This document shows positions 1 through 64,000 of a DNA stretch of 64,000 bases, piece after piece. The stretch's first letter is position 1. Every line of letters starts with the position of its first letter. The stretch is from contig NC_011296.1 of the NCBI RefSeq assembly GCF_000020985.1, positions 1,416,001 through 1,480,000 of the forward strand. Reading direction: 5' to 3'. The translations under genes and the position numbers were made by a program. The notes below the pieces were generated by a model. The model saw only the letters and a program-made list of their open reading frames with translations, did not search any database and was not told where the DNA came from. The DNA is from Thermodesulfovibrio yellowstonii DSM 11347. Its GTDB lineage: Bacteria > Nitrospirota > Thermodesulfovibrionia > Thermodesulfovibrionales > Thermodesulfovibrionaceae.

Positions 1-363
1 CCATGCAGGAGTATCCTCAATTGGAGCAATCACTGTTAAAATCCCCTCTTTTATTCCTATTTGTATTCCAATCCCACCAAATTCTCCTTTTGTTTCAGTC
101 TGAAACTCTTTGTAAGCCTCTGGGGTTAAATATGCAGAATGCGGGTCCAAAGAATTAATCATTCCTTTTATTGCTGAACGAATAAGTTCTCTTGGATTAA
201 TATCCTCTACATAACTCTTCTTGACTGTGGTAAAAACCTCAGTAAATGTTCGTAAATCCTCATAAACAGAATCTGTATTCTGAGCTGCTGACCATCTTCC
301 TATTATTATTCCCATAAAGGCAATAATCAAAATCAATGCTGAAATCGTAATTTTTTTCTTCAT
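1..363 (-). CDS. Carboxyl-terminal processing protease (S41), 5' part only
   Basis: The window edge cuts this gene, leaving its first 121 codons. A signal-anchor helix covers about residues 5-21. The N-terminal S41 helical region follows, with the family-typical stretch GMINSLDPHSAYLTPE and then GEFGGIGIQIG, which opens the PDZ domain. The Ser/Lys catalytic dyad lies outside the window. ATG at 361-363 is supported by GGGAGG about 9 bases upstream. It is the last visible gene of a minus-strand set ftsE-ftsX-envC-ctp. CTP proteases mature or degrade envelope proteins in the periplasm, and this family often lies beside envC-type genes. The family call is firm; its substrate is unknown. Confidence 0.85.
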   Translation of the reverse strand, partial: MKKKITISALILIIAFMGIIIGRWSAAQNTDSVYEDLRTFTEVFTTVKKSYVEDINPRELIRSAIKGMINSLDPHSAYLTPEAYKEFQTETKGEFGGIGIQIGIKEGILTVIAPIEDTPAW

Positions 364-384
364 TTTTTTATTTTTTCCTCCCTT

Positions 385-1539
385 TTATCTTCTTAACCAC
401 TGTTCTGGATTGAGTGGTTTTCCTCTATATCTTATTTCAAAATAAACTGCTGTTGTATCTATACTGGATTTTTCTCCAACATTACCTAAAATCTGTCCTG
501 TTTTTACATAAGCTCCTTCTTTTACTCCTATAGAACCAAGATTTCCATATACTGTATAATATCCATCTCCATGACTTATTATAACAAGGTTTTCATATCC
601 TTTAAAATATTTCGCATAAACAACCTTGCCTTCAGCAGATGCTTTCACTTGTGTGCCAGGTGATGCCTGAATATAAATTCCACTTCTAAACATAGGAACA
701 TTAAAAACAGGGTCTTTCTGACTACCATAATGTGCAATAACAGGACCGCTTACAGGCCATACAAGAGTTCCCTTTCTTTTTGTAAACTCTCCTTCAGGTA
801 GAGAAATTCCTGGTTTCCCAGTTCTTTTTTCTTTCTTTTCAGTTTCCTGAAGAAGCCTTGCAAGTCTTTTTGCATTTTCTTCAAGTTCTTTTATTTTTTT
901 CTCATATATAGCTTTATTTTGTCTAACTTTAGCAAGTAAAATTTCCTTTTCTTTTTTCTTTTGTTTTTGAGTCTCTTCTGCTGTTTTAAGAGCTTCTTCT
1001 TCTTGTTTTAATGACGCGTAAAGCTTTTTCAGTTCTGCCTGTTGAACAATTAGAATATTAAGTTCTGCTTTGTATTGCTGGATAAGTTTTTTGTCAACAT
1101 TCATAATTTTCTGAGTATTTCTCATAAGGCGAAATGCTTTTGTAGTATCTTCTTCCATTAAAATTATTAAAACAGGATCAGGTTGATTGTTTAATCTCTG
1201 GATTCCTTTTATTCTACTTATAAGATAATTTTTTCTTGTTTCAAGCTGATTACTATAAGTTTTTATCCCTTTTTCTGTTTGACTAATTTTTATTTGCAGA
1301 TTTTTTATTTTCATACGATGACTCTTTATTTTTGTTTCTATCTCATCAAGTTCTTTTGAAACTTTTTTTAAATCTTCAAGAACATTCTGTTCAACTTTTT
1401 TGGTTTCTCTCAGCTTTTTTTTATGAATATCAAGCTGTTTTTTTATCTGTTGTAATTCCTCTTTTGGCTGAGCAGCTAAAGTGGGAAAACTTAAAGCAAT
1501 AAAAAATAGAATTATTATAATCCTTATTTTTTTTAGCAT
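385..1539 (-). CDS. envC: EnvC-like murein hydrolase activator (coiled coil + degenerate LytM/M23 domain)
   Basis: 384 residues: signal peptide at about 1-22, long charged coiled coil at about 25-235, and a LytM/M23 domain at about 265-384. The M23 zinc ligands are missing: the usual HxGxD region reads RSGIYI, the HxH-type site reads YGNL, and the final HFE-type motif reads YFEIRY. It should therefore not cut peptidoglycan itself. It fits EnvC, which binds the periplasmic loop of FtsX through its coiled coil and switches on amidases at the division septum. It lies two bases downstream of ftsX, which supports an FtsEX-EnvC unit. The start is followed by a basic n-region and hydrophobic core, as expected for export. 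Confidence 0.85.
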   Translation of the reverse strand: MLKKIRIIIILFFIALSFPTLAAQPKEELQQIKKQLDIHKKKLRETKKVEQNVLEDLKKVSKELDEIETKIKSHRMKIKNLQIKISQTEKGIKTYSNQLETRKNYLISRIKGIQRLNNQPDPVLIILMEEDTTKAFRLMRNTQKIMNVDKKLIQQYKAELNILIVQQAELKKLYASLKQEEEALKTAEETQKQKKKEKEILLAKVRQNKAIYEKKIKELEENAKRLARLLQETEKKEKRTGKPGISLPEGEFTKRKGTLVWPVSGPVIAHYGSQKDPVFNVPMFRSGIYIQASPGTQVKASAEGKVVYAKYFKGYENLVIISHGDGYYTVYGNLGSIGVKEGAYVKTGQILGNVGEKSSIDTTAVYFEIRYRGKPLNPEQWLRR

Positions 1540-1541
1540 TT

Positions 1542-2405
1542 TTATTGATACTTTATCTTACCAAGTGCAAAAAATGAAGAAATTATACCAAGAAACATAC
1601 CCAAAACAGGTAATAGCCCAAAAATCTCAACAGGAAACTCTATCTGAGTAACTGCAGGTAAAAATTCTGAAAAACTTTTTGAATGTAAAACAAAGTATAC
1701 CAAACAGATTAAAATACCTGCGAAAATAGTTCCTCCGAGTCCTATAATTCCACCTTCAACTAAAAATGGAAATCTTATATAGGAAGGAGTTGCACCAAGA
1801 AGTTTTAAAATCTCAATTTCCTCAGTTTTTTTCCAGTAAAAACTTTTTACAGTGGCATAGATTATAAACAAAATTGCAATTGAAATAAGACAGAATCCTG
1901 CAATAGCAAGATTCCATAAAGTTACTCTTATTGTTTTTAAACCCACTATAATTTTAGCAGGATAATAAACATCATCAACAATTTGCATTTTTTTTATATT
2001 TTTCGTAATCTGTTCAATATTTTGAAGACTTTCCTCTTTTATAAAAGCTTCTATTGTATCAGATAGAGGATTATATCCGATAAGCTCTATAAGTGCAGGA
2101 TCAATAAGATTTTTCATTTCTTTTATAGCTTCATCCTTTGAAATATATTGAATACGAGAAAAAACTCCCATTTTTTTAAGTTGTTCAATCATTGAAGAAA
2201 TTTCAGTTCTGCCCGTGTCATCTTTTAAATAAATAACTATAGCAGCTTTTGTTGAGAGCTTTTTTGTAAAAATTTCAACATTATACAGGAGCAAAAAAAA
2301 TCCTGTAAAAATAAAAAAACATATGCCTATACTGATTATGGATAAAAGAGTTGACCATCTATTAAACCATAGTCCTTTAATTGCTGAATGAAGATGCATC
2401 TTCAT
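1542..2405 (-). CDS. ftsX: Cell division ABC transporter permease FtsX
   Basis: 287 residues with the FtsX layout: short cytoplasmic N-terminus, a membrane helix at about 19-41, a periplasmic domain of about 110 residues, then three helices near 165-188, 215-240 and 258-282. The cytoplasmic loop KKTEEIEILKLLGATPSYIR is the coupling segment typical of the FtsX/MacB family. The gene overlaps the 3' end of ftsE by 29 bases and is followed directly by the EnvC-like gene. FtsX passes the ATPase cycle of FtsE across the inner membrane to EnvC. A start three codons later (ATG) is possible. Confidence 0.93.
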   Translation of the reverse strand: MKMHLHSAIKGLWFNRWSTLLSIISIGICFFIFTGFFLLLYNVEIFTKKLSTKAAIVIYLKDDTGRTEISSMIEQLKKMGVFSRIQYISKDEAIKEMKNLIDPALIELIGYNPLSDTIEAFIKEESLQNIEQITKNIKKMQIVDDVYYPAKIIVGLKTIRVTLWNLAIAGFCLISIAILFIIYATVKSFYWKKTEEIEILKLLGATPSYIRFPFLVEGGIIGLGGTIFAGILICLVYFVLHSKSFSEFLPAVTQIEFPVEIFGLLPVLGMFLGIISSFFALGKIKYQ

Positions 2406-3048
2406 GGATTTTTCCCTCTTTCAAAGTTAAAACTCTATATTGTTTATTTCTAAAAAAATCTGAATTATGGGTTGCAATTACAACAGTGCATCCTTTGGTA
2501 TTTATTCTTTTAAAAAGAGCAATAACATCCTGTGATGCTTCGGGGTCCAGATTTCCAGTGGGTTCATCCGCAAGGACAATCTGAGGATTTGTTATAATCG
2601 CTCTTGCTATCGCAATTTTTTGCTGTTCTCCACCTGAAAGGGTTTTAACAATGCTGTCTGCTTTGTGCCTGAGAGCAACATCTTTGAGTGCATCCATAAC
2701 TTTTTGTTTTATATCTTTTTCCTTCTCTCCAATAACTCTCAAAGGAAGAGCTACATTATCAAATACTGTTAAATCCTGTCTTAATCTAAAATCCTGAAAA
2801 ACAAAGGTAACAGCTCTTCTTAACTGTGGTATTTCTCTTTGCTTTATGTTAGAGAGTTCAAAATTTGCAACTTTTATTTCACCTTCATCTGGAAATTCAC
2901 TTCCAAAAATTAATTTAAGAAGTGTGGTTTTTCCAGCTCCAGAAGGGCCTGTTATGAATACCAGTTGCCCTTTTTCTATATTAAACGAAACATTTTGTAG
3001 GACTGCTATGCCACTGTAATATTTATAAACTCCCTGAAATGTTATCAT
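2377..3048 (-). CDS. ftsE: Cell division ATP-binding protein FtsE
   Basis: 223 residues, normal for FtsE. It has Walker A GPSGAGKTT (about 34-42), signature LSGGEQQKIAIARA (about 138-151) and Walker B IVLADEPTGNLDP, followed by the switch histidine in IATHNSD. The start overlaps the stop of the upstream transketolase gene as ATGA, so the two are probably translationally coupled. FtsE is the cytoplasmic ATPase of FtsEX, which regulates septal peptidoglycan hydrolysis through EnvC. Confidence 0.95.
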   Translation of the reverse strand: MITFQGVYKYYSGIAVLQNVSFNIEKGQLVFITGPSGAGKTTLLKLIFGSEFPDEGEIKVANFELSNIKQREIPQLRRAVTFVFQDFRLRQDLTVFDNVALPLRVIGEKEKDIKQKVMDALKDVALRHKADSIVKTLSGGEQQKIAIARAIITNPQIVLADEPTGNLDPEASQDVIALFKRINTKGCTVVIATHNSDFFRNKQYRVLTLKEGKIHEDASSFSN

Positions 3049-4028
3049 TTTTTAAAAAATTCTCTGACTGTATGAATGATATTTTCAGATGTAAGTCCAT
3101 AAAATTTAAGCAATTCTTTCCAAGAACCTGAACAACCAAATGTATCTTTTATCCCGATTCTTTTTATAGGAACAGGATGATTTTCACAGACAAATTCAGC
3201 CACAGCAGAACCAAGTCCGCCAATTATAGAATGTTCTTCTGCTGTCACAATCAATTTTGAAGATTTAGCAATTTTCAATAATGCTTCTACATCAATAGGC
3301 TTCACTGAAGAAAAATTTGCAACCCCAGCATCAATTCCTTCTTTATTTAAAATCTCTGAAGCTTTTAATGCTTCTGCAACCATTAATCCATTGGCTATTA
3401 TATTGACATCTTTGCCAAGTTTGAAAATATGAGCCTTACCAATCTCAAACCTATAGTCTTCAGGCATTACTGGTGAAACTTTTGCTCTTCCGAGCCTGAT
3501 ATAAACAGGTCCATAATATTCTGTAGCCGAAACTATGACCTGTGCAGTCTCATATGCGTCTGCCGGAACAATAACAGTCATGCCAGGTATAACTCTCATA
3601 AGTGCAACATCCTCAAGTGCCTGATGTGTTGCTCCATCCTCTCCTACTGTAATCCCTCCATGTGTAGCAACAATTTTTACATTAGCATTTGAATAGCAAA
3701 CAGTCTGTCTAATCTGTTCCCATGCTCTTCCTGTAGCAAATATTGCAAATGTTGATGCAAACGGAATTTTACCTGTAAGAGCCAATCCTGCAGCTACACC
3801 AATCATATCCTGCTCAGAAATTCCCATATTGAAAAACCTATCTGGAAAAGTTTTTGCAAACTTTGCGGTTTTTGTGGAACAGCTTAAGTCCGCATCAAGA
3901 ACAACAATATCAGGATTTTTCTTTCCCATTTCAACAAGTGTGATACCATAAACATCTCTTGTTGCCATTTCTTTTGAATAGAATTCAGACAGTTCATTTA
4001 ATGCGCATGTGCATTCAATTTTTCCCAT
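3045..4028 (-). CDS. Transketolase, C-terminal subunit (housekeeping copy)
   Basis: 327 residues carrying the pyrimidine-binding and C-terminal transketolase domains. Visible motifs are [20 protein letters not shown] (cofactor-activating Glu region), [22 protein letters not shown] and [17 protein letters not shown]. With the N-terminal subunit just upstream (14-base overlap) it forms a two-chain transketolase transferring two-carbon ketol units in the non-oxidative pentose phosphate pathway. The split form is common in archaea and many anaerobic bacteria. The pair is transcribed into the ftsEX-envC genes, with an ATGA overlap to ftsE. A second, diverged pair lies at 40.8-42.6 kb. Confidence 0.93.
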
Positions 4029-4842
4029 TTTTTAACTCCTTAAGAGCGATTTCAAGCTCCTCCTGTGTTGGAGCAACTCCATGATATTGAACTTTTCCTT
4101 CAAATATTGAAACCCCTTTACCTTTAACAGTGTTTGCTATAATCATTGTTGGTTTTCCTTTTGTTTTTTCAGCTGCCTCAAGAGCATCAACAATTTCCTG
4201 CATATTGTGACCATCAATTGTAAACACATTCCAACCAAAAGCAATAAATTTATCTTCTATTGGCTTAATATTCATTACATCAGAGCAATGTCCATCAATC
4301 TGCAGATTATTATGGTCTACTACTGCACATAGATTATCTATTTTATAGTGAGAAGCTGTCATCGCAGCTTCCCAAACTTGTCCTTCTTGAAGTTCTCCAT
4401 CTCCTAAAAGGCAGTAAACTCTTGAGTTTATCCCGCTAAGTCTTAGCCCTAAAGCCATTCCACATGCAACAGATAGTCCCTGTCCAAGTGAACCTGTAGA
4501 AACCTCAACACCTGGTAAATTCTTACAACAGGGATGTCCCTGTAAAGGTGAGCCAAGTTTTCTTAAGCTATTAAGCAAGGATTTATCAAAATAACCAGAA
4601 AGAGCCAATGCTGCATAAAGAACAGGTGCAGCATGTCCTTTTGAAAGAACAAATCTATCGCGTTCTTTCCATTGAGGATTTTTTGGATTGTGCTTCATCT
4701 TGTAAAAATATAGAGCAGTTACAATATCCGTAGCTGAGAGACTTCCTCCTGTATGTCCAGAACCTGCATTCGTCAACATTTTAACAATTTCAATTCTTAT
4801 TTGTCTTGCTTTCTCTTCTAAAAATTCTATATCTACCACCAT
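4015..4842 (-). CDS. Transketolase, N-terminal (TPP-binding) subunit (housekeeping copy)
   Basis: 275 residues with the diphosphate-binding half of transketolase. [16 protein letters not shown] and [18 protein letters not shown] are followed by the TPP/metal motif [15 protein letters not shown] with its distal Asn in [10 protein letters not shown]. It pairs with the C-terminal subunit gene immediately downstream. GAGGTGG sits very close to the ATG at 4840-4842, so the adjacent in-frame GTG could be the real start. The 80-base gap to polA holds divergent promoters. Confidence 0.93.
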
Positions 4843-4910
4843 TCCACCTCAAATTTTTAATTAATTTTTTAATTATAAATCAAAATCATAAAAAAAGACA
4901 TCTCGTATGG

Positions 4911-4916
4911 TATTCT
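4911..4916 (+). promoter_or_regulatory. Possible -10 box of a leaderless polA mRNA
   Basis: TATTCT lies six bases before the ATG chosen for polA, and there is no Shine-Dalgarno sequence between. That spacing would place transcription initiation at or next to the start codon. No convincing -35 box is visible, so this is tentative and rests on the same arrangement at other genes in the window. Confidence 0.35.
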
Positions 4917-4922
4917 AAAAAT

Positions 4923-7439
4923 ATGCATGAAATTTATTTAGTTGATGGAAGCTGTTTTATTTACAGAGCCTATCATGCCATAAAAGGATTAAGCACATCT
5001 CGGGGTATTCCAACGAATGCTATTTATGGATTTACAAGGATGCTTCTTAAACTTCTCAGGGAAAAAAATGTCAAATATATACTATGCGCCTTTGACAGCC
5101 CTCATCCAACAAAAAGACACAAAATCTATGAAGAATACAAAATAACAAGACCCGAGACACCCAAGGACTTGCCAGTTCAGATTGATTATATAAAACAGAT
5201 TATTGATGCTCTTGGTATTACAAGAATAGAGGTTCCAGGATATGAAGCAGATGATATAATAGCTACCGCAGTTGGGGTTATTAATCAGTTTGCACCTTTG
5301 AACTTTATAATAATTAGCATTGACAAGGATATGCTTCAGCTTGTTTCTGATAATGTAAAGATTTATGACCCTATTAATGAACTTATTATTGATAGAGAAT
5401 ATGTGATAAAAAAATATGGAGTTCCACCTGAAAAACTTAATGATTTTATGGCTCTGGTTGGTGACGCAATTGATAACATACCAGGAGTCAAAGGAATCGG
5501 AGAGAAAACAGCTGCAAATCTTATAAAAAGATACGGCTCTATTGAAAATATATTAAAAAATCTTGATATTATAAAACCTTTAAAAGTATCGGACATTATA
5601 AAGAAAAATATTAAATCTCTTCAGCTTAGTAAGGAACTTGTAATATTGAGAAAGGATACGCCGATTGAGATTAAACTTGATGATTTGAAAATAAAACAAC
5701 AGGATAGAGAAAAACTTGTTCAGATTTTCAGAGAGCTTGAATTTAACACGCTTCTAAAGCAGATAATAAAAGATTTTCCAAACCATTCGTCTTGTTCAGT
5801 CCTTCAACTCAACTTGGCGTCAGAAAATAGAAGAAATACTATTGAACTAATTGAAAAAATAAAGGAATATGGAAAATTTTCAGTAACATTTAATAAAGAC
5901 AGCATAATTGCAGGCGTTAATGGAACTCTTTACGAGATAGCTTTTAATGATACAAGAGTTAATGAGATTTTATCCTCTGAAATATTAAAAATTATATATA
6001 ATGCAAAGGAGGCATTAAAAAAGCTTAAGAATTCGGGACTTAAACTTTCACCTCCTTACTTTGATCTTATGATAGTTGCATATCTTATAAATCCAAATAG
6101 AGGCAAATATAATATTGATGAACTTATCCTTGAATACACTGGAAAGTTTTACGAAAACGCTGAAAATATAAATTTTTACATGTTTGAACTTTATGAGAAA
6201 TTAAATAAAGAACTAAAAGAAAAAGAGCTTGAAAATCTTTATTTTGATATTGAAATGCCTCTCATAGAAGTCCTTTTTGATATGGAGGAAACAGGTATAA
6301 AGGTTAATATTGAAAAACTTGAAACTCTTACCAAACATATATCTATGGAACTTGATAAAATTAAAGAAAAAATTTACACAATTGCAGGCACAGAATTCAA
6401 CATTAACTCACCAAAACAGCTTGCAGAAGTTTTATATGACAGACTGGGACTTAAAACCAGAAAAAGAGGTAAAAAAGCCCGTTCAACAGAAATGGAAGTA
6501 CTTGAAGAACTTGCTATTCAACATGAACTGCCTCATGAAGTAATTAATTATCGGACTCTTAATAAACTTTTAACAGGTTATTTGATTCCACTAAGAGACT
6601 ATATAAATCCTGAAACCAAAAGAATTCATACAAAATGGTCTCAAACTGTAGCAGGAACAGGAAGAATAGTAAGCAGTGAGCCAAACTTACAGAATATCCC
6701 TGTAAAAGGTGAATGGGCAGAGTTTTTAAGAGAAGTTTTTATTCCTGAAAATGGATATATGTTTCTCAGCGCTGATTATTCTCAAATAGAGTTAAGACTT
6801 TTAGCACACATGAGTGAAGACCCTGCTTTAATCAAAGCATTTTTGGATGGGAAAGATATTCATACTGCTACAGCATCTGAAATTTTTTCAATACCTGAGA
6901 ACGCTGTTACAGATGAACATAGAAGAATTGCAAAAACTGTAAACTTTGGTATCTCTTATGGAATAAGTCCATTCGGACTTTCTGAGTCAATTAAAATTCC
7001 ATATGAGAAAGCCGAAGAACTAATTGAACTTTATTTTTTAAGATATCCAATGGTTAGGAAATTCATTGAGGAAACAATCAGTTTTGCCCAAAAAAATGGT
7101 TATGTAAGAACACTTTTTGGAAGAATTCGTCCCCTTCCAGAAATTAACAGTCCAAATCAATTCCTGAGAATGCAGTCAGAAAGAATGGCAGTAAATGCAA
7201 GAGTTCAAGGAACAGCAGCAGATATTATAAAAATTGCAATGATAAGAATATATAATCGCTTAAAAAAAGAAAAACTAAATGCAAAAATCATACTTCAGAT
7301 TCATGATGAAATTGTGCTTGAAGTTGAACAAAAAGTTATTGAAAAAGTAAGTGAAATTGTTCAAAATGAAATGAAAGATTTTTCCCTTTCAGTTCCTCTT
7401 GAAGTTAATGTATTCTCAGGCAATAGTTTGAATTTATAA
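4923..7439 (+). CDS. polA: DNA polymerase I, proofreading site apparently lost
   Basis: 838 residues from ATG 4923 (MHEIYLVDGSCFIYRAYHAI), the conserved start of the 5'-nuclease domain; the frame stays open upstream, but those codons look non-coding. Residues 1-290 form the 5'-3' exonuclease with EADDIIAT, the Asp cluster VGDAIDNIPGVKGIGEKTA and its H3TH. Residues about 310-470 hold an exonuclease-like domain without a DxE Exo I motif. The polymerase domain (about 480-838) has motif A SADYSQIELRLLAHMSED, motif B RRIAKTVNFGISYG and motif C QIHDEIVLEV. It should fill gaps and remove RNA primers without proofreading, like other thermophile Pol I enzymes. Its stop is 12 bases from that of the convergent M16 gene. 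Confidence 0.94.
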   Translation: MHEIYLVDGSCFIYRAYHAIKGLSTSRGIPTNAIYGFTRMLLKLLREKNVKYILCAFDSPHPTKRHKIYEEYKITRPETPKDLPVQIDYIKQIIDALGITRIEVPGYEADDIIATAVGVINQFAPLNFIIISIDKDMLQLVSDNVKIYDPINELIIDREYVIKKYGVPPEKLNDFMALVGDAIDNIPGVKGIGEKTAANLIKRYGSIENILKNLDIIKPLKVSDIIKKNIKSLQLSKELVILRKDTPIEIKLDDLKIKQQDREKLVQIFRELEFNTLLKQIIKDFPNHSSCSVLQLNLASENRRNTIELIEKIKEYGKFSVTFNKDSIIAGVNGTLYEIAFNDTRVNEILSSEILKIIYNAKEALKKLKNSGLKLSPPYFDLMIVAYLINPNRGKYNIDELILEYTGKFYENAENINFYMFELYEKLNKELKEKELENLYFDIEMPLIEVLFDMEETGIKVNIEKLETLTKHISMELDKIKEKIYTIAGTEFNINSPKQLAEVLYDRLGLKTRKRGKKARSTEMEVLEELAIQHELPHEVINYRTLNKLLTGYLIPLRDYINPETKRIHTKWSQTVAGTGRIVSSEPNLQNIPVKGEWAEFLREVFIPENGYMFLSADYSQIELRLLAHMSEDPALIKAFLDGKDIHTATASEIFSIPENAVTDEHRRIAKTVNFGISYGISPFGLSESIKIPYEKAEELIELYFLRYPMVRKFIEETISFAQKNGYVRTLFGRIRPLPEINSPNQFLRMQSERMAVNARVQGTAADIIKIAMIRIYNRLKKEKLNAKIILQIHDEIVLEVEQKVIEKVSEIVQNEMKDFSLSVPLEVNVFSGNSLNL

Positions 7440-7451
7440 AAATGTAAAATT

Positions 7452-8765
7452 TCAATCTTTTCCTACAACTACAACAATATATGAGTCAGTATTGAGAATT
7501 CTTCGGGCAACCTTTTTAATATCTTCCATTGTTACTTTTTCAATATATTCCGAATATTTATTTATATAGTCATCTCCAAGTCCGTAAAAATCTATAACTG
7601 GTAGAAATTCACTTATTTTTTTCATCGTATCAATTCTCAATGGAAAACTTCCTGAAAGAAATGCTTTTGCCTCTTTCATTTCCTCAGAAGTTACTGCCTT
7701 TTCTTTCATTTTTTTTAGTTCTTCCATAATCAATTTTATGACATTCTGAGTATTCTCATTTTTTGTTTTTACTTCTATATAAAAAGCTCCAGGGAAAAGA
7801 TATGGATAAAATGTACTGTAAATTGAATAAGCAAGCCCTCGTTCCTCTCTAACCTGTTTTGCAAGTCTTGATGTAAGCCCTCCTCCGCCAAGAATGTAGT
7901 TCATTATACTTAAGGCATAAAAATCAGTATCCTTTCTTGAAATTCCTTCAAATCCAAGAACTATGGTTGATTGAGTTAAATCATCTCTTTTTATAAAAAT
8001 TTTTAAAGGCTCATTCCTTTTAACAAATAAAGGAGGATTTATATTTCGTGTTATCGTATTACCATGCCACATTGTAATAGGATTTTCAATTAAATTTTTC
8101 AATTCATTTTCATCTATATATCCAACAACTGAAAAAATCATATTGTTAGGACTGTAGTATTTGTTATAGAAATTCAATATATCCTGCCTTGTTATATTTT
8201 TGAGTCCCTCAGGTTCGCCTTCAACTGCTCTTCCATAAGGATGCTGCCCAAAAAGTTCCTTAAGAAAAGTTTTATGAGCTATGAACGAAGGGTCTTGTTC
8301 CATCTGTTTTAATGATTTTTCAACTCTGGAAACCTCTTTTTTTATTTCTTCCTCAGGGAACACAGGATTTATAAGAATATCAAAAAATAGATTTAACGCT
8401 TCTTTTAAGTGCCTCTTGGTAGTGCTCAGAGTTAGTATTGTATAGTCATGAGTAACTTTTTTATCAATTGATATTGCTAAAAAATCAATCTCATCTTCAA
8501 TCTGCGTTGCAGTGCGTGTTTTTGTTCCATGAGTAAGCAAATGAGCTGTAAGATAAGCAATTGAAGGTTTTGCTTCATCAAGAGGAGAAGCAGGAATTAA
8601 AACAGACACATAGACAATGGGAATATTATCACGATAAAGATATTTAATTTTTGCTCCGTTTTGTAATTTAAATGTTTTAAAATCCATCCTCTCAGCTCCT
8701 GCAATAGAATTAAAAAATAAAACAATGAAACAAAAAACTGCAAAGAAAATATTCACTCTGTTCAT
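7452..8765 (-). CDS. M16 family peptidase-like protein, zinc motif lost (substrate-binding partner)
   Basis: 437 residues with a signal peptide (about 1-23) and two M16 repeats. The inverted zinc motif HxxEH is replaced by HLLTH (75-79), so the catalytic glutamate is Thr and the domain should be inactive. The C-terminal half keeps the Arg-Tyr pair in RGLAYSIYSTF, which holds substrate in the non-catalytic subunit of heterodimeric M16 proteases. Its start overlaps the stop of the next M16 gene upstream, which does carry HxxEH. I infer that the two form one periplasmic heterodimeric protease. The order catalytic then non-catalytic is common for such pairs. Confidence 0.88.
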   Translation of the reverse strand: MNRVNIFFAVFCFIVLFFNSIAGAERMDFKTFKLQNGAKIKYLYRDNIPIVYVSVLIPASPLDEAKPSIAYLTAHLLTHGTKTRTATQIEDEIDFLAISIDKKVTHDYTILTLSTTKRHLKEALNLFFDILINPVFPEEEIKKEVSRVEKSLKQMEQDPSFIAHKTFLKELFGQHPYGRAVEGEPEGLKNITRQDILNFYNKYYSPNNMIFSVVGYIDENELKNLIENPITMWHGNTITRNINPPLFVKRNEPLKIFIKRDDLTQSTIVLGFEGISRKDTDFYALSIMNYILGGGGLTSRLAKQVREERGLAYSIYSTFYPYLFPGAFYIEVKTKNENTQNVIKLIMEELKKMKEKAVTSEEMKEAKAFLSGSFPLRIDTMKKISEFLPVIDFYGLGDDYINKYSEYIEKVTMEDIKKVARRILNTDSYIVVVVGKD

Positions 8766-10057
8766 TTTGGTAGAAGTTCTCCTACTGTTAAATTATCAAA
8801 ATTAAAGTATTTTTTAGCTACTTTCTGAACATCATCTGCTGTCACTTTCATTATATCTTCTCTGTATCTGTCAATCATTTTCCAACTTCCAAGAATCTCA
8901 AATTTGCCTATATAAAGAGCATGTCCAAAAACAGAATCCTGACTAAAAAGGAAAGAAGCCTCTACCTGATTTCTTGCTTTTTCAATTTCTATGTCAGAAG
9001 GAGCTTCGTTTTTTATTTTTTCAATCTCTTCTTTTACAATTTTTTCCACTTCATTAATTTTACCCACGTCTTTTACTGATACAACAATAAAAAATAAAAA
9101 TCCATCCCTGCTTAATGCTGAATTACCTGTTGAGACATCAACTGCTAAAGCAGTTTCATTTACAAGCTTTCTGTAAAGTCTTGAGCTTTTACCTTCTCCA
9201 AGTATTGTGCTCAAAACCTCAAGATAAAGACTATCTCTATTAGGATAAGCAGGAACCTTATAAGCCATTACAAGCATTGGCAGATGAGTTTGTCTTTTCA
9301 GGATAACTCTCTTTTCTCCGTATTGCTTTGGTTCATAAAGAATCTTTCTGGAAGGAACATCACAAGAAGAAATATTTTCAAATTTTTCTTTTATTTTTTC
9401 TCTGACTTCGGTTACTTTTATATCTCCTGCAACAATAATAAATGCATTATGAGGGCAGTAATATTTATGATAATAATTTTTTATGTCATTAAGAGTAATA
9501 GTTTGAATGTCCTCGCTCCAGCCAATCACAGGCTTGCGATATGGATGTTGTTTGAAGGCTATTCCAAGAACTTCTTCAATTATAAGGCTTTCAGGATCAT
9601 CTTCATATCGCTGTCTGCGTTCTTCAAGAACAATCTTTTTTTCAAGTTCAAAATCTTCAAGATTAAATAGCAAATTTGCCATTCTGTCAGATTCAAGGTC
9701 AATTGATGTTTGAAGCTTTGAAGGAGAAAGTTTTTGAAAATAAACAGTATAATCCTTTGTTGTAAAGGCATTATCAATTCCACCCTGTGATTGAACTATT
9801 TTTGAGAAAACATTGCCTGGGTAATTTTTACTTCCCCTGAACATTAAATGTTCAAGAAGATGACTTATCCCTGATTTGCCTTCTGGCTCATCTATAGCTC
9901 CAACTTTATACCATACCTGAAAAGTTGCAACAGGCGATGAATGGTCTTCAATATATATCACCTTCAGACCATTGTTTAAGACTTCTTCCTTAATCTCAGA
10001 GAATCCCATAAATGGAAATATTAAAATAAAAATCAAAGATAATACAAGATGTTTCAT
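8762..10057 (-). CDS. M16 family zinc protease, catalytic subunit
   Basis: 431 residues with an N-terminal signal peptide (about 1-20). The inverted zinc motif HLLEH is at 66-70 with the family context GISHLLEHLMFRGS, and the third-ligand region is VLEERRQRYEDDP. The C-terminal repeat lacks the RxxxY pair found in the neighbouring M16 protein, which supports a catalytic/non-catalytic heterodimer. The start overlaps the stop of the receiver gene as ATGA. Peptide substrates are unknown. It ends the chain galT-glgA-kinase-receiver-M16-M16. Confidence 0.92.
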   Translation of the reverse strand: MKHLVLSLIFILIFPFMGFSEIKEEVLNNGLKVIYIEDHSSPVATFQVWYKVGAIDEPEGKSGISHLLEHLMFRGSKNYPGNVFSKIVQSQGGIDNAFTTKDYTVYFQKLSPSKLQTSIDLESDRMANLLFNLEDFELEKKIVLEERRQRYEDDPESLIIEEVLGIAFKQHPYRKPVIGWSEDIQTITLNDIKNYYHKYYCPHNAFIIVAGDIKVTEVREKIKEKFENISSCDVPSRKILYEPKQYGEKRVILKRQTHLPMLVMAYKVPAYPNRDSLYLEVLSTILGEGKSSRLYRKLVNETALAVDVSTGNSALSRDGFLFFIVVSVKDVGKINEVEKIVKEEIEKIKNEAPSDIEIEKARNQVEASFLFSQDSVFGHALYIGKFEILGSWKMIDRYREDIMKVTADDVQKVAKKYFNFDNLTVGELLPK

Positions 10058-10413
10058 TTTATTCCAAATTTTTCTGCAATTTCTTTAATCGTCTCCTTCA
10101 AAGGAGTCAAATCAGATGATTTAACAACATAGGCATCTGATGCCCATATGGAAAAATCATCTCTGTAATCATAAGCAGTAAGCATTATTACAGGAATATT
10201 AGGATTTTTCTGCTTTAACTGTCTTAGAACTTGAATTCCATCAATGTCTGGCATCATTATATCAAGTGTTACTATATCTGGATTCTGAGTTTCAAAAAGT
10301 TCAATAGCTTCTTTGCCTGAGTTTGCTGTAATAACTTCATATCCTTCATCTTCAAGCTCAGCTTTATAAAGCATCAATATGTTTTTTTCATCATCAACCA
10401 CCAAAATCTTCAT
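10054..10413 (-). CDS. Single-domain response regulator (CheY-like receiver)
   Basis: 119 residues, receiver domain only. The acidic pair is in VVDDEKN, the phospho-acceptor is Asp51 in TLDIMMPDIDG, the switch Thr is in IMLTAYDY, and the conserved Lys is in VVKSSDL. There is no output domain. The gene overlaps the 3' end of the large histidine kinase by 20 bases, so that kinase is its likely phosphodonor. Output must be through protein contact or phosphorelay. Confidence 0.92.
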   Translation of the reverse strand: MKILVVDDEKNILMLYKAELEDEGYEVITANSGKEAIELFETQNPDIVTLDIMMPDIDGIQVLRQLKQKNPNIPVIMLTAYDYRDDFSIWASDAYVVKSSDLTPLKETIKEIAEKFGIK

Positions 10414-13048
10414 TCTCTCCTCCTTCTTTATGTAATGGCAAATAAACTCTGAATATTGTTCCTTTATTAATTTCGCTTTCTACTTTGATTATACCACCAT
10501 GCTCCTCAACAATTCTTTTTGAGATAGCAAGCCCTAATCCTGTTCCACTAATTTTTGTTGTAAAAAATGGGTCAAAAATTCTTTTCAGATTTTCTTTCTG
10601 TATTCCGCATCCTGTATCTTCAACTTCAATTAAAAGATACTCTTTTTGGATATCGGGTATTTCTACTGGTAGTTTATCTGCTTTTTCTATTTTTAGTGTT
10701 ATTAATCCATCTTTTGTTGCTTCATTTGCATTAGAAATCAAGTTCAAAAGCACTTCTTTCAATTTATCATAATTACCAGGCACTGAAAAATCTTCTTTAA
10801 CTATGACTTTAAATTCGTTATTATTCTCTTTTAAGGTGGACTCAACAAAATTAATTACATTATCCACAAGTCCCTTAATCTTAAATGATTCCTTGCCGAT
10901 TGGATAAGGTTTTACAAAGCTTAAAATTTCATTTAAAATTCTTTCAAGTCTTTTTACCTCCTCAATTATGACTTTTATATACTCCTTAGACTTTTCCTCT
11001 TTCAAGTCTTTATCAAGTCTTTTTGCAAAACCACCAATTGCAAGCAAAGGATTTCTTATCTCATGAGCAACCTTTGCTGCCATTTCTCCAAGAGCTGCCA
11101 TTTTCTCCATTGATATGATTTTTTCTTTTAAGTTTCTGAGTTCTGTTATATTTTTTGCTACATTGATGGTTCCTATAACATTATTGTTTTTATCAAATAT
11201 TGGAGAGCTTGATATGAGATAAACCCCTTCAAGATAATTTTCTTCAAGTTCTCCAACCTGAGGTCTGCCTGTTTCAATGGCTTTTCTATGTGGACACTCC
11301 TGTAATGGGGAATTAGTTCTGTGAATGAGTTTAAAACATTTCTTGCCAACTACTTCATTTTCCTTTAGTCCAATTGCATTTAGAAATGAGTGATTTACTT
11401 TTTTGATTGTATAATTTTCGTCAGTGTAATAAATTAGGTCTGTTATTGAATTGAAAAGCATTTCAAGCTCTTTTTCTGCCTTTTCTATTTTGTCAAATAT
11501 CCAAGCATTCTCTATTGCACCTGCTACTTGGTCAGCAAATCCCTTTAAAAAATGAATATCCTGTTCAGTAATCGGTTTTCTTGTATACAAATTGTCAACC
11601 CAGACCGCTCCTATTGCTTTGTCCTTTGAAAAAAGCGGGATTACAGCATAAGCAAAACTTCCAAGTTGCTGAATTATCACTGGGTCTGCTTCTTCTTTGT
11701 GAACATCTTTGATATTAAAAATTTTCCCTTCTTTTACAGCTCTCACAATTGGCGTGTTGTCACTCAAAGGAATTGAAATATTCCTGCAAAGTCTTTCAAG
11801 GAAACTATCTTGTTCAAACTCTCTTTTATTCAATTCATCAAGAACTTCAAAGAGAGTTTTCTTTTCCCTTGCCATACTTGACCATATCTGCCATGCTTCT
11901 TCGTAACTTGAAGGACCTACAGCCATAATTCCTTTTAAAACATTATTTTCCTCATCTACAAGAAAAAGAACTGCCCTGTTAAAGCCGAGTCCTTCACCCA
12001 TTGTAATTACTGTAAGTATCATTCTTAAAAGTTTATTGAGGTCTAAGGTGCTTCTTACAGCAGAGCTTATAAAAAGAATTTTTGTAAGTTCTTCATTTCT
12101 TCTTATTAAGTCTCTTTCAAGTCTTTTCTTTTCTGTAATATCTCTTATTATTCGGCTGACACCTATTATTTCTCCATTTGAGCTTTTTATAGGCGACATA
12201 GTAAGGCTTACCTCTACGAGTTTGCCCTCTTTGGTTACCATTATTGTTTCTATGTCTTTTAAGATTTCATCATTCTTAATCCTTTCAAAATATATTTTTT
12301 CCATTTCTCGTAAAAAATCAGGGATAATAGGCAGAGGTTTTTCAATAACTTCTTCATTTGTATAACCAAAAATATTCTCTGCACCTTTATTCCACGCTGT
12401 TACAATATTATCCATATCAGTAGCTATAATAGCATCAGCAGAACTCTGAATAAGGCTCTCAAGATAACTTTTGAGTTCCTCAATTTGAGCCATTACTTTC
12501 ATAGTGTGAATTTCTCTTTCTCTTAACTCATTAAATTTTAAAGATTTAAGAATGATTAGAGAGGCAATTGCTGAAAAAAGTTCTCCAATTGCTACGTCTT
12601 CTTCATCAAATTCACCAAAATTTTTTTCAGAAACAGTTAAATTCTTTGTAACTGTGTCATCAGAAAAATATTTTTGCATTTTATTGTAAACAGCAATTGT
12701 TCCAATATTTTCTTCTTTTATCTTTAATGGAATACATATTGCTGAATAAGCAGGAATGTCAAGTTGTTTTCCTTCAAGTTGAGCTTTATTAAATGTTTTT
12801 ACTTTACCTTCTTTTAAAACTTCGCCACATATTCCTTCATCAGATTTCAGGATAGTTTTGTCTGAGCTAATGTTATAGGTGGCAGTAATATGTAAATATC
12901 CGTTTTTGATAAGTCTTATAATCCCTCCCTGAGCATTCATTAATTCACAAACATAATAGATAAGTCTTTCAAGCAGAATATCAATATCTTCATATATCTC
13001 AAGGAGTTTTAATAATTCAAATAGTGCCTGTCTTTCTTTCTCTTTCAC
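10394..13048 (-). CDS. Cytoplasmic multi-sensor histidine kinase (GAF-PAS-GAF-PAS-HisKA-HATPase)
   Basis: 884 residues with no membrane helix. In order: a GAF-like domain (about 15-165), a PAS domain (about 190-310, FGYTNEEVIEKPL), a second GAF domain (about 330-510), a PAS domain with CxxxxHR..PLQECPHRKA (about 525-640), HisKA with phospho-acceptor KVAHEIRNPLLAIGGF, and a HATPase with N box LLNLISNANEAT and G boxes EDTGCGIQ and GTGLGLAIS. The cysteine/histidine segment inside PAS2 could bind metal or heme, but this is unproven. The start is GTG 13048 with GAGGA 8 bases upstream, inside the end of glgA (32-base overlap). The signal is intracellular and unknown. Confidence 0.9.
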   Translation of the reverse strand: MKEKERQALFELLKLLEIYEDIDILLERLIYYVCELMNAQGGIIRLIKNGYLHITATYNISSDKTILKSDEGICGEVLKEGKVKTFNKAQLEGKQLDIPAYSAICIPLKIKEENIGTIAVYNKMQKYFSDDTVTKNLTVSEKNFGEFDEEDVAIGELFSAIASLIILKSLKFNELREREIHTMKVMAQIEELKSYLESLIQSSADAIIATDMDNIVTAWNKGAENIFGYTNEEVIEKPLPIIPDFLREMEKIYFERIKNDEILKDIETIMVTKEGKLVEVSLTMSPIKSSNGEIIGVSRIIRDITEKKRLERDLIRRNEELTKILFISSAVRSTLDLNKLLRMILTVITMGEGLGFNRAVLFLVDEENNVLKGIMAVGPSSYEEAWQIWSSMAREKKTLFEVLDELNKREFEQDSFLERLCRNISIPLSDNTPIVRAVKEGKIFNIKDVHKEEADPVIIQQLGSFAYAVIPLFSKDKAIGAVWVDNLYTRKPITEQDIHFLKGFADQVAGAIENAWIFDKIEKAEKELEMLFNSITDLIYYTDENYTIKKVNHSFLNAIGLKENEVVGKKCFKLIHRTNSPLQECPHRKAIETGRPQVGELEENYLEGVYLISSSPIFDKNNNVIGTINVAKNITELRNLKEKIISMEKMAALGEMAAKVAHEIRNPLLAIGGFAKRLDKDLKEEKSKEYIKVIIEEVKRLERILNEILSFVKPYPIGKESFKIKGLVDNVINFVESTLKENNNEFKVIVKEDFSVPGNYDKLKEVLLNLISNANEATKDGLITLKIEKADKLPVEIPDIQKEYLLIEVEDTGCGIQKENLKRIFDPFFTTKISGTGLGLAISKRIVEEHGGIIKVESEINKGTIFRVYLPLHKEGGENEDFGG

Positions 13049-14510
13049 CTATCAGTCCTCTGTATAGTTCAATATATTTTTTGCTGGAATTACTCCAGGA
13101 AAAATCTCTTTTCATAGCTTCACGAATCATCTCCAAAAATTTCTGTTTATTGTTATATATTTCAATAAAACGAGAAATTGCATGAGTTAAAGCACTACTA
13201 CTGTATTCACTAAAAAGAAAACCTGTTACCTTGTCTTCAACTGTGTCTGAAAGACCACCTGTTTTTCTGCATATAGGAATAGTTCCATATCGCATGGCAA
13301 TAAGTTGGCTCAAACCACATGGCTCATATCTTGATGGAACAAGTAAGCTATCTGCACCTGCATATATTTTATGAGCTAAAGCTTCATCAAATCCAATAAA
13401 TGCAAATACCTTTGAAGGATAACTGTTTTGAAGTTCTCTAATTTTGTGCTCATAATAACTCTCTCCAGTTCCTTCAAATATAAAACTTATTCCATTTTTA
13501 ATTAAATTCGGCATTGCATCAACAACTATATCTATGCCCTTTTGATAAACCATTCGCCCTATAAATGCAATGATGGGATCTTGTAAAGAAGAGTTTATCC
13601 CTGCAAGGGCTATCAAATCTTCTTTATTTTTCTGTTTATCATTGATGTTTTGTAAACCATACTTTTTAGCAATAAACGGATCTTCTTCAGGATTCCATAT
13701 TTTATAATCAATGCCATTTATTATACCTACAAGATTTTCTTTTCTTTTCCGCAAGACTCCATCAAGTCCTGCTCCATAATCTGGAGTTAATATTTCCTTT
13801 GCATAGGTAGGACTTACAGTAGTAATAATGTCTGCATTGAAAAGACCCCCTTTAAGAAAATTTACCATCCCATAAAATTCAAGTCCGTCTATATGAAACA
13901 TCTCCTGTCCAAAACCTGTCAGTTCAAGTTTCTCGCGAGGGAATATCCCCTGATATCCAAGATTATGAACTGTAAGGACGGTTTTTGTTTTTTCAAAGCA
14001 TGAACATTCTCTGTAAAGCGTTTTTAAATAAAGAGGAATTAAAGCTGTATGCCAGTCATGGCAATGAATAACATCAAAATTTAAATTCATAATTTTGCAT
14101 ATTTCAAGAACTGCTCTTGAAAAAAATACAAATCTTTCAGCATTATCAAGATACTCACCATGGTTTGTTCCATAAAGTTCGTTTCTATCAAAAAAATTAT
14201 TATGTTCAATAAAAAATAAGTTTCCTTTTTTGGAAGGCTCAATAATTAAATTATCATCAGAGTCAACAGAAACCTTTGCAACTCTTACAGCACCAAAAAG
14301 AGTGTTCAAACCGATAGGAGCGCCATAAACTATTTCAGCATTTACTACGGAATTGGAAAAATTATCTCTTGTTATTTTATAAAATGGAAGAAAAAGGGTA
14401 ACATCAATACCTGCTTTAATAAACTCTTTAAAGAGTGAACCCACTACATCACCAAGTCCTCCTGTTTTTGAAAAAGGATAGGCTTCTGCAGAAACAAGAG
14501 CTAATTTCAT
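13017..14510 (-). CDS. glgA: Glycogen synthase (ADP-glucose type, GT5)
   Basis: 497 residues, normal for GlgA. The N-terminal ADP-glucose motif KTGGLGDVVGSL (about 15-26) is present, as are HCHDWHTALIP and the C-terminal active-site segment PSRYEPCGLSQLIAMRYGTIP. It elongates alpha-1,4-glucan chains from ADP-glucose in the cytoplasm. It overlaps galT by four bases upstream and the kinase gene by 32 bases downstream, linking glucan storage and hexose-1-phosphate metabolism to this two-component system. Confidence 0.94.
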   Translation of the reverse strand: MKLALVSAEAYPFSKTGGLGDVVGSLFKEFIKAGIDVTLFLPFYKITRDNFSNSVVNAEIVYGAPIGLNTLFGAVRVAKVSVDSDDNLIIEPSKKGNLFFIEHNNFFDRNELYGTNHGEYLDNAERFVFFSRAVLEICKIMNLNFDVIHCHDWHTALIPLYLKTLYRECSCFEKTKTVLTVHNLGYQGIFPREKLELTGFGQEMFHIDGLEFYGMVNFLKGGLFNADIITTVSPTYAKEILTPDYGAGLDGVLRKRKENLVGIINGIDYKIWNPEEDPFIAKKYGLQNINDKQKNKEDLIALAGINSSLQDPIIAFIGRMVYQKGIDIVVDAMPNLIKNGISFIFEGTGESYYEHKIRELQNSYPSKVFAFIGFDEALAHKIYAGADSLLVPSRYEPCGLSQLIAMRYGTIPICRKTGGLSDTVEDKVTGFLFSEYSSSALTHAISRFIEIYNNKQKFLEMIREAMKRDFSWSNSSKKYIELYRGLIGERERKTGTI

Positions 14511-15505
14511 ATTTTAGCCTCCCGCATAAACTTAGCAGCTTCTTCGGGCGGAGTTGGATTTATAAAAAATCCTGAACCCCATTCAAATCCTGCTGTCTTT
14601 GTAAGCTTTGGAATTATCTCAATATGCCAGTGATAGTATTCATTTATCTCATCCTGAAAGGGAGAAGTGTGAATTACATAGTTATATGGAGGAGTTTCAA
14701 GAACTGCATCCAGCTTTTTAAGAGTTGTCTGAAGGGTTTCTGCAAGAAGGCTAAAGCTTTTTTCTCTTGGTTCAAAACGGGATTCGTGTCTTTTGGGTAA
14801 TATCCATGTTTCAAATGGTTCTCTTGGTGCAAATGGTGCTAAAACAATATAAGCATCATTTTGATAAATTATTCTTTTTTCAAACTCAAGTTCCTGCGCT
14901 ATTATGTCACAGAATATACATCTGTCTCTTAATTCAAAATATCTTTTAGCTGAATTCATTTCATCTTTTACAATATGAGGAATAATTGGTAAAGCAATTA
15001 ACTGGCTATGAGTATGTTCAATTGATGCACCTGCTGCTTCACCTTCATTTTTAAAAACAAGAACATATTTAAAACGAACATCTTTTTTAAGGTCTGTAAT
15101 TCTAAAATAGTAAGCCCATAAAACATCTTCAACTGCTTTAAGTGACATTGTAGAAAGAGACAAAAGATGGTCAGGTGTTTCTATAATTACCTCATGAGCA
15201 CCGATACCGTTCATCTTATCATAAATCCCTTCACCTCTTTTGTTAAGTTCTCCATGAATCTGCAATGCAGGAAATTTATTCGGAACCACCCTTAATGTCC
15301 AGCCAGGTGTATTTGGAGCTGTATTTGGTGGTCTGAAAGCAATTATTTCCTGTGGTGCTGTATATTCATTACCTGGACAAAAAGGACAGAATCCTTTAAT
15401 TTTTCTTTTTTGACTTACGGATGCAAAATCAGAAGGTCTTTTACCTCTTTCAACTGCAATAATAACCCATCTTCCAGATATAGGATCTCTTCTCAGTTCT
15501 GACAT
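14507..15505 (-). CDS. galT: Galactose-1-phosphate uridylyltransferase (HIT superfamily)
   Basis: 332 residues from ATG 15503-15505, chosen because GGAGGA lies 6 bases upstream and the protein then begins MSELRRDPISGRWVII, the usual GalT opening. A zinc-binding CPFCPGNE motif is near residue 40, HTHSQLIALP lies mid-protein, CIFCDI is a second Cys pair, and the active-site HxH region is YHWHIEIIP. It exchanges uridylyl groups between UDP-glucose and hexose-1-phosphate. The adjacent glgA suggests it feeds or drains glucose-1-phosphate for glycogen. An ADP/NDP-specific variant such as the galT-like adenylyltransferases cannot be excluded. Confidence 0.88.
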   Translation of the reverse strand: MSELRRDPISGRWVIIAVERGKRPSDFASVSQKRKIKGFCPFCPGNEYTAPQEIIAFRPPNTAPNTPGWTLRVVPNKFPALQIHGELNKRGEGIYDKMNGIGAHEVIIETPDHLLSLSTMSLKAVEDVLWAYYFRITDLKKDVRFKYVLVFKNEGEAAGASIEHTHSQLIALPIIPHIVKDEMNSAKRYFELRDRCIFCDIIAQELEFEKRIIYQNDAYIVLAPFAPREPFETWILPKRHESRFEPREKSFSLLAETLQTTLKKLDAVLETPPYNYVIHTSPFQDEINEYYHWHIEIIPKLTKTAGFEWGSGFFINPTPPEEAAKFMREAKI

Positions 15506-15542
15506 GTTGTCCTCCAAATTAATAAAATCTATAGTTAATTTT

Positions 15543-15548
15543 GTATAA
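15543..15548 (+). promoter_or_regulatory. TATAAT box before the metallo-hydrolase gene
   Basis: A perfect TATAAT lies ten bases before the GTG start at 15559 with no Shine-Dalgarno sequence between, implying a leaderless or nearly leaderless transcript. The overlapping bases ATTATA (15549-15554) also give TATAAT on the minus strand, suiting a divergent galT promoter. The -35 regions are weak. Confidence 0.45.
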
Positions 15549-15558
15549 TTATACCATT

Positions 15559-16578
15559 GTGGCAAGACTTTTTCATTATAGAGTTATAAACAATGCCTTT
15601 GGAGACCCTTGTGTTTTTTTGCGACTTCTTAGAGAAAGAAGAGCCTTCCTGTTTGATGTAGGAGATATAAGAAAAATTCCATTTAATGAAATTCTTAAAG
15701 TAAGTGATATCTTCGTTACCCATACTCATATTGACCACTTCATAGGATTTGACCAAGTTATACGAGCTGTTTTAAGAAGACAGGAACCTCTTAGAGTTTT
15801 TGGACCTAAAAACCTCATTGAATGCGTTCATGGAAAGCTTAAAGGATATACATGGAATCTTGTTGCTGATTATCCCCTTCAGATTGAAGCCTATGCTATT
15901 ACAGAAAATAGGCTTAAAAGAGCAAAATTTGTAGCTTCAAATAGTTTTAAAATTGAAAAACTAAAAGATTTGTCAATAAAAGATAATATAATAGTTCAAG
16001 AGCCTTTGTTTAAAGTTAAAGCAATTGAGCTTTCTCATGGCATACCTGTTATTGCCTATTCCATAGAAGAAGATTTTCATATAAATATCAACAAAGTAGA
16101 ACTTCAAAATTCAGGATTTCAGATAGGACCATGGCTTGGAGAGTTAAAAAAATTAATAAAACAGAATTATGAATATGAACCAATAAAAATGCTTGAACCC
16201 AAAAATAAATCTTCAAATATCATAGTAGAAACTCCAAAGGGAAAGTTTAAAATTGAAGAACTTTTTTCTCTTTTAAAAATTACAAAGGGTGAGAAAATTT
16301 CCTATGTCATGGATGTCTCTCCCACAGAAGAAAATATTGAAAAAATAGTTGAATTTGTAAAAGGCTCTGATATCCTTTTCTGTGAAGCATATTTCCTTAA
16401 TAAAGACAAAGACAGAGCACTTGAAAGAAATCATCTAACAGCAGCAGTTGCAGGAACAATTGCCAGAGAAGCAAAGGTTGAAGAGCTTGTAATACTTCAT
16501 ATTTCTCCCAAATATATTGAAAATCCTCAAGAGATTTATAAAGAGGTGGAACTATCAAGATCAGGCGTTTTACTGTAA
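15559..16578 (+). CDS. Metallo-beta-lactamase-fold hydrolase, ribonuclease Z-like
   Basis: 339 residues from GTG 15559 (an upstream TTG at 15541 is also open, but lies within the promoter). The metal motif is THTHIDHFIGFDQ (HxHxDH). Further ligands are expected at SHG (about residue 163), VMDVSPTEEN and the terminal ILHISPKY. This is the tRNase Z/ElaC arrangement, but the central region with many lysines is unlike short RNase Z. It could process tRNA 3' ends or act on another phosphodiester. It overlaps the following kinase gene and may be co-transcribed with the NtrC system. Confidence 0.78.
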   Translation: MARLFHYRVINNAFGDPCVFLRLLRERRAFLFDVGDIRKIPFNEILKVSDIFVTHTHIDHFIGFDQVIRAVLRRQEPLRVFGPKNLIECVHGKLKGYTWNLVADYPLQIEAYAITENRLKRAKFVASNSFKIEKLKDLSIKDNIIVQEPLFKVKAIELSHGIPVIAYSIEEDFHININKVELQNSGFQIGPWLGELKKLIKQNYEYEPIKMLEPKNKSSNIIVETPKGKFKIEELFSLLKITKGEKISYVMDVSPTEENIEKIVEFVKGSDILFCEAYFLNKDKDRALERNHLTAAVAGTIAREAKVEELVILHISPKYIENPQEIYKEVELSRSGVLL

Positions 16579-16583
16579 AAGCA

Positions 16584-17804
16584 TTGATTTTAATTATTGT
16601 TCTGCTTTCCTCCGCAAGCCTTATTATAAGCGGATATCTTCTATATAAAAATGCACATAAAGCCACAGAAGAAGCACTTAAGATGCAGGCATTGGGGATA
16701 ACTATAACTCTAAATAGCTTAATACAGAATTTAAGTATGGAAAAATTACAGATTGAAGGAAGCCTAATAATGTCTCAAATACTTCTTGACGAAAGATGGC
16801 AGGGTGTAGCTTTTCTTTCCCTTTATGATAAAAAAGGGAAAATTGTTCTTCATTCAAATCCCAATCTTATTGGAAGCAAGATTAATGGAATAGAGGATTT
16901 ATTCAATAAAGAAAGTCCATACTATCACAAAGTTATACTTGGGACAGGAGAAGAAGTTTTTTTATCTGATACAAAAATCAATATAAATAAGAATCAATAC
17001 ATATTAAGAGTTGCCCTTCATCTTTATCCAGCAGAAACCCTTTTGAGAGCCTCAAAAATACATCTTATTTTTATATTCTTGTCCGCATTTATTGTAATTT
17101 TTGCAGGCATAACCACAATATTCATATTTAAGAAGATTGAAAAAATGCAAATTAAAATGAGAGAACTTGAAAATCTTTCACTTCTTTCAAAAGTTTTAGC
17201 TCATGAGATAAGAAATCCTCTTGGAAGCATAAAAGGTTTTGCTCAGTATCTTTTTAAAAAAATTCCAGATATTTCCTTAAAGGAATACTTAGATATCATC
17301 ATTAAAGAAAGTATGCGACTTGAGAGGTTGACAAATGAACTTTCAATATATGCTAACCCAGAAAATGTCAATCTAAAAGAAGTTAATCTCAAGGAGATTA
17401 TTCATGAAGTTATCTTGCCCTTTATAAATCAGCATGAAGAAATAAAATTTATACAGCAGACAGACAACATTTATTTTAAAACAGACATTGATAAAATGAA
17501 ACAGATTCTTAGCAATATTATTCAAAATTCCGTTGATGCATTGACAGATACAAAGGACAAAATAATTACTATCAGGGCATATAAAACCAATGGTAAAATA
17601 AAAATTGAGATTGAAGACAGCGGAATCGGGATGGATGAACAAACATTGAAGAGGGCATTAGAGCCATTCTTTACAACAAAACCAAAAGGAACAGGGCTTG
17701 GTCTTGCAATAGTAGAGAGACTTTGCGAAGTTTTAAAGATTGATTTACAGATAAAAAGCAAAAAGGGGCAGGGAACAAAAACATGCTTAATCATCTCCGA
17801 GTAG
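16584..17804 (+). CDS. Membrane sensor histidine kinase
   Basis: 406 residues from TTG 16584. Helix 1 covers about residues 1-18, a periplasmic sensor about 20-155, helix 2 about 157-180, then HisKA with VLAHEIRNPLGSIKGF and a HATPase with LSNIIQNSVDAL, EDSGIGMD and FFTTKPKGTGLGLAI. No HAMP domain is obvious. The start is doubtful: the in-frame codons before TTG read IKIRRFTVKA, a typical basic cytoplasmic head for such a kinase, and begin with ATC at 16554 right after AGAGGTGG. No ATG, GTG or TTG exists there. It overlaps the NtrC-type gene by 22 bases, its likely partner. Confidence 0.85.
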   Translation: MILIIVLLSSASLIISGYLLYKNAHKATEEALKMQALGITITLNSLIQNLSMEKLQIEGSLIMSQILLDERWQGVAFLSLYDKKGKIVLHSNPNLIGSKINGIEDLFNKESPYYHKVILGTGEEVFLSDTKININKNQYILRVALHLYPAETLLRASKIHLIFIFLSAFIVIFAGITTIFIFKKIEKMQIKMRELENLSLLSKVLAHEIRNPLGSIKGFAQYLFKKIPDISLKEYLDIIIKESMRLERLTNELSIYANPENVNLKEVNLKEIIHEVILPFINQHEEIKFIQQTDNIYFKTDIDKMKQILSNIIQNSVDALTDTKDKIITIRAYKTNGKIKIEIEDSGIGMDEQTLKRALEPFFTTKPKGTGLGLAIVERLCEVLKIDLQIKSKKGQGTKTCLIISE

Positions 17805-19075
17805 CCATAGTTGAAGATGATACTTCTTTTGCTTCTTTCTTAAGGACTATTCTTGAAGAAGAAGGTTACGATGTAGCAGTATTTCATGACCCTGAAACTG
17901 CTTTAAAAAACATACTAAATTTTTCCCCCATTCTTATAATCACAGATTTGAAAATGCCTAAAATGGATGGGATAAAGTTTATTGAAAAAGCAAAGGAAAT
18001 TCTTCCTCACACTGAGTTTATAGTAATTACAGCTTTTGGAAGTATTCCATCCGCAGTTGAAGCAATTAAGAAAGGGGCTATAGATTACATTACAAAACCT
18101 CTTCCTTCACCAGAAGATTTGTTAGAACGTGTGAAAAAATTTTTAACTAAAAAAGCTACGCCATACTATACTGAACATCCTGACCTACCTCCATATGAAA
18201 TCCTATTTGCAGGGATTGAAGATGTTTACAAAGCAATCAAGGAAGTCGCAAAAACTGATACAACCTTAATACTTTATGGAGAAACAGGCACAGGAAAATC
18301 AGCAATTGCTAAGGCAATTCATATTATGAGTGCTAAAAAAGGTGCTTTTGTTGAGATAAACTGTGCTTCAATTCCAGAAAGCTTAATAGAAAGCGAACTT
18401 TTTGGATATGAAAAAGGTGCCTTTTCAGGAGCGATAAAACAGAAACCAGGTAAAATAGAGCTTGCTCATAATGGAACCCTTTTTCTTGATGAAATTGGAG
18501 AGCTTACTGCCAATGTTCAGACAAAATTTTTAAAAGTTTTACAGGACAAAAGCTTTGAGCGTCTTGGCGGACTTGAAGTTATTAAAACAAATGCAAGATT
18601 TATAACTGCTACCAATAAAGATTTAAAACAGATGGTCAGAGAGGGTAAATTCAGAGAGGATTTATACTTCAGACTCAATGTTTTCCCAATCACTATTCCT
18701 CCATTACGTGAAAGAAGGCATCATATAGTTAGAATTGCAGAATACTTGATAGAGAGAATTTCTGCTAAACTTGGAAAGCCAGTTAAAAAACTTAGCAAAG
18801 ACTCCATAGAAACAATAATAAATTATCAATTTCCAGGGAATATTAGAGAGCTTGAAAATATCTTAGAAAGAAGCATCATTATGTCTAACTCAGAGGAGAT
18901 AGAAGTAAAAATTGAAGAAAATTTTACTGAAAATGAAGATTTAAAAAGCATAGAAAAAAAGGCAATAATAGAGGCATTGAAAAAAACAGGAGGAAACAAG
19001 AAACAGGCTTCTCAACTTCTGGGAATTTCTCTGAGAACTCTTTACTATAAAATTAAAGAATTCGGTATTGAGTAG
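17783..19075 (+). CDS. Sigma-54-dependent response regulator (NtrC family)
   Basis: 430 residues: receiver (1-120, phospho-acceptor in ITDLKMPKMDG), AAA+ sigma-54 interaction domain (about 140-365) with Walker A GETGTGKS, the loop 1 sequence GAFSGA (a GAFTGA variant) and Walker B GTLFLDEIGEL, then a Fis-type HTH (about 390-430, KKQASQLLGISLRTLYYKI). It activates RpoN promoters when phosphorylated, presumably by the kinase encoded just upstream. Targets are not evident here. Its stop abuts the stop of the convergent pcm gene with no room for a terminator. Confidence 0.94.
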   Translation: MLNHLRVAIVEDDTSFASFLRTILEEEGYDVAVFHDPETALKNILNFSPILIITDLKMPKMDGIKFIEKAKEILPHTEFIVITAFGSIPSAVEAIKKGAIDYITKPLPSPEDLLERVKKFLTKKATPYYTEHPDLPPYEILFAGIEDVYKAIKEVAKTDTTLILYGETGTGKSAIAKAIHIMSAKKGAFVEINCASIPESLIESELFGYEKGAFSGAIKQKPGKIELAHNGTLFLDEIGELTANVQTKFLKVLQDKSFERLGGLEVIKTNARFITATNKDLKQMVREGKFREDLYFRLNVFPITIPPLRERRHHIVRIAEYLIERISAKLGKPVKKLSKDSIETIINYQFPGNIRELENILERSIIMSNSEEIEVKIEENFTENEDLKSIEKKAIIEALKKTGGNKKQASQLLGISLRTLYYKIKEFGIE

Positions 19076-19726
19076 TCACTCCTCTTTCCATCCATATTTA
19101 CCAATTAATGGAACAAAGGCTACAGGAATAAGGTAATGTCTTTCAAGTTCTTTACCTTTCTTAATTGCTTTGAGCATATACTGAGAGTATCTTTCTCCAA
19201 CAGGAGCAACAATAATCCCACCTTCTTTAAGCTGCTCAATCAATGGTTCGGGTATATCAGGAGTTGCTGCTGTTATTATTATTCTATCAAAGGGAGCTTC
19301 CTCTGGTATCCCTTCTGTACCATCTCTGACATAAACTTTTATGTTTTTAATACTAAGTTTTTCAAATTTTTTCTCTGCTTCCTTTGCAAGAGGCTCTACC
19401 CTCTCTATTGTGTGAACTTCTTTTGCAAGTTCGGCAAGAATTGCAGCCTGATATCCTGAGCCTGTCCCTATTTCAAGAACCTTTTCATCGCCTTTAAGTT
19501 CAAGAAGTTCTGTCATCAGAGCAACAATATAGGGTTGAGAAATTGTCTGTCCATAGCCAATTGGAAGAGCTCTATCATCATAAGCATCATCCATAATGTT
19601 TTCAGGGACAAAAAGATGTCTCGGGATTTTCTTCATCACTTTAATCACTCTTTCATCCCTTATACCTCTTTCAACAATCTGAGTATCAACCATCCATTCT
19701 CTTAGTTTTTTATATTTATCTATCAT
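19076..19726 (-). CDS. pcm: Protein-L-isoaspartate O-methyltransferase
   Basis: 216 residues. SAM motif I is VLEIGTGSGYQAAIL (about 80-94). The family motif PRHLFVP (about 35) and the segment ALPIGYGQTISQPYIVALM are the classic PCMT substrate-site signature. It repairs isoaspartyl residues in aged proteins, useful at high temperature. It is the last gene of the chain mtnA-polyprenyl synthase-surE-FAD protein-pcm; surE and pcm are neighbours in many bacteria. The start overlaps the FAD gene stop by four bases. Confidence 0.95.
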   Translation of the reverse strand: MIDKYKKLREWMVDTQIVERGIRDERVIKVMKKIPRHLFVPENIMDDAYDDRALPIGYGQTISQPYIVALMTELLELKGDEKVLEIGTGSGYQAAILAELAKEVHTIERVEPLAKEAEKKFEKLSIKNIKVYVRDGTEGIPEEAPFDRIIITAATPDIPEPLIEQLKEGGIIVAPVGERYSQYMLKAIKKGKELERHYLIPVAFVPLIGKYGWKEE

Positions 19727-21111
19727 CTTAACTCCCGTTTTAATATCTCTCTTGCTACAAGAATACCAGATACAGAAGCTTGAATCAAGCCCCTACTTAC
19801 TCCTGCTCCATCTCCTGCTGCAAAAAGGTTTTCTATTTCTGTCTCCAGATTTTTGGTAAGCTTAAGTCTCATACTGTAAAGCTTAACCTCAACTCCATAC
19901 AAAAGGGTATGATTAGAATTAATCCCAGGCATTACACTGTCAAGAGTTTCAAGCATTTCAACAATGTTAACAAGATAACGATAAGGTAAAACAAAGCTTA
20001 AATCTCCTGGAGTTGCATCCTTAAGGGTTGGCTGAATAGGATTTCTTATAATTCTTTCTTCAGTTGACCTTCTGCCTTTTTTAAGGTCTCCGAGTCTCTG
20101 TATTAAAACTCCCTGACCGAGATAATTCGCAAGTTTTGCAATGCTCTGTCCATAAAGAATTGGTTCACGGAATGGTTCTGTAAAGTATGTACTTGAAAGA
20201 ATCGCAAAATTTGTGTTATTTGTTTTGTGATCGTAATAACTGTGCCCATTTACAGTCCATATCCCATTTATATTTTCTCTTACCACTTCTCCATAAGGAT
20301 TTACGCAGAAAGTCCTTACTGTATCATCAAAGGTTTTTGAATAATAAATAAACTTTGGTTCATAGCAAACTCTGGTAAGCTCCTCACAAACTATTGCAGG
20401 AACTTCAACTCTGACACCTATATCAACAGGATTGAGTTCTGTAGTTAATTTAAGTCTTTTCGCTTCTTTACTTAGCCAGCTACTTCCAGCTCTTCCAGGT
20501 GCAATAACAATATATTTTCCATAAATTTTTCTTCTATCATTTAGTTCAACTCCTGAAACTTTGCCTCTGTTTACAATAATTTTTTCTACTGAAACATCAA
20601 AAAGTATATCAATTTTTTTTGACAAGTCATCTTTTAATGTTTTAAGCACCTGTGCACATCTTTCTGTGCCAATATGTCTTATCTTTGACGGAATAAATAA
20701 AAGTCCATTTTTTGCAGCCTGAGCTTTTATTTTTTCAACCATTTTATAGTCAGGTTCGTAAACTTTATCTGGAGCACCATATCTAAGATAAATTTTATCA
20801 ACATAATCAATAAGCTCAATAAGTTTGTCTCTATTTACATATTTATCTAAAAAACCGCCTATTTGAGGAGATAAATTTAGTTTTCCATCGCTGAAAGCAC
20901 CCGCTCCTCCCCAGCCACTTAGAATATCACACACAGAGCAGTTGAGACATCTTTTATGGTGTTCCATTGGGCAGACTCTTTTTTCAATGTCTTTGCCTTT
21001 TTCAATAATTAAAACTGTTAGGGATGAACTCTGAACTATCTCTAAGGCTGTAAATATACCTGCGGGTCCTGCACCAACAATAACAATATCATATTTATTC
21101 TTCAATACCAT
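19723..21111 (-). CDS. FAD-dependent NAD(P)-type oxidoreductase (COG2509-like)
   Basis: 462 residues. The Rossmann FAD motif is VGAGPAGIFTA near the N-terminus, and a second glycine-rich FAD motif is NLFAAGDGAGVSRGLIQASVSG at the C-terminus. A four-cysteine cluster (CPMEHHKRCLNCSVC, about residues 47-61) precedes GWGGAGAFSDGKLNLS, which is characteristic of this uncharacterised flavoprotein family. It overlaps surE by 17 bases and pcm by four. The substrate is unknown; the cysteines suggest redox chemistry or a metal site. Confidence 0.85.
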   Translation of the reverse strand: MVLKNKYDIVIVGAGPAGIFTALEIVQSSSLTVLIIEKGKDIEKRVCPMEHHKRCLNCSVCDILSGWGGAGAFSDGKLNLSPQIGGFLDKYVNRDKLIELIDYVDKIYLRYGAPDKVYEPDYKMVEKIKAQAAKNGLLFIPSKIRHIGTERCAQVLKTLKDDLSKKIDILFDVSVEKIIVNRGKVSGVELNDRRKIYGKYIVIAPGRAGSSWLSKEAKRLKLTTELNPVDIGVRVEVPAIVCEELTRVCYEPKFIYYSKTFDDTVRTFCVNPYGEVVRENINGIWTVNGHSYYDHKTNNTNFAILSSTYFTEPFREPILYGQSIAKLANYLGQGVLIQRLGDLKKGRRSTEERIIRNPIQPTLKDATPGDLSFVLPYRYLVNIVEMLETLDSVMPGINSNHTLLYGVEVKLYSMRLKLTKNLETEIENLFAAGDGAGVSRGLIQASVSGILVAREILKRELR

Positions 21112-21844
21112 GTTTTCTTAGATAGTCTAATGCCTGATAGTTTGTCAAATCAATATGAAGGGGAGTTACTGATGCGCAGTTTTCCATTATTGCCTGAATA
21201 TCTGTTCCCTCCATTTTTTGCCATGATACAACTCCTCCTCCAATCCAGTATTGTTTCTCTCCCCAAGGGGAGAAAATTTCATGGATTGAGTTTTCGTAGG
21301 ACCTCTTTCCCTGTTTTGTTATTTTTATTCCTTTGATCTCCTGTAAAGGTTTATTGGGCAGATTAACATTTAAAAGTGTATCTGGGGGGAGTCCTTTTTC
21401 AAGAATAAATTTAGCAATTTTAATTGCATAATAACTTGCTGTTTCATATCTGAAAGGTCTTTCTCCAACAAGGGAAATTGCAAAAGATGGTACACCAAGA
21501 ATTGTTCCTTCAATTGCTGCTGAAACAGTTCCAGAATATGTAATGTCTTCGCCAAGATTTGCACCCTTATTTATGCCAGATACAATCAAATCAGGCTCAC
21601 GGGGTAAAAGCTTTTTAACTCCTACAACAACGCAATCTGTTGGAGTGCCATTAACACTGTAACAATTTTCTCTTATCAAATCTACACGCAAAGGTCTATG
21701 CATAGTTAAAGCATGACTTACTGCAGAGCGGTCTCTGTCTGGTGCAACAATATAAACTTCACCGAGTTCTTTTAAAGCTTCTGCCAGATATTGAATTCCT
21801 TTTGAGAAAAAACCATCATCATTTGTCACCAAAACAAGTGCCAC
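21095..21844 (-). CDS. surE: 5'/3'-nucleotidase SurE
   Basis: 249 residues with the family metal site TNDDGFFSKGI at the N-terminus, PDRDRSAVSHALTM, and GINKGANLGEDITYSGTVSAA with the conserved Asn. SurE dephosphorylates nucleoside monophosphates and short polyphosphates in stress and stationary phase. Its start shares a base with the stop of the polyprenyl synthase gene, and its 3' end overlaps the FAD gene. Confidence 0.95.
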   Translation of the reverse strand: MALVLVTNDDGFFSKGIQYLAEALKELGEVYIVAPDRDRSAVSHALTMHRPLRVDLIRENCYSVNGTPTDCVVVGVKKLLPREPDLIVSGINKGANLGEDITYSGTVSAAIEGTILGVPSFAISLVGERPFRYETASYYAIKIAKFILEKGLPPDTLLNVNLPNKPLQEIKGIKITKQGKRSYENSIHEIFSPWGEKQYWIGGGVVSWQKMEGTDIQAIMENCASVTPLHIDLTNYQALDYLRKHGIEE

Positions 21845-22812
21845 TATTTACTCCTTAGAAGAATATAATCTGCGATTCTAAAAAGTCTTTGTCTGGCATC
21901 TGAGTCTGGAAATATTTCAAGTGCTTTTTTTGCTTTATCTACATAGTTTTTCACTATTTCCATGGATGATTCAATACAATTGTATTGTCTTAGATAGTTT
22001 AAAATTTTCAAAAGATTTTCTTCTGAAAAGCCATCAGATTTTATTGTATTAATGATTTCTTCTTTTCCCTGAGTTTTTTTAATCAGTTCAATTAGTGGAA
22101 GAGTGATTTTCCCTTCCATTAAATCTTTGCCGAGTTTTTTACCAAGCTCGGATTCATCTGCAACATAGTCAAGAATATCATCTATCATCTGGAAGGCAAC
22201 TCCAATATTATGTCCAAAATCTGTTAAAGCCTGTATTTTTTCTTCTGATAGCTTTGCCAGAATTCCTGCTATTCTGCAAGCAGCTCTAATTAAACCTGCT
22301 GTTTTCCCTGTTATAATTTTTATGTATTCATTAAAAGTTATTGTCGGATCTCCTGCTTTCATCAATTGAAGAATCTCTCCTTCAGCCATCTGAGATGTTG
22401 CCCAAGAAAGAGCCTCCATTATCTGAAGACTTTCCTGTGCAACAGAAACATGCAGCGCCTTTGCATATAGATAATCACCAAGCAAAACTGTAACCTGATT
22501 CCCCCATATTCTGTTTGCAGAAACCTGACCTCTTCTTAGTTCTGCTTCATCAACAACATCATCATGTAAAAGACTTGCTGTATGAAGTGCCTCAATTACC
22601 GCAGCCATAATAACTCTTTTATATTCCCTGTAACCAGCAAGGTCTGCACTGATGAGTAAAAATAAGGGGCGAAGCCTTTTCCCACCTGAATTTATAATAT
22701 ATGCTCCGATTGTTGGTATAAGTGTTGCGTCTGATTTAAATATATTTATAAGTTCTTTTTCTACCTCTCTTAATTCAGCTTCATATGTTTTGAATATATC
22801 CTGAAAATTCAC
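21844..22812 (-). CDS. Long-chain polyprenyl diphosphate synthase
   Basis: 322 residues of the trans-prenyltransferase family. The first aspartate-rich motif is [15 protein letters not shown], the second is [13 protein letters not shown], and the substrate motif is GGKRLRP. Length and spacing match IspB/HepT-type enzymes making octaprenyl- to decaprenyl-type tails for quinones. Product length cannot be read from sequence alone. It overlaps mtnA by four bases. Confidence 0.92.
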
Positions 22813-23846
22813 TGTCTGAGCCTCAAGTGCTTTATCTCTGAAGGTTTAAAAATACCTTTTTCTGTAATTATTGCTGTTACATACTTTGCGGGTGTTACAT
22901 CAAAGGCAAAGTTTATCACTTTAATTCCTTCAGGAGCAATTTTAACGCCTTTGATTGTGGTAACTTCTTCAAAGCTTCTTTCTTCAATAGGAATCATATC
23001 TCCTGAAGGAATGCTTAAATCAATGCTTGAAGTAGGTGCTGCAACATAAAAAGGAACATTGTTTTCTTTGCAAAGAACAGAAAGAGAATATGTTCCAATC
23101 TTATTTGCTACATCTCCATTTCTTACAGTTCTGTCTGTCCCAACAATTGCAAAATCAATCATTCCCTTTCTAAGCAGTGCTCCAGCAGTATTGTCACATA
23201 TAAGTGTAACATCTATACCTGCTTTCATAAGTTCAAAAGCTGTAATACGAGCACCCTGTAAAACAGGTCTTGTTTCGCAGGCAATGACTTTGAACTTTAT
23301 TCCTTTTTCTTTTGCAAGATACATTGGTGCAGTGGCTGTTCCATAACCTCCTGTTGCTAATGCTCCAGCATTACAATAAGTTATAACAGTGCATCCTTCT
23401 TTAAAAAATGCTAAAGCATATTCACCTATTCGTTTATTTACCTGTATATCTTCATTGTGGATTCTTATTGCTTCATTCAGTATCATATCTTTAAGTTCTG
23501 AAACAGGGAGAGAAAGATTATTTTTAATTAAATTTTGCATTCTATCAATAGCCCATTTTATATTTATAGCCGTAGGTCTTGTATTGATAAGTCTCTGGAA
23601 AACAGGATTTAAATCTGAAAAAAGCTCCTCAGAAGATGATGCATTTAAACTCATTGAAGCAACTGCCACTGCCCATGCTGTCGCAATTCCTATTGCAGGT
23701 GCGCCTCTTATTGATAGATTTTCAATTGCTCCTGCTATCTGTTCATAGTGAGTACATTTCAAATATTCAACTTTATCTGGCAGCAATCTCTGGTCAAGTA
23801 TATAAACAGTATTATTTTCCCACTTTATAGATTGAAGCATAGGCAT
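22809..23846 (-). CDS. mtnA: S-methyl-5-thioribose-1-phosphate isomerase
   Basis: 345 residues of the MtnA/eIF2B-alpha-like family. Motifs are [15 protein letters not shown], the active-site segment [16 protein letters not shown], and [19 protein letters not shown] with the catalytic Asp. It isomerises methylthioribose-1-phosphate in methionine salvage. Some thermophile homologues accept ribose-1,5-bisphosphate or deoxyribose phosphates. No other salvage gene lies in the window. It appears to be the first gene of the five-gene minus-strand chain ending at pcm. Confidence 0.93.
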
Positions 23847-23942
23847 ATTATAACAATTTTTTACATGCTAAATCTTTATGAGGTTGTTCACTTAATAACT
23901 CTCATTCTGATTAGACTGATGCCTGGAAGAATCTGAACTGAA

Positions 23943-24212
23943 AGGTCTCCTCCTCTCTCTTTCATTCCGAACACCCTCAATTGGTGGGAGGAATTTCTCT
24001 ATTCCTTTGGAGAAAAAAGATGAGATTCCTCACTCCGCTTCGCTCCGTTCAGAATGACAACTCTCTGTCACCCTGAATGCCCATACTGTCACCCTGAGCT
24101 TAAGCGAAGGGTCTCCTCCTTTTAATCGGAAGAGATTCCTCGCCTTCGGCTCGGGATGACAGAATAAGAGCGCTCATCGGAATGAAAAAAAGAAGCTCCG
24201 TTTGGAATGACA
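23943..24212 (+). repeat. Dispersed intergenic repeat cluster, copy A
   Basis: The 472-base gap between mtnA and the pilin gene holds no gene. It holds several GC-richer inverted modules of the type GATTCCTCxC...CGGAATGACA and TGTCACCCTGAGC...GGGTCTCCTCC. The best-kept unit spans about 24085-24162 and matches copy B at 25919-26000 and, inverted, copy C near 29968-30050. The units fold into imperfect hairpins. They resemble REP/MITE-like palindromes seen between genes in many genomes. No encoded transposase is nearby. Confidence 0.75.
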
Positions 24213-24283
24213 AAAAAGCATTGGAAGACAAAGAAAGGGTCGTAATTACCACAAAATGATGTCTTATAAAAATTTGAAAATGC

Positions 24284-24313
24284 TTGAAAAAAAGGACTTT
24301 TTTATTATATAAA
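24284..24313 (+). promoter_or_regulatory. Promoter of the pseudopilin gene, probably leaderless
   Basis: TTGAAA at 24284-24289 is followed after 16-18 bases by TATATA/TATAAA (24306-24313). The ATG at 24319 comes five bases later, so the mRNA would start at or next to the start codon. No Shine-Dalgarno sequence sits at a usable distance. Confidence 0.5.
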
Positions 24314-24318
24314 AATTT

Positions 24319-25779
24319 ATGTTACCTCGTATAAAAAATCAGGGATTTACTCTTATTGAACTTGCTATTGTTCTCATAGTAATTGGTTTACTTATCGGGC
24401 TTGGGGCAAGCCTTATAGGTCCACTTACAAAAAGAGCAAAAGTAACAGAAACAAGAGAGGCTGTAAAACAGGCAAAAGAAGCAGTGTTAGGTTATGTTGT
24501 GAAGAACGGTTATCTGCCTTCAACTCTTGAAGAAGCAGGAGCAAGAAAACTTGATGCATGGGCAAGGGATATTCAGTATTTTAAAGCTTCTGAAATAGTT
24601 TCTGGTGATATATGTGGTAAAAATACAACTTCTATTCAAATAAATGAATGCACAAACACAAATTGTTCAGTATATCTCACAAAATCTAATATTGCTTTTA
24701 TAATCTATAGCACAGGCGAAGATGGAAATGGTAGTTGCACAGGAACTTCTTCTCCTTTTTATGTGAGAGAACAGGGTATGCCGTATAATCCTCCATGTAG
24801 TTATACCTTAACTAATCCTCAATATAATTATGATGATATTGTAGCTTATGTTTCCCTTGATGAAATAAGAGCATTAAGAGGATGCCCACAGCCTCTAACA
24901 ATTGTCTCACCTACTGTATTACCTGAAGGACAGGAAGATTCCTTTTATTCCTATTCATTGCAGGCAATTGGAGGAAAACCCCCATATACATGGACAGGTT
25001 CAGTTGGTAACGGATTAACCATTTCACAATCAGGATTAATCTCAGGAACTATAAATGTTAATAATCAACCTCCAAATACAGGAGAACTTACAGATTGTTC
25101 TTCTTCTCTAACCATAAATGCCACAGTAAATGATTCAGCTGGTTCACAATCTCAAACCTATACAGGCACAATACCTGTTAAACCAAAGCCTTTAAAGATA
25201 ATAACAGAAAATTTACCAACAGGATATATGGGGACTACCTATAATGTTTCACTTTCAGGTTCAGGAGGGCGAAGTAACTATATATGGAGTTTATATAGTG
25301 GAAGTCTACCAAGTGGATTAAATCTTTCAACAAATGGAATAATTTCTGGTTCAATTAGCAATCCTTCTACAGGTTGTGACTCCTCTTATATATCAAATTT
25401 TGTTGTTAAACTGGATGATAACTGCGGACAACCTACTTATAAAGCTTTTTCTATAACTGTAAATGACTCAGATTGTGGGGGTGGCAGTGGAGGAGGCGGC
25501 GGTGGTGGCGGAGGTGGTGGCTGTGCCTCATATTCTCTCAGTATTTCCAATCAAGGAAATGAAAAATCTTTTAGAATTGATTCAGGAACATGTATAAATT
25601 TAGAAAATGGGGGAAGTAGTTATTTGGGAGGTCTAAGCGGAGGAAGTATATTAACGATATACAGAAATTCCTGGTGCTGGGATACTATTTTATTACAAGG
25701 CACAATACAGAGTCTTGACTCTAACGGAAATTGTATTGTTAATGTATCATGTTCAGGTAGTAGTTGCACTGCTAATTAA
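24319..25779 (+). CDS. Type IV pilin-like protein with two putative Ig-like (He_PIG) modules and a poly-Gly linker
   Basis: 486 residues. The prepilin cleavage/methylation site is NQGFTLIELAIVLIVIGLL (about 7-25), with Glu5 of the mature protein present. The pilin head continues to about 190 with several Cys. Two repeats typical of He_PIG putative-Ig domains follow: GGKPPYTWTG...GLTISQSGLISG (about 200-290) and GGRSNYIWSL...GLNLSTNGIISG (about 295-385). A linker of about 15 mostly Gly residues (about 390-404) leads to a Cys-rich C-terminal domain of about 80 residues. The length far exceeds a normal major pilin, suggesting a tip adhesin or minor pilin. No assembly genes are adjacent. Confidence 0.85.
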   Translation: MLPRIKNQGFTLIELAIVLIVIGLLIGLGASLIGPLTKRAKVTETREAVKQAKEAVLGYVVKNGYLPSTLEEAGARKLDAWARDIQYFKASEIVSGDICGKNTTSIQINECTNTNCSVYLTKSNIAFIIYSTGEDGNGSCTGTSSPFYVREQGMPYNPPCSYTLTNPQYNYDDIVAYVSLDEIRALRGCPQPLTIVSPTVLPEGQEDSFYSYSLQAIGGKPPYTWTGSVGNGLTISQSGLISGTINVNNQPPNTGELTDCSSSLTINATVNDSAGSQSQTYTGTIPVKPKPLKIITENLPTGYMGTTYNVSLSGSGGRSNYIWSLYSGSLPSGLNLSTNGIISGSISNPSTGCDSSYISNFVVKLDDNCGQPTYKAFSITVNDSDCGGGSGGGGGGGGGGGCASYSLSISNQGNEKSFRIDSGTCINLENGGSSYLGGLSGGSILTIYRNSWCWDTILLQGTIQSLDSNGNCIVNVSCSGSSCTAN

Positions 25780-25800
25780 TAGAAGGCTATTTAATTATTA

Positions 25801-26016
25801 AGGGTCATCTGAGGTGTCCGATGCCCTGAGGAATTTGACACGAAAGGGTCAGATTCTTCGCAGATCCTTCGCCTACAGTTCAGGGCTCGTTTCGCTCGGC
25901 TTGGAATGACAGTCTTATTCTGTCACCCCGAGCGTAAGCGAGGGGTCTCCTCCTTAGGAGGCAAGGAGATTCCTCGTCGCTTATTCTCCTCGGAATGACA
26001 AGAAGAAGGACGACAG
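25801..26016 (+). repeat. Dispersed intergenic repeat cluster, copy B
   Basis: The 340-base gap between the pilin and TPR genes carries the same module family as copy A. The unit at 25919-26000 begins TCTGTCACCCCGAGCG, runs through GGGGTCTCCTCC and ends CTCGGAATGACA. It matches copy C in the inverted orientation over most of its length. The segment is visibly richer in G+C than the flanking genes. Confidence 0.75.
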
Positions 26017-26040
26017 ACGGAGGTAATTGAAAAATTATAG

Positions 26041-26080
26041 AACTTGTAATTTATTGAGTTTCAGTAAATTGCAAGTTTTT
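26041..26080 (+). terminator. Rho-independent terminator after the pilin gene
   Basis: A 13-base-pair stem pairs 26041-26053 with 26065-26077, with one G-T wobble and an 11-base loop, and runs into TTTTT at 26076-26080. It would end the pilin transcript after the repeat cluster and insulate the TPR gene. Confidence 0.75.
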
Positions 26081-26119
26081 GAACAGTCTCTAATAAAATT
26101 AGGAGGATAGAGGAGATAA

Positions 26120-27040
26120 ATGTTATCCAAAACTAAAAAGGATATACCGCCAGGTCTTATAGCAACCATAAGAACAGAAAAGAGTTCAAAAAAAACCCTC
26201 CTTTTAATGGGGGCTTCAGCATTGATTGTTGCTATAGGCTTTGTTGCTGTTTTTGTTTATAACTATTACCTAATACCAGAATTTAAAAAATCTAATAAAC
26301 CTGTCCAGCAAAATTCAATGGCACAGATTGAAAAAACTCAGCAAACAGAACCTGTTCAAGCTAAGATGGAACAAACCTCAACACAGGTAAAATCTGTAGA
26401 ACCAGAGGTTCCTGAGCAAACTACTAAAACAAAGCTTACCGAACCACCTACCAAAAATGTAAAAAACCCTATAGAAAAACATGAAACTTCAACTCAAGAA
26501 AAATCATTAAAACAAACTGCTTCAGAAAAAAAAGCAAATAAACCTGCTGAAATTCCATTGGAACAGTTTAATACAGAAACAGTCCGGGCAGCAGATTATC
26601 TTTACAGAGCTCAAGATTTGGAAACAAAAGGGAATTATAGTGAAGCAATCTCTGAGTATAAAGAATATCTTAAAGTCACAGGCAAACAAGAACCTAAAAT
26701 TTTAAACAAAATTGCAACGCTTTATCTTTTAATTGGTAATCTCACAGAAGCGTCTCATTATGCTGAGATAGCTTTACAGCAAGCCCCTGATAGCTTAGCA
26801 GTGCTCCTTAATTATGGAGTAATTCATGCTAAAATGGGAAATCTATTAAAGGCAGAAGAATGTTTTAGAAAAGTTCTTTCTGTCTCTCCTGAAAATAAAA
26901 TTGCACTTTATAATCTTGCCCTTTTAAAAGAAAAGAAAAAAGAATATAAAGAAGCATTAAAACTATACGAAAAACTATATCAGCTTGGCGATTCTCAGGC
27001 AGCAGAAGCAATTGAAAGAGTAAGGTCATATATAAAATAA
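26120..27040 (+). CDS. Membrane-anchored TPR-repeat protein
   Basis: 306 residues. The N-terminal cytoplasmic segment contains a membrane helix at about 30-53. A low-complexity Gln/Glu/Lys/Thr linker (about 58-150) follows, then about four TPR motifs (about 155-300), for example YLYRAQDLETKGNYSEAISEYKEYL and ALYNLALLKEKKKEYKEALKLYEKLY. The start has AGGAG five bases upstream. The layout matches TPR proteins of pilus or secretion systems such as PilF or MSHA-associated proteins, and its position beside the pseudopilin fits. No specific homologue is claimed. Confidence 0.8.
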   Translation: MLSKTKKDIPPGLIATIRTEKSSKKTLLLMGASALIVAIGFVAVFVYNYYLIPEFKKSNKPVQQNSMAQIEKTQQTEPVQAKMEQTSTQVKSVEPEVPEQTTKTKLTEPPTKNVKNPIEKHETSTQEKSLKQTASEKKANKPAEIPLEQFNTETVRAADYLYRAQDLETKGNYSEAISEYKEYLKVTGKQEPKILNKIATLYLLIGNLTEASHYAEIALQQAPDSLAVLLNYGVIHAKMGNLLKAEECFRKVLSVSPENKIALYNLALLKEKKKEYKEALKLYEKLYQLGDSQAAEAIERVRSYIK

Positions 27041-27055
27041 TTTAGAAAACATTGT

Positions 27056-27907
27056 TTAAATTATATTAAGTGCTGCTTGGGGAATTAATTTTATAATGTC
27101 TGAGATCTGAGTTGAAGGGTCTGGATTGGCAAGTTTACCAGCAATTCTGTTAATTTTTGAAGCAAATACGCATGCTGTCTGTATCTCGTAGCCAGAATCA
27201 ATTAAAGCAGATACAATACCTGTTATGCTGTCTCCTGTGCCTCCAATAGGCTCAAGTGCTTCTATAACAGGCTCTGATACCATATCTACAACTTCCCCTT
27301 TTTTTACGATGTAATCTGTTTTCCCTTTAACAAGAAGATATTCTGGCGCATTTTCATACTCATAAGCTCGCCTAATAAGTTCTTCAACTCTGCTTTCATC
27401 TTGGAGAAGAAAACCTCTTGTATAAAAAGGATGAGGTGCTTCTTCATCAGCCAGAAAAGCAAGCTCTCCGGTGTCTGGTGTAAAAAGGTTAAAATATTTA
27501 GCGTTTCCGCTCATCTTTGCTGCATACATAAAACCTGCATCAGCAATTAAAAAAGGATGTTTATGCAATTCCTCAATAACAAGCAAAATTTTATTACACC
27601 AGTCAGCATCAGGCATAAGATAGTGAAAGGTAAGTGTTTGAAATTCTCTTTGTCTTATATCCTTGATAAAATATTCATAAAGCTTCTTACTGCCTGTTCC
27701 TTTTCCGATGTCTCCTGCGAGATATACATAGGGATAATCTTTTTTTAAAACTTCAAAGATTTTACATGCAGAAGCAACAAGAGCTGGTGTTCCTCTTTGG
27801 ACTGGGACTCTTTTGCTATCAATAAATAAAAAATCGTTTTCTAACTTGGCTTTTCCGAAAGTAATGGGAAAATCTTCCTCTGGCACAGTTCCTATGATTG
27901 CAAGCAT
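27056..27907 (-). CDS. Ribokinase-fold protein of unknown substrate (NAD(P)HX dehydratase/sugar kinase-like)
   Basis: 283 residues. The C-terminal motif GGTGDSITGIVSALI resembles the anion-hole/catalytic Asp motif of ribokinase-like enzymes (GxGDxxxG), preceded by LLVKGKTDYIVKKGEVV as in YjeF-C/NnrD and PfkB proteins. FNLFTPDTGELAFLADEEAP matches the T-P-x-x-x-E segment of that fold. The normal N-terminal sugar site is not recognisable. The gene overlaps the DUF3343 gene by 16 bases and ends the minus-strand selenium-linked cluster, so a role in selenium or sulfur metabolism is possible but only inferred. Confidence 0.6.
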   Translation of the reverse strand: MLAIIGTVPEEDFPITFGKAKLENDFLFIDSKRVPVQRGTPALVASACKIFEVLKKDYPYVYLAGDIGKGTGSKKLYEYFIKDIRQREFQTLTFHYLMPDADWCNKILLVIEELHKHPFLIADAGFMYAAKMSGNAKYFNLFTPDTGELAFLADEEAPHPFYTRGFLLQDESRVEELIRRAYEYENAPEYLLVKGKTDYIVKKGEVVDMVSEPVIEALEPIGGTGDSITGIVSALIDSGYEIQTACVFASKINRIAGKLANPDPSTQISDIIKLIPQAALNII

Positions 27908-28434
27908 AATTCTTTTATTTTATCATAGGCTAACTGAAGAGCATATCCACATAAAGTATGCCCAATTTCATTGGGCTCTGGAACTTCATAAATATTTTTA
28001 CCAACTAACATGGCAGCTAAATAAGGAACATCCGGGCAACCACCACCTGAAACATTGACAATTGTCAAGCTGCCTTTATGAACAGTTATTTTCATATTAG
28101 CTGCCCTGACCATTATAAATCTTCCAAAATCTTTTATATGAAAAAGGTCAACAGGCTTTAAATTACCATCGTTTAAAGGCATATAATCAATCGGTGACAA
28201 TTCGTAATTTTTAAGAAGCTTTAAAATTCCTACGGTCTCAACGATTGGAAAATCTATTGCAAGGTCACAGCCTTTTCTTACATGTGGAGGTGGTCCAACA
28301 ACTTTAATCTCATATCCATGCTTTTTAAGAATGTTTTCTGCTCTTATTACCTCAGAGGTATTTTCAAAAATGAGAATTCCTCTATTATAGGAAAGTTTTT
28401 TATTATTTCTGAATAATTTTTTAAAAAATTTCAT
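27892..28434 (-). CDS. DUF3343 (putative Se/S carrier-like) protein
   Basis: 180 residues. The N-terminal part (about 18-90) matches the DUF3343/Se_S_carrier type: GILIFENTSEVIRAENILKK, then PPPHVRKGCDLAIDFP with the conserved Cys. The C-terminal part is an extension with VSGGGCPDVPYLAAMLVG and a second Cys in LCGYALQLAYD. DUF3343 proteins often occur with YedE and TusA/YedF genes in selenium-using bacteria. It lies about 40 bases after the TusA-like gene on the same strand. The function as a Se/S carrier is a family hypothesis. Confidence 0.75.
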   Translation of the reverse strand: MKFFKKLFRNNKKLSYNRGILIFENTSEVIRAENILKKHGYEIKVVGPPPHVRKGCDLAIDFPIVETVGILKLLKNYELSPIDYMPLNDGNLKPVDLFHIKDFGRFIMVRAANMKITVHKGSLTIVNVSGGGCPDVPYLAAMLVGKNIYEVPEPNEIGHTLCGYALQLAYDKIKELCLQS

Positions 28435-28475
28435 CTAATCCTGCCTGAATATTTGTCATTATAAATTGTTTCTTT

Positions 28476-28694
28476 TTAATCTTTGCTTATTTTAACCCTA
28501 TACCATGCCTCTTCCTGTTGAACTTCAACGATTTGCCAGCCCATTGATTGAGCTGCACGGGATACATTTTCTCTTGAAGTATCGGTATCAACAAGAATCT
28601 CTATCTCACCCTTACCAAGTTTTTTTATTGTTTCAAGAGTTAAAAGCACAGGCTCAGGACATGAAAGTCCTCTTGCGTCAACAATTTCAGCCAT
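28476..28694 (-). CDS. TusA/SirA-family sulfur (or selenium) carrier protein
   Basis: 72 residues. The family motif DARGLSCPEPVLLTL (about 5-19) has the persulfide-forming Cys in the CPxP context. The rest fits the small alpha-beta TusA fold. It lies two bases downstream of the YedE-type transporter gene, with GGAGGT before its ATG. Together with DUF3343 and YedE it fits the selenium-associated YedE-YedF type arrangement rather than tRNA thiolation, for which partner genes would be needed. Confidence 0.85.
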   Translation of the reverse strand: MAEIVDARGLSCPEPVLLTLETIKKLGKGEIEILVDTDTSRENVSRAAQSMGWQIVEVQQEEAWYRVKISKD

Positions 28695-28696
28695 TT

Positions 28697-29788
28697 TTAC
28701 CTCCTTCTCATTGTTAATCCAATAATTACACAGACTATTAACCCTATTATTGTTGCCACTGCCCCATTTGGACCTATACCAGCTGGTGAGCTCGCAAGAC
28801 CAAAGTTATGAGCAATTCCTGCACCGACAATCATACCAGATGCAAAAACAGCAGCATCTGCATCACCTTCTCCAGACATAAAAAGCTGTCTACCAGGACA
28901 ACCACCCGCCAGAGTGAATGCTAAACCCGCAAGTGTCATACCCAGAAAATTCCAGAGCTGCATTGTATGAGCAATTGGTTGTTTCTCAAATCCTGGATGA
29001 AATTGACCAAGTATTAGATTTGTTATCAATGCTGCTATAAAAAATGCTGCCACACCTGAAAATAAATGCCCTTGTTTGAAAAGTAAAAGGTCTCTGAAAG
29101 CTCCCATAGTGCAAAATCTGCTCCTTTGAGCAAGAACACCTATTAATAAACCCACAACAAGTGATATAAATAAAGGTGCATGCTGAGCCCCTGGTCCTTT
29201 TAAACTATAAAAAAGTAACATTCCCCTTCCTTCTCCTTCTGGTTGAGGATCAATAAATAGAAGAATAAGAAATCCGAGCATCAAAAGAGGAAAGGCAAGC
29301 CCTGCTGCCTTTGACGGAGCTGTTTGAGTTCTTCCCAGAGAGTAACCAGCCTTTAAAAATCTTGTTCCAACCCATATACCAAAAATAAGACCGAGCAAAC
29401 CAAAGATTGCATTTCCGTCTCCACCAGCAAGCCTAAGGAGAGTTCTCCATGGACAGCCCAAAAACACTAACGCACCTATCATTGCAAAAACACCTAAAAT
29501 GAATCTTATAAATGGTGCAGAGCCTCCGCGAGGTCTATATTCCTTAAATGCCAATGCAGACAAAAATGCTCCGAGCACAAACCCGAGTATTTCAGGTCTC
29601 ATATACTGAACAACTGCTGCTCTGTGAAGTCCCAATGAGCCAGCAATATCCCTTTCCATACAGGCAACACATATACCCATATTAGGTGGATTTCCAAGAT
29701 TCTGAAGCACAGGAGCAAGAACCCCAATAACTAAACCAACAAAAATAATACCTCCCCGCGTGGCAAGAAAATTTTTAAAACCCTCCAT
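28697..29788 (-). CDS. YedE-type selenium/sulfur membrane transporter
   Basis: 363 residues with about nine or ten membrane helices in two YeeE/YedE halves. Conserved cysteine loops are visible: GICVACMERDIAGSLGLHRA near 33-52, LGCPWRTLLRLAGGDGNA near 110-127, RFCTMGAFRDLLLF near 225-238 and GGCPGRQLFMSGEGDADA near 298-315. These are characteristic of the YedE family proposed to move selenium or thiosulfate-like species. It heads the minus-strand cluster with TusA-like and DUF3343 genes. A probable selenoprotein gene lies about 450 bases upstream on the opposite strand, which favours selenium over sulfur. Confidence 0.85.
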   Translation of the reverse strand: MEGFKNFLATRGGIIFVGLVIGVLAPVLQNLGNPPNMGICVACMERDIAGSLGLHRAAVVQYMRPEILGFVLGAFLSALAFKEYRPRGGSAPFIRFILGVFAMIGALVFLGCPWRTLLRLAGGDGNAIFGLLGLIFGIWVGTRFLKAGYSLGRTQTAPSKAAGLAFPLLMLGFLILLFIDPQPEGEGRGMLLFYSLKGPGAQHAPLFISLVVGLLIGVLAQRSRFCTMGAFRDLLLFKQGHLFSGVAAFFIAALITNLILGQFHPGFEKQPIAHTMQLWNFLGMTLAGLAFTLAGGCPGRQLFMSGEGDADAAVFASGMIVGAGIAHNFGLASSPAGIGPNGAVATIIGLIVCVIIGLTMRRR

Positions 29789-29889
29789 ACCCTCCTCCAG
29801 AATTTTTTGAATATTTTACTTAGATATCGCCAATATGTAAAATTGTTTTTTTCAATAAATGATTTAAACTTTCATAGATTTTCCCGATT

Positions 29890-30171
29890 GCCATTCCAAG
29901 CCTTTTCCCCTGTCATTCCGATAGCCGTTCCTTTTCTGTCATTGCAAACGGAGCATTCCTATCCTGCCATTCCGAGGCTGCGTAGGCAGTAGAGGAATCT
30001 CCTCAGATTTAAAATGAGGAGACCCCTCCTAACGCTCGGGGTGACAGAATAGGACTGTCATCCGAGCCTTTTATCTATCATTCCGAACGAAGTGAGGAAT
30101 CTCCTCCTTTTTTTCTGAAACAGCAAGAGAAATTCCTCGGCACATCACGCCCCCTGAATGACAGAAAGAAA
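29890..30171 (+). repeat. Dispersed intergenic repeat cluster, copy C (inverted modules)
   Basis: Between the yedE-type gene and the small gene at 30240 lie several modules of the same family as copies A and B, mostly in inverted orientation: CCATTCCGAGG, GAGGAATCTCC, GGAGACCCCTCC and CTCGGGGTGACAGAATA (best unit 29968-30050), then a further unit from 30061 to 30171. No open frame of note runs through it. Confidence 0.75.
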
Positions 30172-30201
30172 GTGAACAACCTTTCTGGAAAATTTCTAAA
30201 A

Positions 30202-30229
30202 TTGACAGTTTTTTTTGCTATTCTATAGA
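30202..30229 (+). promoter_or_regulatory. Promoter of the selenoprotein candidate
   Basis: A perfect -35 TTGACA (30202-30207) is followed after 16 bases by TATAGA (30224-30229). Transcription would begin near 30236, only a few bases before the ATG at 30240, so the message is nearly leaderless. This supports the small ORF being a real gene rather than a remnant. Confidence 0.65.
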
Positions 30230-30239
30230 ATTTAAAATT

Positions 30240-30431
30240 ATGCGAAAAAAAATTCTGAAAAATGCAAAATGTAAATATTGCAAAAACACAGTTTTAATAT
30301 TTTTTTATTGAAGTAGAGTTGTGCTCTGCTGTAGTGAATGCGGAGCAGAATTCAAAGTGTCTGAATATCTTGAGGATATTGATGAAGAAACATGGGAGAT
30401 TATTTCAAGACGTTCCTGTGACAGAACTTAG
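30240..30431 (+). CDS. Candidate selenoprotein, small dual-CXXC protein with in-frame TGA (Sec24)
   Basis: Read through the TGA at 30309-30311, the frame from ATG 30240 to TAG 30431 gives 63 residues. It has CKYC at 11-14, the TGA at codon 24, then CCSECG (30-35) with a second CxxC at 31-34, an acidic helix-like EYLEDIDEETWEIISRR, and a final Cys60 in SCDRT. Coding character and Cys pattern continue after the TGA. A SECIS-like hairpin lies directly downstream (30316-30353). From memory this matches a family named dual CXXC motif small (seleno)protein, where the TGA position is Cys or Sec; I cannot verify that here. Alternatives are a nonsense mutation or a 23-residue peptide. A selenium transport cluster lies next door. 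Confidence 0.72.
30316..30353 (+). promoter_or_regulatory. Bacterial SECIS-like stem-loop
   Basis: The upper stem pairs TGCTCTGC (30322-30329) with GCGGAGCA (30340-30347), eight pairs with one G-U. The lower stem pairs GAGTT (30316-30320) with AATTC (30349-30353) across a single G-G mismatch. The ten-base apical loop, TGTAGTGAAT, has G as its second base. The loop starts 18 bases after the TGA. Known bacterial SECIS elements have a G in the first two loop bases and a TGA-to-loop distance of about 16-37 bases, so both criteria are met. Confidence 0.7.
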
Positions 30432-30458
30432 GATACAGACAGTAGGAATCTCTCAAAG

Positions 30459-30725
30459 TTATCCCAAATAATTTTTCCCCACTTGAATAACCTTTAACTG
30501 CTCTGCAAGATTGTTCTTTTTTTCCTCAGCAAGTTCTCTAAGGTAATTAAGAAGAGCACCTATTGCCTGTAATTCTTCAAGATTAAGAGTTGACATATCT
30601 TCAACGCTTATCCCTGACAACATAGCAAGGGCTTCCTCAAAGCGATTTTCTTTAAGAGCAAGTTCTGCTTGTATGAGCAGGCTCCTTATCTTAGACTGCT
30701 CCTGCAAAGGTTCTCTTTGGTTCAT
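30459..30725 (-). CDS. Small helical protein downstream of fliS (possible flagellar chaperone)
   Basis: 88 residues, predicted almost wholly helical: ALKENRFEEALAMLSGISVEDMSTL followed by a long charged helix. There is no signal peptide or membrane segment. It overlaps the 3' end of fliS by 35 bases and is the last gene of the flagellin-flaG-fliD-fliS set. FliT- or FlgN-type chaperones are similarly small, helical and placed after fliS, so this is a reasonable guess. No diagnostic motif supports it. Confidence 0.6.
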   Translation of the reverse strand: MNQREPLQEQSKIRSLLIQAELALKENRFEEALAMLSGISVEDMSTLNLEELQAIGALLNYLRELAEEKKNNLAEQLKVIQVGKNYLG

Positions 30726-31116
30726 TCTGTTTTTCCTTTAACTGATTTCTTACATCTTCCCATGCTGATTTAATGTTATTCAGAATTTCTATAGATTTTG
30801 AAATAATTTCCGTATCGTTAAAAAGATTCGCCTTTACGAGCTCACCTGCAAGAGTTGTATATATGAGGCTTAGATTTTCTGCAATCTGTCCACCTCTTTG
30901 TTTATCAAGGATATCATTCAGATAATATAAAATATCAGTTGCTCTGCTTAGTTCTACAGCTTTTTTCTTAACAAGTTCTGGGTCATCAAGTCCTTTCATT
31001 ATTGAATCTTTAGCAATATTGAGAGAAACAATTGCCCTGTCATAGAGCATTGTTATCAACTCAACTCCATCTGCGCCCATAACTTTGCTCTGCAGATAGG
31101 AATCTACATAGGTCAT
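30691..31116 (-). CDS. fliS: Flagellar export chaperone FliS
   Basis: 141 residues with the FliS opening YLQSKVMGADGVELITMLYDRAIVSL, followed by the four-helix pattern and ATDILYYLNDILDKQRGGQIAENLSLIYT. FliS binds the C-terminus of flagellin in the cytoplasm and prevents premature polymerisation. It lies two bases downstream of fliD. The C-terminal tail is longer and more charged than in the shortest FliS proteins. Confidence 0.92.
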   Translation of the reverse strand: MTYVDSYLQSKVMGADGVELITMLYDRAIVSLNIAKDSIMKGLDDPELVKKKAVELSRATDILYYLNDILDKQRGGQIAENLSLIYTTLAGELVKANLFNDTEIISKSIEILNNIKSAWEDVRNQLKEKQNEPKRTFAGAV

Positions 31117-31118
31117 TT

Positions 31119-32441
31119 CTATTTACCTCCTGATGTCATTTTTGAAAGTGAAGTCATAAAATCTTCAAGCCTTGAACTGATTTGGTTCATCTCATTTATA
31201 AATGATTCAAGCTGAGCATATTCTTTACGAAGTTGTTCTTCATATTTGGTAAGATATTCCTGAAGATTTGTTATCTTATTATTAATATTTGTAATTTGGT
31301 TCTCGCCAATTTTTTTATAGGTATTTATAGCACCTGTCCAACCATTGAGTTGATTAGTAAAAGAGTCTTTTAAGGTTGTCAATATTTCATTCAATTTTTC
31401 AGGATTTGATGATTTAAGTGAACTCAATGTATCACTGTTTATAGAGATTGTTCCGTCTGTATCAGAATAGTTAATTAATCCTGCATTAATTAATGGATTA
31501 AGCATTCTTACCATACCTGTCTTAATCGTAGTAATTGTACTATCACCCTGAAACTGTGCTCCCTTGCCTGTCATTGAGTTTATCAGAGATATGATAGAAT
31601 TATAGTTTGATACAAAGCTATTGAGTGTACTGTCTATCTGGGAGTAATCCTCGCTTATGGTCACTGTCGCAGAACCTGTATCCTTTACAGTTATATCAAG
31701 TCCTGTTACGATATTGCTAAAAGTATTTGAGGCAGATGTAACAGGCGTGGTTGAACTACCAATAGTTAATGAAGCATTTTGAGCATTTTGAAGGGTTTCA
31801 AGGCTATTAAGCTCTGTGGGCAATCCGCTTGCTTCAATAACATAGGAAGAACTTGCTGTATCAGTCTCTTTGGTTGAATTTGAAGCATCTGATTCTGTTA
31901 AAAGCAGGCGATAACTTGTACCTGTATAGTAAATTGATGCTTTAATATCATTCTGTGCTGAATTTATACTGTTTACAAGGTCTTGGAGAGTCTGCCCTGC
32001 TGAGTAATTTACATCGTAAGTAACAAAGTTTGAATTGTCTTTCCAGTATTTAAGTGTTATTGTTCCAGAGGATGTAAATGTATCTGTAAGGGATGACATC
32101 CCATCTGTACTTGCTCTCATCTCTGTCTGAGCAAGTTTATTAACAGTAAGGCTCATTGTAAGATTTGGTGTATCAGAAGTTGCTGTTGCTGTAAGAACTG
32201 ATGTATTTGATGAAGTTGCTTTCTTTGTTGAGAAAATACTACTTATATTAAGATTAGTAAAAAAGCTCTGCATTCCATTGAGAGCACTGTAAAGATTAGT
32301 CAGGCTTGAAACTTTTGCCTGTGTTAAAGCTTTTTGCTGTGTAAGTTGCGTTAAAGGCTGTTGTTTTATCTTTAAAAGATTGCTTATTATGGTCTCTGTA
32401 TCTAATGCTCCAGTAAGTCCTGACACATAAAGATCAGCCAT
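31119..32441 (-). CDS. fliD: Flagellar filament cap protein FliD (hook-associated protein 2)
   Basis: 440 residues from ATG 32439-32441, preferred because GAGGAGG lies seven bases upstream; the frame opens two codons earlier at TTG. The N-terminal FliD domain begins DLYVSGLTGALDTETIISNLL. The C-terminal domain contains TLNSFVSNYNSIISLINSMT and a final coiled coil (about 380-425). The protein caps the growing filament and folds exported flagellin. The centre (about 100-300) is Ser/Thr-rich, as usual for surface-exposed FliD domains. Confidence 0.93.
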   Translation of the reverse strand: MADLYVSGLTGALDTETIISNLLKIKQQPLTQLTQQKALTQAKVSSLTNLYSALNGMQSFFTNLNISSIFSTKKATSSNTSVLTATATSDTPNLTMSLTVNKLAQTEMRASTDGMSSLTDTFTSSGTITLKYWKDNSNFVTYDVNYSAGQTLQDLVNSINSAQNDIKASIYYTGTSYRLLLTESDASNSTKETDTASSSYVIEASGLPTELNSLETLQNAQNASLTIGSSTTPVTSASNTFSNIVTGLDITVKDTGSATVTISEDYSQIDSTLNSFVSNYNSIISLINSMTGKGAQFQGDSTITTIKTGMVRMLNPLINAGLINYSDTDGTISINSDTLSSLKSSNPEKLNEILTTLKDSFTNQLNGWTGAINTYKKIGENQITNINNKITNLQEYLTKYEEQLRKEYAQLESFINEMNQISSRLEDFMTSLSKMTSGGK

Positions 32442-32443
32442 GA

Positions 32444-32836
32444 TCAAACCTCCTCATAATAAAAAACGCCCTTTAATTCTTCCATTCTTTTTAAAATATC
32501 AACAAGCCATTCTGGAGGAATCTGCCGAATTACTTCTTCTGTTCTCATATCAATAATCTTTGAAATAGGCATTTTTAGCTCTGCATCAATGTCTATTTTA
32601 AGATATTTTTCAAGCATGCTAAATTTATGTTTTATCTCATCCATTATTCTGTTAAGTTCTTCCTGAGACATTGTTATTTTTCCAAAATTATCTGAATTCT
32701 CTTGTAACAGATTTTTCTGATTGTTCAAATTACTTGAACTTTCTTTCTGGAGGGACTGAGGGTATATAATATCTGACTTAGCCTGTCTGTAAGGATTTAT
32801 CATTATAACTTCTTTTTCTATCCCGTCCAGCTTCAT
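32444..32836 (-). CDS. flaG: FlaG family protein
   Basis: 130 residues. The N-terminal half is polar and variable; the C-terminal half fits FlaG: LKIDIDAELKMPISKIIDMRTEEVIRQIPPEWLVDILKRM, including the IRQIPPE core. The first ATG is supported by AGGAG eight bases upstream. FlaG proteins modulate filament length. The gene sits between flagellin and fliD, a common place for it, and a stem-loop separates it from flagellin. Confidence 0.85.
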   Translation of the reverse strand: MKLDGIEKEVIMINPYRQAKSDIIYPQSLQKESSSNLNNQKNLLQENSDNFGKITMSQEELNRIMDEIKHKFSMLEKYLKIDIDAELKMPISKIIDMRTEEVIRQIPPEWLVDILKRMEELKGVFYYEEV

Positions 32837-32849
32837 TTTCTATTCTCCT

Positions 32850-32880
32850 AAAAAATTTTTGGGGAGGGTAGACCCTCCCC
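32850..32880 (-). terminator. Terminator/attenuator between flagellin and flaG
   Basis: On the minus strand an eight-base-pair perfect stem (GGGGAGGG pairing with CCCTCCCC, four-base loop, 32861-32880) is followed by AAAAA and then TTTTTT. It begins eight bases after the flagellin stop. Partial termination here would keep flagellin mRNA far above flaG-fliD-fliS mRNA. Confidence 0.75.
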
Positions 32881-32887
32881 TTTCTTA

Positions 32888-34423
32888 TTAACGAAGAAGC
32901 TGAAGCACAAGCTGAGGTAAGGCATTTGCCTGAGCAAGCATTGCAACACCTGCCTGCATTCTAATCTGCATTGTGGTAAATGTGCTCATTTCAGCTGCGA
33001 AGTCTGTGTTACGAATGACGTTTTCAGCTTCCTTTGTATTGTCATAAGATGTTTTTTGTCCATCATATATAGCCTGTAGGTTATTGATTACAGAACCAAT
33101 CTGAGTCCTGACCTTATCAACCTTCTTTATTGCAGTATTAACAATATCTATAGCCAACTCCGCTCCTGAATTATCTGTAACATCAATACTATAAAGATTA
33201 TAGAAATTTCCTGAACCAGTAGCTGCTACCCCGAGTCCTGCTGATGCAGTGCTTATTCCTGTAAAATCATAGTTATATGAGTCTGTTCCTGTTACTATAA
33301 GATTGCCGACTTTAACAGCGGAACCTGTATTACCAACTGCTACAGTACCTGTCGCACCCTGGAGAAACTGTGCCATATTAACAGCCACAGCACCTGTAGC
33401 AGATGCAATTTCAAGTCCTATAGTTTCACCTTCTGTTGTAAGAGCAAGCTTATTCCCTGAATTTGTTGCTGTTATATTGAGAGATTTTGTGGATGCCTGT
33501 GTATTAATCTGAGAAACTAACTCATCAAGAGTAAGGGTTTCTCCTGCAGCCACTGTAATAGAAATAGCACTTGCAGAAGCTGTAGATGAACCAACATAAA
33601 ATTTTATAGTAACCGCAGCTGTCCCTGAACTATTGTCAATATTACTCCATTCAGTAGTTGCTGTGCTGGTATTTACAGCTCTTGCTGAAATACCAACTCC
33701 CTGTAATGTAGCGTTATTGTTTATTGCATCTGCAATTGATTTTGCATCAACTGCTCCTGTTACACTTGAAAGCGCGCTATAATTCTTTAAATTAACTCCA
33801 GCAACTGTCACTGTATCAGAAGCAGAATTATACTGCCAGTCTCCAGCAATCAATGATGTATAGGCTGATGTAGCACTTGATGTAACCTGTCCACTTCCCT
33901 GAACAACAAATGCACCAATATTTGTTGCTTTTACATTGCCTATACTTGTTGTAATTGTCTGGTCTGCTCTTGCTCCGTAATGAATAACCTTGTTTGCGAA
34001 TGTTCCATCAAGAAGCTTAATTCCATTATATTCTGTGTCTGTCCCAAGTTTTTGAATTGCATCAACAAGATTTGCAATATCTCTCTGTAAAGCTGCACGG
34101 GCATTCGGGTCATTGATGTCATTTGCTGCAGATTGAGCTTTTGTGTAGATTGTCTGAAGTTTGTCAAAAATCTGTCCTACATTTGTTTCTGCAATCTGGA
34201 GAGCACTGATACCGGTCTGAATATTACGATTACCTTGGTCAAGTGCTGCTCCAACTGTTGCAAGCTGGTCTGCAATAAAAAGACCTGCTGCATCGTCAGC
34301 TGCTGAAAGAATTCTCTGCCCTGTTGAAATTCTTAAAAGGGACTTGTTCATTGCCTTCTCGTTTCTGAGAAGGGCTGTGTGTGTTGTTGCGGCTTCTGCG
34401 TTAAAATTAACTCTTAATGCCAT
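32888..34423 (-). CDS. Flagellin
   Basis: 511 residues. The N-terminal D0/D1 region (1-140) contains NKSLLRISTGQRILSAADDAAGLFIADQL and QTGISALQIAETNVGQIFDKLQ. The C-terminal D1/D0 region (about 425-511) contains KVDKVRTQIGSVINNLQAI and ends MLAQANALPQLVLQLLR. The middle (about 170-420) is a Ser/Thr/Ala-rich variable domain exposed on the filament surface. The ATG at 34421-34423 has GGAGGT eight bases upstream. A sigma-28-type promoter and a roughly 100-base structured leader precede it. It is the only flagellin in the window. Confidence 0.95.
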   Translation of the reverse strand: MALRVNFNAEAATTHTALLRNEKAMNKSLLRISTGQRILSAADDAAGLFIADQLATVGAALDQGNRNIQTGISALQIAETNVGQIFDKLQTIYTKAQSAANDINDPNARAALQRDIANLVDAIQKLGTDTEYNGIKLLDGTFANKVIHYGARADQTITTSIGNVKATNIGAFVVQGSGQVTSSATSAYTSLIAGDWQYNSASDTVTVAGVNLKNYSALSSVTGAVDAKSIADAINNNATLQGVGISARAVNTSTATTEWSNIDNSSGTAAVTIKFYVGSSTASASAISITVAAGETLTLDELVSQINTQASTKSLNITATNSGNKLALTTEGETIGLEIASATGAVAVNMAQFLQGATGTVAVGNTGSAVKVGNLIVTGTDSYNYDFTGISTASAGLGVAATGSGNFYNLYSIDVTDNSGAELAIDIVNTAIKKVDKVRTQIGSVINNLQAIYDGQKTSYDNTKEAENVIRNTDFAAEMSTFTTMQIRMQAGVAMLAQANALPQLVLQLLR

Positions 34424-34450
34424 GGTTTAAACCTCCATGTTTTTTATTAA

Positions 34451-34481
34451 GGATGCCTCCTGCATCCAGACAGCACTGGAT
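34451..34481 (-). promoter_or_regulatory. Flagellin mRNA leader with two mutually exclusive hairpins (CsrA-like site)
   Basis: On the minus strand, hairpin 1 pairs ATCCAG with CTGGAT (34464-34481, six-base loop). Hairpin 2 pairs GGATGC with GCATCC (34451-34467) and displays AGGAG in a five-base loop. They share 34464-34467, so only one can form. GGA in a hairpin loop upstream of a GGAGG ribosome site (34431-34436) is the classic CsrA target layout, as in the Bacillus hag leader. No csrA or fliW gene is visible here. Confidence 0.55.
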
Positions 34482-34530
34482 GAATATCTGGACTCTTTCA
34501 CCTCCTTCCCATCCTGCTGTCTTAATTATG

Positions 34531-34558
34531 TAAATCGGTGGATTCCATAAAAAGTTTA
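34531..34558 (-). promoter_or_regulatory. Sigma-28 (FliA)-type promoter for flagellin
   Basis: Read on the minus strand, TAAA (34555-34558) is followed after 15 bases by ACCGATTT, close to the FliA consensus TAAA-N15-GCCGATAA. Transcription would start near 34524, giving a leader of about 100 bases before the flagellin ATG. Confidence 0.7.
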
Positions 34559-34627
34559 GTGAAAAAAATCAGAGTTCAGGCAAATTGTTGATTTTATTGA
34601 GGCATTTGGAGAAACAACCCCCTATGA

Positions 34628-34663
34628 TGTCATCGCGAGCATCCGAAGGTGAGAGACAATCCT
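34628..34663 (+). repeat. Short remnant of an intergenic repeat
   Basis: TGTCATCGCGAGCATCCGAA and the following GTGAGAGACAATCCT resemble the common TGTCATTGCGAG...GCAATCTC palindrome family, different from copies A-C. Apart from this, the flagellin promoter and leader, and a weak promoter for the next gene, I see nothing in the 422-base gap 34424-34845. Confidence 0.4.
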
Positions 34664-34782
34664 AATATCTTATACCTTTTTTACCAATTAGGCAAGTAAA
34701 ATCTCACTTTTAAATTACCAACAGATAATAATTTATCCTGTTGCCCATCTTTGCTTGGGAAATTTGGGTAGTATAACGTCTA

Positions 34783-34811
34783 TTGACCTAAATATCAATT
34801 TTTTGTATCTT
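34783..34811 (+). promoter_or_regulatory. Probable promoter of the polysaccharide locus
   Basis: TTGACC (34783-34788) and, 17 bases on, TATCTT (34806-34811), followed by AAGGAGA at 34827-34833 before the ATG at 34846. The spacing to the ATG (13 bases) is long. Confidence 0.4.
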
Positions 34812-34845
34812 ATATAAAACTTATTTAAGGAGAATTAGCCTAAAA

Positions 34846-35892
34846 ATGGTGGGTAAATATGATGTAGGACAAATTATTAAATACAAAGAAGGCTCTAATT
34901 TAAGATTTGGGCTCATAATTTCAAAACCTACTAAAACAAGTTATATTACTGCCTCTGTGGAAACAAAATCTGATTATAATGACATAGATTTTTTCTTTGA
35001 AATTTTAGCGGATGACATGATTGCAGGTATTCTTAATGAACCTCTTATCGCAAAAATTGACGAAATTAAGACAATTAAGAGAGCAGAGATTGTTGAGACA
35101 GTAGGACTTCTTAAGCCTCAAAAGATAGGCTTAATTCTTAAATATTGGGGAAAAATGCTTGCAAAAACTTACTATGAAACAATTCATGTTCCAATGCAAT
35201 CGCATTTTCCTACTGACAAGATAAAGATAAACTACGGTGGAAGAGTTTTTAATGAGCAAGAGATTTCTAATTTAGTTGATAGTGCTCTTGATTTCTGGTT
35301 GACTGCTGGAAAATATGCTCAAGCTTTTGAGCATAAATTTGCTCAGTTTTTGGGAGTAAAATATTGTAGCCTTGTTAACTCAGGTTCATCAGCAAATCTT
35401 TTAGCTTTCATGACACTCACTTCATCAAAACTGGGAGGAAGAAAAATAAACAGAGGAGATGAAATCATTACTGTTGCTGCGTCTTTTCCAACAACAGTGT
35501 CACCCATAATTCAGTATGGTGCTATCCCTGTTTTTGTTGATATAACACTTCCCACATATAATATTGATTGCTCAATGCTTGAAAAAGCTATTTCTCCAAA
35601 AACAAAGGCTTTAATGCTTGCTGACACAATGGGAAATCCCTTTGATATTGAAAAGGTCAAGGCTTTTTGCGAAAAATACAACCTCTAGCTCATTGAGGAT
35701 AACTGTGACTCTCTTGGAGCAAAATACTGAAATGAGAAAGACGGTAAAGAGTATAGAGTTGTAGGAGACCTCAAATGGACAGATAAAACAATGAAAGATA
35801 CTTTTTGGGTTGGAGTATATCCTGGGATTACTGAAGAAATGATTGATTACATGGTTGAAAAAATTAAAGAATCTGTAAAAAACAAAAAATAA
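34846..35892 (+). pseudogene. rfbH: Decayed rfbH (CDP-4-keto-6-deoxyglucose 3-dehydrase) with N-terminal MazF/PemK-like segment
   Basis: One frame of 348 codons is interrupted by TAG at 35686 and TGA at 35728. Residues 1-105 resemble a PemK/MazF-like beta-barrel (YDVGQIIKYKEGSNLRFGLIIS, then EPLIAKIDEIKTIKRAEIVE). Residues 110-280 are clear RfbH/DegT-type PLP enzyme: KINYGGRVFNEQEI, SGSSANLLAFMTLTSSKLG, DEIITVAASFPTTVSP. After the TAG the frame reads LIEDNCDSLGAKY, then TGA, then jumps to the RfbH C-terminus YRVVGDLKWTDKTMKDTFWVGVYPG. About 200 residues, including the PLP-site region, are missing. The TAG stands where RfbH proteins have Trp (KYNLWLIED). The 280-codon fragment could still be expressed but not as a dehydrase. 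Confidence 0.85.
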
Positions 35893-35913
35893 GACGATAT
35901 AAAAGGTGAAACT

Positions 35914-36969
35914 ATGAAAAAACTATGTTTTGCAATTCCTACATGGAACAGGGCAAAAAAGCTTGAGATATGTGTAAGAGAAATGGCACGGCAGATCATT
36001 GAACTTGGCAAACAGGATGAAATTGGAATATTTGTTTCTGATAATTGTTCCGATGATGATACTCCAAAAGTGCTTGCAAAACTGAAAAAAGAGTATCCTT
36101 TTCTGGATTATTGCAGATTGGAAAAACATGTTGATTCCGCTGACAGCATTGAAGCTGTAATGCGTCGTGCAGAAGGAGAATATTTATGGCTTTTTGGCGA
36201 TGATGATATTTTATTAAAAGACGGATTAAGAATTGTCTGGCACAATGTAAATACAAAACCAGCAACTGTAATTCATGCTGGAAACGGCTGGCTAAAGCCT
36301 CACAGTCACAAAATTTATGAAGGAAATGTCTTGGAATTTGCTAATAAAATGGGATTCAATCAATTTATTGGGTGGGCAACTTCAGTAATATTAAAAAAGG
36401 AAAAAATTAATGAAATGGTTGAACTGCCTAATTATACTAAATATAAAGAAGCCGCATATACACATGTTCTCGGCATCCTTCATGTAGCTTATCATGAACC
36501 TGCTGTTGTTATTGACTTTCCCATCTGTCAGCCTATGGAGACTCAAACAACAGAAGATATTAAAAGATGGGAAATGGAAAACATTGGATGGAGATATTTC
36601 ATTACTGTGGAGGGATTACAGATACTTTTTCAACTTGGCATACTGAAGGAGAAACTGAAACCTATGTTTTTTAAGTATCTTACCTATTATTTGTGGGATA
36701 GATTCATTACCAATATGATAGCTCAGGAACTAATAGGAAAACCTTTTCCTTCAAAGGGATGGGATCTTATACTTGCTATGGCAGATATGATTGATGACCC
36801 TGACATGGCAAAAAGAATCAGAAGTAATACAATCTCTGCCTATCAACTCTGCGCTACAAGAAATACTCTTATTAATCAGATTACAGCAATAAATACGATT
36901 CTGAATGGTATAATTAATGAAACAAATAAACAAATATTTGAGATGGGCTGGGCAGGAGGACAAAAATGA
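35914..36969 (+). CDS. Family 2 glycosyltransferase (abequosyltransferase-like)
   Basis: 351 residues with a GT2 GT-A domain: [17 protein letters not shown] at the start, [14 protein letters not shown], and the metal-binding [11 protein letters not shown] (about 92-102). The N-terminal layout resembles RfbV-type transferases that move dideoxyhexoses. The C-terminal part (about 210-351) is family-specific and unrecognised. It overlaps rfbF by four bases. It probably adds a sugar made by this locus to a surface polysaccharide at the cytoplasmic membrane face; the sugar itself is not determinable. Confidence 0.85.
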
Positions 36970-37736
36970 AGGCTGTAATCCTTGCAGGAGGGCTTGGGAC
37001 AAGAATAGCTGAAGAAACTCACCTTAAGCCAAAACCAATGATTGAAATCGGTGGTAAGCCAATCCTCTGGCATATTATGAAAATATACTCTGCTCATGGA
37101 GTTAATGATTTTATTATCTGCTGTGGATACAGGGGATACATGATTAAAGAATACTTTGCAAACTACTTTCTTTACATGGCAGATGTTACGTTTGATATGA
37201 AATTTAACCAAATGATTGTTCACAACTGCGAAGCAGAACCATGGAAAGTTACTGTTGTAGATACAGGAGAACACACTCAGACAGGGGGAAGGCTCAAAAG
37301 AGTTGCAAAATATCTTGAAGGAGAGGAACTGTTTTGCTTTACATATGGTGATGGAGTAAGTGATGTAAATATCAAGGACGAAATAACCTTTCATCAAGCT
37401 CATGGAAAACTGGCAACAGTTCTTGCTGTTCAACCGCCTGGAAGATTTGGTGCTCTCGTTACTGATGGAGACTATGTCAGGGATTTTATGGAAAAGCCCT
37501 CTGGAGACGGTGGATGGATAAACGGAGGATTTTTTGTTCTTTCACCAAAAGTAATAGAGCTTATTGAAGGAGACCATATGAGCTGGGAAAGTAAACCTAT
37601 GCAAACACTGGCTGAAAAAGGAGAGCTTGTTGCTTATAAACACACAGGTTTCTGGCATCCCATGGATACTTTAAGAGATAAAAACTATCTTGAAGAACTA
37701 TGGAAAAGTGGCAAGGCACCATGGAAAGTATGGTAA
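36966..37736 (+). CDS. rfbF: Glucose-1-phosphate cytidylyltransferase
   Basis: 256 residues, matching RfbF length. The nucleotidyltransferase signature is [38 protein letters not shown] at the start, and [12 protein letters not shown] holds the metal Asp. It forms CDP-glucose from CTP and glucose-1-phosphate, the first step to CDP-deoxysugars. The next gene, rfbG, starts inside its 3' end (ATG 37730). Confidence 0.95.
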
Positions 37737-38731
37737 ATAAATCTTTCTGGATTGACAGACCCACCTTTGTCACAGGTGGGACAGGACTTCTTGGAAGCTG
37801 GCTTGTAAAGAAGCTTTTAGAGTTAAAAGCAGATGTTGTCTGTCTTGTGAGAGACTGGGTACCTCAAAGTGAGTTAGTGCTTTCAAAAACTATAGAAAAA
37901 GTTAAAATAGTCAGAGGTGATATAAGGGATGAAACCCTGCTTGAAAGAGTCCTGGGAGAATATGAAATAGACACAGTTTTTCATCTTGCAGCTCAGACAA
38001 TTGTCACAATTGCAAATCGCAATCCTATCTCAACACTTGAGACAAATATACAGGGAACATGGGCTTTACTTGAGGCATGCAGGCGTTCTCCCACTGTAAA
38101 ACAAATTATTATTGCATCCTCTGATAAAGCTTACGGAGAACAGGGAGTGTTACCCTATGATGAAAATACACCCCTACAGGGCAGACATCCCTATGATGTG
38201 AGTAAATCTTGCGCTGATTTAATTTCTCAGATGTATGCCTATACATTCAACCTTCCAGTTGTAATAACAAGATGTGGAAACCTCTATGGTGGAGGAGACC
38301 TAAACTGGAATAGGATTGTTCCTGGAACAATCCGCTCAGTGTTAAAGGGAGAAAATCCCATTATTCGCTCTGATGGAACTCTCGTGAGAGACTACTTTTA
38401 TGTGGAGGATGCGGTATTAGCATACATAATGCTTGCTGAAAAATTAGCAGAAGACAGAAAACTCACCGGTGAGGCTTTTAACTTTTCCAATGAAGAACCG
38501 CTAAGTGTATTGGAAATTACAGAGAGAATTTTAAGGCTTATGAAGTCAGAATTAAAACCTGTGATACTAAATGAGGTTTGCTATGAGATACCAAAACAGT
38601 ATTTGAATGCAAAAAAAGCAAGGGAAATTCTTGGGTGGAAGCCGATTTATAGCCTTGATGAAGGACTAACTCTTACAATAAAATGGTATAAAAAAATGGG
38701 GTGCATTAATGAAAGAAATTTTAAATTGTAA
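37730..38731 (+). CDS. rfbG: CDP-glucose 4,6-dehydratase
   Basis: 333 residues from ATG 37730, chosen because the protein then begins [24 protein letters not shown], like RfbG; an earlier in-frame ATG at 37700 would add ten residues. The NAD motif is TGGTGLLG and the catalytic motif is SSDKAYGEQ...[10 protein letters not shown] (YxxxK). It produces CDP-4-keto-6-deoxyglucose, the branch point to 3,6-dideoxy or branched sugars. The enzyme that would normally act next, RfbH, is broken in this locus. Confidence 0.94.
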
Positions 38732-39908
38732 GTGTAGAATATGCGGTTCAAAAAGATTATACGAAGTTATTACCTTAGAAAAAATGCCATTGACAGATGA
38801 ATTTATTACACAAGATGATTTTGGGAAAGAATTTTTATCAGATATAGTTATTGGAATATGTAGTAATTGCGGGATAACTCAAAATTGTAATGATCTGAAT
38901 ATGTCACTATACTATGATAAATATGAATATTCTGTTGGATATTCTCCATTATTTAATCATTTTATGGAAAAATTGGTTGAAAAAACAATAAAATTTTTTT
39001 CTAAAAAAAACTTACAATCTGTTAAAGTATTAGAAATTGGTTCAGGTAGTGGTGAACTGTTAGAGAAGTTTAAAAGATGTGGGGTTTCTGTTTTGGGAAT
39101 TGAGCCTTCTTCATCCTTATGTAAATTTGCCAATAAAAAAGGTATTCCAACTTTAAACAGCTTTTTTTGTTACGATATGGTAGAAAATATCCCTGCAGAT
39201 TTCAAAACTGTTGATTGTATCATTTCATGTTACACATTTGATCACTTGCCAGATATTAATGATGCACTCCAAGCATGTAGAAAAATACTCAATAAAAATG
39301 GCAAACTCATTATAGAAATTCACGATTTAGACCTAATAATAAAACGTAAAGAATTCTGTTTGTTTGAACATGAGCATTACTTTTATTTAAATAAAGAAAC
39401 AGCTGAGTTTGTATTTAATAAAAATGGGTTTAACATAATTGATTTTAATTTACTAAGAAATGAAGAAAGAAGGGCTAATTCACTTCTTATTGTAGCTGAA
39501 CCAAAATATGATGATAATTATATTAATCTAAACCTTGAAATTGAATTAAAGAAAGTTTCAGGATTAAAAGAGAATATTACTGAACTGATTAATAAAATTG
39601 ATGCCTGGCTTCTTAATAATTCTAAGTATAAAATAGTTGCCTATGGTGCTGGTGGACGGGGAGTTATGACCATTGCAGCATTAAAAAATTATAAATATTT
39701 CAATGTAATTATTGATAAAAATCCTAAAGGTGACAATATTTATTTACCAAAAACTCATATTCCTATAAAAAAACCTGAATTTTTAATCAATACCAGAGTT
39801 GATTATATTTTTGTTTTTAGTTATGGTTATTTTAAAGAGATTATTCAAGAACTATCTAAATACGGTTACAGTAAAAAACAATTTGTTTCGTTACTGGATT
39901 TTTCATGA
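38709..39908 (+). CDS. SAM-dependent sugar C-methyltransferase (zinc-binding, TylCIII-type)
   Basis: 399 residues in the three-part layout of NDP-sugar C-methyltransferases. An N-terminal zinc-binding module has [13 protein letters not shown] and [12 protein letters not shown] Rossmann SAM domain has [15 protein letters not shown] (about 107-121). The C-terminal domain has [14 protein letters not shown] and [19 protein letters not shown]. Such enzymes put a methyl branch at C3 next to a 4-keto group, matching the RfbG product. It overlaps rfbG by 23 bases. From this gene on, base composition drops (many AAT, TTA, ATA codons), suggesting separate ancestry. Confidence 0.85.
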
Positions 39909-40837
39909 ATCCCAAAATTATTATACATGGTGCCAGTAGTTTTTTAGGCAAAAATTTTACAAAATCATTAATAGAGAACGGATATGAAATTTTTATTTTA
40001 TCACGGCCTTCTTCAAATCTTTCATTTTTGCCCAATAAAAAAGAAATTAAAATATTTAGATATAACCATATTGAAGAAATATTACAGAAAAAAATATTGA
40101 GCAACCTAAATTATAATATTTTTTTTGAATTTTCCTGGTATGGTGTTTTTAATGATAAAAGAAATGATCCACAACAGCTTACTATTAATATACCCTTAAT
40201 CATAAATTCAATCAAAATAGCAAAACATTTACATTCAAAACATTGGATAGGATTTGGTTCACAAGCCGAGTATGGTATTCATAACTATAAAATTTCAGAA
40301 GAAACACCCTGTAATCCAACAACACTTTATGGAAAAGCAAAATATATTTGTTCACAAATTGCTAATATACTTTGTACTGCATATGGAATTGAATATACTT
40401 GGTTAAGAATATTTTCACTTTATGGTCCCAATGATAATCATAAATGGTTTATCAATTATTTAATTGAGAAATTATTGTTAAATGAAGAAATTGATATGAC
40501 CTTAGGAGAACAAAAGTGGGATTACTTATATATTGATGACGCAGTTGATGCGTTGATGAAATTAATCACCGTTGAAAAGGGTTTAGGAATAATCAATCTA
40601 GCATCTGGTAATAGTATTAGACTAAAGGATCTTGTTTTATTGGCGAAAAAATTGACACAATCGGATTCTAAAATTAATTTCGGCAAAATACCTTACAGAG
40701 AAGACCAAGTAATGAATATGGAAGCGGATATTTCAAAAATATCTCAACTATTAGGTTGGAAACCTAAATATGATTATTGGCAAGGATTACTTAAAATGAT
40801 AAATGAGTATAAGAAAGAATGGAACTTGAGCAAATAG
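39905..40837 (+). CDS. NAD-dependent epimerase/dehydratase (nucleotide-sugar SDR)
   Basis: 310 residues of the extended SDR family. The nucleotide motif is HGASSFLGKNF, a variant of GxxGxxG, and the catalytic pair is in TLYGKAKYICSQ. The size and C-terminal REDQVMNMEADISKISQLLGWKPKYDYWQGL resemble RfbJ/abequose-synthase-like 4-ketoreductases. It may reduce the C4 keto group of the branched CDP-sugar made by its neighbours. It overlaps both neighbours by four to 19 bases. Confidence 0.85.
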   Translation: MNPKIIIHGASSFLGKNFTKSLIENGYEIFILSRPSSNLSFLPNKKEIKIFRYNHIEEILQKKILSNLNYNIFFEFSWYGVFNDKRNDPQQLTINIPLIINSIKIAKHLHSKHWIGFGSQAEYGIHNYKISEETPCNPTTLYGKAKYICSQIANILCTAYGIEYTWLRIFSLYGPNDNHKWFINYLIEKLLLNEEIDMTLGEQKWDYLYIDDAVDALMKLITVEKGLGIINLASGNSIRLKDLVLLAKKLTQSDSKINFGKIPYREDQVMNMEADISKISQLLGWKPKYDYWQGLLKMINEYKKEWNLSK

Positions 40838-41616
40838 CCCGAAACATAAGACGAGAGATAGTTATTATGCATGCTCGTGCAAATGCATCTCATATCGGTT
40901 CAGCACTTTCAATAGTTGACATTTTAACTATTTTGTATTTCAAAGTAATGAATATTGATCCTAAGAATCCCAATTTTAAAAATAGAGACAAATTTATTTT
41001 AAGTAAAGGACACGCCAGTTCTGCATTATATGCAACATTAGCTGAAAGAGGTTTTTTTGCCAAAGCTTTATTAGAGAGTTTTTATATGGATCATGGGCAA
41101 TTGCCAGGGCACTTGGATAAAGAAAGTGTGCCAGGTATAGAAGTTTCTTCAGGTTCTTTGGGACATGGTTTATCAATTGGGGTTGGTTTTTCAATTGCAA
41201 ATAAAATTGATAATCTTGACAGTCATGTTTATGTATTATGTGGTGACGGAGAATTAAACGAAGGCTCTGTCTGGGAAGCAATCATGTTTGCTTCTCATAA
41301 AAAGTTAAATAACCTAACTTTAATAGTGGATTATAATAAACTCCAAGCTTTTGGAAAAACAAATGAAGTTGTTAATTTAGAACCTTTGAAAGATAAATTT
41401 TTAGCATTTAACTGGTACGCAATTGAAATTAATGGTCATGATTTTAAAGAAATAGAAAAAGCATTACTCATAAAACTTGATAAACCAAAGGCAATTATAG
41501 CTCATACTATAAAAGGGAAAGGAGTTAGTTTTATGGAGAATAAATTAGAATGGCATTATAAATCCCCTAATAAAGAACAATTACAACAAGCATTATATGA
41601 ACTTAATGATAAGTAA
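40819..41616 (+). CDS. Transketolase-like N-terminal subunit, second (polysaccharide-locus) copy
   Basis: 265 residues with the TPP half of transketolase: HARANASHIGSALSIVDIL, KFILSKGHASSALYATLAERG and GDGELNEGSVWEAIMFASH followed by VDYNKLQAFG. It is diverged from the housekeeping copy at 4015-4842, for example HARANASHIGSA in place of [10 protein letters not shown]. Its position after a CDP-sugar C-methyltransferase and an SDR suggests transfer of a two-carbon unit for a specialised sugar rather than the pentose phosphate pathway. The start overlaps the SDR gene by 19 bases. Confidence 0.88.
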   Translation: MELEQIARNIRREIVIMHARANASHIGSALSIVDILTILYFKVMNIDPKNPNFKNRDKFILSKGHASSALYATLAERGFFAKALLESFYMDHGQLPGHLDKESVPGIEVSSGSLGHGLSIGVGFSIANKIDNLDSHVYVLCGDGELNEGSVWEAIMFASHKKLNNLTLIVDYNKLQAFGKTNEVVNLEPLKDKFLAFNWYAIEINGHDFKEIEKALLIKLDKPKAIIAHTIKGKGVSFMENKLEWHYKSPNKEQLQQALYELNDK

Positions 41617-41638
41617 ATATATTTTCAGTGAGGAGTAA

Positions 41639-42574
41639 TTGAGAGATACATTCATTAAAACTTTAATTAAATTAGCTGAAAAAAATGAAAAAATATTTTT
41701 ACTAACACCAGATTTGGGTTTTTCAGTTTTAGAAGAGTTTGAAAAAAAATTTCCGGATAGGTTTTTAAATGTAGGAATAGCAGAAGCAAATGCAATAGGT
41801 ATTGCCGCGGGTTTAGCCTTGAGTGGCAAAATAGTATATGTATACAGCATAATACCTTTTGTTACAATGAGACCGTTTGAACAAATTAGAGTAGATGTGG
41901 CGTATATGAACACTAATGTTAGACTTGTAGGTGTAGGTGCTGGTTTAACTTATGGTGCTCAAGGAGCAACACATCATGCTATTGAAGATATTGCTATCAT
42001 GCGAGCTTTACCTAATATGACAGTTTTATGTCCTTCAGACCCTTATGAAGTGGAAAAATTAACCATCCAAACCATTGAGCATAAAGGTCCTATTTATATG
42101 AGATTGGCAAAAAAAGGCGAGCCTATTATAAGTAATATTTCCAATAAAATAAAAATTGGTAAGGCAAATTATATTCAAAAGAATAAAAATAGTAATATAG
42201 CAATTTTATTCACAAGTAACGCTTCTGATATTGCTATAGAAGTAAATAAAAAACTTAAAAAATCCGCTTTCGAATCAGATTTAATTAGTATGCATACTAT
42301 AAAACCGTTTGATTATAAAACCTTAGAAACTATTATTTCTACCAAAAAATACGTATTTACAATAGAAGAACATAGTAGTATCGGTGGATTAGGTAGCATT
42401 GTATCTGAATATATTGCAGAATCTAAATATAAACCCATTTTTAAAAAATTTTCTTTACCTGATGAATATTCCCATTATATTGGAACTCAATACCATATTA
42501 GAGATAAATTTGACTTAAATTCTGAATTTATTTTTAACACGATATTAAATTTTTTAAGTAAAAATAAATTATAA
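41639..42574 (+). CDS. Transketolase-like C-terminal subunit, second copy
   Basis: 311 residues with FLNVGIAEANAIGIAAGLALSG (activating Glu region), AGLTYGAQGATHHAIEDIAIMRALP and TIEEHSSIGGLGSIVSEY. It starts at TTG 41639 with AGGAG only three bases upstream, and no ATG is available nearby. It pairs with the preceding N-terminal subunit. The gene ends inside a 28-base tandem duplication, and the sequence is very A+T-rich. It is the last gene of the polysaccharide cluster in this strand. Confidence 0.88.
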   Translation: MRDTFIKTLIKLAEKNEKIFLLTPDLGFSVLEEFEKKFPDRFLNVGIAEANAIGIAAGLALSGKIVYVYSIIPFVTMRPFEQIRVDVAYMNTNVRLVGVGAGLTYGAQGATHHAIEDIAIMRALPNMTVLCPSDPYEVEKLTIQTIEHKGPIYMRLAKKGEPIISNISNKIKIGKANYIQKNKNSNIAILFTSNASDIAIEVNKKLKKSAFESDLISMHTIKPFDYKTLETIISTKKYVFTIEEHSSIGGLGSIVSEYIAESKYKPIFKKFSLPDEYSHYIGTQYHIRDKFDLNSEFIFNTILNFLSKNKL

Positions 42575-42609
42575 TACTAAGTTAAGTAAAAATAAATTAT
42601 AATACTAAG
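42554..42609 (+). repeat. Perfect 28-base tandem duplication at the end of the transketolase-like gene
   Basis: The 28-base unit at 42554-42581, starting TTAAGTAAAAATAAATTATA, is repeated without change at 42582-42609. The first copy contains the last codons and stop of the transketolase-like gene; the second carries the same coding tail untranslated. It looks like a recent replication slippage. Confidence 0.9.
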
Positions 42610-42623
42610 TCAATCAATTCCTT

Positions 42624-43298
42624 TTATTCTCTTATTTCTTCAAAGTTTAAAATATCCATGTAATCCCAATTTCTCCAGCCCATTACATAGATGCCCTGTT
42701 TGCTTGCATATTTGATCACTTCTTCTGGAAAAGTTATGCTTCCCAATATTAAATAAAGCTTTTTAGTCTTAAATTCAGGGAAAAATTCAAAAAATCTCTG
42801 GCTTTTCTCTTTTATTTCATCTATATACTGTATTCTTGGTGTAGACCTTACCTCTATCATAAATACCTTGTCCTTGCATGCTGCTATTGCATCTACTTCA
42901 TAGTTTTCTCCCTTCTTCCTTCTCAGCATTCTCTGCCCTTCAAGTATTGCTTCACAATTGAAGTACTTGGAAAGCACTGAATCAAGAGCAGGTGCGATAA
43001 GGTCTTCATAGAGGGTACCAAGCTTTTTTGCAAGATTGCTCCATTCTTTATTTTTGCGTCTGTTTTCCTCTTCCTGATTTTTCTTAAATTCAAGCATTTC
43101 ATCCTTGAAGGCTCTCATCTCTTCCTTAAAGGCTTTCATTTCATCCTTGAAGGCTCTCATCTCTTCCTTGAAAGCTCTCATCTCAGCCTCAGTGCGCATC
43201 TGAGAATTATATAGTTTATTAAACTCTATACCAACACTTAATATAAAGTCTTCAAGCACTTTTTCTAATCTGTAAACTCTTTCTTCAACAGTTTGCAT
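42624..43298 (-). CDS. DUF3782-type coiled-coil protein with PD-(D/E)XK nuclease-like domain
   Basis: 224 residues from ATG 43296-43298, chosen because GGAGGG lies five bases upstream. The N-terminal coiled coil (about 1-95) includes near-identical heptad blocks EMRAFKEEMRAFKDEMKAFK (about 39-58) and onward. The C-terminal domain (about 100-224) has EVDAIAACKDKVFMIEVRSTPR, the D...E-x-K/R-like core of PD-(D/E)XK folds with Arg in place of Lys, and ends YVMGWRNWDYMDIL. Such proteins are abundant in thermophiles and cyanobacteria, with unknown function. It is convergent with the polysaccharide locus and may have moved with it. Confidence 0.75.
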   Translation of the reverse strand: MQTVEERVYRLEKVLEDFILSVGIEFNKLYNSQMRTEAEMRAFKEEMRAFKDEMKAFKEEMRAFKDEMLEFKKNQEEENRRKNKEWSNLAKKLGTLYEDLIAPALDSVLSKYFNCEAILEGQRMLRRKKGENYEVDAIAACKDKVFMIEVRSTPRIQYIDEIKEKSQRFFEFFPEFKTKKLYLILGSITFPEEVIKYASKQGIYVMGWRNWDYMDILNFEEIRE

Positions 43299-43514
43299 TT
43301 TTCCCTCCAAAACATTTCTCTTTTTTAGAATATCAAAACATTCTCAGCATGTCAACCAAAAGGCATTATAAATGAATTGCTTATTTAGTCTATTAAAATA
43401 ATAAGAAAACACACCATCTCTTAAAGAAATTTATCAACTTTCAATTTCTATTGTAAAATTTTCAGCAATTTTTACATAATAAATAACACTTAACTTTATA
43501 TCGGAGGCATAAAT

Positions 43515-44732
43515 ATGCTAATTGTTCAAAAATATGGTGGCACTTCTGTTGCAAATATTGAAAGAATAAAGGCTGTTGCTGAAAGAGTTTCAAAAACAGC
43601 AAAAGAAGGAAACAAAGTAGTAGTTGTTGTCTCTGCAATGGCTGGAGAAACTGATAAACTTATAGGTCTTGCCCATCAGGTATGTTCAGACCCACCAGAA
43701 AGAGAAATGGACCTTCTTCTTTCTTCAGGAGAAAGAGTTACAGCTGCATTGACTGCAATGGCTTTGTATGGACTTGGACATAAAGCTATTGCTCTTACTG
43801 GAAGGCAGATGGGAATAATTACAGATGCAGTACATACGAAGGCAAGAATTGAGAAAATTATTGCAACAAGAGCAGTCAAAGCTCTTGAAGAAGGATATAT
43901 TGTTGTGGTTGCAGGATTTCAGGGTATTACAGAAGATGAAGATGTAACTACACTTGGAAGAGGCGGTTCAGATTTAACAGCCGTAGCAATAGCAGCAGCA
44001 TTAAATGCTGATTTATGTGAAATTTACACAGATGTTGATGGCGTATTTACAGCTGACCCTAATATTGCTCCAAATGCTCGGAAACTTGAGAAAATTTCCT
44101 ATGAAGAAATGCTTGAGCTTGCTTCTCTTGGAGCAAAGGTTTTACAGACTCGTTCTGTTGAATTTGCTATGAAATACAATGTTCCTGTAGTAGTTCGTTC
44201 AAGTTTTAACTGGAATCCTGGAACATTAGTTACAAAGGAGGATAAAGATATGGAAAAAGTTGTAGTTTCAGGCATTGCCCATGACAAAAATCAGGCAAAG
44301 ATTACAATTCTTAAAGTCCCTGACAGACCTGGAATAGCAGCAAAACTTTTCAAAGCGGTTGCAGATGCCAATATTGTTGTTGATATGATTGTTCAGAATA
44401 TAAGTAGTGATGGCAAAGCAACTGATATTTCTTTCACTGTTCCAAAAACAGATGCTAAAAAGGCTTTAGAACTTACTGAAAAAATTTCTAAAGAACTGGG
44501 AGCTGAAGGTGTTCTTTTGAATGAAGACATAGCAAAAATTTCCATTGTAGGAGTCGGAATGAGAACTCACTCAGGTGTTGCAGCACAAATGTTTGAAGCT
44601 CTTGCAAATCATGGGATAAACATAATGGCAATAAGCACATCAGAGATAAAGATTTCATGTCTTATCAATGCTAAATATACTGAACTTGCTATAAGAGTGC
44701 TTCATGATACCTTTAAATTGGGTGAACAGTAA
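43515..44732 (+). CDS. lysC: Aspartate kinase
   Basis: 405 residues. The kinase motif is [15 protein letters not shown], with [15 protein letters not shown] and [18 protein letters not shown] in the kinase domain. Two ACT domains occupy about 265-405 ([20 protein letters not shown] and [22 protein letters not shown]). It phosphorylates aspartate, the entry to Lys, Thr, Met and diaminopimelate; the ACT pair implies feedback control, probably by Lys and/or Thr. The start has CGGAGG eight bases upstream. It heads a plus-strand run to 50.2 kb, and its stop overlaps the argJ start. Confidence 0.95.
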
Positions 44733-45910
44733 TGGATATTGTTTCACCAAAGGGTTTTTTGTATTCAATAGCAAAAGCTCAAATTAAATATCCTGATAGA
44801 TATGATATTGCATTAATTTATTCTAAAAAACCCGCTCAGATAGCAGGAGTTTTTACTACAAACCAAATCAAAGCTGCTCCTGTAAAAATTTGCATGAAAA
44901 GAATACGTTCAGGAATCGCTCAGGCAGTGGTTTTAAACAGTGGAAATGCCAATGCATGCACAGGCAAAAAAGGAATTGAGGATGCCTTAAAAATAACAGA
45001 TTATTTAGCTGAAAAACTTAACATCAATACACATTACATATTCCCTCTTTCTACAGGAGTTATTGGAATGCCCATGCCAGTTGATAGAATACTTAACGCA
45101 TTGAATGACCTTATAAAAAATCTTGGTAATGCCCAACCAATGCAGGTTGCAGAGGCAATAATGACCACTGATACTTTTCCAAAGATTACATTCAGGCAAA
45201 TTCAAACACCATCACCAATAACAATTCTTGGGATATGTAAAGGCGCAGGAATGATTTCTCCAAATATGGCAACAATGTTATGCACAGTTTTAACCGATGC
45301 AAAAATCAGTTCAGATTTAATGAAAGAAGCATTAAAAGATGCTGTGGCACAGAGTTTTAACTCAATCACAGTTGATGGAGATATGTCAACCAATGATACA
45401 GTGCTAATGCTTGCAAATGGAGAATCTGATATCAAGATAGAAAGGAAAACTGCTTTATGGAAACAGTTCAAAAGTGCTCTTAGCGACCTATGTAGTGAGC
45501 TTTCTAAGATGATAGTAAAAGACGGAGAAGGAGCAACAAAGTTTGTGACCATTATTGTCAAAGAGGCTAAAACAACTCAAGAAGCAAGAAGAGTGGCAAG
45601 AGCAGTAGCTAACTCTCTTCTTGTTAAAACAGCTCTTTACGGGAATGACCCCAACTGGGGAAGAATAATTGCTGCAGTTGGATACTCTGGAGTTCCTGTG
45701 AAAGAAGAAAGAATTGAAATTTATATAAATGGCATATGCCTTTTTCAGAAAGGACTGCCAACAATGAAAGAAGAAGAATTAAAAGAATCTTTAAAACAAA
45801 AAGAGATTGAAGTTTTGATAAACCTGAATTCAGGGAAAGGACAGACAAAAATATTTACAACTGATTTATCAGAAGAATATGTCAGAATAAACTCAGCATA
45901 CAGAACATAA
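44732..45910 (+). CDS. argJ: Bifunctional ornithine acetyltransferase/N-acetylglutamate synthase
   Basis: 392 residues. The self-cleavage site is KGAGMISPNMATMLC, with Thr181 as the new N-terminal nucleophile of the beta chain. The substrate segment NDPNWGRIIAAVGYSGV and the C-terminal EYVRINSAYRT are typical. It recycles the acetyl group between ornithine and glutamate in arginine synthesis. It overlaps lysC by one base and is followed ten bases later by clpS. Mono- or bifunctional status cannot be read from sequence. Confidence 0.95.
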   Translation: MDIVSPKGFLYSIAKAQIKYPDRYDIALIYSKKPAQIAGVFTTNQIKAAPVKICMKRIRSGIAQAVVLNSGNANACTGKKGIEDALKITDYLAEKLNINTHYIFPLSTGVIGMPMPVDRILNALNDLIKNLGNAQPMQVAEAIMTTDTFPKITFRQIQTPSPITILGICKGAGMISPNMATMLCTVLTDAKISSDLMKEALKDAVAQSFNSITVDGDMSTNDTVLMLANGESDIKIERKTALWKQFKSALSDLCSELSKMIVKDGEGATKFVTIIVKEAKTTQEARRVARAVANSLLVKTALYGNDPNWGRIIAAVGYSGVPVKEERIEIYINGICLFQKGLPTMKEEELKESLKQKEIEVLINLNSGKGQTKIFTTDLSEEYVRINSAYRT

Positions 45911-45920
45911 ACTGATACAT

Positions 45921-46226
45921 ATGGAAGAAAAAATCTTCTTTGATGAAAAAGAAGAAATTTCAATTGACAGACCAGAACTCTACAGAGTTTATCTTCTAAA
46001 TGATGATTACACTACAATGGATTTTGTTGTGTATGTTTTAATGACAATTTTTGATAAATCAAAAGTAGAAGCCACTGCAATTATGCTTCATGTTCACAAA
46101 CACGGAAAAGGTCTTGCAGGTATATATCCAAAGGAGATCGCAGAGACAAAGGTATATCAGGTTGAAAGCCTTGCAAGAGCAAAAGGTTTTCCGTTAAAAT
46201 GCAGTATAGAAAGAAATGATCAATAA
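45921..46226 (+). CDS. clpS: ATP-dependent Clp protease adaptor ClpS
   Basis: 101 residues. The ClpS core is YRVYLLNDDYTTMDFVVYVLMTIF with the Asn-Asp of the N-degron pocket, followed by MLHVHKHGKGLAGIYPKEIAETKV. It delivers substrates with N-terminal Leu, Phe, Trp or Tyr to ClpAP. It overlaps clpA by 11 bases, and aat follows clpA, so recognition, unfolding and tagging genes lie together. Confidence 0.96.
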   Translation: MEEKIFFDEKEEISIDRPELYRVYLLNDDYTTMDFVVYVLMTIFDKSKVEATAIMLHVHKHGKGLAGIYPKEIAETKVYQVESLARAKGFPLKCSIERNDQ

Positions 46227-48438
46227 AGATTTACAAATCATAATATCAGCTACTGTTGAAGATGCCATTGAAAGAGGACACCAATATCTTACAGTTGAAC
46301 ATCTTCTTTATGCTATTCTTCATGATGAATTTGGTATAGAAATCATTAAAAACTGTGGTGGAGATCCTGAGCAAATTAAAAGAAATCTTGAAAGATTTCT
46401 TGAAGAACAGATTCCTAAGAGAAAAAATAAAGGACAGACACATCCAACAGTAAGTTTTCAAAGGGTAATGGAAAGAACACTGAATCATATAAAAAGTGCA
46501 GAAAAAAAAGAAGCTGATGCAGGAGATTTTCTTGCTTCCATGTTCCTTGAAGAAGATGCATATGCTGTAAATCTTCTTAAATCATATGGCATAACAAGAA
46601 TTGACATTTTAAATTACATTTCTCATGGAATTCCTAAAACAGGATTTGAAGAATCTCTTAAAAAAGAGGATAAAAAAGAAGACCCTCTTAAAACCTTTAC
46701 GATAGAACTTGTAGAAAAAGCACGCAAGGGTGAAATTGACCCAATAATTGGAAGACATCTTGAACTTGAAAGAGTTATTCAAGTTTTAAGTAGAAGAAGG
46801 AAAAATAACGTTGTTCTGGTTGGAGAACCCGGAGTTGGCAAAACAGCAATTGTAGAAGGACTTGCTCTAAAAGTCGCTGATGGAGATGTTCCATCACATC
46901 TTAAAAATATCAAAATCTTTGCACTTGATATGGGTTCTTTGCTTGCCGGGACAAAATACAGAGGAGATTTTGAGGCAAGAATGAAGGCTTTAATAAACTC
47001 TCTTTACAAAATCAAAGACTGTATACTTTTTATAGATGAAATTCACACAATTGTTGGTGCAGGTTCCGCAAGTGGAAGCACAATTGATGCATCCAATCTT
47101 TTAAAACCTGTTTTGATTGAGGGTAAAATTCGTTGCATTGGAGCTACAACTTATGAAGAATACAGAAACTACTTTGAAAAAGACAGAGCCCTTTCAAGAA
47201 GATTTCAAAAAATAGATATTTCTGAACCATCAGAAGAAGAAACATTTGAAATTCTTAAAGGACTTAAATCTTACTATGAAGAGTATCATGAAGTTAAATA
47301 TACTGATGAAGCATTACGCTCAGCAGCGCATCTTTCAGCAAAATATATAAATGAAAGGTTTTTACCTGATAAAGCAATTGATGTTATTGATGAAGCAGGT
47401 GCGGTTGTAAGACTCTATCACAATGAGAATCCCGTGGTTGATGAGAAAATAATTGAGCAAGTAATTGCAAAAATAGCAAGAATACCCTCTCAAGAGGTAA
47501 CTTCAAATGAAGTTGAGCGTTTAAAAAATCTTGAATCTGAATTAAAGTCTGTAATTTTTGGACAGGATGAAGCAGTCAAAGCAGTTGTAAGGGTAATTAA
47601 ACTTGCCAAAGCTGGACTAAAAGAACCTCAGCGACCAATAGGTTGTTTTCTTTTTACAGGTCCAACAGGTGTTGGTAAAACAGAACTGGCACGTCAACTT
47701 GCAAAGATACTTGGCATTGGTTTTATAAGATTTGATATGAGTGAGTATATGGAAAAACATTCCGTTGCAAAGCTTATAGGTGCTCCGCCAGGATATATTG
47801 GTTTTGAACAAGGTGGGCTTCTTACAGAACAAATCAGGAAAAATCCTCACTGTGTGCTTTTGCTTGATGAGATAGAAAAAGCTCATGAAGAAATATTCAA
47901 TATATTACTTCAGGTTATGGATTACGGAACCCTAACAGATAACACAGGAAGAAAAGCAGATATGAGAAATGTTATCCTTATTATGACTTCAAATGTTGGA
48001 GCAAGAGAAATGGAAAAAGCTGTAATAGGCTTTGGAGATAGAACTTCTGAGCAACTTCAAAAAACTAAAGATGCAATAGAAAGACTTTTTAGTCCTGAAT
48101 TTCGTAATAGATTGGATGCAGTAGTGACATTCAATTCATTGCCTGAAGAGACTGTTTTAAAAATAGTTGACAAGTTTATAAATGAACTTAATGAGCAGCT
48201 TTTATCAAAAAATATTTATGTTGAAATTACTGACGAAACGCGAAAGTGGCTTGCTCAAAAAGGATTTGACATAAAATTTGGAGCAAGACCTCTTCAAAGA
48301 CTTATACAAAAAGAGATAAAAGCACCTTTGGTTGAAGAGATTCTGTTTGGAAAACTTAAAAATGGTGGTAAAGTTCTTGTAAATATCCATGAAGACAGGC
48401 TTTTCTTTGAGATAGATGACAGCATATTTGCTTCATGA
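46216..48438 (+). CDS. clpA: ATP-dependent Clp protease ATP-binding subunit ClpA
   Basis: 740 residues. The N-domain (1-145) binds ClpS. AAA+ domain 1 has Walker A GEPGVGKTA and Walker B ILFIDEIHTIVGAG. AAA+ domain 2 has GPTGVGKTELARQLA and VLLLDEIEKAHEEIFNILLQVMD. The lack of a ClpB-type middle coiled coil and the clpS neighbour identify it as ClpA. The hexamer unfolds substrates into ClpP, which is not encoded in the window. It overlaps clpS and aat. Confidence 0.96.
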   Translation: MINKDLQIIISATVEDAIERGHQYLTVEHLLYAILHDEFGIEIIKNCGGDPEQIKRNLERFLEEQIPKRKNKGQTHPTVSFQRVMERTLNHIKSAEKKEADAGDFLASMFLEEDAYAVNLLKSYGITRIDILNYISHGIPKTGFEESLKKEDKKEDPLKTFTIELVEKARKGEIDPIIGRHLELERVIQVLSRRRKNNVVLVGEPGVGKTAIVEGLALKVADGDVPSHLKNIKIFALDMGSLLAGTKYRGDFEARMKALINSLYKIKDCILFIDEIHTIVGAGSASGSTIDASNLLKPVLIEGKIRCIGATTYEEYRNYFEKDRALSRRFQKIDISEPSEEETFEILKGLKSYYEEYHEVKYTDEALRSAAHLSAKYINERFLPDKAIDVIDEAGAVVRLYHNENPVVDEKIIEQVIAKIARIPSQEVTSNEVERLKNLESELKSVIFGQDEAVKAVVRVIKLAKAGLKEPQRPIGCFLFTGPTGVGKTELARQLAKILGIGFIRFDMSEYMEKHSVAKLIGAPPGYIGFEQGGLLTEQIRKNPHCVLLLDEIEKAHEEIFNILLQVMDYGTLTDNTGRKADMRNVILIMTSNVGAREMEKAVIGFGDRTSEQLQKTKDAIERLFSPEFRNRLDAVVTFNSLPEETVLKIVDKFINELNEQLLSKNIYVEITDETRKWLAQKGFDIKFGARPLQRLIQKEIKAPLVEEILFGKLKNGGKVLVNIHEDRLFFEIDDSIFAS

Positions 48439-49150
48439 TGAATTAATTTTTCCTCATCCAGAATACGCAGACCCTGATGGATTGCTTGCAATTGGAGGAG
48501 ACCTCAGTCCCGACAGACTTATACTTGCATACAAATCAGGAATTTTCCCATGGTATAATCACAAACCAATTCTCTGGTGGTCACCCTCTAAAAGGCCACT
48601 GATATTTCCGAGACTCTTTAAGATGTCAAGAAGTCTTTATCAGACTTTAAAAAAAGATATTTATAGAGTAAGCTTTGATAAAGACTTTGTCACTGTTATT
48701 AAAGGATGCGCCACTGCTCCAAGAAAAGATTCAACAGGAACATGGATTACAGAGGAAATGATAGAAGCTTATACACTACTTCACAAGCTTGGATTTGCAC
48801 ATTCAGTAGAAGTGTGGTTTAATGATAAAATTGTTGGAGGACTTTACGGAATCTCTATTGGAAGAGCCTTTTTTGGAGAGTCAATGTTTACACTCATGAA
48901 AGATGCTTCAAAGGTTGCTATCTCATGTCTTGTTGAGCATTTGATTTTAAATAATTTTTATTTTATTGACTGCCAGATTACAAATAAACATCTCATTCGG
49001 CTTGGAGCTTACGAAATACCTCGTTCAGTTTTTCTCATTTTGCTGAAAGAGGCGGTCCAGAAGGAAACCCTTACAAACAAATGGGATAGAGATTTTGAAT
49101 TTACATCAAAAACAGCAAAGTTTTTAAAAGAAAAACTTATACCGAGGTAA
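48416..49150 (+). CDS. aat: Leucyl/phenylalanyl-tRNA-protein transferase
   Basis: 244 residues. The family motifs are FPHPEYADPDGLLAIGGDLSPDRL, YKSGIFPWYN, WWSPSKRPLI and GGLYGISIGRAFFGESMF. It adds Leu or Phe to proteins with N-terminal Lys or Arg, creating primary degrons for ClpS-ClpAP. The start lies 23 bases inside the end of clpA, suggesting coupled expression. Confidence 0.96.
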   Translation: MTAYLLHDELIFPHPEYADPDGLLAIGGDLSPDRLILAYKSGIFPWYNHKPILWWSPSKRPLIFPRLFKMSRSLYQTLKKDIYRVSFDKDFVTVIKGCATAPRKDSTGTWITEEMIEAYTLLHKLGFAHSVEVWFNDKIVGGLYGISIGRAFFGESMFTLMKDASKVAISCLVEHLILNNFYFIDCQITNKHLIRLGAYEIPRSVFLILLKEAVQKETLTNKWDRDFEFTSKTAKFLKEKLIPR

Positions 49151-49153
49151 AAT

Positions 49154-49828
49154 ATGAAGCTAATTCTTTTTGATATTGATGGCACTTTAATTAGCGCTGG
49201 TGGCGCTGGAACGCGTTCGCTTAATAAAGCCTTTGAAGAAATTTTAGGAATTAAAGACGCGTTCAAAAACTTTGAAATGGCAGGCAAAACTGATATCCAG
49301 ATAATAAAAGAAGGGCTCATGTTTGCAGGAATTGAACCTTCCATGTCTTTGGTTAATGAACTAATTGAGAGCTATCTTAATAATCTCAAAGTTGAAATTA
49401 ATAACAACTCAAAACACCTAAAACCTGGAGTAAAAGAATTTATAGAGTTTATTTATTACGAATTAAATTATCCATTAGGACTTCTTACAGGCAACCTTGA
49501 AAAAGGAGCGAGAATCAAACTTGAACCATTCGGACTTAATTTATTTTTCCCTGTGGGTGCCTTTGGAAGTGATCATGAAGATAGAAATCAGCTTTTACCT
49601 ATAGCAATTGACAGATTTTCAAAAAAATTTAAATATTCCATAGATTTTCATCAATGTATTGTTATCGGCGATACCCCAAGAGATGTAGCCTGTGCAAAGC
49701 CATACGGAGCAAAGGTGATAGCTGTTGCTACAGGTCCTTATAGTGTAAAAGATTTACAAACAACAGATGCAGACATTGTGGTTGAAAGCCTATCGGAAAC
49801 CACTAAAATTTTAACACTGCTTTCTTAA
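49154..49828 (+). CDS. HAD-family phosphatase (phosphoglycolate phosphatase-like)
   Basis: 224 residues. HAD motif I is LFDIDGTLISAGG (nucleophile Asp8), motif II lies in GLLTGN, and motif III/IV is VIGDTPRDVACAKPYGAKVIAVATG. The cap is of the small helical Gph/PGP type. Substrate specificity cannot be read; phosphoglycolate phosphatase is the usual default. It is four bases downstream of aat and two bases upstream of the GGQ gene. Confidence 0.85.
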   Translation: MKLILFDIDGTLISAGGAGTRSLNKAFEEILGIKDAFKNFEMAGKTDIQIIKEGLMFAGIEPSMSLVNELIESYLNNLKVEINNNSKHLKPGVKEFIEFIYYELNYPLGLLTGNLEKGARIKLEPFGLNLFFPVGAFGSDHEDRNQLLPIAIDRFSKKFKYSIDFHQCIVIGDTPRDVACAKPYGAKVIAVATGPYSVKDLQTTDADIVVESLSETTKILTLLS

Positions 49829-49829
49829 A

Positions 49830-50174
49830 ATGGGGAAATTTCCTGTAACTGAAAAAAAAGAAAAAGAGCTTTTAGAAGAAATGCAAAAGCTGGGCATAAA
49901 GGAATCAGATATTGAAGAGAAATTTATCAAATGTTCAGGACATGGAGGGCAGAAACTTAATAAAACATCAACAGGAGTTTATTTAAAACACATACCCTCT
50001 GCCATTGAAGTAAAATGCACAAAAGAAAGATCGCAGGGATTAAATCGTTTTTTTGCGCGCAGAATGTTGGTGGAAAAAATAAAAGAATTCATAGGGATTC
50101 CTACAAAAAAGCAAATAGAAATAGAAAAAATAAGGAAGAAGAAAGTTAAAAAGCAAAGAAATTCACAACTGTAG
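49830..50174 (+). CDS. Small GGQ-motif protein (peptide chain release factor-like)
   Basis: 114 residues: only the peptidyl-hydrolase domain of class I release factors. FIKCSGHGGQKLNKTSTGVYL has GGQ at 39-41, and a basic C-terminal tail (about 85-114) is present. There is no codon-recognition domain. Such proteins rescue stalled ribosomes (ArfB/YaeJ or C12orf65/PrfH-like); the long basic tail resembles the part of ArfB that enters the empty mRNA channel. The exact subfamily is uncertain. Confidence 0.8.
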   Translation: MGKFPVTEKKEKELLEEMQKLGIKESDIEEKFIKCSGHGGQKLNKTSTGVYLKHIPSAIEVKCTKERSQGLNRFFARRMLVEKIKEFIGIPTKKQIEIEKIRKKKVKKQRNSQL

Positions 50175-50225
50175 CTAAAAGTCTTAGCCCTTTAAATAAA
50201 AAGGGGGATTCCTCAGGCTTTCAAT

Positions 50226-50251
50226 AAAAAAGGGGAGCAAATTTGCTCCCC
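50226..50251 (-). terminator. Rho-independent terminator of atpE
   Basis: On the minus strand a near-perfect palindrome (GGGGAGCAA pairing with TTGCTCCCC, 50232-50251) is followed by six T residues (50231-50226). It begins about 20 bases after the atpE stop, so the a-c gene pair ends here. Confidence 0.88.
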
Positions 50252-50271
50252 TCTGCAAAAAATAAGAAAAA

Positions 50272-50604
50272 TTACTTTACAAAAGGATTTGCATAGAAGG
50301 TAATAAGAACAAATACGAGAACATAAATAACCAGAGACTCAATTAATGCAAGACCTACGATAAAGAGTGTCATGAGCTTTCCTGTGACTCCAGGATTTCT
50401 TGCAGAACCCTCAAGAATACCTCTAAGACCCTGTCCCATTCCAGCTCCACCACCACCAGCTGCTGCACCAAGTCCAATCAATGCACCGGCTGTAGCATAT
50501 CCATAATAGTTAAGCTTTGCAGGATCAGAATCAGCTGCAAATACTGCTGAGGCTGTTAAAACAACCACAAGAGCTACCATAAGAATTACGAAAAATTTTC
50601 TCAT
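50272..50604 (-). CDS. atpE: ATP synthase F0 subunit c, with signal-like N-terminal extension
   Basis: 110 residues. Residues 1-23 form a basic-hydrophobic segment ending ASAVFAAD that resembles a cleavable signal peptide. The hairpin follows: a Gly-rich helix 1 (GAAAGGGGAGMGQGLRG), the polar loop EGSARNPG, and helix 2 LALIESLVIYVLV with the ion-binding Glu. Gln in helix 1 and Glu-Ser in helix 2 match part of the known Na+-binding set (Gln32, Glu65, Ser66 of Ilyobacter). The next residue is Leu, not Thr, so ion preference is open. It follows atpB; the other ATP synthase genes are not here. Confidence 0.95.
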   Translation of the reverse strand: MRKFFVILMVALVVVLTASAVFAADSDPAKLNYYGYATAGALIGLGAAAGGGGAGMGQGLRGILEGSARNPGVTGKLMTLFIVGLALIESLVIYVLVFVLITFYANPFVK

Positions 50605-50632
50605 TGCTTCTTCCCTCCTTTCTTTTTATTAT

Positions 50633-51286
50633 TTAGTGAGCTTCTTCAACTGCACCTGCTATATAAACAGCGGTTAATAACATGAAAACATATGCCTGAA
50701 GTACGCTAACCAGTGTTCCCAAACACAGAAAAGCAACTGGCACTATCAATGGAGCAAGAATTCCCAGTACCATTAACAGTAGATGTTTTCCAAACATGTT
50801 ACCAAAAAGTCGGACACCCAGTGTAAGAGGTCTTGCTAAATGGGTGATCCACTCAACAACAAACATAAACAACATAAATGGAATAGCATAAATACTTCTT
50901 ATTGGACCAAAGAAAAATTCTAAATAACGAATGCCATGTACTTTAAATCCCATATACTGATAAATAAAAAATACAGGAATAGCCATTGAAAAAGTAACAT
51001 TAACATTAGAAGTCGGAGACTCAAATCCAGGAATAAGACCAAAAAGATTGCCGACTAAAATATAAATAAAAAGAGTCCCCAAAAGAGGTAAAAATTTGTC
51101 TCCCCAATGATGTCCTATGCTTGTTCTTGCCTGTCCTTGAAGAAATTCTACCAGAACTTCCATCAAATTCTGCAGACCTGCTGGAACCATTTTAAGATTA
51201 CTTCTAACAATTAAAGACACAATAATAATTAATATAATTGCTAACCATGAATAACTAACAAAGGGAGGAATTGAGGGTATTAACAT
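50633..51286 (-). CDS. atpB: ATP synthase F0 subunit a
   Basis: 217 residues with five to six membrane helices. The essential Arg lies in RPLTLGVRLFGNMFGKHLLL; the last helix reads LQAYVFMLLTAVYIAGAVEEAH. It forms the ion half-channels with the c-ring. The start is awkward: the strong AGGAGG lies about 30 bases upstream of the ATG with a stop (TAA) in this frame in between, while the codons just before the ATG (EAPTFLG) look plausible for an a-subunit head. ATG 51284-51286 is the only canonical start available. Confidence 0.93.
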   Translation of the reverse strand: MLIPSIPPFVSYSWLAIILIIIVSLIVRSNLKMVPAGLQNLMEVLVEFLQGQARTSIGHHWGDKFLPLLGTLFIYILVGNLFGLIPGFESPTSNVNVTFSMAIPVFFIYQYMGFKVHGIRYLEFFFGPIRSIYAIPFMLFMFVVEWITHLARPLTLGVRLFGNMFGKHLLLMVLGILAPLIVPVAFLCLGTLVSVLQAYVFMLLTAVYIAGAVEEAH

Positions 51287-51446
51287 TCCTAAAAAAGTTG
51301 GTGCTTCCCTTTAAGCCTCCTTTCTTATTTTTTGATTAAGTTATAATACATAAAAATTTTTCAAATGTCAAGCATAAAATAAGACTTCTTTTATTTATTT
51401 GATTTTCTTATTCTTCGGCTTCATCTCGAGAAAATTCTTCAAATTC

Positions 51447-51455
51447 TGTTACAAT
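51447..51455 (+). promoter_or_regulatory. Extended -10 promoter, leaderless
   Basis: TGTTACAAT is a full TGnTANAAT extended -10 element. The ATG at 51461 comes five bases after it, so transcription should start on the A of the ATG. There is no Shine-Dalgarno sequence. Confidence 0.55.
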
Positions 51456-51460
51456 TTTTT

Positions 51461-52363
51461 ATGGATCCTGTTACACATACTCTTTCTGGATTTGTCTTGA
51501 GTAAAACTATAACTAAAAATAAAACCATTCTTGCCATCATTCTTGTTACTTCATTAATTCCTGATTTAGATATCCTTTTAAGATTACATAGTAAAGAGCT
51601 TTTTCTAATGCATCATAGAGGAATTACTCACGGAATTGGAGCTTTATTTTTATTTCCTCTTTTACCTGCAATAATTTTTCGCAGAAAGTTAGGTTTTTTT
51701 AAAGCATATATCACCTCTTTCATAGCTTATGCACTTCATATCTTTTTTGACCTTACAAATCAATATGGAACAAAAATTCTTTCTCCCTTTGATTGGAACT
51801 CTTATAATCTTTCTTTAACTTTCATAATTGACCCTTATGTTTTATTGCCTCTTTTATTAGCAGTTGTATTTTCAATCAAATTCAAAAAGCAGGCAAAATT
51901 TCTGTATATATTCTCAATGATATTTATTACCGTATACATAGGAACTAAGGCATATCTTAAAACAGAGGCAAAAGATTTTCTGAAACAAAAAATAGAAGCC
52001 CATCAATACAGAGTTTATCCTCTTCCAAATGATTTTTTAAGATGGTGGTTTATAGCAAGACATTCAGATGAATATATAACAGGATTTGTTGACTTGTTTA
52101 CAAAAAAAGTGTATTTTGATGAAAGATATAAAATTAAGAATGACCCTGCAATTGTAAAATCAAAAGAATCCGAATCTGTAAAAGCATTGCTTTCCTTTGC
52201 AAAACATCCAGTGGCAGAAATTAAACATGAAGGAGATGTGACTGTAGTGCTTTGGCGAGAGCTATCCTATGGATTTTTACCTGATGACAGATTTACTGCT
52301 AAGGTCTGGCTGAAAGAATCTCCACAAGGTTATAAAATAATAAATGCTAACCTAAGAATATGA
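51461..52363 (+). CDS. Membrane-bound metal-dependent hydrolase (YdjM/DUF457 family)
   Basis: 300 residues. The N-terminal family motifs are MDPVTHTLSGFVLSK, LIPDLDILLRL and MHHRGITHGIGALFL, the His/Asp set of YdjM-like proteins, followed by about four membrane helices up to 165. The C-terminal part (about 170-300) is soluble and less conserved. Activity is unknown in the family. It overlaps queE by four bases. Confidence 0.85.
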   Translation: MDPVTHTLSGFVLSKTITKNKTILAIILVTSLIPDLDILLRLHSKELFLMHHRGITHGIGALFLFPLLPAIIFRRKLGFFKAYITSFIAYALHIFFDLTNQYGTKILSPFDWNSYNLSLTFIIDPYVLLPLLLAVVFSIKFKKQAKFLYIFSMIFITVYIGTKAYLKTEAKDFLKQKIEAHQYRVYPLPNDFLRWWFIARHSDEYITGFVDLFTKKVYFDERYKIKNDPAIVKSKESESVKALLSFAKHPVAEIKHEGDVTVVLWRELSYGFLPDDRFTAKVWLKESPQGYKIINANLRI

Positions 52364-52986
52364 AAGTCTGCGAAATCTTTACAAGTATTCAGGGAGAGAG
52401 TTCTCTTGCTGGAATTCCAATGGTTTTTGTAAGGCTGACTGGATGCAATCTCAGATGTAGTTACTGTGATACAAAATATGCCTATTATGAAGGAGAAGAA
52501 CTTTCAATAAATAAAGTTTTAGAGAAAATTCACTCTTTTCCCTTTCAATATGTTGAAATCACGGGAGGAGAACCTCTTTTACAGGATGAAACATACAAGC
52601 TCATAAATGAACTTGTAAAAAGTCATAATGTCCTTATTGAAACAAATGGTTCTATCCCTATTGAAAAAGTCAATCCTGAAGTAAAAATAATTATGGATAT
52701 AAAAACTCCAGGAAGCGGAATGAGTGAAAAAAATTACATTGAAAATTTGAGATTTCTTAAAAAAATTGATGAAGTTAAGTTTGTCTTAACAAACAGGGAT
52801 GACTATGAATGGGCAAAGAATTTTATAAAAAATCACGAAATAAAAGCTAATGAAATTCTATTTTCTCCTGCTTATGGAATACTCAATCCAGCAGAGCTTG
52901 CAAAATGGCTAATTAATGACGGAATTTCAGTAAGGTTAAATCTTCAGATTCATAAATACATTTTTGGTAATATAAGAGGTGTTTAG
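52360..52986 (+). CDS. queE: 7-carboxy-7-deazaguanine synthase
   Basis: 208 residues. A radical SAM motif Cx3Cx2C is in GCNLRCSYCDTKYAYY (Cys29, 33, 36), preceded by EIFTSIQGESSLAGIPMVFVRLTG, the QueE signature. EITGGEPLLQ is the SAM-binding GGE motif. It makes the deazapurine core of queuosine/preQ0 from carboxytetrahydropterin. No other queuosine gene lies nearby. Its TAG overlaps the TAA of the convergent rarA. Confidence 0.94.
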   Translation: MKVCEIFTSIQGESSLAGIPMVFVRLTGCNLRCSYCDTKYAYYEGEELSINKVLEKIHSFPFQYVEITGGEPLLQDETYKLINELVKSHNVLIETNGSIPIEKVNPEVKIIMDIKTPGSGMSEKNYIENLRFLKKIDEVKFVLTNRDDYEWAKNFIKNHEIKANEILFSPAYGILNPAELAKWLINDGISVRLNLQIHKYIFGNIRGV

Positions 52987-54227
52987 GGTTTGTAATATTT
53001 TTTCTTTTCAGGAAGATAATTCTGTTCTACATATCCTCCATAATCATGTGGATATTTATAACCTTTCCCATGACCGAGCTTTTTAGCTCCTGGGTAATGA
53101 GCATCCTTAAGATGTTCTGGAACAGCAAATGTCCGTTCTTTTTCTACATCCTTTAGAGCTTCTTCAATTGCTCTGTAACAGGCATTGCTTTTAGGTGCTA
53201 AAGCAACATAAATTGCTGCATGAGAGAGAATTATTTTTGCCTCTGGCATTCCAACAATTTCAACAGCTCTTGCAGCAGAGGTTGCCAAAATCAAAGCCAT
53301 AGGGTCAGCATTTCCAACATCTTCACTTGCTGCAATTATTATTCTCCTTGCAATAAAACGGGGGTCTTCTCCAGCATATATCATCTTTGCAAGCCAGTAG
53401 ACTGTTGCATCAGGATCACTGCCTCTCATACTCTTGATGAATGCTGAAGCAGTATCATAATGTTCATCTCCTGCTCTATCATAAACAATATGTTTTTTCT
53501 GAATGCTTTCTTCAGCAACCTTAATATCAATTCTGATAACACCCTCTTTATCAGGCTCAGTAGTCAATACAGCAATCTCAAGAGCTGAAAGAGCTTTTCT
53601 TGCATCACCATCTGAAGATTTTGCAAGATGTGATAGAGCTTCAGATGTAATTTCAACTTTTAAGCTTCCAAATCCACGCTCTGTATCAACTATAGCTCTT
53701 TTGAGAATCGTAATAATTTCTTGCTCAGTCAAAGGTTTAAGCTCAAATACGTGGCTACGTGATAGCAAAGCTGAATTAAGATAGAAAAAAGGATTTTCAA
53801 TTGTTGCTCCAATAAGTATAATAGTGCCCTCTTCAATATCTGGAAGTAAAGCATCCTGAGAAATCCTGTTAAGCCTATGAATCTCATCAATAAAAAGAAT
53901 TGTTTTTTCACCTCTACTAAGTCTCTGTTTTGCCAGTGAAACTTGCTTTCTTATTTCCTCAATATTCAGTGTTGTTGCATTTAGCCATTGAAAATATGCT
54001 TTTGTTTTATTAGCGATTATTCTTGCAAGTGCTGTTTTTCCAGTTCCTGGAGGTCCGTATAGAATAAGCGATGTTATTTTATCCGAATCAATTGCTCTAC
54101 GAAGAAGCTTTCCTTCTGAAATAATATGAGACTGCCCAACATACTCGTCAAGATTTCTTGGTGCCATTCTATAAGCAAGAGGCTCTGTTTTGTAAGTCTC
54201 TGAAGGACTATCAAATAAATCACTCAT
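52983..54227 (-). CDS. rarA: Replication-associated recombination protein A (MgsA/RarA AAA+ ATPase)
   Basis: 414 residues. Clamp-loader-like AAA+: APRNLDEYVGQSHIISEGKLLRRAI at the N-terminus, Walker A YGPPGTGKTALARI, Walker B ILFIDEIHRLNRISQDALLP, and the C-terminal RarA tetramerisation region with SMRGSDPDATVYWLAKMIYAGEDPRFIARRI and PHDYGGYVEQNYLP. It acts at stalled replication forks. It overlaps the HD-GYP gene by four bases upstream. Confidence 0.95.
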   Translation of the reverse strand: MSDLFDSPSETYKTEPLAYRMAPRNLDEYVGQSHIISEGKLLRRAIDSDKITSLILYGPPGTGKTALARIIANKTKAYFQWLNATTLNIEEIRKQVSLAKQRLSRGEKTILFIDEIHRLNRISQDALLPDIEEGTIILIGATIENPFFYLNSALLSRSHVFELKPLTEQEIITILKRAIVDTERGFGSLKVEITSEALSHLAKSSDGDARKALSALEIAVLTTEPDKEGVIRIDIKVAEESIQKKHIVYDRAGDEHYDTASAFIKSMRGSDPDATVYWLAKMIYAGEDPRFIARRIIIAASEDVGNADPMALILATSAARAVEIVGMPEAKIILSHAAIYVALAPKSNACYRAIEEALKDVEKERTFAVPEHLKDAHYPGAKKLGHGKGYKYPHDYGGYVEQNYLPEKKKYYKP

Positions 54228-55468
54228 TTTATTTTACCAAGCATTTTTATAAAAGTTTTTAAAAGTTCAGGGTCATGGTCTCCTTTTTCTCTGACAACTA
54301 TAGAGAGTGCAAAATAGGGAGTTAATGCAGGTTTATATGGTCTCTTGGTTGTTAAAGCATCATAACAGTCTGCGATTGCTGTAATCCTTCCCAAAAGCTT
54401 TATCTCTTCTGCCTTCAACCCAAAAGGATATCCTCTACCTGAAAGCTTTTCATGATGTTGAAGCACTGCTGGCAATGATTCTGTAGGAAATTCTTTTTGT
54501 TTCTCAAGAAGTTCATGACCTAATACAACATGCTGTTTTATAATGTTGTATTCTGTATCGGTCAATTTACCCTGTTTATTGAGTATTTCATGAGGAATCT
54601 GGGATTTTCCTATATCATGCAACATCGCACCAATTCCCAATTTATATAAATTATCTCTGTCCATGCCTATCTGTATTCCAAGTCCTATTGATAAAACTCC
54701 CACATTAACAGAGTGAATATAGGTATAATAATCATAGTTTTTCAAATTTAAAAGATTATAAATTGAATCAGGCTTATTAAGCATAATTTCTATAACACTA
54801 TTTACAACTTCACCTACTTTTTTTATATTTTCTCCGCTTCTTGGCTCATTTAAAACTTCGGTCATCAAAATTTTTGCAGATTCTCTTATTACTACGTGTC
54901 TGATTTCTTCATCATTTTCTTCAGCTATCTTATCAAGCTTTTTACTTAAAAATTCAATGTATTCCTTATATAAAGGCAAGTCCTTTTTTTCAATTAAAAT
55001 ATCGCCTTCTTCAGGAATTGTATCTTCATAAATCATAAACAGTTTTTCTGGTGAAGCATCAACAATCTTGGTAATTTTAAAATTTTTTAATAGGTAAATA
55101 GAAAAATCAACTTCCATCCCTGGTATTAGAAACATTCTCTCTATCTGATATAGATTTTCTTTATAGAAAGAATAATTTTTAAAATCTATAGGTGATTCTA
55201 AGGCTGTTTCAGATAATAATTTTGACGAGTAAGCTTTTAATTGTTTTTTCTCTGACTCATATATATAAACACTGTCTATATTCTTTTCTTTCAGTATCTC
55301 AAGAAAAATATTTGAAAATACAATCCCTTTATTAAAAAATTTTTTATATGTCCCTGATTCCTGGATATAAACATCAAATGGAAGGGGTTTATTTAATTGT
55401 AATCTGTTAACATCAATTTTAAACAACTCTTTTTCAGGAACTTCTATTATTTTTGATTTATATGCCAC
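54224..55468 (-). CDS. HD-GYP domain protein (cyclic di-GMP phosphodiesterase candidate)
   Basis: 414 residues. The N-terminal region (about 1-200) is an unrecognised sensor with no membrane helix. The HD-GYP domain (about 240-400) has all hallmark motifs: HDIGKSQIPHEIL, HHEKLSGRGYP and ITAIADCYDALTTKRPYKP. Such domains hydrolyse c-di-GMP. A GGDEF protein that should make c-di-GMP is encoded 3 kb away. The gene is divergent from pgeF and precedes rarA with an ATGA overlap. Confidence 0.92.
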   Translation of the reverse strand: MAYKSKIIEVPEKELFKIDVNRLQLNKPLPFDVYIQESGTYKKFFNKGIVFSNIFLEILKEKNIDSVYIYESEKKQLKAYSSKLLSETALESPIDFKNYSFYKENLYQIERMFLIPGMEVDFSIYLLKNFKITKIVDASPEKLFMIYEDTIPEEGDILIEKKDLPLYKEYIEFLSKKLDKIAEENDEEIRHVVIRESAKILMTEVLNEPRSGENIKKVGEVVNSVIEIMLNKPDSIYNLLNLKNYDYYTYIHSVNVGVLSIGLGIQIGMDRDNLYKLGIGAMLHDIGKSQIPHEILNKQGKLTDTEYNIIKQHVVLGHELLEKQKEFPTESLPAVLQHHEKLSGRGYPFGLKAEEIKLLGRITAIADCYDALTTKRPYKPALTPYFALSIVVREKGDHDPELLKTFIKMLGKIK

Positions 55469-55523
55469 TATCTAATTATTTCAAAAAATGCCTATAAAAT
55501 GGAATATGTTTTTATTAACTATG

Positions 55524-55529
55524 TATAAT
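55524..55529 (+). promoter_or_regulatory. TATAAT box of a leaderless pgeF mRNA
   Basis: A perfect TATAAT, preceded by TG, ends five bases before the pgeF ATG at 55535. No Shine-Dalgarno sequence is present. Confidence 0.55.
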
Positions 55530-55534
55530 AAGAC

Positions 55535-56194
55535 ATGATAGAACATCCAGAAATATTTAAAGGGCATCAAATAGAGGCTTTCTTCACAAAAAAGATAAAA
55601 GAATTTGAAGATTTTAAAAAGCTCTTATCCTTTAAATTTTATATACCAATTCAAAAACATACTGACAATATACAAATCCTTAATAATTATACCGAGCCCG
55701 TTATAGCAGATGCTGTAATTACAGATAAAAGAAATTTATTTATAGCTATAAAAACCGCAGATTGTTTACCTGTATTGATTTTTGATCCTATAAATAAAGT
55801 GATTGGAGCAGTTCATGCTGGCTGGAGAGGAACAGCCAGAGGAATTTTAAAAAAAACAATTAACAAGATGAAGGAAATTTACAGATGTGATTCTAAAAAT
55901 CTATTAATTGCTTTTGGACCTCACATTAAAGGATGCTGTTATGAAGTTGGTGATGAAGTAATTGAAGAAATAAAAAAAGAAACCCCTGAGGAAGAATATA
56001 TTTTTAGAATAAATGGTAAAAAACATATTGATATTGGTATAGCAAATTTTATTCAGGCTCTATCAGCAGGAGTAAAAAAAGAAAATATATGGATTTCAAA
56101 AGACTGCACTTACTGCAAACATGATGAATATGCCTCTTACAGATTTCATGGTAAAAAAGCAGGAAGACAATACGGAATAATAGGAATGTTATAA
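55535..56194 (+). CDS. pgeF: Peptidoglycan editing factor PgeF (multicopper polyphenol oxidase/laccase-domain family)
   Basis: 219 residues. YfiH/PgeF motifs: IKTADCLPVLIFDP, VIGAVHAGWRGTARGIL with the metal-site His and Cys, and SKDCTYCKHDEYASYRFHGK near the end. The family cleans mis-incorporated residues from peptidoglycan precursors, and a purine nucleosidase/laccase-like activity has also been described. It is followed by the tRNA-Pro gene on the same strand. Confidence 0.92.
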   Translation: MIEHPEIFKGHQIEAFFTKKIKEFEDFKKLLSFKFYIPIQKHTDNIQILNNYTEPVIADAVITDKRNLFIAIKTADCLPVLIFDPINKVIGAVHAGWRGTARGILKKTINKMKEIYRCDSKNLLIAFGPHIKGCCYEVGDEVIEEIKKETPEEEYIFRINGKKHIDIGIANFIQALSAGVKKENIWISKDCTYCKHDEYASYRFHGKKAGRQYGIIGML

Positions 56195-56203
56195 TAAAAA
56201 AAA

Positions 56204-56277
56204 CGGGGTGTAGCGCAGTTTGGTAGCGCGCACGGTTCGGGACCGTGGTGTCGGAGGTTCAAATCCTCTCACCCCGA
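56204..56277 (+). tRNA. tRNA-Pro (anticodon CGG)
   Basis: A 74-base cloverleaf. The acceptor stem CGGGGTG pairs with CACCCCG. The D arm is GCGC/GCGC. The anticodon stem CACGG/CCGTG encloses the loop TTCGGGA, giving CGG for codon CCG. The T arm is GGAGG-TTCAAAT-CCTCT with one G-U pair. The discriminator is A, and CCA is not encoded. It begins ten bases after the pgeF stop. Confidence 0.97.
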
Positions 56278-56300
56278 TAGGAATCAAAAAGGGAGATTGA

Positions 56301-56348
56301 ATGCCACACAAAAATTATTATTTCTGTTTTAGCTTTTACTTTAACTAA
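56301..56348 (+). CDS. Phe/Tyr-rich leader peptide of the DAHP synthase attenuator
   Basis: A 15-residue peptide, MPHKNYYFCFSFYFN, followed by TAA. Eight of the last eleven residues are Tyr or Phe. GGGAG lies five bases before the ATG. It is followed by overlapping RNA hairpins and a strong terminator before an aromatic-pathway gene, the arrangement of pheA- and trp-type leader peptides. Scarce charged tRNA-Phe or tRNA-Tyr should stall a ribosome here and favour the antiterminator. Confidence 0.85.
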   Translation: MPHKNYYFCFSFYFN

Positions 56349-56349
56349 T

Positions 56350-56393
56350 CTGCCTCTGGCAGTTTAGTCTGGCTTAAATATTTCAAGGCAGAC
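56350..56393 (+). promoter_or_regulatory. Pause hairpin and alternative antiterminator of the attenuator
   Basis: Directly after the leader stop, CTGCC (56350-56354) pairs with GGCAG (56358-56362). GTCTGGCTT (56367-56375) can pair with AAGGCAGAC (56385-56393) with one mismatch. The second pairing consumes the 5' arm of the terminator, so it excludes terminator formation. Confidence 0.65.
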
Positions 56394-56438
56394 AACACAG
56401 GGGCGGATTTAGCCTCTGTATTGTCTGCCTTTTTATTT
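56385..56438 (+). terminator. Regulated intrinsic terminator before DAHP synthase
   Basis: AAGGCAGACAA (56385-56395) pairs perfectly with TTGTCTGCCTT (56421-56431). Inside it, ACAGGGGC pairs with GCCTCTGT with one G-U. The combined stem has about 19 pairs and is followed by TTTTATTT. It lies upstream of the coding start at 56475, so readthrough is required for aroF expression. Confidence 0.88.
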
Positions 56439-56474
56439 GAAACCATTGATAATAAAAAAACTGGAGGTTTTAAG

Positions 56475-57488
56475 ATGGTAATTGTAATGAAACCAGAAGC
56501 AACAGCAGAGCAGCTTCAAGAAGTAATATCCAAAATTGAGGAACTTGGGTATAAACCCCATGTAATCTATGGCACTACAAGAAGTGTAATTGGAGCTGTA
56601 GGCGATGAAAGAGGCAAGTTTGTTCTTCAAAGCCTTGAAGTTATGGACGGAGTTGAATCTGTTATCCCCATATTAAAGCCGTACAAATTAGCCTCAAAGG
56701 AAGTAAAAAAGGAAAAAAGTATTATCAAAGTTGGAAATGTATCAATAGGCGGAAAAGAACTTATTATAATTGCCGGTCCATGTGCTATTGAAAATGAAGA
56801 ACAGATTATTAATACTGCAAAAGCTGTAAAATCAATGGGTGCACATATTTTAAGAGGTGGTGCATACAAACCAAGAACCTCTCCCTATACCTTCCAGGGA
56901 CTTGGAGAAGAAGGGCTAAAACTTCTTAAAAAAGCAGGAGAGATAGCTAATATGCCTGTGGTGACAGAAGTCGTAAACCCTGAACATGTTGATCTTGTTT
57001 GTGAATATGTTGATATTCTTCAGATAGGAACACGTAATTCTCAAAATTTTGAGCTTCTAAAAAGAGTTGGACAGACGGATAAACCTGTTATTTTAAAAAG
57101 AGGAATGTCAATGACTATTAAAGAATGGCTTATGAGTGCTGAATATATCCTAAGCGAAGGCAATAGAAATGTTATTTTGTGCGAAAGAGGAATCAGAACT
57201 TTTGAGACTGCAACAAGAAATACTCTTGATTTATCAGCAATTGCTGTACTTAAAGAAGAAACACATCTTCCTGTAATTGTTGATCCATCTCATGCAACAG
57301 GTTTTGCAAAATATGTTCCTTGTATGGCTTATGCTGCGGTTGCTGCTGGAACAGATGGATTAATGATTGAGGTTCATCCACAACCTGAGAAAGCTTTTTC
57401 AGATGGTCCACAATCTTTGAATTTTAACTCTTTCGGTAAAATGGTTGAAAAGTTAAGGCAGTTTGCCTCAATAGCAGAAAAGATTTAG
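56475..57488 (+). CDS. aroF: 3-deoxy-7-phosphoheptulonate (DAHP) synthase, type I-beta with N-terminal regulatory domain
   Basis: 337 residues from ATG 56475, chosen for GGAGG eight bases upstream and the typical opening MVIVMKPEATAEQLQEVISKIEELG; the frame opens earlier inside the terminator. Residues 1-70 form the ferredoxin-like/ACT-like domain that binds Tyr or Phe in Thermotoga-type enzymes. The barrel has IIAGPCAIENEEQI, GGAYKPRTSPYTFQGLG and VDPSHATGFAKYV. It catalyses the first shikimate-pathway step from PEP and erythrose-4-phosphate. The leader attenuator adds transcriptional control to probable enzyme feedback. Its stop overlaps the convergent SemiSWEET stop. Confidence 0.95.
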   Translation: MVIVMKPEATAEQLQEVISKIEELGYKPHVIYGTTRSVIGAVGDERGKFVLQSLEVMDGVESVIPILKPYKLASKEVKKEKSIIKVGNVSIGGKELIIIAGPCAIENEEQIINTAKAVKSMGAHILRGGAYKPRTSPYTFQGLGEEGLKLLKKAGEIANMPVVTEVVNPEHVDLVCEYVDILQIGTRNSQNFELLKRVGQTDKPVILKRGMSMTIKEWLMSAEYILSEGNRNVILCERGIRTFETATRNTLDLSAIAVLKEETHLPVIVDPSHATGFAKYVPCMAYAAVAAGTDGLMIEVHPQPEKAFSDGPQSLNFNSFGKMVEKLRQFASIAEKI

Positions 57489-57751
57489 CCATAACGGATT
57501 TTCATAAAAATAATTAAAAAAATTAAAATTAAAGAAATTAGGTTTGCTAAAATTACGGGAATCTCTTTAATCAAAACTCCGTAGAAAAACCAAAGTGTTA
57601 TTCCTATTGCCATAAAAATAAACATTGCAAGAGAAACATCTCTGGCAGATTTTGTTTTATAAATTTTTAATGCCTGCGGAATAAGAGCAGAAGTTGTAAT
57701 AGCTCCTGCTATGATTCCAATTAAATTATTTAAATCTATTGAAAACTCCAT
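57485..57751 (-). CDS. SemiSWEET-family sugar transporter (PQ-loop)
   Basis: 88 residues with three membrane helices (about 8-28, 41-61, 64-84). The PQ-loop motif is ALIPQALKIYKTKSARDVSLAMF. SemiSWEETs work as dimers to pass small sugars across the inner membrane; the substrate is unknown. It is convergent with DAHP synthase and divergent from the HDOD gene. Confidence 0.88.
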   Translation of the reverse strand: MEFSIDLNNLIGIIAGAITTSALIPQALKIYKTKSARDVSLAMFIFMAIGITLWFFYGVLIKEIPVILANLISLILIFLIIFMKIRYG

Positions 57752-57797
57752 AGTTTATATTGTATTATTTAGAATAATTTTAAAGCAAGAAATAACA

Positions 57798-58640
57798 ATG
57801 AATTCATCAACTCATGACATAAGAATTGATATTCAAAAACTCAAAAAACTTCCAACGCTTTCTTATACTGCTGAAAAAATAATTAATCTCACTTCAAAAG
57901 AACTTACACATCTTGACGAGCTTGTAAATATTATTGAAAAAGACCCACCAATCATGTCAAAAGTTTTAGGAGTTGCCAATATAGTTTATCTTGGGCTATA
58001 TAAACCTATTACAACTGTTAAAGATGCGCTGTTAAAAATAGGGTTCAAAACTTTAAAAAATATTGCTTTAAGTGTGTCAATATTTAGCCTCTTTAAATCA
58101 TCTGAAGAAAAAGAAAAAAGTTACATGAACCTTTTTAAACACTCTATTGCTACAGGAACAATATCTCAGATTATTTCGGAAAAATTTTTGAAAGAACCTT
58201 CAGATGAAAATTTTACAACTGGAGTTCTTCATGATATAGGTCTTTTTGCCCTTCATTATGCTTTCTACGACCAATTTAAAAAAATTGAAGAAACTCTTAC
58301 AGAAGAACATTCTTTAAAAAAAGCAGAAGAGAAAATTTTGGGAACAACTCATTCAGAAATAGGAAAATGGCTTGCTGAGATATGGGGGTTACCTGAGATA
58401 GTATGTGATGTTATTTTTTACCATAATGATTTCCCTCAGAAATCTATAAAATATTCAAAAACTGTTGCATTGGTTCATCTTTCAAATTTTATTGCTAACC
58501 AACTTGATTATTATCCTTTGGAGGTTAAGATTGAGTGTCCATTCTATAAAGAAAGAGTTTACAAAATTTTAAATCTGCCAGATGTGGATGAGCTCATTTT
58601 AGAATTTAAAGAAATTATCAAAGAAGTAGACAAGCTATGA
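57798..58640 (+). CDS. HDOD domain protein
   Basis: 280 residues from ATG 57798; the frame is open further upstream, but those codons overlap the divergent SemiSWEET gene. The HDOD fold opens with LKKLPTLSYTAEKIINLTSKE and continues through VLHDIGLFALHYAF and TTHSEIGKWLAEIWGLPEIVCDVIFYHND. HDOD proteins are catalytically silent HD relatives in signalling and motility control. It overlaps the following GGDEF gene by four bases and probably partners it. Confidence 0.88.
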   Translation: MNSSTHDIRIDIQKLKKLPTLSYTAEKIINLTSKELTHLDELVNIIEKDPPIMSKVLGVANIVYLGLYKPITTVKDALLKIGFKTLKNIALSVSIFSLFKSSEEKEKSYMNLFKHSIATGTISQIISEKFLKEPSDENFTTGVLHDIGLFALHYAFYDQFKKIEETLTEEHSLKKAEEKILGTTHSEIGKWLAEIWGLPEIVCDVIFYHNDFPQKSIKYSKTVALVHLSNFIANQLDYYPLEVKIECPFYKERVYKILNLPDVDELILEFKEIIKEVDKL

Positions 58641-59881
58641 GAGATTTACTATTAAAAATTGGTAATGTTTTAGAACTTAAAAATCTTGAAAAATTTGATG
58701 ATGAGCAATTGAGCAATTTAATATTACAACATATTACAAAAAGACTTATTCTTGAAAAATCTCTTTTTCAATTAAGTGAAGATTTTTCTTGCGGTGCTGA
58801 ACTCTCAATAAGAATTATGTCTTCTATTAATCGCATTATTGACAGAATTTATACTGAGAAAGATATCTATAGTTTTATCTCATACTGTTTTGATGAGTTT
58901 ATAAAACTTCTTCCAGCTGAAAATATATCATTCATGGAAAAACATCCTGAATGGAACTGGCTTATTTTAAAGGTTGCTTCAGGTAAAATTAAACTAAAAG
59001 ATTTTAAAAGTAAATTATTTAATATTAACAACACACTTGCAGGAGAGGTTTTTAAAGAAGGAAATTTTATTTATATCCCTGATATAACAAAAGATAAAAA
59101 ATATAATTCAAAGCTATCTACATTAGTTTCAATAAGGTCAGTTCTTGCAGTTCCTGTAAAAATACAAAATAAAATCATTGGAGTAATAAACTTTTCCCAT
59201 CCAGAAGTTAATGCCTTTGATGAATTTTGTATTTTCTTTTTTGTTTCAATGGTTCAATTATTCTCTGCCATAATAACGCTTTTTAAGCTTTATCATGAAA
59301 ACTCAACATTTAATGAACAACTACAAAAAGAAGTGAACAGAAAGACATTGGAGTTGCAAAAAATAAACAAAAAACTTTATAAAGCCTCTATAACAGATTC
59401 TCTTACAGGAATATACAACAGAAGATTCTTTTTCCAACGGCTTGAGGAAGAATATGCAAGGACTTTAAGATATGGAAACAGTTTCTGCCTTATTCTCTTT
59501 GATCTTGATAATCTCAAAAAAATCAATGATACATTCGGACATCCTGAAGGAGATAGACTTATCAAGCTTTTTGCTAAGATTTTAAAGACCAATAAAAGAA
59601 AAGAGGATATTGCTGCAAGAATCGGTGGAGATGAATTTGGATGCATCTTTATTGGAGCTTCTCTGGAAGGAGCAAAAAAAACTGCGGAAAGAATAAAAGA
59701 AGAACTTAAAAAAAGATATAAAAAAGCTCCTGTTAGTGTTAGCGGTGCTTTATGCTGTATTGGTAAGGGCGAGCTTTTCAAGTTCTATAAAAACTATAAA
59801 GACTTCTTTAAAGAATTAGATAAAGGGCTCTTTAAAGCAAAAAAAATCAGAGACACAATAGAAATAATTGAAACAAAATAA
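58637..59881 (+). CDS. GAF-GGDEF diguanylate cyclase
   Basis: 414 residues. A helical N-terminus leads to a GAF domain (about 75-215, with GEVFKEGNFIYIPDITKDKKYN), a coiled linker, then a GGDEF domain (about 245-410): DSLTGIYNRRFFFQRLEEE, LILFDLDNLKKINDTFGHPEGD and an intact ARIGGDEFGCIF. An RxxD inhibitory site (RKED) lies five residues before GGDEF. It should synthesise c-di-GMP in response to a small ligand and be product-inhibited. Confidence 0.93.
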   Translation: MRDLLLKIGNVLELKNLEKFDDEQLSNLILQHITKRLILEKSLFQLSEDFSCGAELSIRIMSSINRIIDRIYTEKDIYSFISYCFDEFIKLLPAENISFMEKHPEWNWLILKVASGKIKLKDFKSKLFNINNTLAGEVFKEGNFIYIPDITKDKKYNSKLSTLVSIRSVLAVPVKIQNKIIGVINFSHPEVNAFDEFCIFFFVSMVQLFSAIITLFKLYHENSTFNEQLQKEVNRKTLELQKINKKLYKASITDSLTGIYNRRFFFQRLEEEYARTLRYGNSFCLILFDLDNLKKINDTFGHPEGDRLIKLFAKILKTNKRKEDIAARIGGDEFGCIFIGASLEGAKKTAERIKEELKKRYKKAPVSVSGALCCIGKGELFKFYKNYKDFFKELDKGLFKAKKIRDTIEIIETK

Positions 59882-59911
59882 AAAAATATGATAAATTTTA
59901 AACTTAATGTA

Positions 59912-59928
59912 AAGAGTCTTTGACTCTT
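59912..59928 (+). terminator. Short hairpin after the GGDEF gene (weak terminator)
   Basis: AAGAGTC and GACTCTT form a seven-base-pair stem with a three-base loop about 30 bases after the GGDEF stop. No T-run follows, so termination would be weak or factor-dependent. Confidence 0.35.
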
Positions 59929-59938
59929 ATAAAACACA

Positions 59939-59987
59939 CGCCTTAAAAATTCTCCGATGGTCCTTTTAGGGTTAAGGAGAAAAGGCG
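59939..59987 (+). promoter_or_regulatory. Structured rpsB leader
   Basis: CGCCTT (59939-59944) pairs with AAGGCG (59982-59987), and TTCTCC (59950-59955) pairs with GGAGAA (59976-59981), separated by an AAAAA bulge and closing a 20-base loop. The structure ends 27 bases before the rpsB ATG, and GGAGG sites follow at 59988 and 60005. S2 autoregulatory leaders exist in other bacteria; identity with a known class is not established. Confidence 0.5.
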
Positions 59988-60014
59988 GAGGAAAAACCAT
60001 TTTGGGAGGTTTTT

Positions 60015-60800
60015 ATGTCAGTAGTCACAATGAAAGAGCTTCTTGAAGCAGGTGCTCATTTCGGACATCAGGTCAAACGATGGAATCCGAAAATGAAAAA
60101 GTATATTTTTGCAGAGAGAAATGGTATTCACATTATTGACCTTCAAAAAACTGTTAAAGGCATTGAGGAGGCTTATGAATTTTTAAAAACTGTTTCAGCA
60201 GAAGGAGGAAGCATTCTTTTTGTTGGCACAAAAAAACAGGCTCAAGACGCAATTCAGGAGGAAGCTAAAAGAGCTGGAGTTTTTTATGTAAATCATCGCT
60301 GGCTTGGAGGAATGCTTACTAATTTTGCCACAGTAAGAAAAAGTGTTGAAAAATGGCAAAGAATTGAACAGATGAAAGAAGACGGGACATTATATTTACA
60401 CACTAAAAAAGAGATTGCAAAATATGAGAAAGAAAGACAGAAACTTGAATTAAACCTGATCGGAATTAAAGACATGATGGAGATTCCAAAGGCAATCTTT
60501 ATTGTAGACATAAAAAAAGAAAAAATAGCTGTTGAAGAAGCAATAAAACTTGGAATTCCCATAGCTGCAATAGTTGATACAAACTGTGACCCTGATCTTG
60601 TTGATTATGTAATACCTGGCAATGATGATGCGATCAGAGCAATAAAGCTCATTACATCAAAGATGGCTGATGCTATATTGGAGGGCAAAGAAATTTTTAT
60701 GAAGAAACTTGAAGAAGAAGCTGAAAAAGCAGCAATAAAAGAAAAGATACTTCAGGAAGAGGAGTATCAAAAATCAATGGATGAATACATTGAAGAATAA
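60015..60800 (+). CDS. rpsB: 30S ribosomal protein S2
   Basis: 261 residues. S2 signatures are [50 protein letters not shown] and [31 protein letters not shown] lies six bases before the ATG. It heads the conserved rpsB-tsf-pyrH-frr run, with a structured leader in front. Confidence 0.98.
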
Positions 60801-60812
60801 AGGAGGAATTAT

Positions 60813-62686
<1,874 letters not shown>

Positions 62687-63076
62687 ATGAATATAGAACA
62701 GGAAAGAAAAAATAGACTTAAAAAGATGCTCAATCAAATGAAAGAACAGATTCTGAAAGAAGCCCGTGAAGAGATAAAAAAATTTCAGACAGGAGAAAAA
62801 AGACAAATTGTGGAAGCTGTGATGGATGATGCTGATTTAAGCGTAATTGATCTTTCAGAAGATATAAGTTTAAAACAACTAAGTACGCACAGAGATATTC
62901 TTAAAAAAATTGAAGAAGCTTTAAGAAAGCTTGAGGAAGGCACATATGGAATATGCGAGATGTGCGGAGATGAGATTCCCGAAGAAAGGCTGAAAATTCT
63001 TCCCTTTGCAATATATTGTAGGGATTGTCAGGAAAAGATAGAGATGATAGAAAAATTTGAAAGTGAAGAAGGTTAA
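62687..63076 (+). CDS. TraR/DksA-family zinc-finger protein
   Basis: 129 residues. A coiled-coil N-terminus is followed by LRKLEEGTYGICEMCGDEIPEERLKILPFAIYCRDCQ, a four-Cys zinc finger (CxxC...CxxC) of the DksA C4 type. The E. coli DksA coiled-coil tip Asp-Asp-Ala has a possible counterpart in MDDADLSVIDL. It may bind the RNA polymerase secondary channel, or be a YteA-like relative. The gene follows frr without a gap. Its stop overlaps the convergent truA stop. Confidence 0.85.
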   Translation: MNIEQERKNRLKKMLNQMKEQILKEAREEIKKFQTGEKRQIVEAVMDDADLSVIDLSEDISLKQLSTHRDILKKIEEALRKLEEGTYGICEMCGDEIPEERLKILPFAIYCRDCQEKIEMIEKFESEEG

Positions 63077-63837
63077 TAAATTACTTTCTCTAAGAAAAGA
63101 CCATTTGAAGGGGCTGTCTGCATAGTAGATGGCCTCTTTCCTGACTCAAAAGCCTCTTGAATTGATTCAATCCTTAATTTTCCTTTTCCAATTTCAATAA
63201 TACATCCAACTAAGTTTCTTACCATGTATCTTAAAAATCCATCTGCTTCTATGCGAAATTTGATAAAATTACCATTCAGACACATATCCATAAAGCAAAG
63301 CTTGGTAAGTAGTTGCATTGTAAAATCATGCACAGTTCTTATTTTATTTTTAACATCAGTGCTACCTGAAAAAGCTGTGAAATCCTTTGTCCCTGTAAAT
63401 AAACTCAAAGCCTCCTCCATTAAAGACAAATCCAATTTCCAGGGATAATGCCATACATATCTTTGGATAAAACAGGAACATTCTTCATCAAAGCATAAGT
63501 AGTAAATATAAGACTTTCTTTTTACTGAATGCTGAGGATGGAAACTGTCTTCAACGTTCTCAAGTTTTATTATTTTTATATCATTAGGCAACAAAGAATT
63601 TAAAACCTTTTTAAGAATATCCAATGACATTTTAAGCTCAGCTTTAAATGTAGCAACCTGTCCTAAAGCATGAACTCCTGCATCTGTTCTTCCAGCACCG
63701 CGAATTTTAATCTCTCTTTGAAAAATTTTTCTTAAACATTCTTCTATAGTCGCCTGAATAGTCCGACCTTTTCTTTGCCTCTGCCATCCAAAATAGTTAG
63801 TTCCATCATACTGAATGGTCATCTTAATGTTTACCAT
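63073..63837 (-). CDS. truA: tRNA pseudouridine(38-40) synthase
   Basis: 254 residues. The catalytic motif is RGAGRTDAGVHALGQVA with the essential Asp, the opening is MTIQYDGTNYFGWQRQ, and FLRYMVRNLVGCIIEIGKGK lies near the C-terminus. It modifies the anticodon arm of many tRNAs. The start could also be the internal ATG at codon 6. It is convergent with the DksA-like gene, stops overlapping. Confidence 0.96.
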   Translation of the reverse strand: MVNIKMTIQYDGTNYFGWQRQRKGRTIQATIEECLRKIFQREIKIRGAGRTDAGVHALGQVATFKAELKMSLDILKKVLNSLLPNDIKIIKLENVEDSFHPQHSVKRKSYIYYLCFDEECSCFIQRYVWHYPWKLDLSLMEEALSLFTGTKDFTAFSGSTDVKNKIRTVHDFTMQLLTKLCFMDMCLNGNFIKFRIEADGFLRYMVRNLVGCIIEIGKGKLRIESIQEAFESGKRPSTMQTAPSNGLFLEKVIY

Positions 63838-63950
63838 AGTTTAAAATTATAACATCAATTTTTAATGCTAATTAAGGCACTCTCAGGTTAAACAGTTTTA
63901 AAAAGCTGTTCAATTGCTGACTGTTACTGTCATCTGGAGGTGTTGATGCC

Positions 63951-64000
63951 ATGAAAAATCTGCCCCATAAGAGTCACTCTGAGGCTGTTAGAGATACAAA
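63951..64000 (+). CDS. 5' end of an unidentified gene (cut by window edge)
   Basis: ATG 63951 opens a frame reading MKNLPHKSHSEAVRDT to the window edge, with GGAGG about ten bases upstream. The opening loosely resembles small HigA/XRE-type antidote proteins, but 16 codons are too few to name it. Confidence 0.45.
   Translation, partial: MKNLPHKSHSEAVRDT

Follow-up and report, generated by a model that had tools for sequence, protein, structure and literature searches.

Clusters in which a YedE transporter is accompanied by a SirA-like (TusA) protein, a DUF3343 protein and a selenocysteine lyase have been described in connection with selenium (Lin et al., 2015; PMC5322559), as has the EF2566-EF2568 cluster (Zhang et al., 2008; PMC2432076). 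The role of YedE in selenium transport is itself a prediction (PMC5322559). In Methanococcus maripaludis, yedE mRNA increases by 5.28 log2 units upon selenium depletion, and none of the transporters tested there, yedE among them, could be unequivocally assigned to a selenium species (PMC11097638). DUF3343 proteins are usually 80-100 residues long, and also occur in organisms without selD (PMC5322559). PSTK is the sole kinase that the main texts of PMC5322559 and PMC9312934 name; of the two occurrences of the word in PMC2432076, one refers to a thiamine-monophosphate kinase. The locus examined here resembles these clusters in its transporter family, its small carrier families and the nearness to selD seen among its relatives; it differs from them by the addition of a ribokinase-fold gene, and by a DUF3343 protein of double size that has two extra invariant cysteines.

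The window, a stretch of 64,000 nucleotides from the genome of Thermodesulfovibrio yellowstonii DSM 11347, contains four minus-strand genes, three of them from selenium-associated families, which diverge from a candidate selenoprotein; this arrangement, reported in the preliminary description, is confirmed by the open reading frames and family scores. The YedE family putative selenium transporter (28697-29788, minus strand, 363 residues) scores 493.8 bits for TIGR04112 (cut-off 200). The TusA-family carrier (28476-28694, minus strand, 72 residues) has a CPEP motif and scores 71.3 bits for PF01206 (cut-off 28.6); it falls below the YedF model TIGR03527 (53.8 bits, cut-off 110) and is without the YedF-type C-terminal domain. 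The DUF3343 protein (PF11823, Se_S_carrier; 27892-28434, minus strand) is extended to 180 residues, of which only residues 19-81 are covered by the family match of 69.5 bits (cut-off 25). The fourth gene (27056-27907, minus strand) encodes a ribokinase-fold enzyme of 283 residues, hereafter the kinase, with a PF01256 match of 33.3 bits (cut-off 27) over residues 115-271. By the coordinates of the reading frames, the start of the kinase gene overlaps the stop of the DUF3343 gene by 16 nt (27892-27907, minus strand), and overlap or near-abutment of the two genes is common among relatives too.

Neighbors were counted by translated search in 80 fetched loci, the best 80 of 386 relatives. The order YedE-TusA-DUF3343-kinase is found in 72 of these best 80 of 386, and DUF3343 lies immediately upstream of the kinase in 79 of them. 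The exceptions are L089, in which the kinase is without an upstream DUF3343; L090, without YedE or TusA within 8 kb of the kinase; and L079, in which there is no space for TusA. A chance neighborhood is rejected by the recurrent gene order and the DUF3343 pairing, and the survey of homologous neighborhoods proposed in the preliminary description thus identifies the kinase as a regular member of a YedE-TusA-DUF3343 module. Over 72 loci, the distance matrix of the kinase correlates with those of DUF3343 (r 0.84), YedE (0.84) and TusA (0.60), with 0 of 2000 permutations as high; species kinship is uncontrolled in this comparison, hence it is no proof. Some locus neighbors were labeled HAD and DUF1858 by our own reading; the DUF1858-like representative, from L018, matched no NCBIfam model. 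We consider it reasonably probable that the kinase is an ATP-dependent enzyme of the ribokinase superfamily and belongs specifically to a four-gene operon for chalcogen supply, given the protein families and gene order observed, the co-occurrence, the conservation of active-site residues and the predicted fold.

Co-occurrence was followed at genome level in two phyla. The kinase is present in 45 of 198 genomes in the phylum of Desulfonema magnum, and all 45 hold an extended DUF3343 protein of about 180 residues on the same contig, at a distance of 160 nt or less in 44 cases and of 1.1 kb in the other (G446). Only two of the 47 genomes with a DUF3343 match are without the kinase, one having the N-terminal domain only and the other a partial frame with a stop. 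A full-length YedE accompanies the kinase in 41 of the 45 genomes, within 3.5 kb in 40 of the 41 and at 20.6 kb in G310; the remaining four have two half-length YedE genes and TusA beside the kinase, and the one split half that was scored reached 53.2 bits against the TIGR04112 cut-off of 200. selD is found in 42 of the 45, which is weak evidence because 176 of the 198 genomes in this phylum have it. In the phylum of the window the kinase is present in 17 of 245 genomes, all from one order, and both YedE and selD exceed their cut-offs in 17 of 17, compared with 32 and 107 of the 245 overall; two further matches from the original 19 (G014 and G237; 30-31% identity, reading frames of 531 and 566 residues) were dropped as they are taken to be fused NnrD. 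Elsewhere, 46 kinase genomes, out of 71 loci, were searched for selD, and 44 have it; the other 25 loci are mainly short contigs, several of them with selD in the locus itself. A TIGR04112 YedE without selD over its cut-off was seen in five genomes, all of one family. Homologues occurring regularly without YedE or DUF3343 and in selD-negative genomes, which the preliminary description had named as the contrary case, were looked for in this survey and not found as a regular pattern, DUF3343 being present in 45 of 45. Its proposal that the fourth gene is a pathway member holds as far as regular membership of the module and a ribokinase fold, the latter supported by modeling. The kinase is thereby a new candidate for a part in the selenium metabolism of bacteria, in which it may act, as a kinase or as a dehydratase, on a selenium or sulfur intermediate.

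Within the best 80 of 386 relatives' loci, selD itself lies inside 23, on the same strand in 21, against an expectation of about 0.27 that assumes one selD per 3.5 Mb; in the window's genome selD has an in-frame TGA and lies about 1 Mb from the operon. YedF-like genes occur in 16, LysR genes in 13 and a selB-like cluster in 4 of the same best 80 of 386, these labels denoting similarity to one checked representative each (YedF, TIGR03527, 215.8 bits, cut-off 110; LysR, NF040786, 292.5 bits, cut-off 250; selB, TIGR00475, 366.1 bits, cut-off 242.25). These counts bear on the most serious rival explanation, that the module handles sulfur and not selenium: sulfane sulfur or thiosulfate would enter through YedE/YeeE and be relayed by TusA and DUF3343, and the kinase would serve this route, which would feed sulfur assimilation, the thiolation of tRNA or dissimilatory metabolism. 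The hosts of the kinase are, judging by record titles and physiology, in large part sulfur-cycling anaerobes, and half-length YeeE/YedE genes replace the TIGR04112 protein in four kinase loci. The occurrence of DUF3343 in selD-lacking organisms (PMC5322559) is in keeping with this route, as are the experimentally shown thiosulfate uptake pair YeeE/YeeD (TsuA/TsuB), with its TusA-family partner (PMC11073785), and the yeeE/yedE-tusA-dsrEFH (YTD) clusters of Desulfobacterota and Nitrospirota, which are assigned to sulfur oxidation (PMC13293266). Both systems share with the window's module a YeeE/YedE transporter adjoining a TusA-family protein, and the outline of their working, but the module has DUF3343 and the kinase instead of DsrE-type proteins, its YedE belongs to the selenium subfamily model (493.8 bits) and scores at most 52.6 bits for a TsuA model, and selD is found in its relatives' loci. 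The recurrence of YedF, selB and selenium-type LysR genes also argues against sulfur, as does the limited distribution of the kinase in the phylum of Desulfonema magnum, which is rich in sulfate reducers. We regard the sulfur route as unlikely, yet as a contender to be taken seriously.

The kinase protein was examined in an alignment of 64 sequences, comprising 60 of the 80 fetched loci, three from the window's phylum and the window. The segments GGTGD (222-226, including D226) and TPDxGE (143-148) are invariant in 64 of 64, as is GDxGxGxGS (65-73), and an APHPFYTRGF loop (157-166) is near-invariant; PF01256 matches all 64 family members (E 0.01). The AlphaFold2 model has a mean pLDDT of 92.7, with residues 163-168 below 50, and compares with solved structures at Z 18.1-20.3 among the 50 matches listed, headed by the tied folds of TM0922 NnrD (Z 20.3) and pyridoxal kinase (Z 20.2). 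The model is confident and supports a ribokinase fold. Its structural matches include ribokinases and phosphofructokinase-2, although the PfkB/ribokinase model PF00294 gave no match to the kinase among those listed at E 0.1; when PDB sequences were searched with the kinase profile, there was a single weak match, to a thiazole kinase (E 4.7e-5). Alternatively, the protein could have lost catalysis and serve DUF3343 in a structural or regulatory capacity; it might, for instance, sense nucleotides and let chalcogen transfer proceed according to how much ATP is present. Such a role would suit the near one-to-one pairing with DUF3343 and the overlapping or abutting genes, and the family-specific APHPFYTRGF loop, uncertain in the model, could be a partner-binding surface, but the invariance of D226 and GGTGD is as expected for an active enzyme and makes this decidedly unlikely.

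Among known proteins the kinase can be compared with NnrD (PF01256, TIGR00196; TM0922), to which it is distantly related and with which it shares the fold, the GGxGDxLTG motif, the TPxxGE segment and the C-terminal half, and from which it differs in standing alone as a protein of 283 residues. Profile comparison gives 97.5% probability over the C-terminal half and leaves the N-terminal half unaligned. Of the two motifs that are invariant across six NnrD proteins from kinase-bearing genomes, the His of PHPGE is replaced by Asp (D145) in 64 of 64 kinase sequences, and the N-x-TG stretch is replaced in the profile alignment. The kinase scores 27.5 bits for the NnrD equivalog TIGR00196 (cut-off 129.85), and elsewhere the window's genome encodes another PF01256 domain (323748-324512; 200 bits), within a frame of 518 residues. 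A second PF01256 match of at least 70 bits is present besides the kinase in 25 of the 26 kinase genomes examined (all 17 of the phylum to which the window belongs, and 9 of the 45 from the other). We reject identity with NnrD, the NAD(P)H-hydrate dehydratase of general housekeeping, in view of the stronger PF01256 protein encoded elsewhere and the score below the equivalog cut-off; on the same grounds, and with both NnrD motifs altered, we consider it very unlikely that the kinase works in metabolite repair or on a cofactor, in the manner of NAD(P)H-hydrate dehydratase or of a vitamin kinase, and is co-regulated with the selenium operon by happenstance, for all its PF01256 membership, the C-terminal profile match and the two folds that head the listed structural matches.

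At about 180 residues the DUF3343 protein is about double the usual size, and its C-terminal half is conserved and lies beyond the Pfam model. In an alignment of 55 sequences (50 of the 80 loci, two from the window's phylum, two more from the second phylum and the window), C56, C133 and C162 are invariant, C56 in 55 of 55. An IscU-like domain in the C-terminal half is tempting by structure and unsupported by profile comparison: the structural match to IscU (VIA Z 6.0 over 80 residues) is below a trustworthy level, a lipoamide dehydrogenase scores Z 7.0 over the same part, and comparison with Escherichia coli IscU gives 0.4% probability. A PDB sequence search with 12 extended DUF3343 proteins yielded one match at E 0.1 and none better.

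If the kinase is an active and dedicated enzyme of the operon, as we favor, YedE would bring a selenium (or sulfane-sulfur-like) species across the membrane and TusA would load it on its CPxP cysteine, from which the extended DUF3343 protein would accept it via C56, C133 and C162. The kinase, which may be translationally coupled to DUF3343 and is probably bound to it, would then use ATP to act on a small molecule, so that the chalcogen could be set free or taken up for use by selenophosphate synthetase. What we infer in this scheme is that ATP is used, that the kinase and DUF3343 form a complex, that the transfers follow this order and that the element is selenium. A more specific version, which we put forward tentatively and consider unlikely, has the kinase and extended DUF3343 as an ATP-driven chalcogen-release complex, in which phosphorylation of a DUF3343-held species or of a small-molecule leaving group would supply SelD without a PLP-dependent selenocysteine lyase; if true, this would constitute a second, lyase-free route of selenium mobilization in anaerobic bacteria. 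The operon adds an enzyme, and not one more carrier, to the candidates for selenium uptake and specific delivery to SelD, and its transporter, carrier, double-size carrier and enzyme make a compact four-protein set for reconstitution.

The selenocysteine-lyase-like desulfurase TIGR01977 (SclA-like), with a short DUF3343 protein, also stands behind YedE-TusA in related loci; it differs from the kinase system in that the lyase belongs to the cysteine desulfurase families and the neighboring DUF3343 is short, and it is largely an alternative to the kinase pair genome-wide. Among YedE genomes of the second phylum, TIGR01977 occurs in 11 of the 41 that have the kinase and in 35 of the 43 that lack it (Fisher p 7.5e-7, phylogeny ignored). 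The alternation is not strict, because 11 of the 45 kinase genomes hold both. We fetched kinase-negative YedE loci, 12 of 15 from the window's phylum and 18 of 43 from the second; in only 5 of these 18 is the lyase in the locus. TIGR01977 lies directly behind YedE-TusA in L138, L160, L164, L168 and L170, and behind selD and YedF in L157. Since the desulfurase is found in most kinase-less YedE genomes, the kinase and extended DUF3343 may together fill the corresponding role with a different source of selenium; given the partial alternation, the selenium sources that the kinase and lyase versions support may be worth comparing.

The divergent gene (30240-30431, plus strand) encodes a dual-CXXC small (seleno)protein, which, when its in-frame TGA is read through, scores 49.1 bits for NF041197 (cut-off 40). 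A single pattern scan over the fetched loci, which pattern variants would escape, found it in the window's genome only; its closeness therefore looks particular to this genome, it is probably outside the four-gene module, and a general tie between module and adjacent selenoprotein candidate is unsupported. Upstream of YedE, a search for RNA families up to E 1 returned only a microRNA model (E 0.81), far under its gathering score. Promoter-like hexamers at 29813-29841 (minus strand; TTTACA, 17 nt, TAAAAT) are a consensus match only, and the 12 promoter-like matches in the region are not above the 11.1 expected from shuffles. Terminator-like sites number 9 versus 2.5 expected; none lies behind the kinase, and five are inside YedE or DUF3343.

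The ribokinase-fold kinase gene (27056-27907, 283 aa) is the last of a four-gene operon on the minus strand, which begins with YedE (28697-29788) and continues with a TusA-like gene (28476-28694) and a DUF3343 gene (27892-28434, 180 aa); all four open reading frames are present as the preliminary description had them. Counting from YedE, the genes are spaced by 2 nt and 41 nt, and the last two overlap by 16 nt. As the gene 3' of the kinase is convergent and ends 15 nt from it, the operon ends with the kinase. The YedE protein scores 493.8 bits against TIGR04112, the model of the selenium subfamily, a wide margin over the cut-off of 200, and the TusA-like protein scores below the YedF model cut-off. 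Selenium candidates on record in the accessible text of five papers are YedE, SirA-like/TusA, YedF, LysR_Se, DUF3343 and the lyase (PMC5322559, PMC9312934, PMC2432076, PMC4210487, PMC13188914); the kinase is not mentioned in that text, nor did the open-access literature searched yield a paper on it, and we therefore class the cluster as one of a known kind with the kinase as one new candidate gene. The divergent ORF with an in-frame TGA (30240-30431, plus strand) belongs to an already described family of dual-CXXC (seleno)proteins, NF041197. Between it and YedE, at 29900-30130, the sequence holds units resembling repeats: CATTCCGAACGAAGTGAGGAATCTC and its look-alikes, with stems GAGGAATCTCCTC and AGGAGGGGTCTCCT. 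These look like a small dispersed repeat; the exact 25-mer occurs once in the window at up to three mismatches.

Within the window's phylum, Nitrospirota, the kinase family was found in 17 of 245 genomes (E < 1e-90; two weaker matches were dropped). All 17 carry YedE over cut-off, against 32/245 overall, and all 17 carry selD over cut-off, against 107/245. A search of genome contigs gave 386 kinase relatives, the nearest from a Thermodesulfovibrio sp. (71% identity), and the best 80 were fetched as loci. Translated searches of these best 80 of 386 placed DUF3343 directly upstream of the kinase in 79, TusA in 74 and YedE in 73; in 72, all four genes stand on the same strand in the order YedE-TusA-DUF3343-kinase. 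Of the eight loci that fall short of this, five (L057, L075, L083, L087, L095) are truncated by a contig end that falls within the module; L079 has YedE and DUF3343 39 nt apart with TusA absent between them, L090 has only DUF3343 of the module partners, and L089 has none.

A further sample, 198 genomes from the phylum of the kinase-bearing Desulfonema magnum (itself included), was drawn without regard to the kinase. The kinase is present in 45, the weakest best E-value being 3.6e-57 with none between this and the threshold of 1e-15. The extended DUF3343 profile matches 47 genomes, among them all 45 with the kinase; the two genes share a contig in 45/45 and lie at most 160 nt apart in 44/45. 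In the DUF3343 genomes lacking the kinase, the match is confined to the N-terminal domain (G345) or is a partial frame with a stop, with no kinase found nearby (G394). Weak traces of a split YedE and a TusA-type domain lie near this frame in G394 (locus L179), where the module as a whole may be in decay. YedE exceeds its cut-off in 84/198 genomes and in 41/45 kinase genomes (Fisher p 1.4e-14, phylogeny ignored); it is on the kinase's contig in 41/41 and within 3.5 kb in 40. Since the four exceptions (G313, G327, G422, G449) each carry two half-length YedE-like matches and TusA beside the kinase, a YedE-type transporter is present in every kinase genome of the sample (45/45). The earlier suggestion that the fourth gene may be a member of the pathway is supported in part by profiling and neighbourhood, in which the kinase is a constant partner (17/17, 79/80, 45/45), and the kinase is very probably a member of the YedE-TusA-DUF3343 module. 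In loci L175, L176, L177 and L178, the kinase and DUF3343 adjoin TusA and a pair of half-length YeeE/YedE matches, whose order varies; this seems to be a variant of the module with a split transporter.

We consider it reasonably probable that the module's element is selenium rather than sulfur. selD is found in 44 of the 46 kinase genomes reached through fetched loci and in 42/45 kinase genomes of the second phylum; its presence alone is uninformative in the latter because 176/198 genomes have it. Its position near the kinase is more telling: selD lies inside 23/80 kinase loci, 21 times on the kinase's strand, where ~0.27 would be expected from random placement in an assumed genome of 3.5 Mb, phylogeny ignored. 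YedF-like genes occur in 16/80 and LysR genes in 13/80 kinase loci, and a selB cluster was found in 4 of 88 clustered loci; for YedF, selenium-metabolism LysR and SelB alike, the representatives checked score above the cut-offs of the selenium models. That the module serves sulfur instead is a serious alternative: in the same phyla, comparable yeeE/yedE-tusA clusters that include DsrEFH have been assigned a role in sulfur oxidation (PMC13293266, accessible part), and deleting yedE in Methanococcus maripaludis produced no firm selenium phenotype, although the yedE transcript rises when selenium is depleted (PMC11097638, accessible part). The proposed mechanism follows the YeeE/YeeD thiosulfate pair, whose TusA-family protein takes over the substrate where it leaves the transporter (PMC11073785, in the part available): YedE and TusA would bring in a selenium species and keep it bound. 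The three-cysteine DUF3343 protein would pass this species on, and the kinase, which adjoins DUF3343 in nearly every genome, often with overlapping genes, would supply an ATP-dependent step; any one particular substrate is unlikely to be the right one. The selD of the window's genome (2,003,803 bases, single contig) lies outside the window (G000:C1:348575-349492) and has one in-frame TGA, as do most full-length selD matches listed for both phyla, which suggests a Sec-containing SelD and Sec decoding.

The selenocysteine-lyase-like desulfurase TIGR01977, named after the selD neighbour EF2568 (PMC2432076, accessible part), exceeds its cut-off in 11/41 kinase versus 35/43 kinase-negative YedE genomes of the second phylum (p 7.5e-7 over the 84, phylogeny ignored), and in 1/17 with the kinase versus 6/15 without among YedE genomes of the window's phylum. 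Each of three members tested scored second best against the model of the selenocysteine lyase SclA, without reaching that model's cut-off. Of 18 YedE loci without the kinase that were fetched from the second phylum, five contain the desulfurase (L157, L160, L164, L168, L170), and in the other 13 YedE-TusA stands by itself or is accompanied by selD, LysR or further genes; the desulfurase is also in the YedE locus L138 of the window's phylum, and a DUF3343-like match adjoins it in all six. Compared genome by genome, kinase and lyase clearly alternate; within the operon they do so in part, and the pattern has exceptions. The two pairs, kinase with extended DUF3343 and lyase with short DUF3343, seem to be gene sets that partly substitute for one another in one operon. 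Five genomes of one family in the window's phylum (G003, G013, G022, G039, 88% complete, and G046, 75% complete) have TIGR04112 YedE over cut-off and TIGR01977 with no selD over cut-off, in contrast to the abstract of PMC5322559, which restricts YedE to selenium-using organisms; loci L141, L144 and L148 are listed with this selD-negative group. Another YedE subtype, 39-46% identical to the YedE of the window, occupies 11 loci, L139-L149, all with a PhnD-like solute-binding protein gene beside it and none with the kinase; the one PhnD-like protein tested scores 51.5 of 250 bits against the putative selenate-binding model TIGR04553, below cut-off.

PF01256 is the only Pfam family common to all 64 kinase members, four of which also match a hydroxyethylthiazole kinase model. 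Identity with the housekeeping NAD(P)H-hydrate dehydratase (NnrD) is ruled out by a separate PF01256 protein, presumably the fused NnrD (a 200-bit domain at 323748-324512 of the window's genome, in a 518-aa frame), and by a score ~100 bits short of the NnrD equivalog cut-off. Of the 26 kinase genomes examined, 25 (all but G128) have a second PF01256 match of at least 70 bits. The AlphaFold2 model (64 sequences, mean pLDDT 92.7) resembles NnrD TM0922 (Z 20.3) about as closely as it does pyridoxal kinases (20.2) and further enzymes of the ribokinase superfamily, and profile comparison with NnrD is significant in the C-terminal half only. Among C, D, E, H, K and R, the residues invariant in 64/64 are R38, D66, H95, D123, K131, D145, E148, D154, H159, R164, K194, D198, E219 and D226. 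The kinase's GGTGD motif with D226 is expected to be retained in an active phosphotransferase of the ribokinase superfamily, and the kinase is likely to be catalytically active with ATP. As no cysteine is invariant in the 64 members, the enzyme is probably not itself a chalcogen carrier. The most distinctive segment, the nearly invariant APHPFYTRGF, includes part of the sole stretch with pLDDT below 50 (residues 163-168) and, judging from the model, might be a mobile lid or partner loop.

C56, C133 and C162 are invariant in 55 homologues of the extended DUF3343 protein; Pfam covers residues 19-81 of the window's protein, and C56 presumably corresponds to the cysteine already known from DUF3343 proteins. 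Single-member scans of the C-terminal half gave no Pfam family of weight (best besides PF11823, E 0.0038). The structural model (mean pLDDT 87.1, pTM 0.64) gave only middling matches, IscU among them (Z 6.0), a likeness that was not supported when the profile of the C-terminal half was compared with that of E. coli IscU. Near the kinase, a HAD-type small protein (~156 aa) is encoded in seven loci (L041, L048, L050, L052, L054, L063, L072), the one tested having a weak likeness to P-type ATPases, and a small cysteine protein that we label DUF1858-like in 20; both are candidates for further module members.

Follow-up and report, generated by a model that had tools for sequence, protein, structure and literature searches.

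The window analysed here is a 64-kb stretch of the Thermodesulfovibrio yellowstonii DSM 11347 genome, to which all coordinates below refer unless a locus is named. Near its middle, on the plus strand, a short coding sequence runs from an ATG at 30240 to a TAG stop codon (30429-30431) and contains one in-frame TGA, at codon 24 (30309..30311). Read through this TGA, the frame specifies a product of 63 residues, MRKKILKNAKCKYCKNTVLIFFYUSRVVLCCSECGAEFKVSEYLEDIDEETWEIISRRSCDRT, in which U denotes the predicted selenocysteine (Sec24). This residue is flanked by two CxxC pairs, C11 and C14 (codons at 30270..30281) and C31 and C34 (30330..30341), and a further cysteine, C60 (30417..30419), follows towards the end. 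Upstream of the gene, a -35-like hexamer TTGACA (30202..30207) and a -10-like hexamer TATAGA (30224..30229) are separated by a 16-nt spacer, and a SECIS hairpin (30316..30353) starts 4 nt after the TGA. The ATG frame, the TGA at codon 24, the hairpin and the promoter-like hexamers had all been proposed in a sequence-only reading and were recovered at exactly these positions; the second CxxC likewise stood, but the cysteine that had been called terminal is residue 60 of 63.

The -10-like box lies only 10 nt from the ATG, and a Shine-Dalgarno sequence is absent; the predicted transcription start suggests that the transcript of the selenoprotein gene is leaderless or nearly so. In two relatives (loci L012 and L015), whose upstream regions resemble that of the selenoprotein gene, TTGACA is placed identically upstream of the start, and several other species carry GGAGG-type sites.

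With respect to the neighborhood, the gene faces the fliS end of a flagellar cluster on one side and on the other adjoins a minus-strand cluster (27056-29788) of a Carb_kinase-like gene, a PF11823 Se/S carrier protein, TusA and YedE. The YedE, which is divergent from the selenoprotein gene, matches the selenium-associated family TIGR04112 (493 bits), and YedE and DUF3343 have been tied to selenium metabolism (PMC5322559). This arrangement would favor a carrier of selenium or sulfur connected with the neighboring YedE, TusA and Se/S-carrier genes, a role that we nevertheless regard as distinctly unlikely for the protein, given that, among four further members of the genus compared over wider regions, G001 alone has the YedE side. 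The neighborhood, being mostly not conserved in the genus, was set aside as a functional link. The window also harbors an intergenic repeat of the GAGGAATCTCCTC type, present in five copies with at most one mismatch (29992-30004, 30094-30106, 24019, 24129 and 25963; 0.07 expected).

The combination of an in-frame TGA and a hairpin called for evidence from beyond the window. When TGA triplets on both strands of the window were scanned for an in-frame ATG 20 or more codons before them and an open frame of 39 or more codons after them, 17 out of 2643 qualified, and three of these 17 also satisfied a loose bacterial-SECIS rule. The gene at 30240 is by far the most stable of the three (-20 kcal/mol); the other two are weaker, the second-best being at 32988 on the minus strand, in another frame of a flagellin-like coding region. 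With three matches in one window, the pattern alone may arise by chance; chance is excluded because relatives conserve the gene.

Conservation of the gene and of codon 24

According to translated searches, every one of the 16 genus genomes sampled carries the gene, at 68-98% identity. Fifteen of these have one in-frame TGA, whereas in the sixteenth (G007, locus L017) codon 24 is TGT (Cys) and the hairpin is no longer present. The presence of TGA in 15 independent genomes excludes a read error, that is, a TGG, TGT or TGC at 30309. Within the genus, pN/pS is 0.18 before the TGA and 0.18 after it, purifying selection thus being as strong on one side as on the other.

Beyond the genus, a profile search of Nitrospirota identified the gene in 150 of 396 genomes, representing 88 of 170 genera. 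In 85 members that were examined base by base, the CxxC-9-U-6-CxxC spacing is identical throughout, as imposed by the search pattern, which at codon 24 also admitted Ser, Gly, Arg and Thr. Of these members, 78 have TGA at codon 24, five have TGT and two TGC, and none has TAA or TAG there, in contrast to the terminal stops of the same 85 genes, which are TAA in 43, TGA in 27 and TAG in 15; among these sequences, then, the ordinary stop drifts and codon 24 does not. Downstream of codon 24 the frame is uninterrupted in every one of the 85, while the other two frames are stopped in 72 and 76 of them, respectively. The first CxxC is invariant (85/85), and position 60 is Cys in 73 members, Ser in 10 and Ala in two. 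The Cys forms come from seven genomes of four families (f1, f6, f9 and f10), each of which also includes Sec forms, so that the switch between Sec and Cys probably occurred more than once. Viral contigs were searched as well and yielded no relative.

These data bear directly on two alternatives to selenocysteine insertion. TGA is a normal terminator in this genetic code, and tools without Sec support would end the gene there, leaving a 23-residue peptide followed by a pseudogene or by accidental similarity. Such an ordinary stop is very hard to reconcile with a downstream frame that is kept at the protein level in 85 homologues under a pN/pS of 0.18, or with a codon that is exchanged for Cys in seven genomes but never for TAA or TAG, and we assign it a negligible probability. 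Alternatively, the part downstream of the TGA could be a separate protein produced by re-initiation, for which a GTG a few codons 3′ of the TGA might serve. The residue encoded by this GTG (28), however, varies strongly among family members, which leaves no conserved start, the CxxC pairs on both sides of the TGA are invariant and fixed in their spacing, and the Cys forms read straight through; re-initiation appears just as improbable. Tested for coding past the TGA, the homologues retain it and exchange Sec for Cys at codon 24, in agreement with a selenoprotein gene.

One genome (G003) encodes a second, shorter relative at L018:1501-1623 (C1:1672641), MEDFLKCKYCGGKAIITGTUAKGKVRCLTCGIERPVKEYEEEIEELKKR, with a TGA in the equivalent position. 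This paralogue adjoins the end of an Mrp-like ATPase gene, scores 35.8 bits against the NCBIfam model NF041197, below the cut-off, and has a hairpin no better than those of shuffled sequences.

The SECIS hairpin and the selenocysteine machinery

The hairpin consists of 13 pairs (5 + 8) with a single 1x1 mismatch and is closed by a 10-nt apical loop, TGTAGTGAAT (30330-30339), with G as its second base, at a distance of 18 nt from the TGA; the codons of the second CxxC lie within this loop and the stem. Pairing, mismatch, loop distance and loop G are all as the sequence-only reading had described them. The folding energy of -20 kcal/mol compares with -9.8 +/- 2.4 for shuffled sequences (z -4.3). 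The bSECIS consensus model is likewise a short intragenic stem-loop, with G followed by G or U opening an apical loop of 3-9 nt, a spacing of 16-37 nt and an energy of at most -7.5 (PMC13188914). The hairpin agrees with this model in spacing, loop G, stem length and energy, and differs from it in the Thermodesulfovibrio loop, UGUANUGARU, which at 10 nt falls just outside the allowed range. An Rfam scan of the 64-kb window returned no SECIS match and one tRNA only.

Unlike Thermodesulfovibrio, most other Nitrospirota members have GCUGCAUGGAAUGCGGC-like hairpins. These are formed by the second-CxxC codons, as a rule GCUGC AUG GAA UGC GGC, and carry GG at the loop. The 63 Sec sequences from outside the genus display compensatory changes in the hairpin: positions 25 and 29 are paired in 41 (shuffled mean 32.8) and positions 19 and 35 in 58 (shuffled mean 51.8), counts that were reached in none of 2000 shuffles, which ignore sequence kinship. 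Codon usage in the same sequences points in the same direction. Threonine at residue 32 is always encoded by ACG (14/14, versus 26/116 elsewhere in these genes), so that the loop G is kept, and at the two Cys codons of the hairpin TGC is used in 62/63 and 59/63, versus 44/63 and 39/63 for the two Cys codons that precede the TGA. In the Cys forms, the corresponding two codons are TGC in only 3/7 each. Within Thermodesulfovibrio, with UGU-ANU-GAR-UGC as the loop codons, Ser, Ile, Thr and Asn replace one another via the middle base only. Judging from these patterns, the codon constraints in the hairpin act on the RNA and not on the protein. Minimum-energy folding of 52 nt across the phylum separated Sec forms (mean z -1.67) from Cys forms (-1.14) poorly, and the codon-level constraint and the pair counts were therefore used instead.

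The search for selA, selB, selC and selD that the sequence-only reading had called for detected in the genome selA (513 bits), selB (386 bits), selD (377 bits) and a tRNA-Sec with the anticodon TCA. The selD gene (L138, G000:C1:348575-349492) itself contains one in-frame TGA, and the SelD of T. yellowstonii is probably a selenoprotein in its own right. Some kilobases before the tRNA-Sec, a ribonucleotide-reductase-like gene (L027:1353-5510) appears, by eye in translation, to carry two intein-like insertions. Across the phylum, selB scored above the cut-off in 20 of 21 Sec genomes, in three of seven Cys genomes and in all 10 genomes without the gene; the difference between Cys and Sec genomes corresponds to a one-sided hypergeometric p of ~0.008, computed by hand and with some genomes incomplete. 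The association has exceptions in both directions: one Sec genome (G220, 96% complete) has no detected selB, and three Cys-form genomes retain it.

Codes in which UGA is read as Trp, Arg or Gly occur in other bacteria, and suppression of this kind could in principle account for read-through at codon 24. No sense codon other than TGT and TGC, however, occurs at this position, the genome encodes tRNA-Sec together with selA, selB and selD, and TGA also functions as a genuine terminator in the family (27/85); we therefore consider the odds of suppression to be minimal. Conservation, machinery and hairpin together support the proposal of a 63-residue Sec protein hidden by an internal TGA, and we hold it to be almost certain that the gene at 30240-30431 encodes a selenoprotein. 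According to the machinery and cis signals evident in the sequence, the ribosome would read the UGA at codon 24 as Sec by means of SelB, Sec-tRNA and the SECIS hairpin.

Family, predicted fold and comparison with known proteins

The protein is, again with near certainty, a member of NF041197, which it matches with 49.1 bits (cut-off 40) over positions 1-52 of the 53-position profile; a genomic six-frame search with the same model gave 42.3 bits with one TGA, and all 80 aligned Nitrospirota members are matched. The family is hence not new but already catalogued, as "dual CXXC motif small (seleno)protein". It corresponds to OS_HP3 of a 2026 review, first predicted in a gutless-worm symbiont, and the hypothetical protein DW from deep-Sep has been placed under the same model (PMC13188914); OS_HP3 and DW are among the predicted, not experimentally verified, families (PMC13188914; PMC12013277; PMC9312934). 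No Pfam family scored above its cut-off for the 63-residue protein, and among the papers searched none names both T. yellowstonii and a selenoprotein.

An AlphaFold2 model built from 80 sequences (mean pLDDT 83, pTM 0.60) contains two strands, residues 17-22 and 27-31, joined by a turn that holds U24; the CxxC pairs lie at the opposite end, and two C-terminal helices follow. On the strength of this model a zinc-ribbon-like fold is probable, and the two invariant CxxC pairs are most likely the ligands of a single zinc, arranged as in a zinc ribbon, as motif and model both suggest. Given that two full CxxC pairs supply four metal ligands, Sec24 more likely remains a free selenol on the hairpin tip, and we favor, with some reserve, a redox-active or nucleophilic residue over a metal ligand. 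The sequence-only reading had instead cast Sec as a third metal or redox ligand, and the two CxxC pairs that flank it in the sequence do invite the idea of a structural or metal-sensing selenolate; because both pairs are intact and the model places Sec24 in a turn at the far end of the hairpin, this alternative seems unlikely. As an exposed selenol at the tip, away from the metal, Sec24 might be paired with the C-terminal Cys60, perhaps its partner and a candidate resolving residue. Taken as a whole, the explanation of the locus by an NF041197 selenoprotein with a predicted zinc ribbon and an exposed Sec24 appears very likely.

A possible partner is suggested by gene neighborhoods in several lineages, in which a gene of the CxxCxxCC family PF03692, putatively zinc- or iron-chelating, lies directly downstream on the same strand with a median gap of 6 nt (11-13 loci); such genes number just 1-4 per genome in the 20 genomes searched. 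In 17 loci another Cys-rich gene, with a CPxCxxVCC motif and no Pfam match, lies upstream in divergent orientation; one further locus has it downstream. Neither gene is adjacent in T. yellowstonii, and elsewhere the neighbors are flagellar, housekeeping or CxxCxxCC genes, housekeeping genes being common. The CxxCxxCC link is thus a lead and not a result, and joint action of the two proteins is a tentative, somewhat doubtful, proposition. More speculative still is the view of the protein as a selenium version of a zinc ribbon, with a reactive Sec at the hairpin tip whose target or partner is a metal-binding protein of the CxxCxxCC type; if true, this would be selenoprotein chemistry outside both the thioredoxin fold and the metal-cofactor enzymes.

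The present analysis indicates that a little-known selenoprotein family is widespread in Nitrospirota (150/396 sampled genomes, almost all with Sec) and that an unaided reading of raw sequence is able to find a true hidden selenoprotein. New here are this spread, the Sec-to-Cys switches associated with selB loss, the CxxCxxCC-family gene that recurs immediately downstream in a number of lineages, and the predicted zinc-ribbon-like layout, in which Sec sits at the hairpin tip and is probably not a metal ligand. The natural Cys forms, several of them in selB-less genomes, and the recurrent neighbor gene offer handles on function.

In structural comparison, the predicted succession of CxxC knuckle, beta-hairpin and CxxC knuckle resembles, in weak matches, the zinc ribbons of RPB9, RPC10, TFIIS, PriA, the ATCase regulatory chain and topoisomerase I (no significant Foldseek match, the best E being 0.32; VIA Z values of no more than 6). 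In contrast to the protein described here, these ribbons have no Sec; they show no significant sequence match, and the similarity is too weak for a claim of kinship. A profile search of PDB sequences returned short Cys-containing zinc-finger stretches only. With NF041197 (CxxC_Se_CxxC), on the other hand, the likeness extends over the whole length: two CxxC pairs, set at a fixed distance, enclose a Sec or Cys in proteins of ~55-63 residues. Against this common background, Thermodesulfovibrio adds a 10-residue basic N-terminal stretch, has FFYU before the site where others commonly have xFGU, usually shows CCxEC, with one more Cys ahead of the second CxxC, and possesses a distinct 10-nt SECIS loop.
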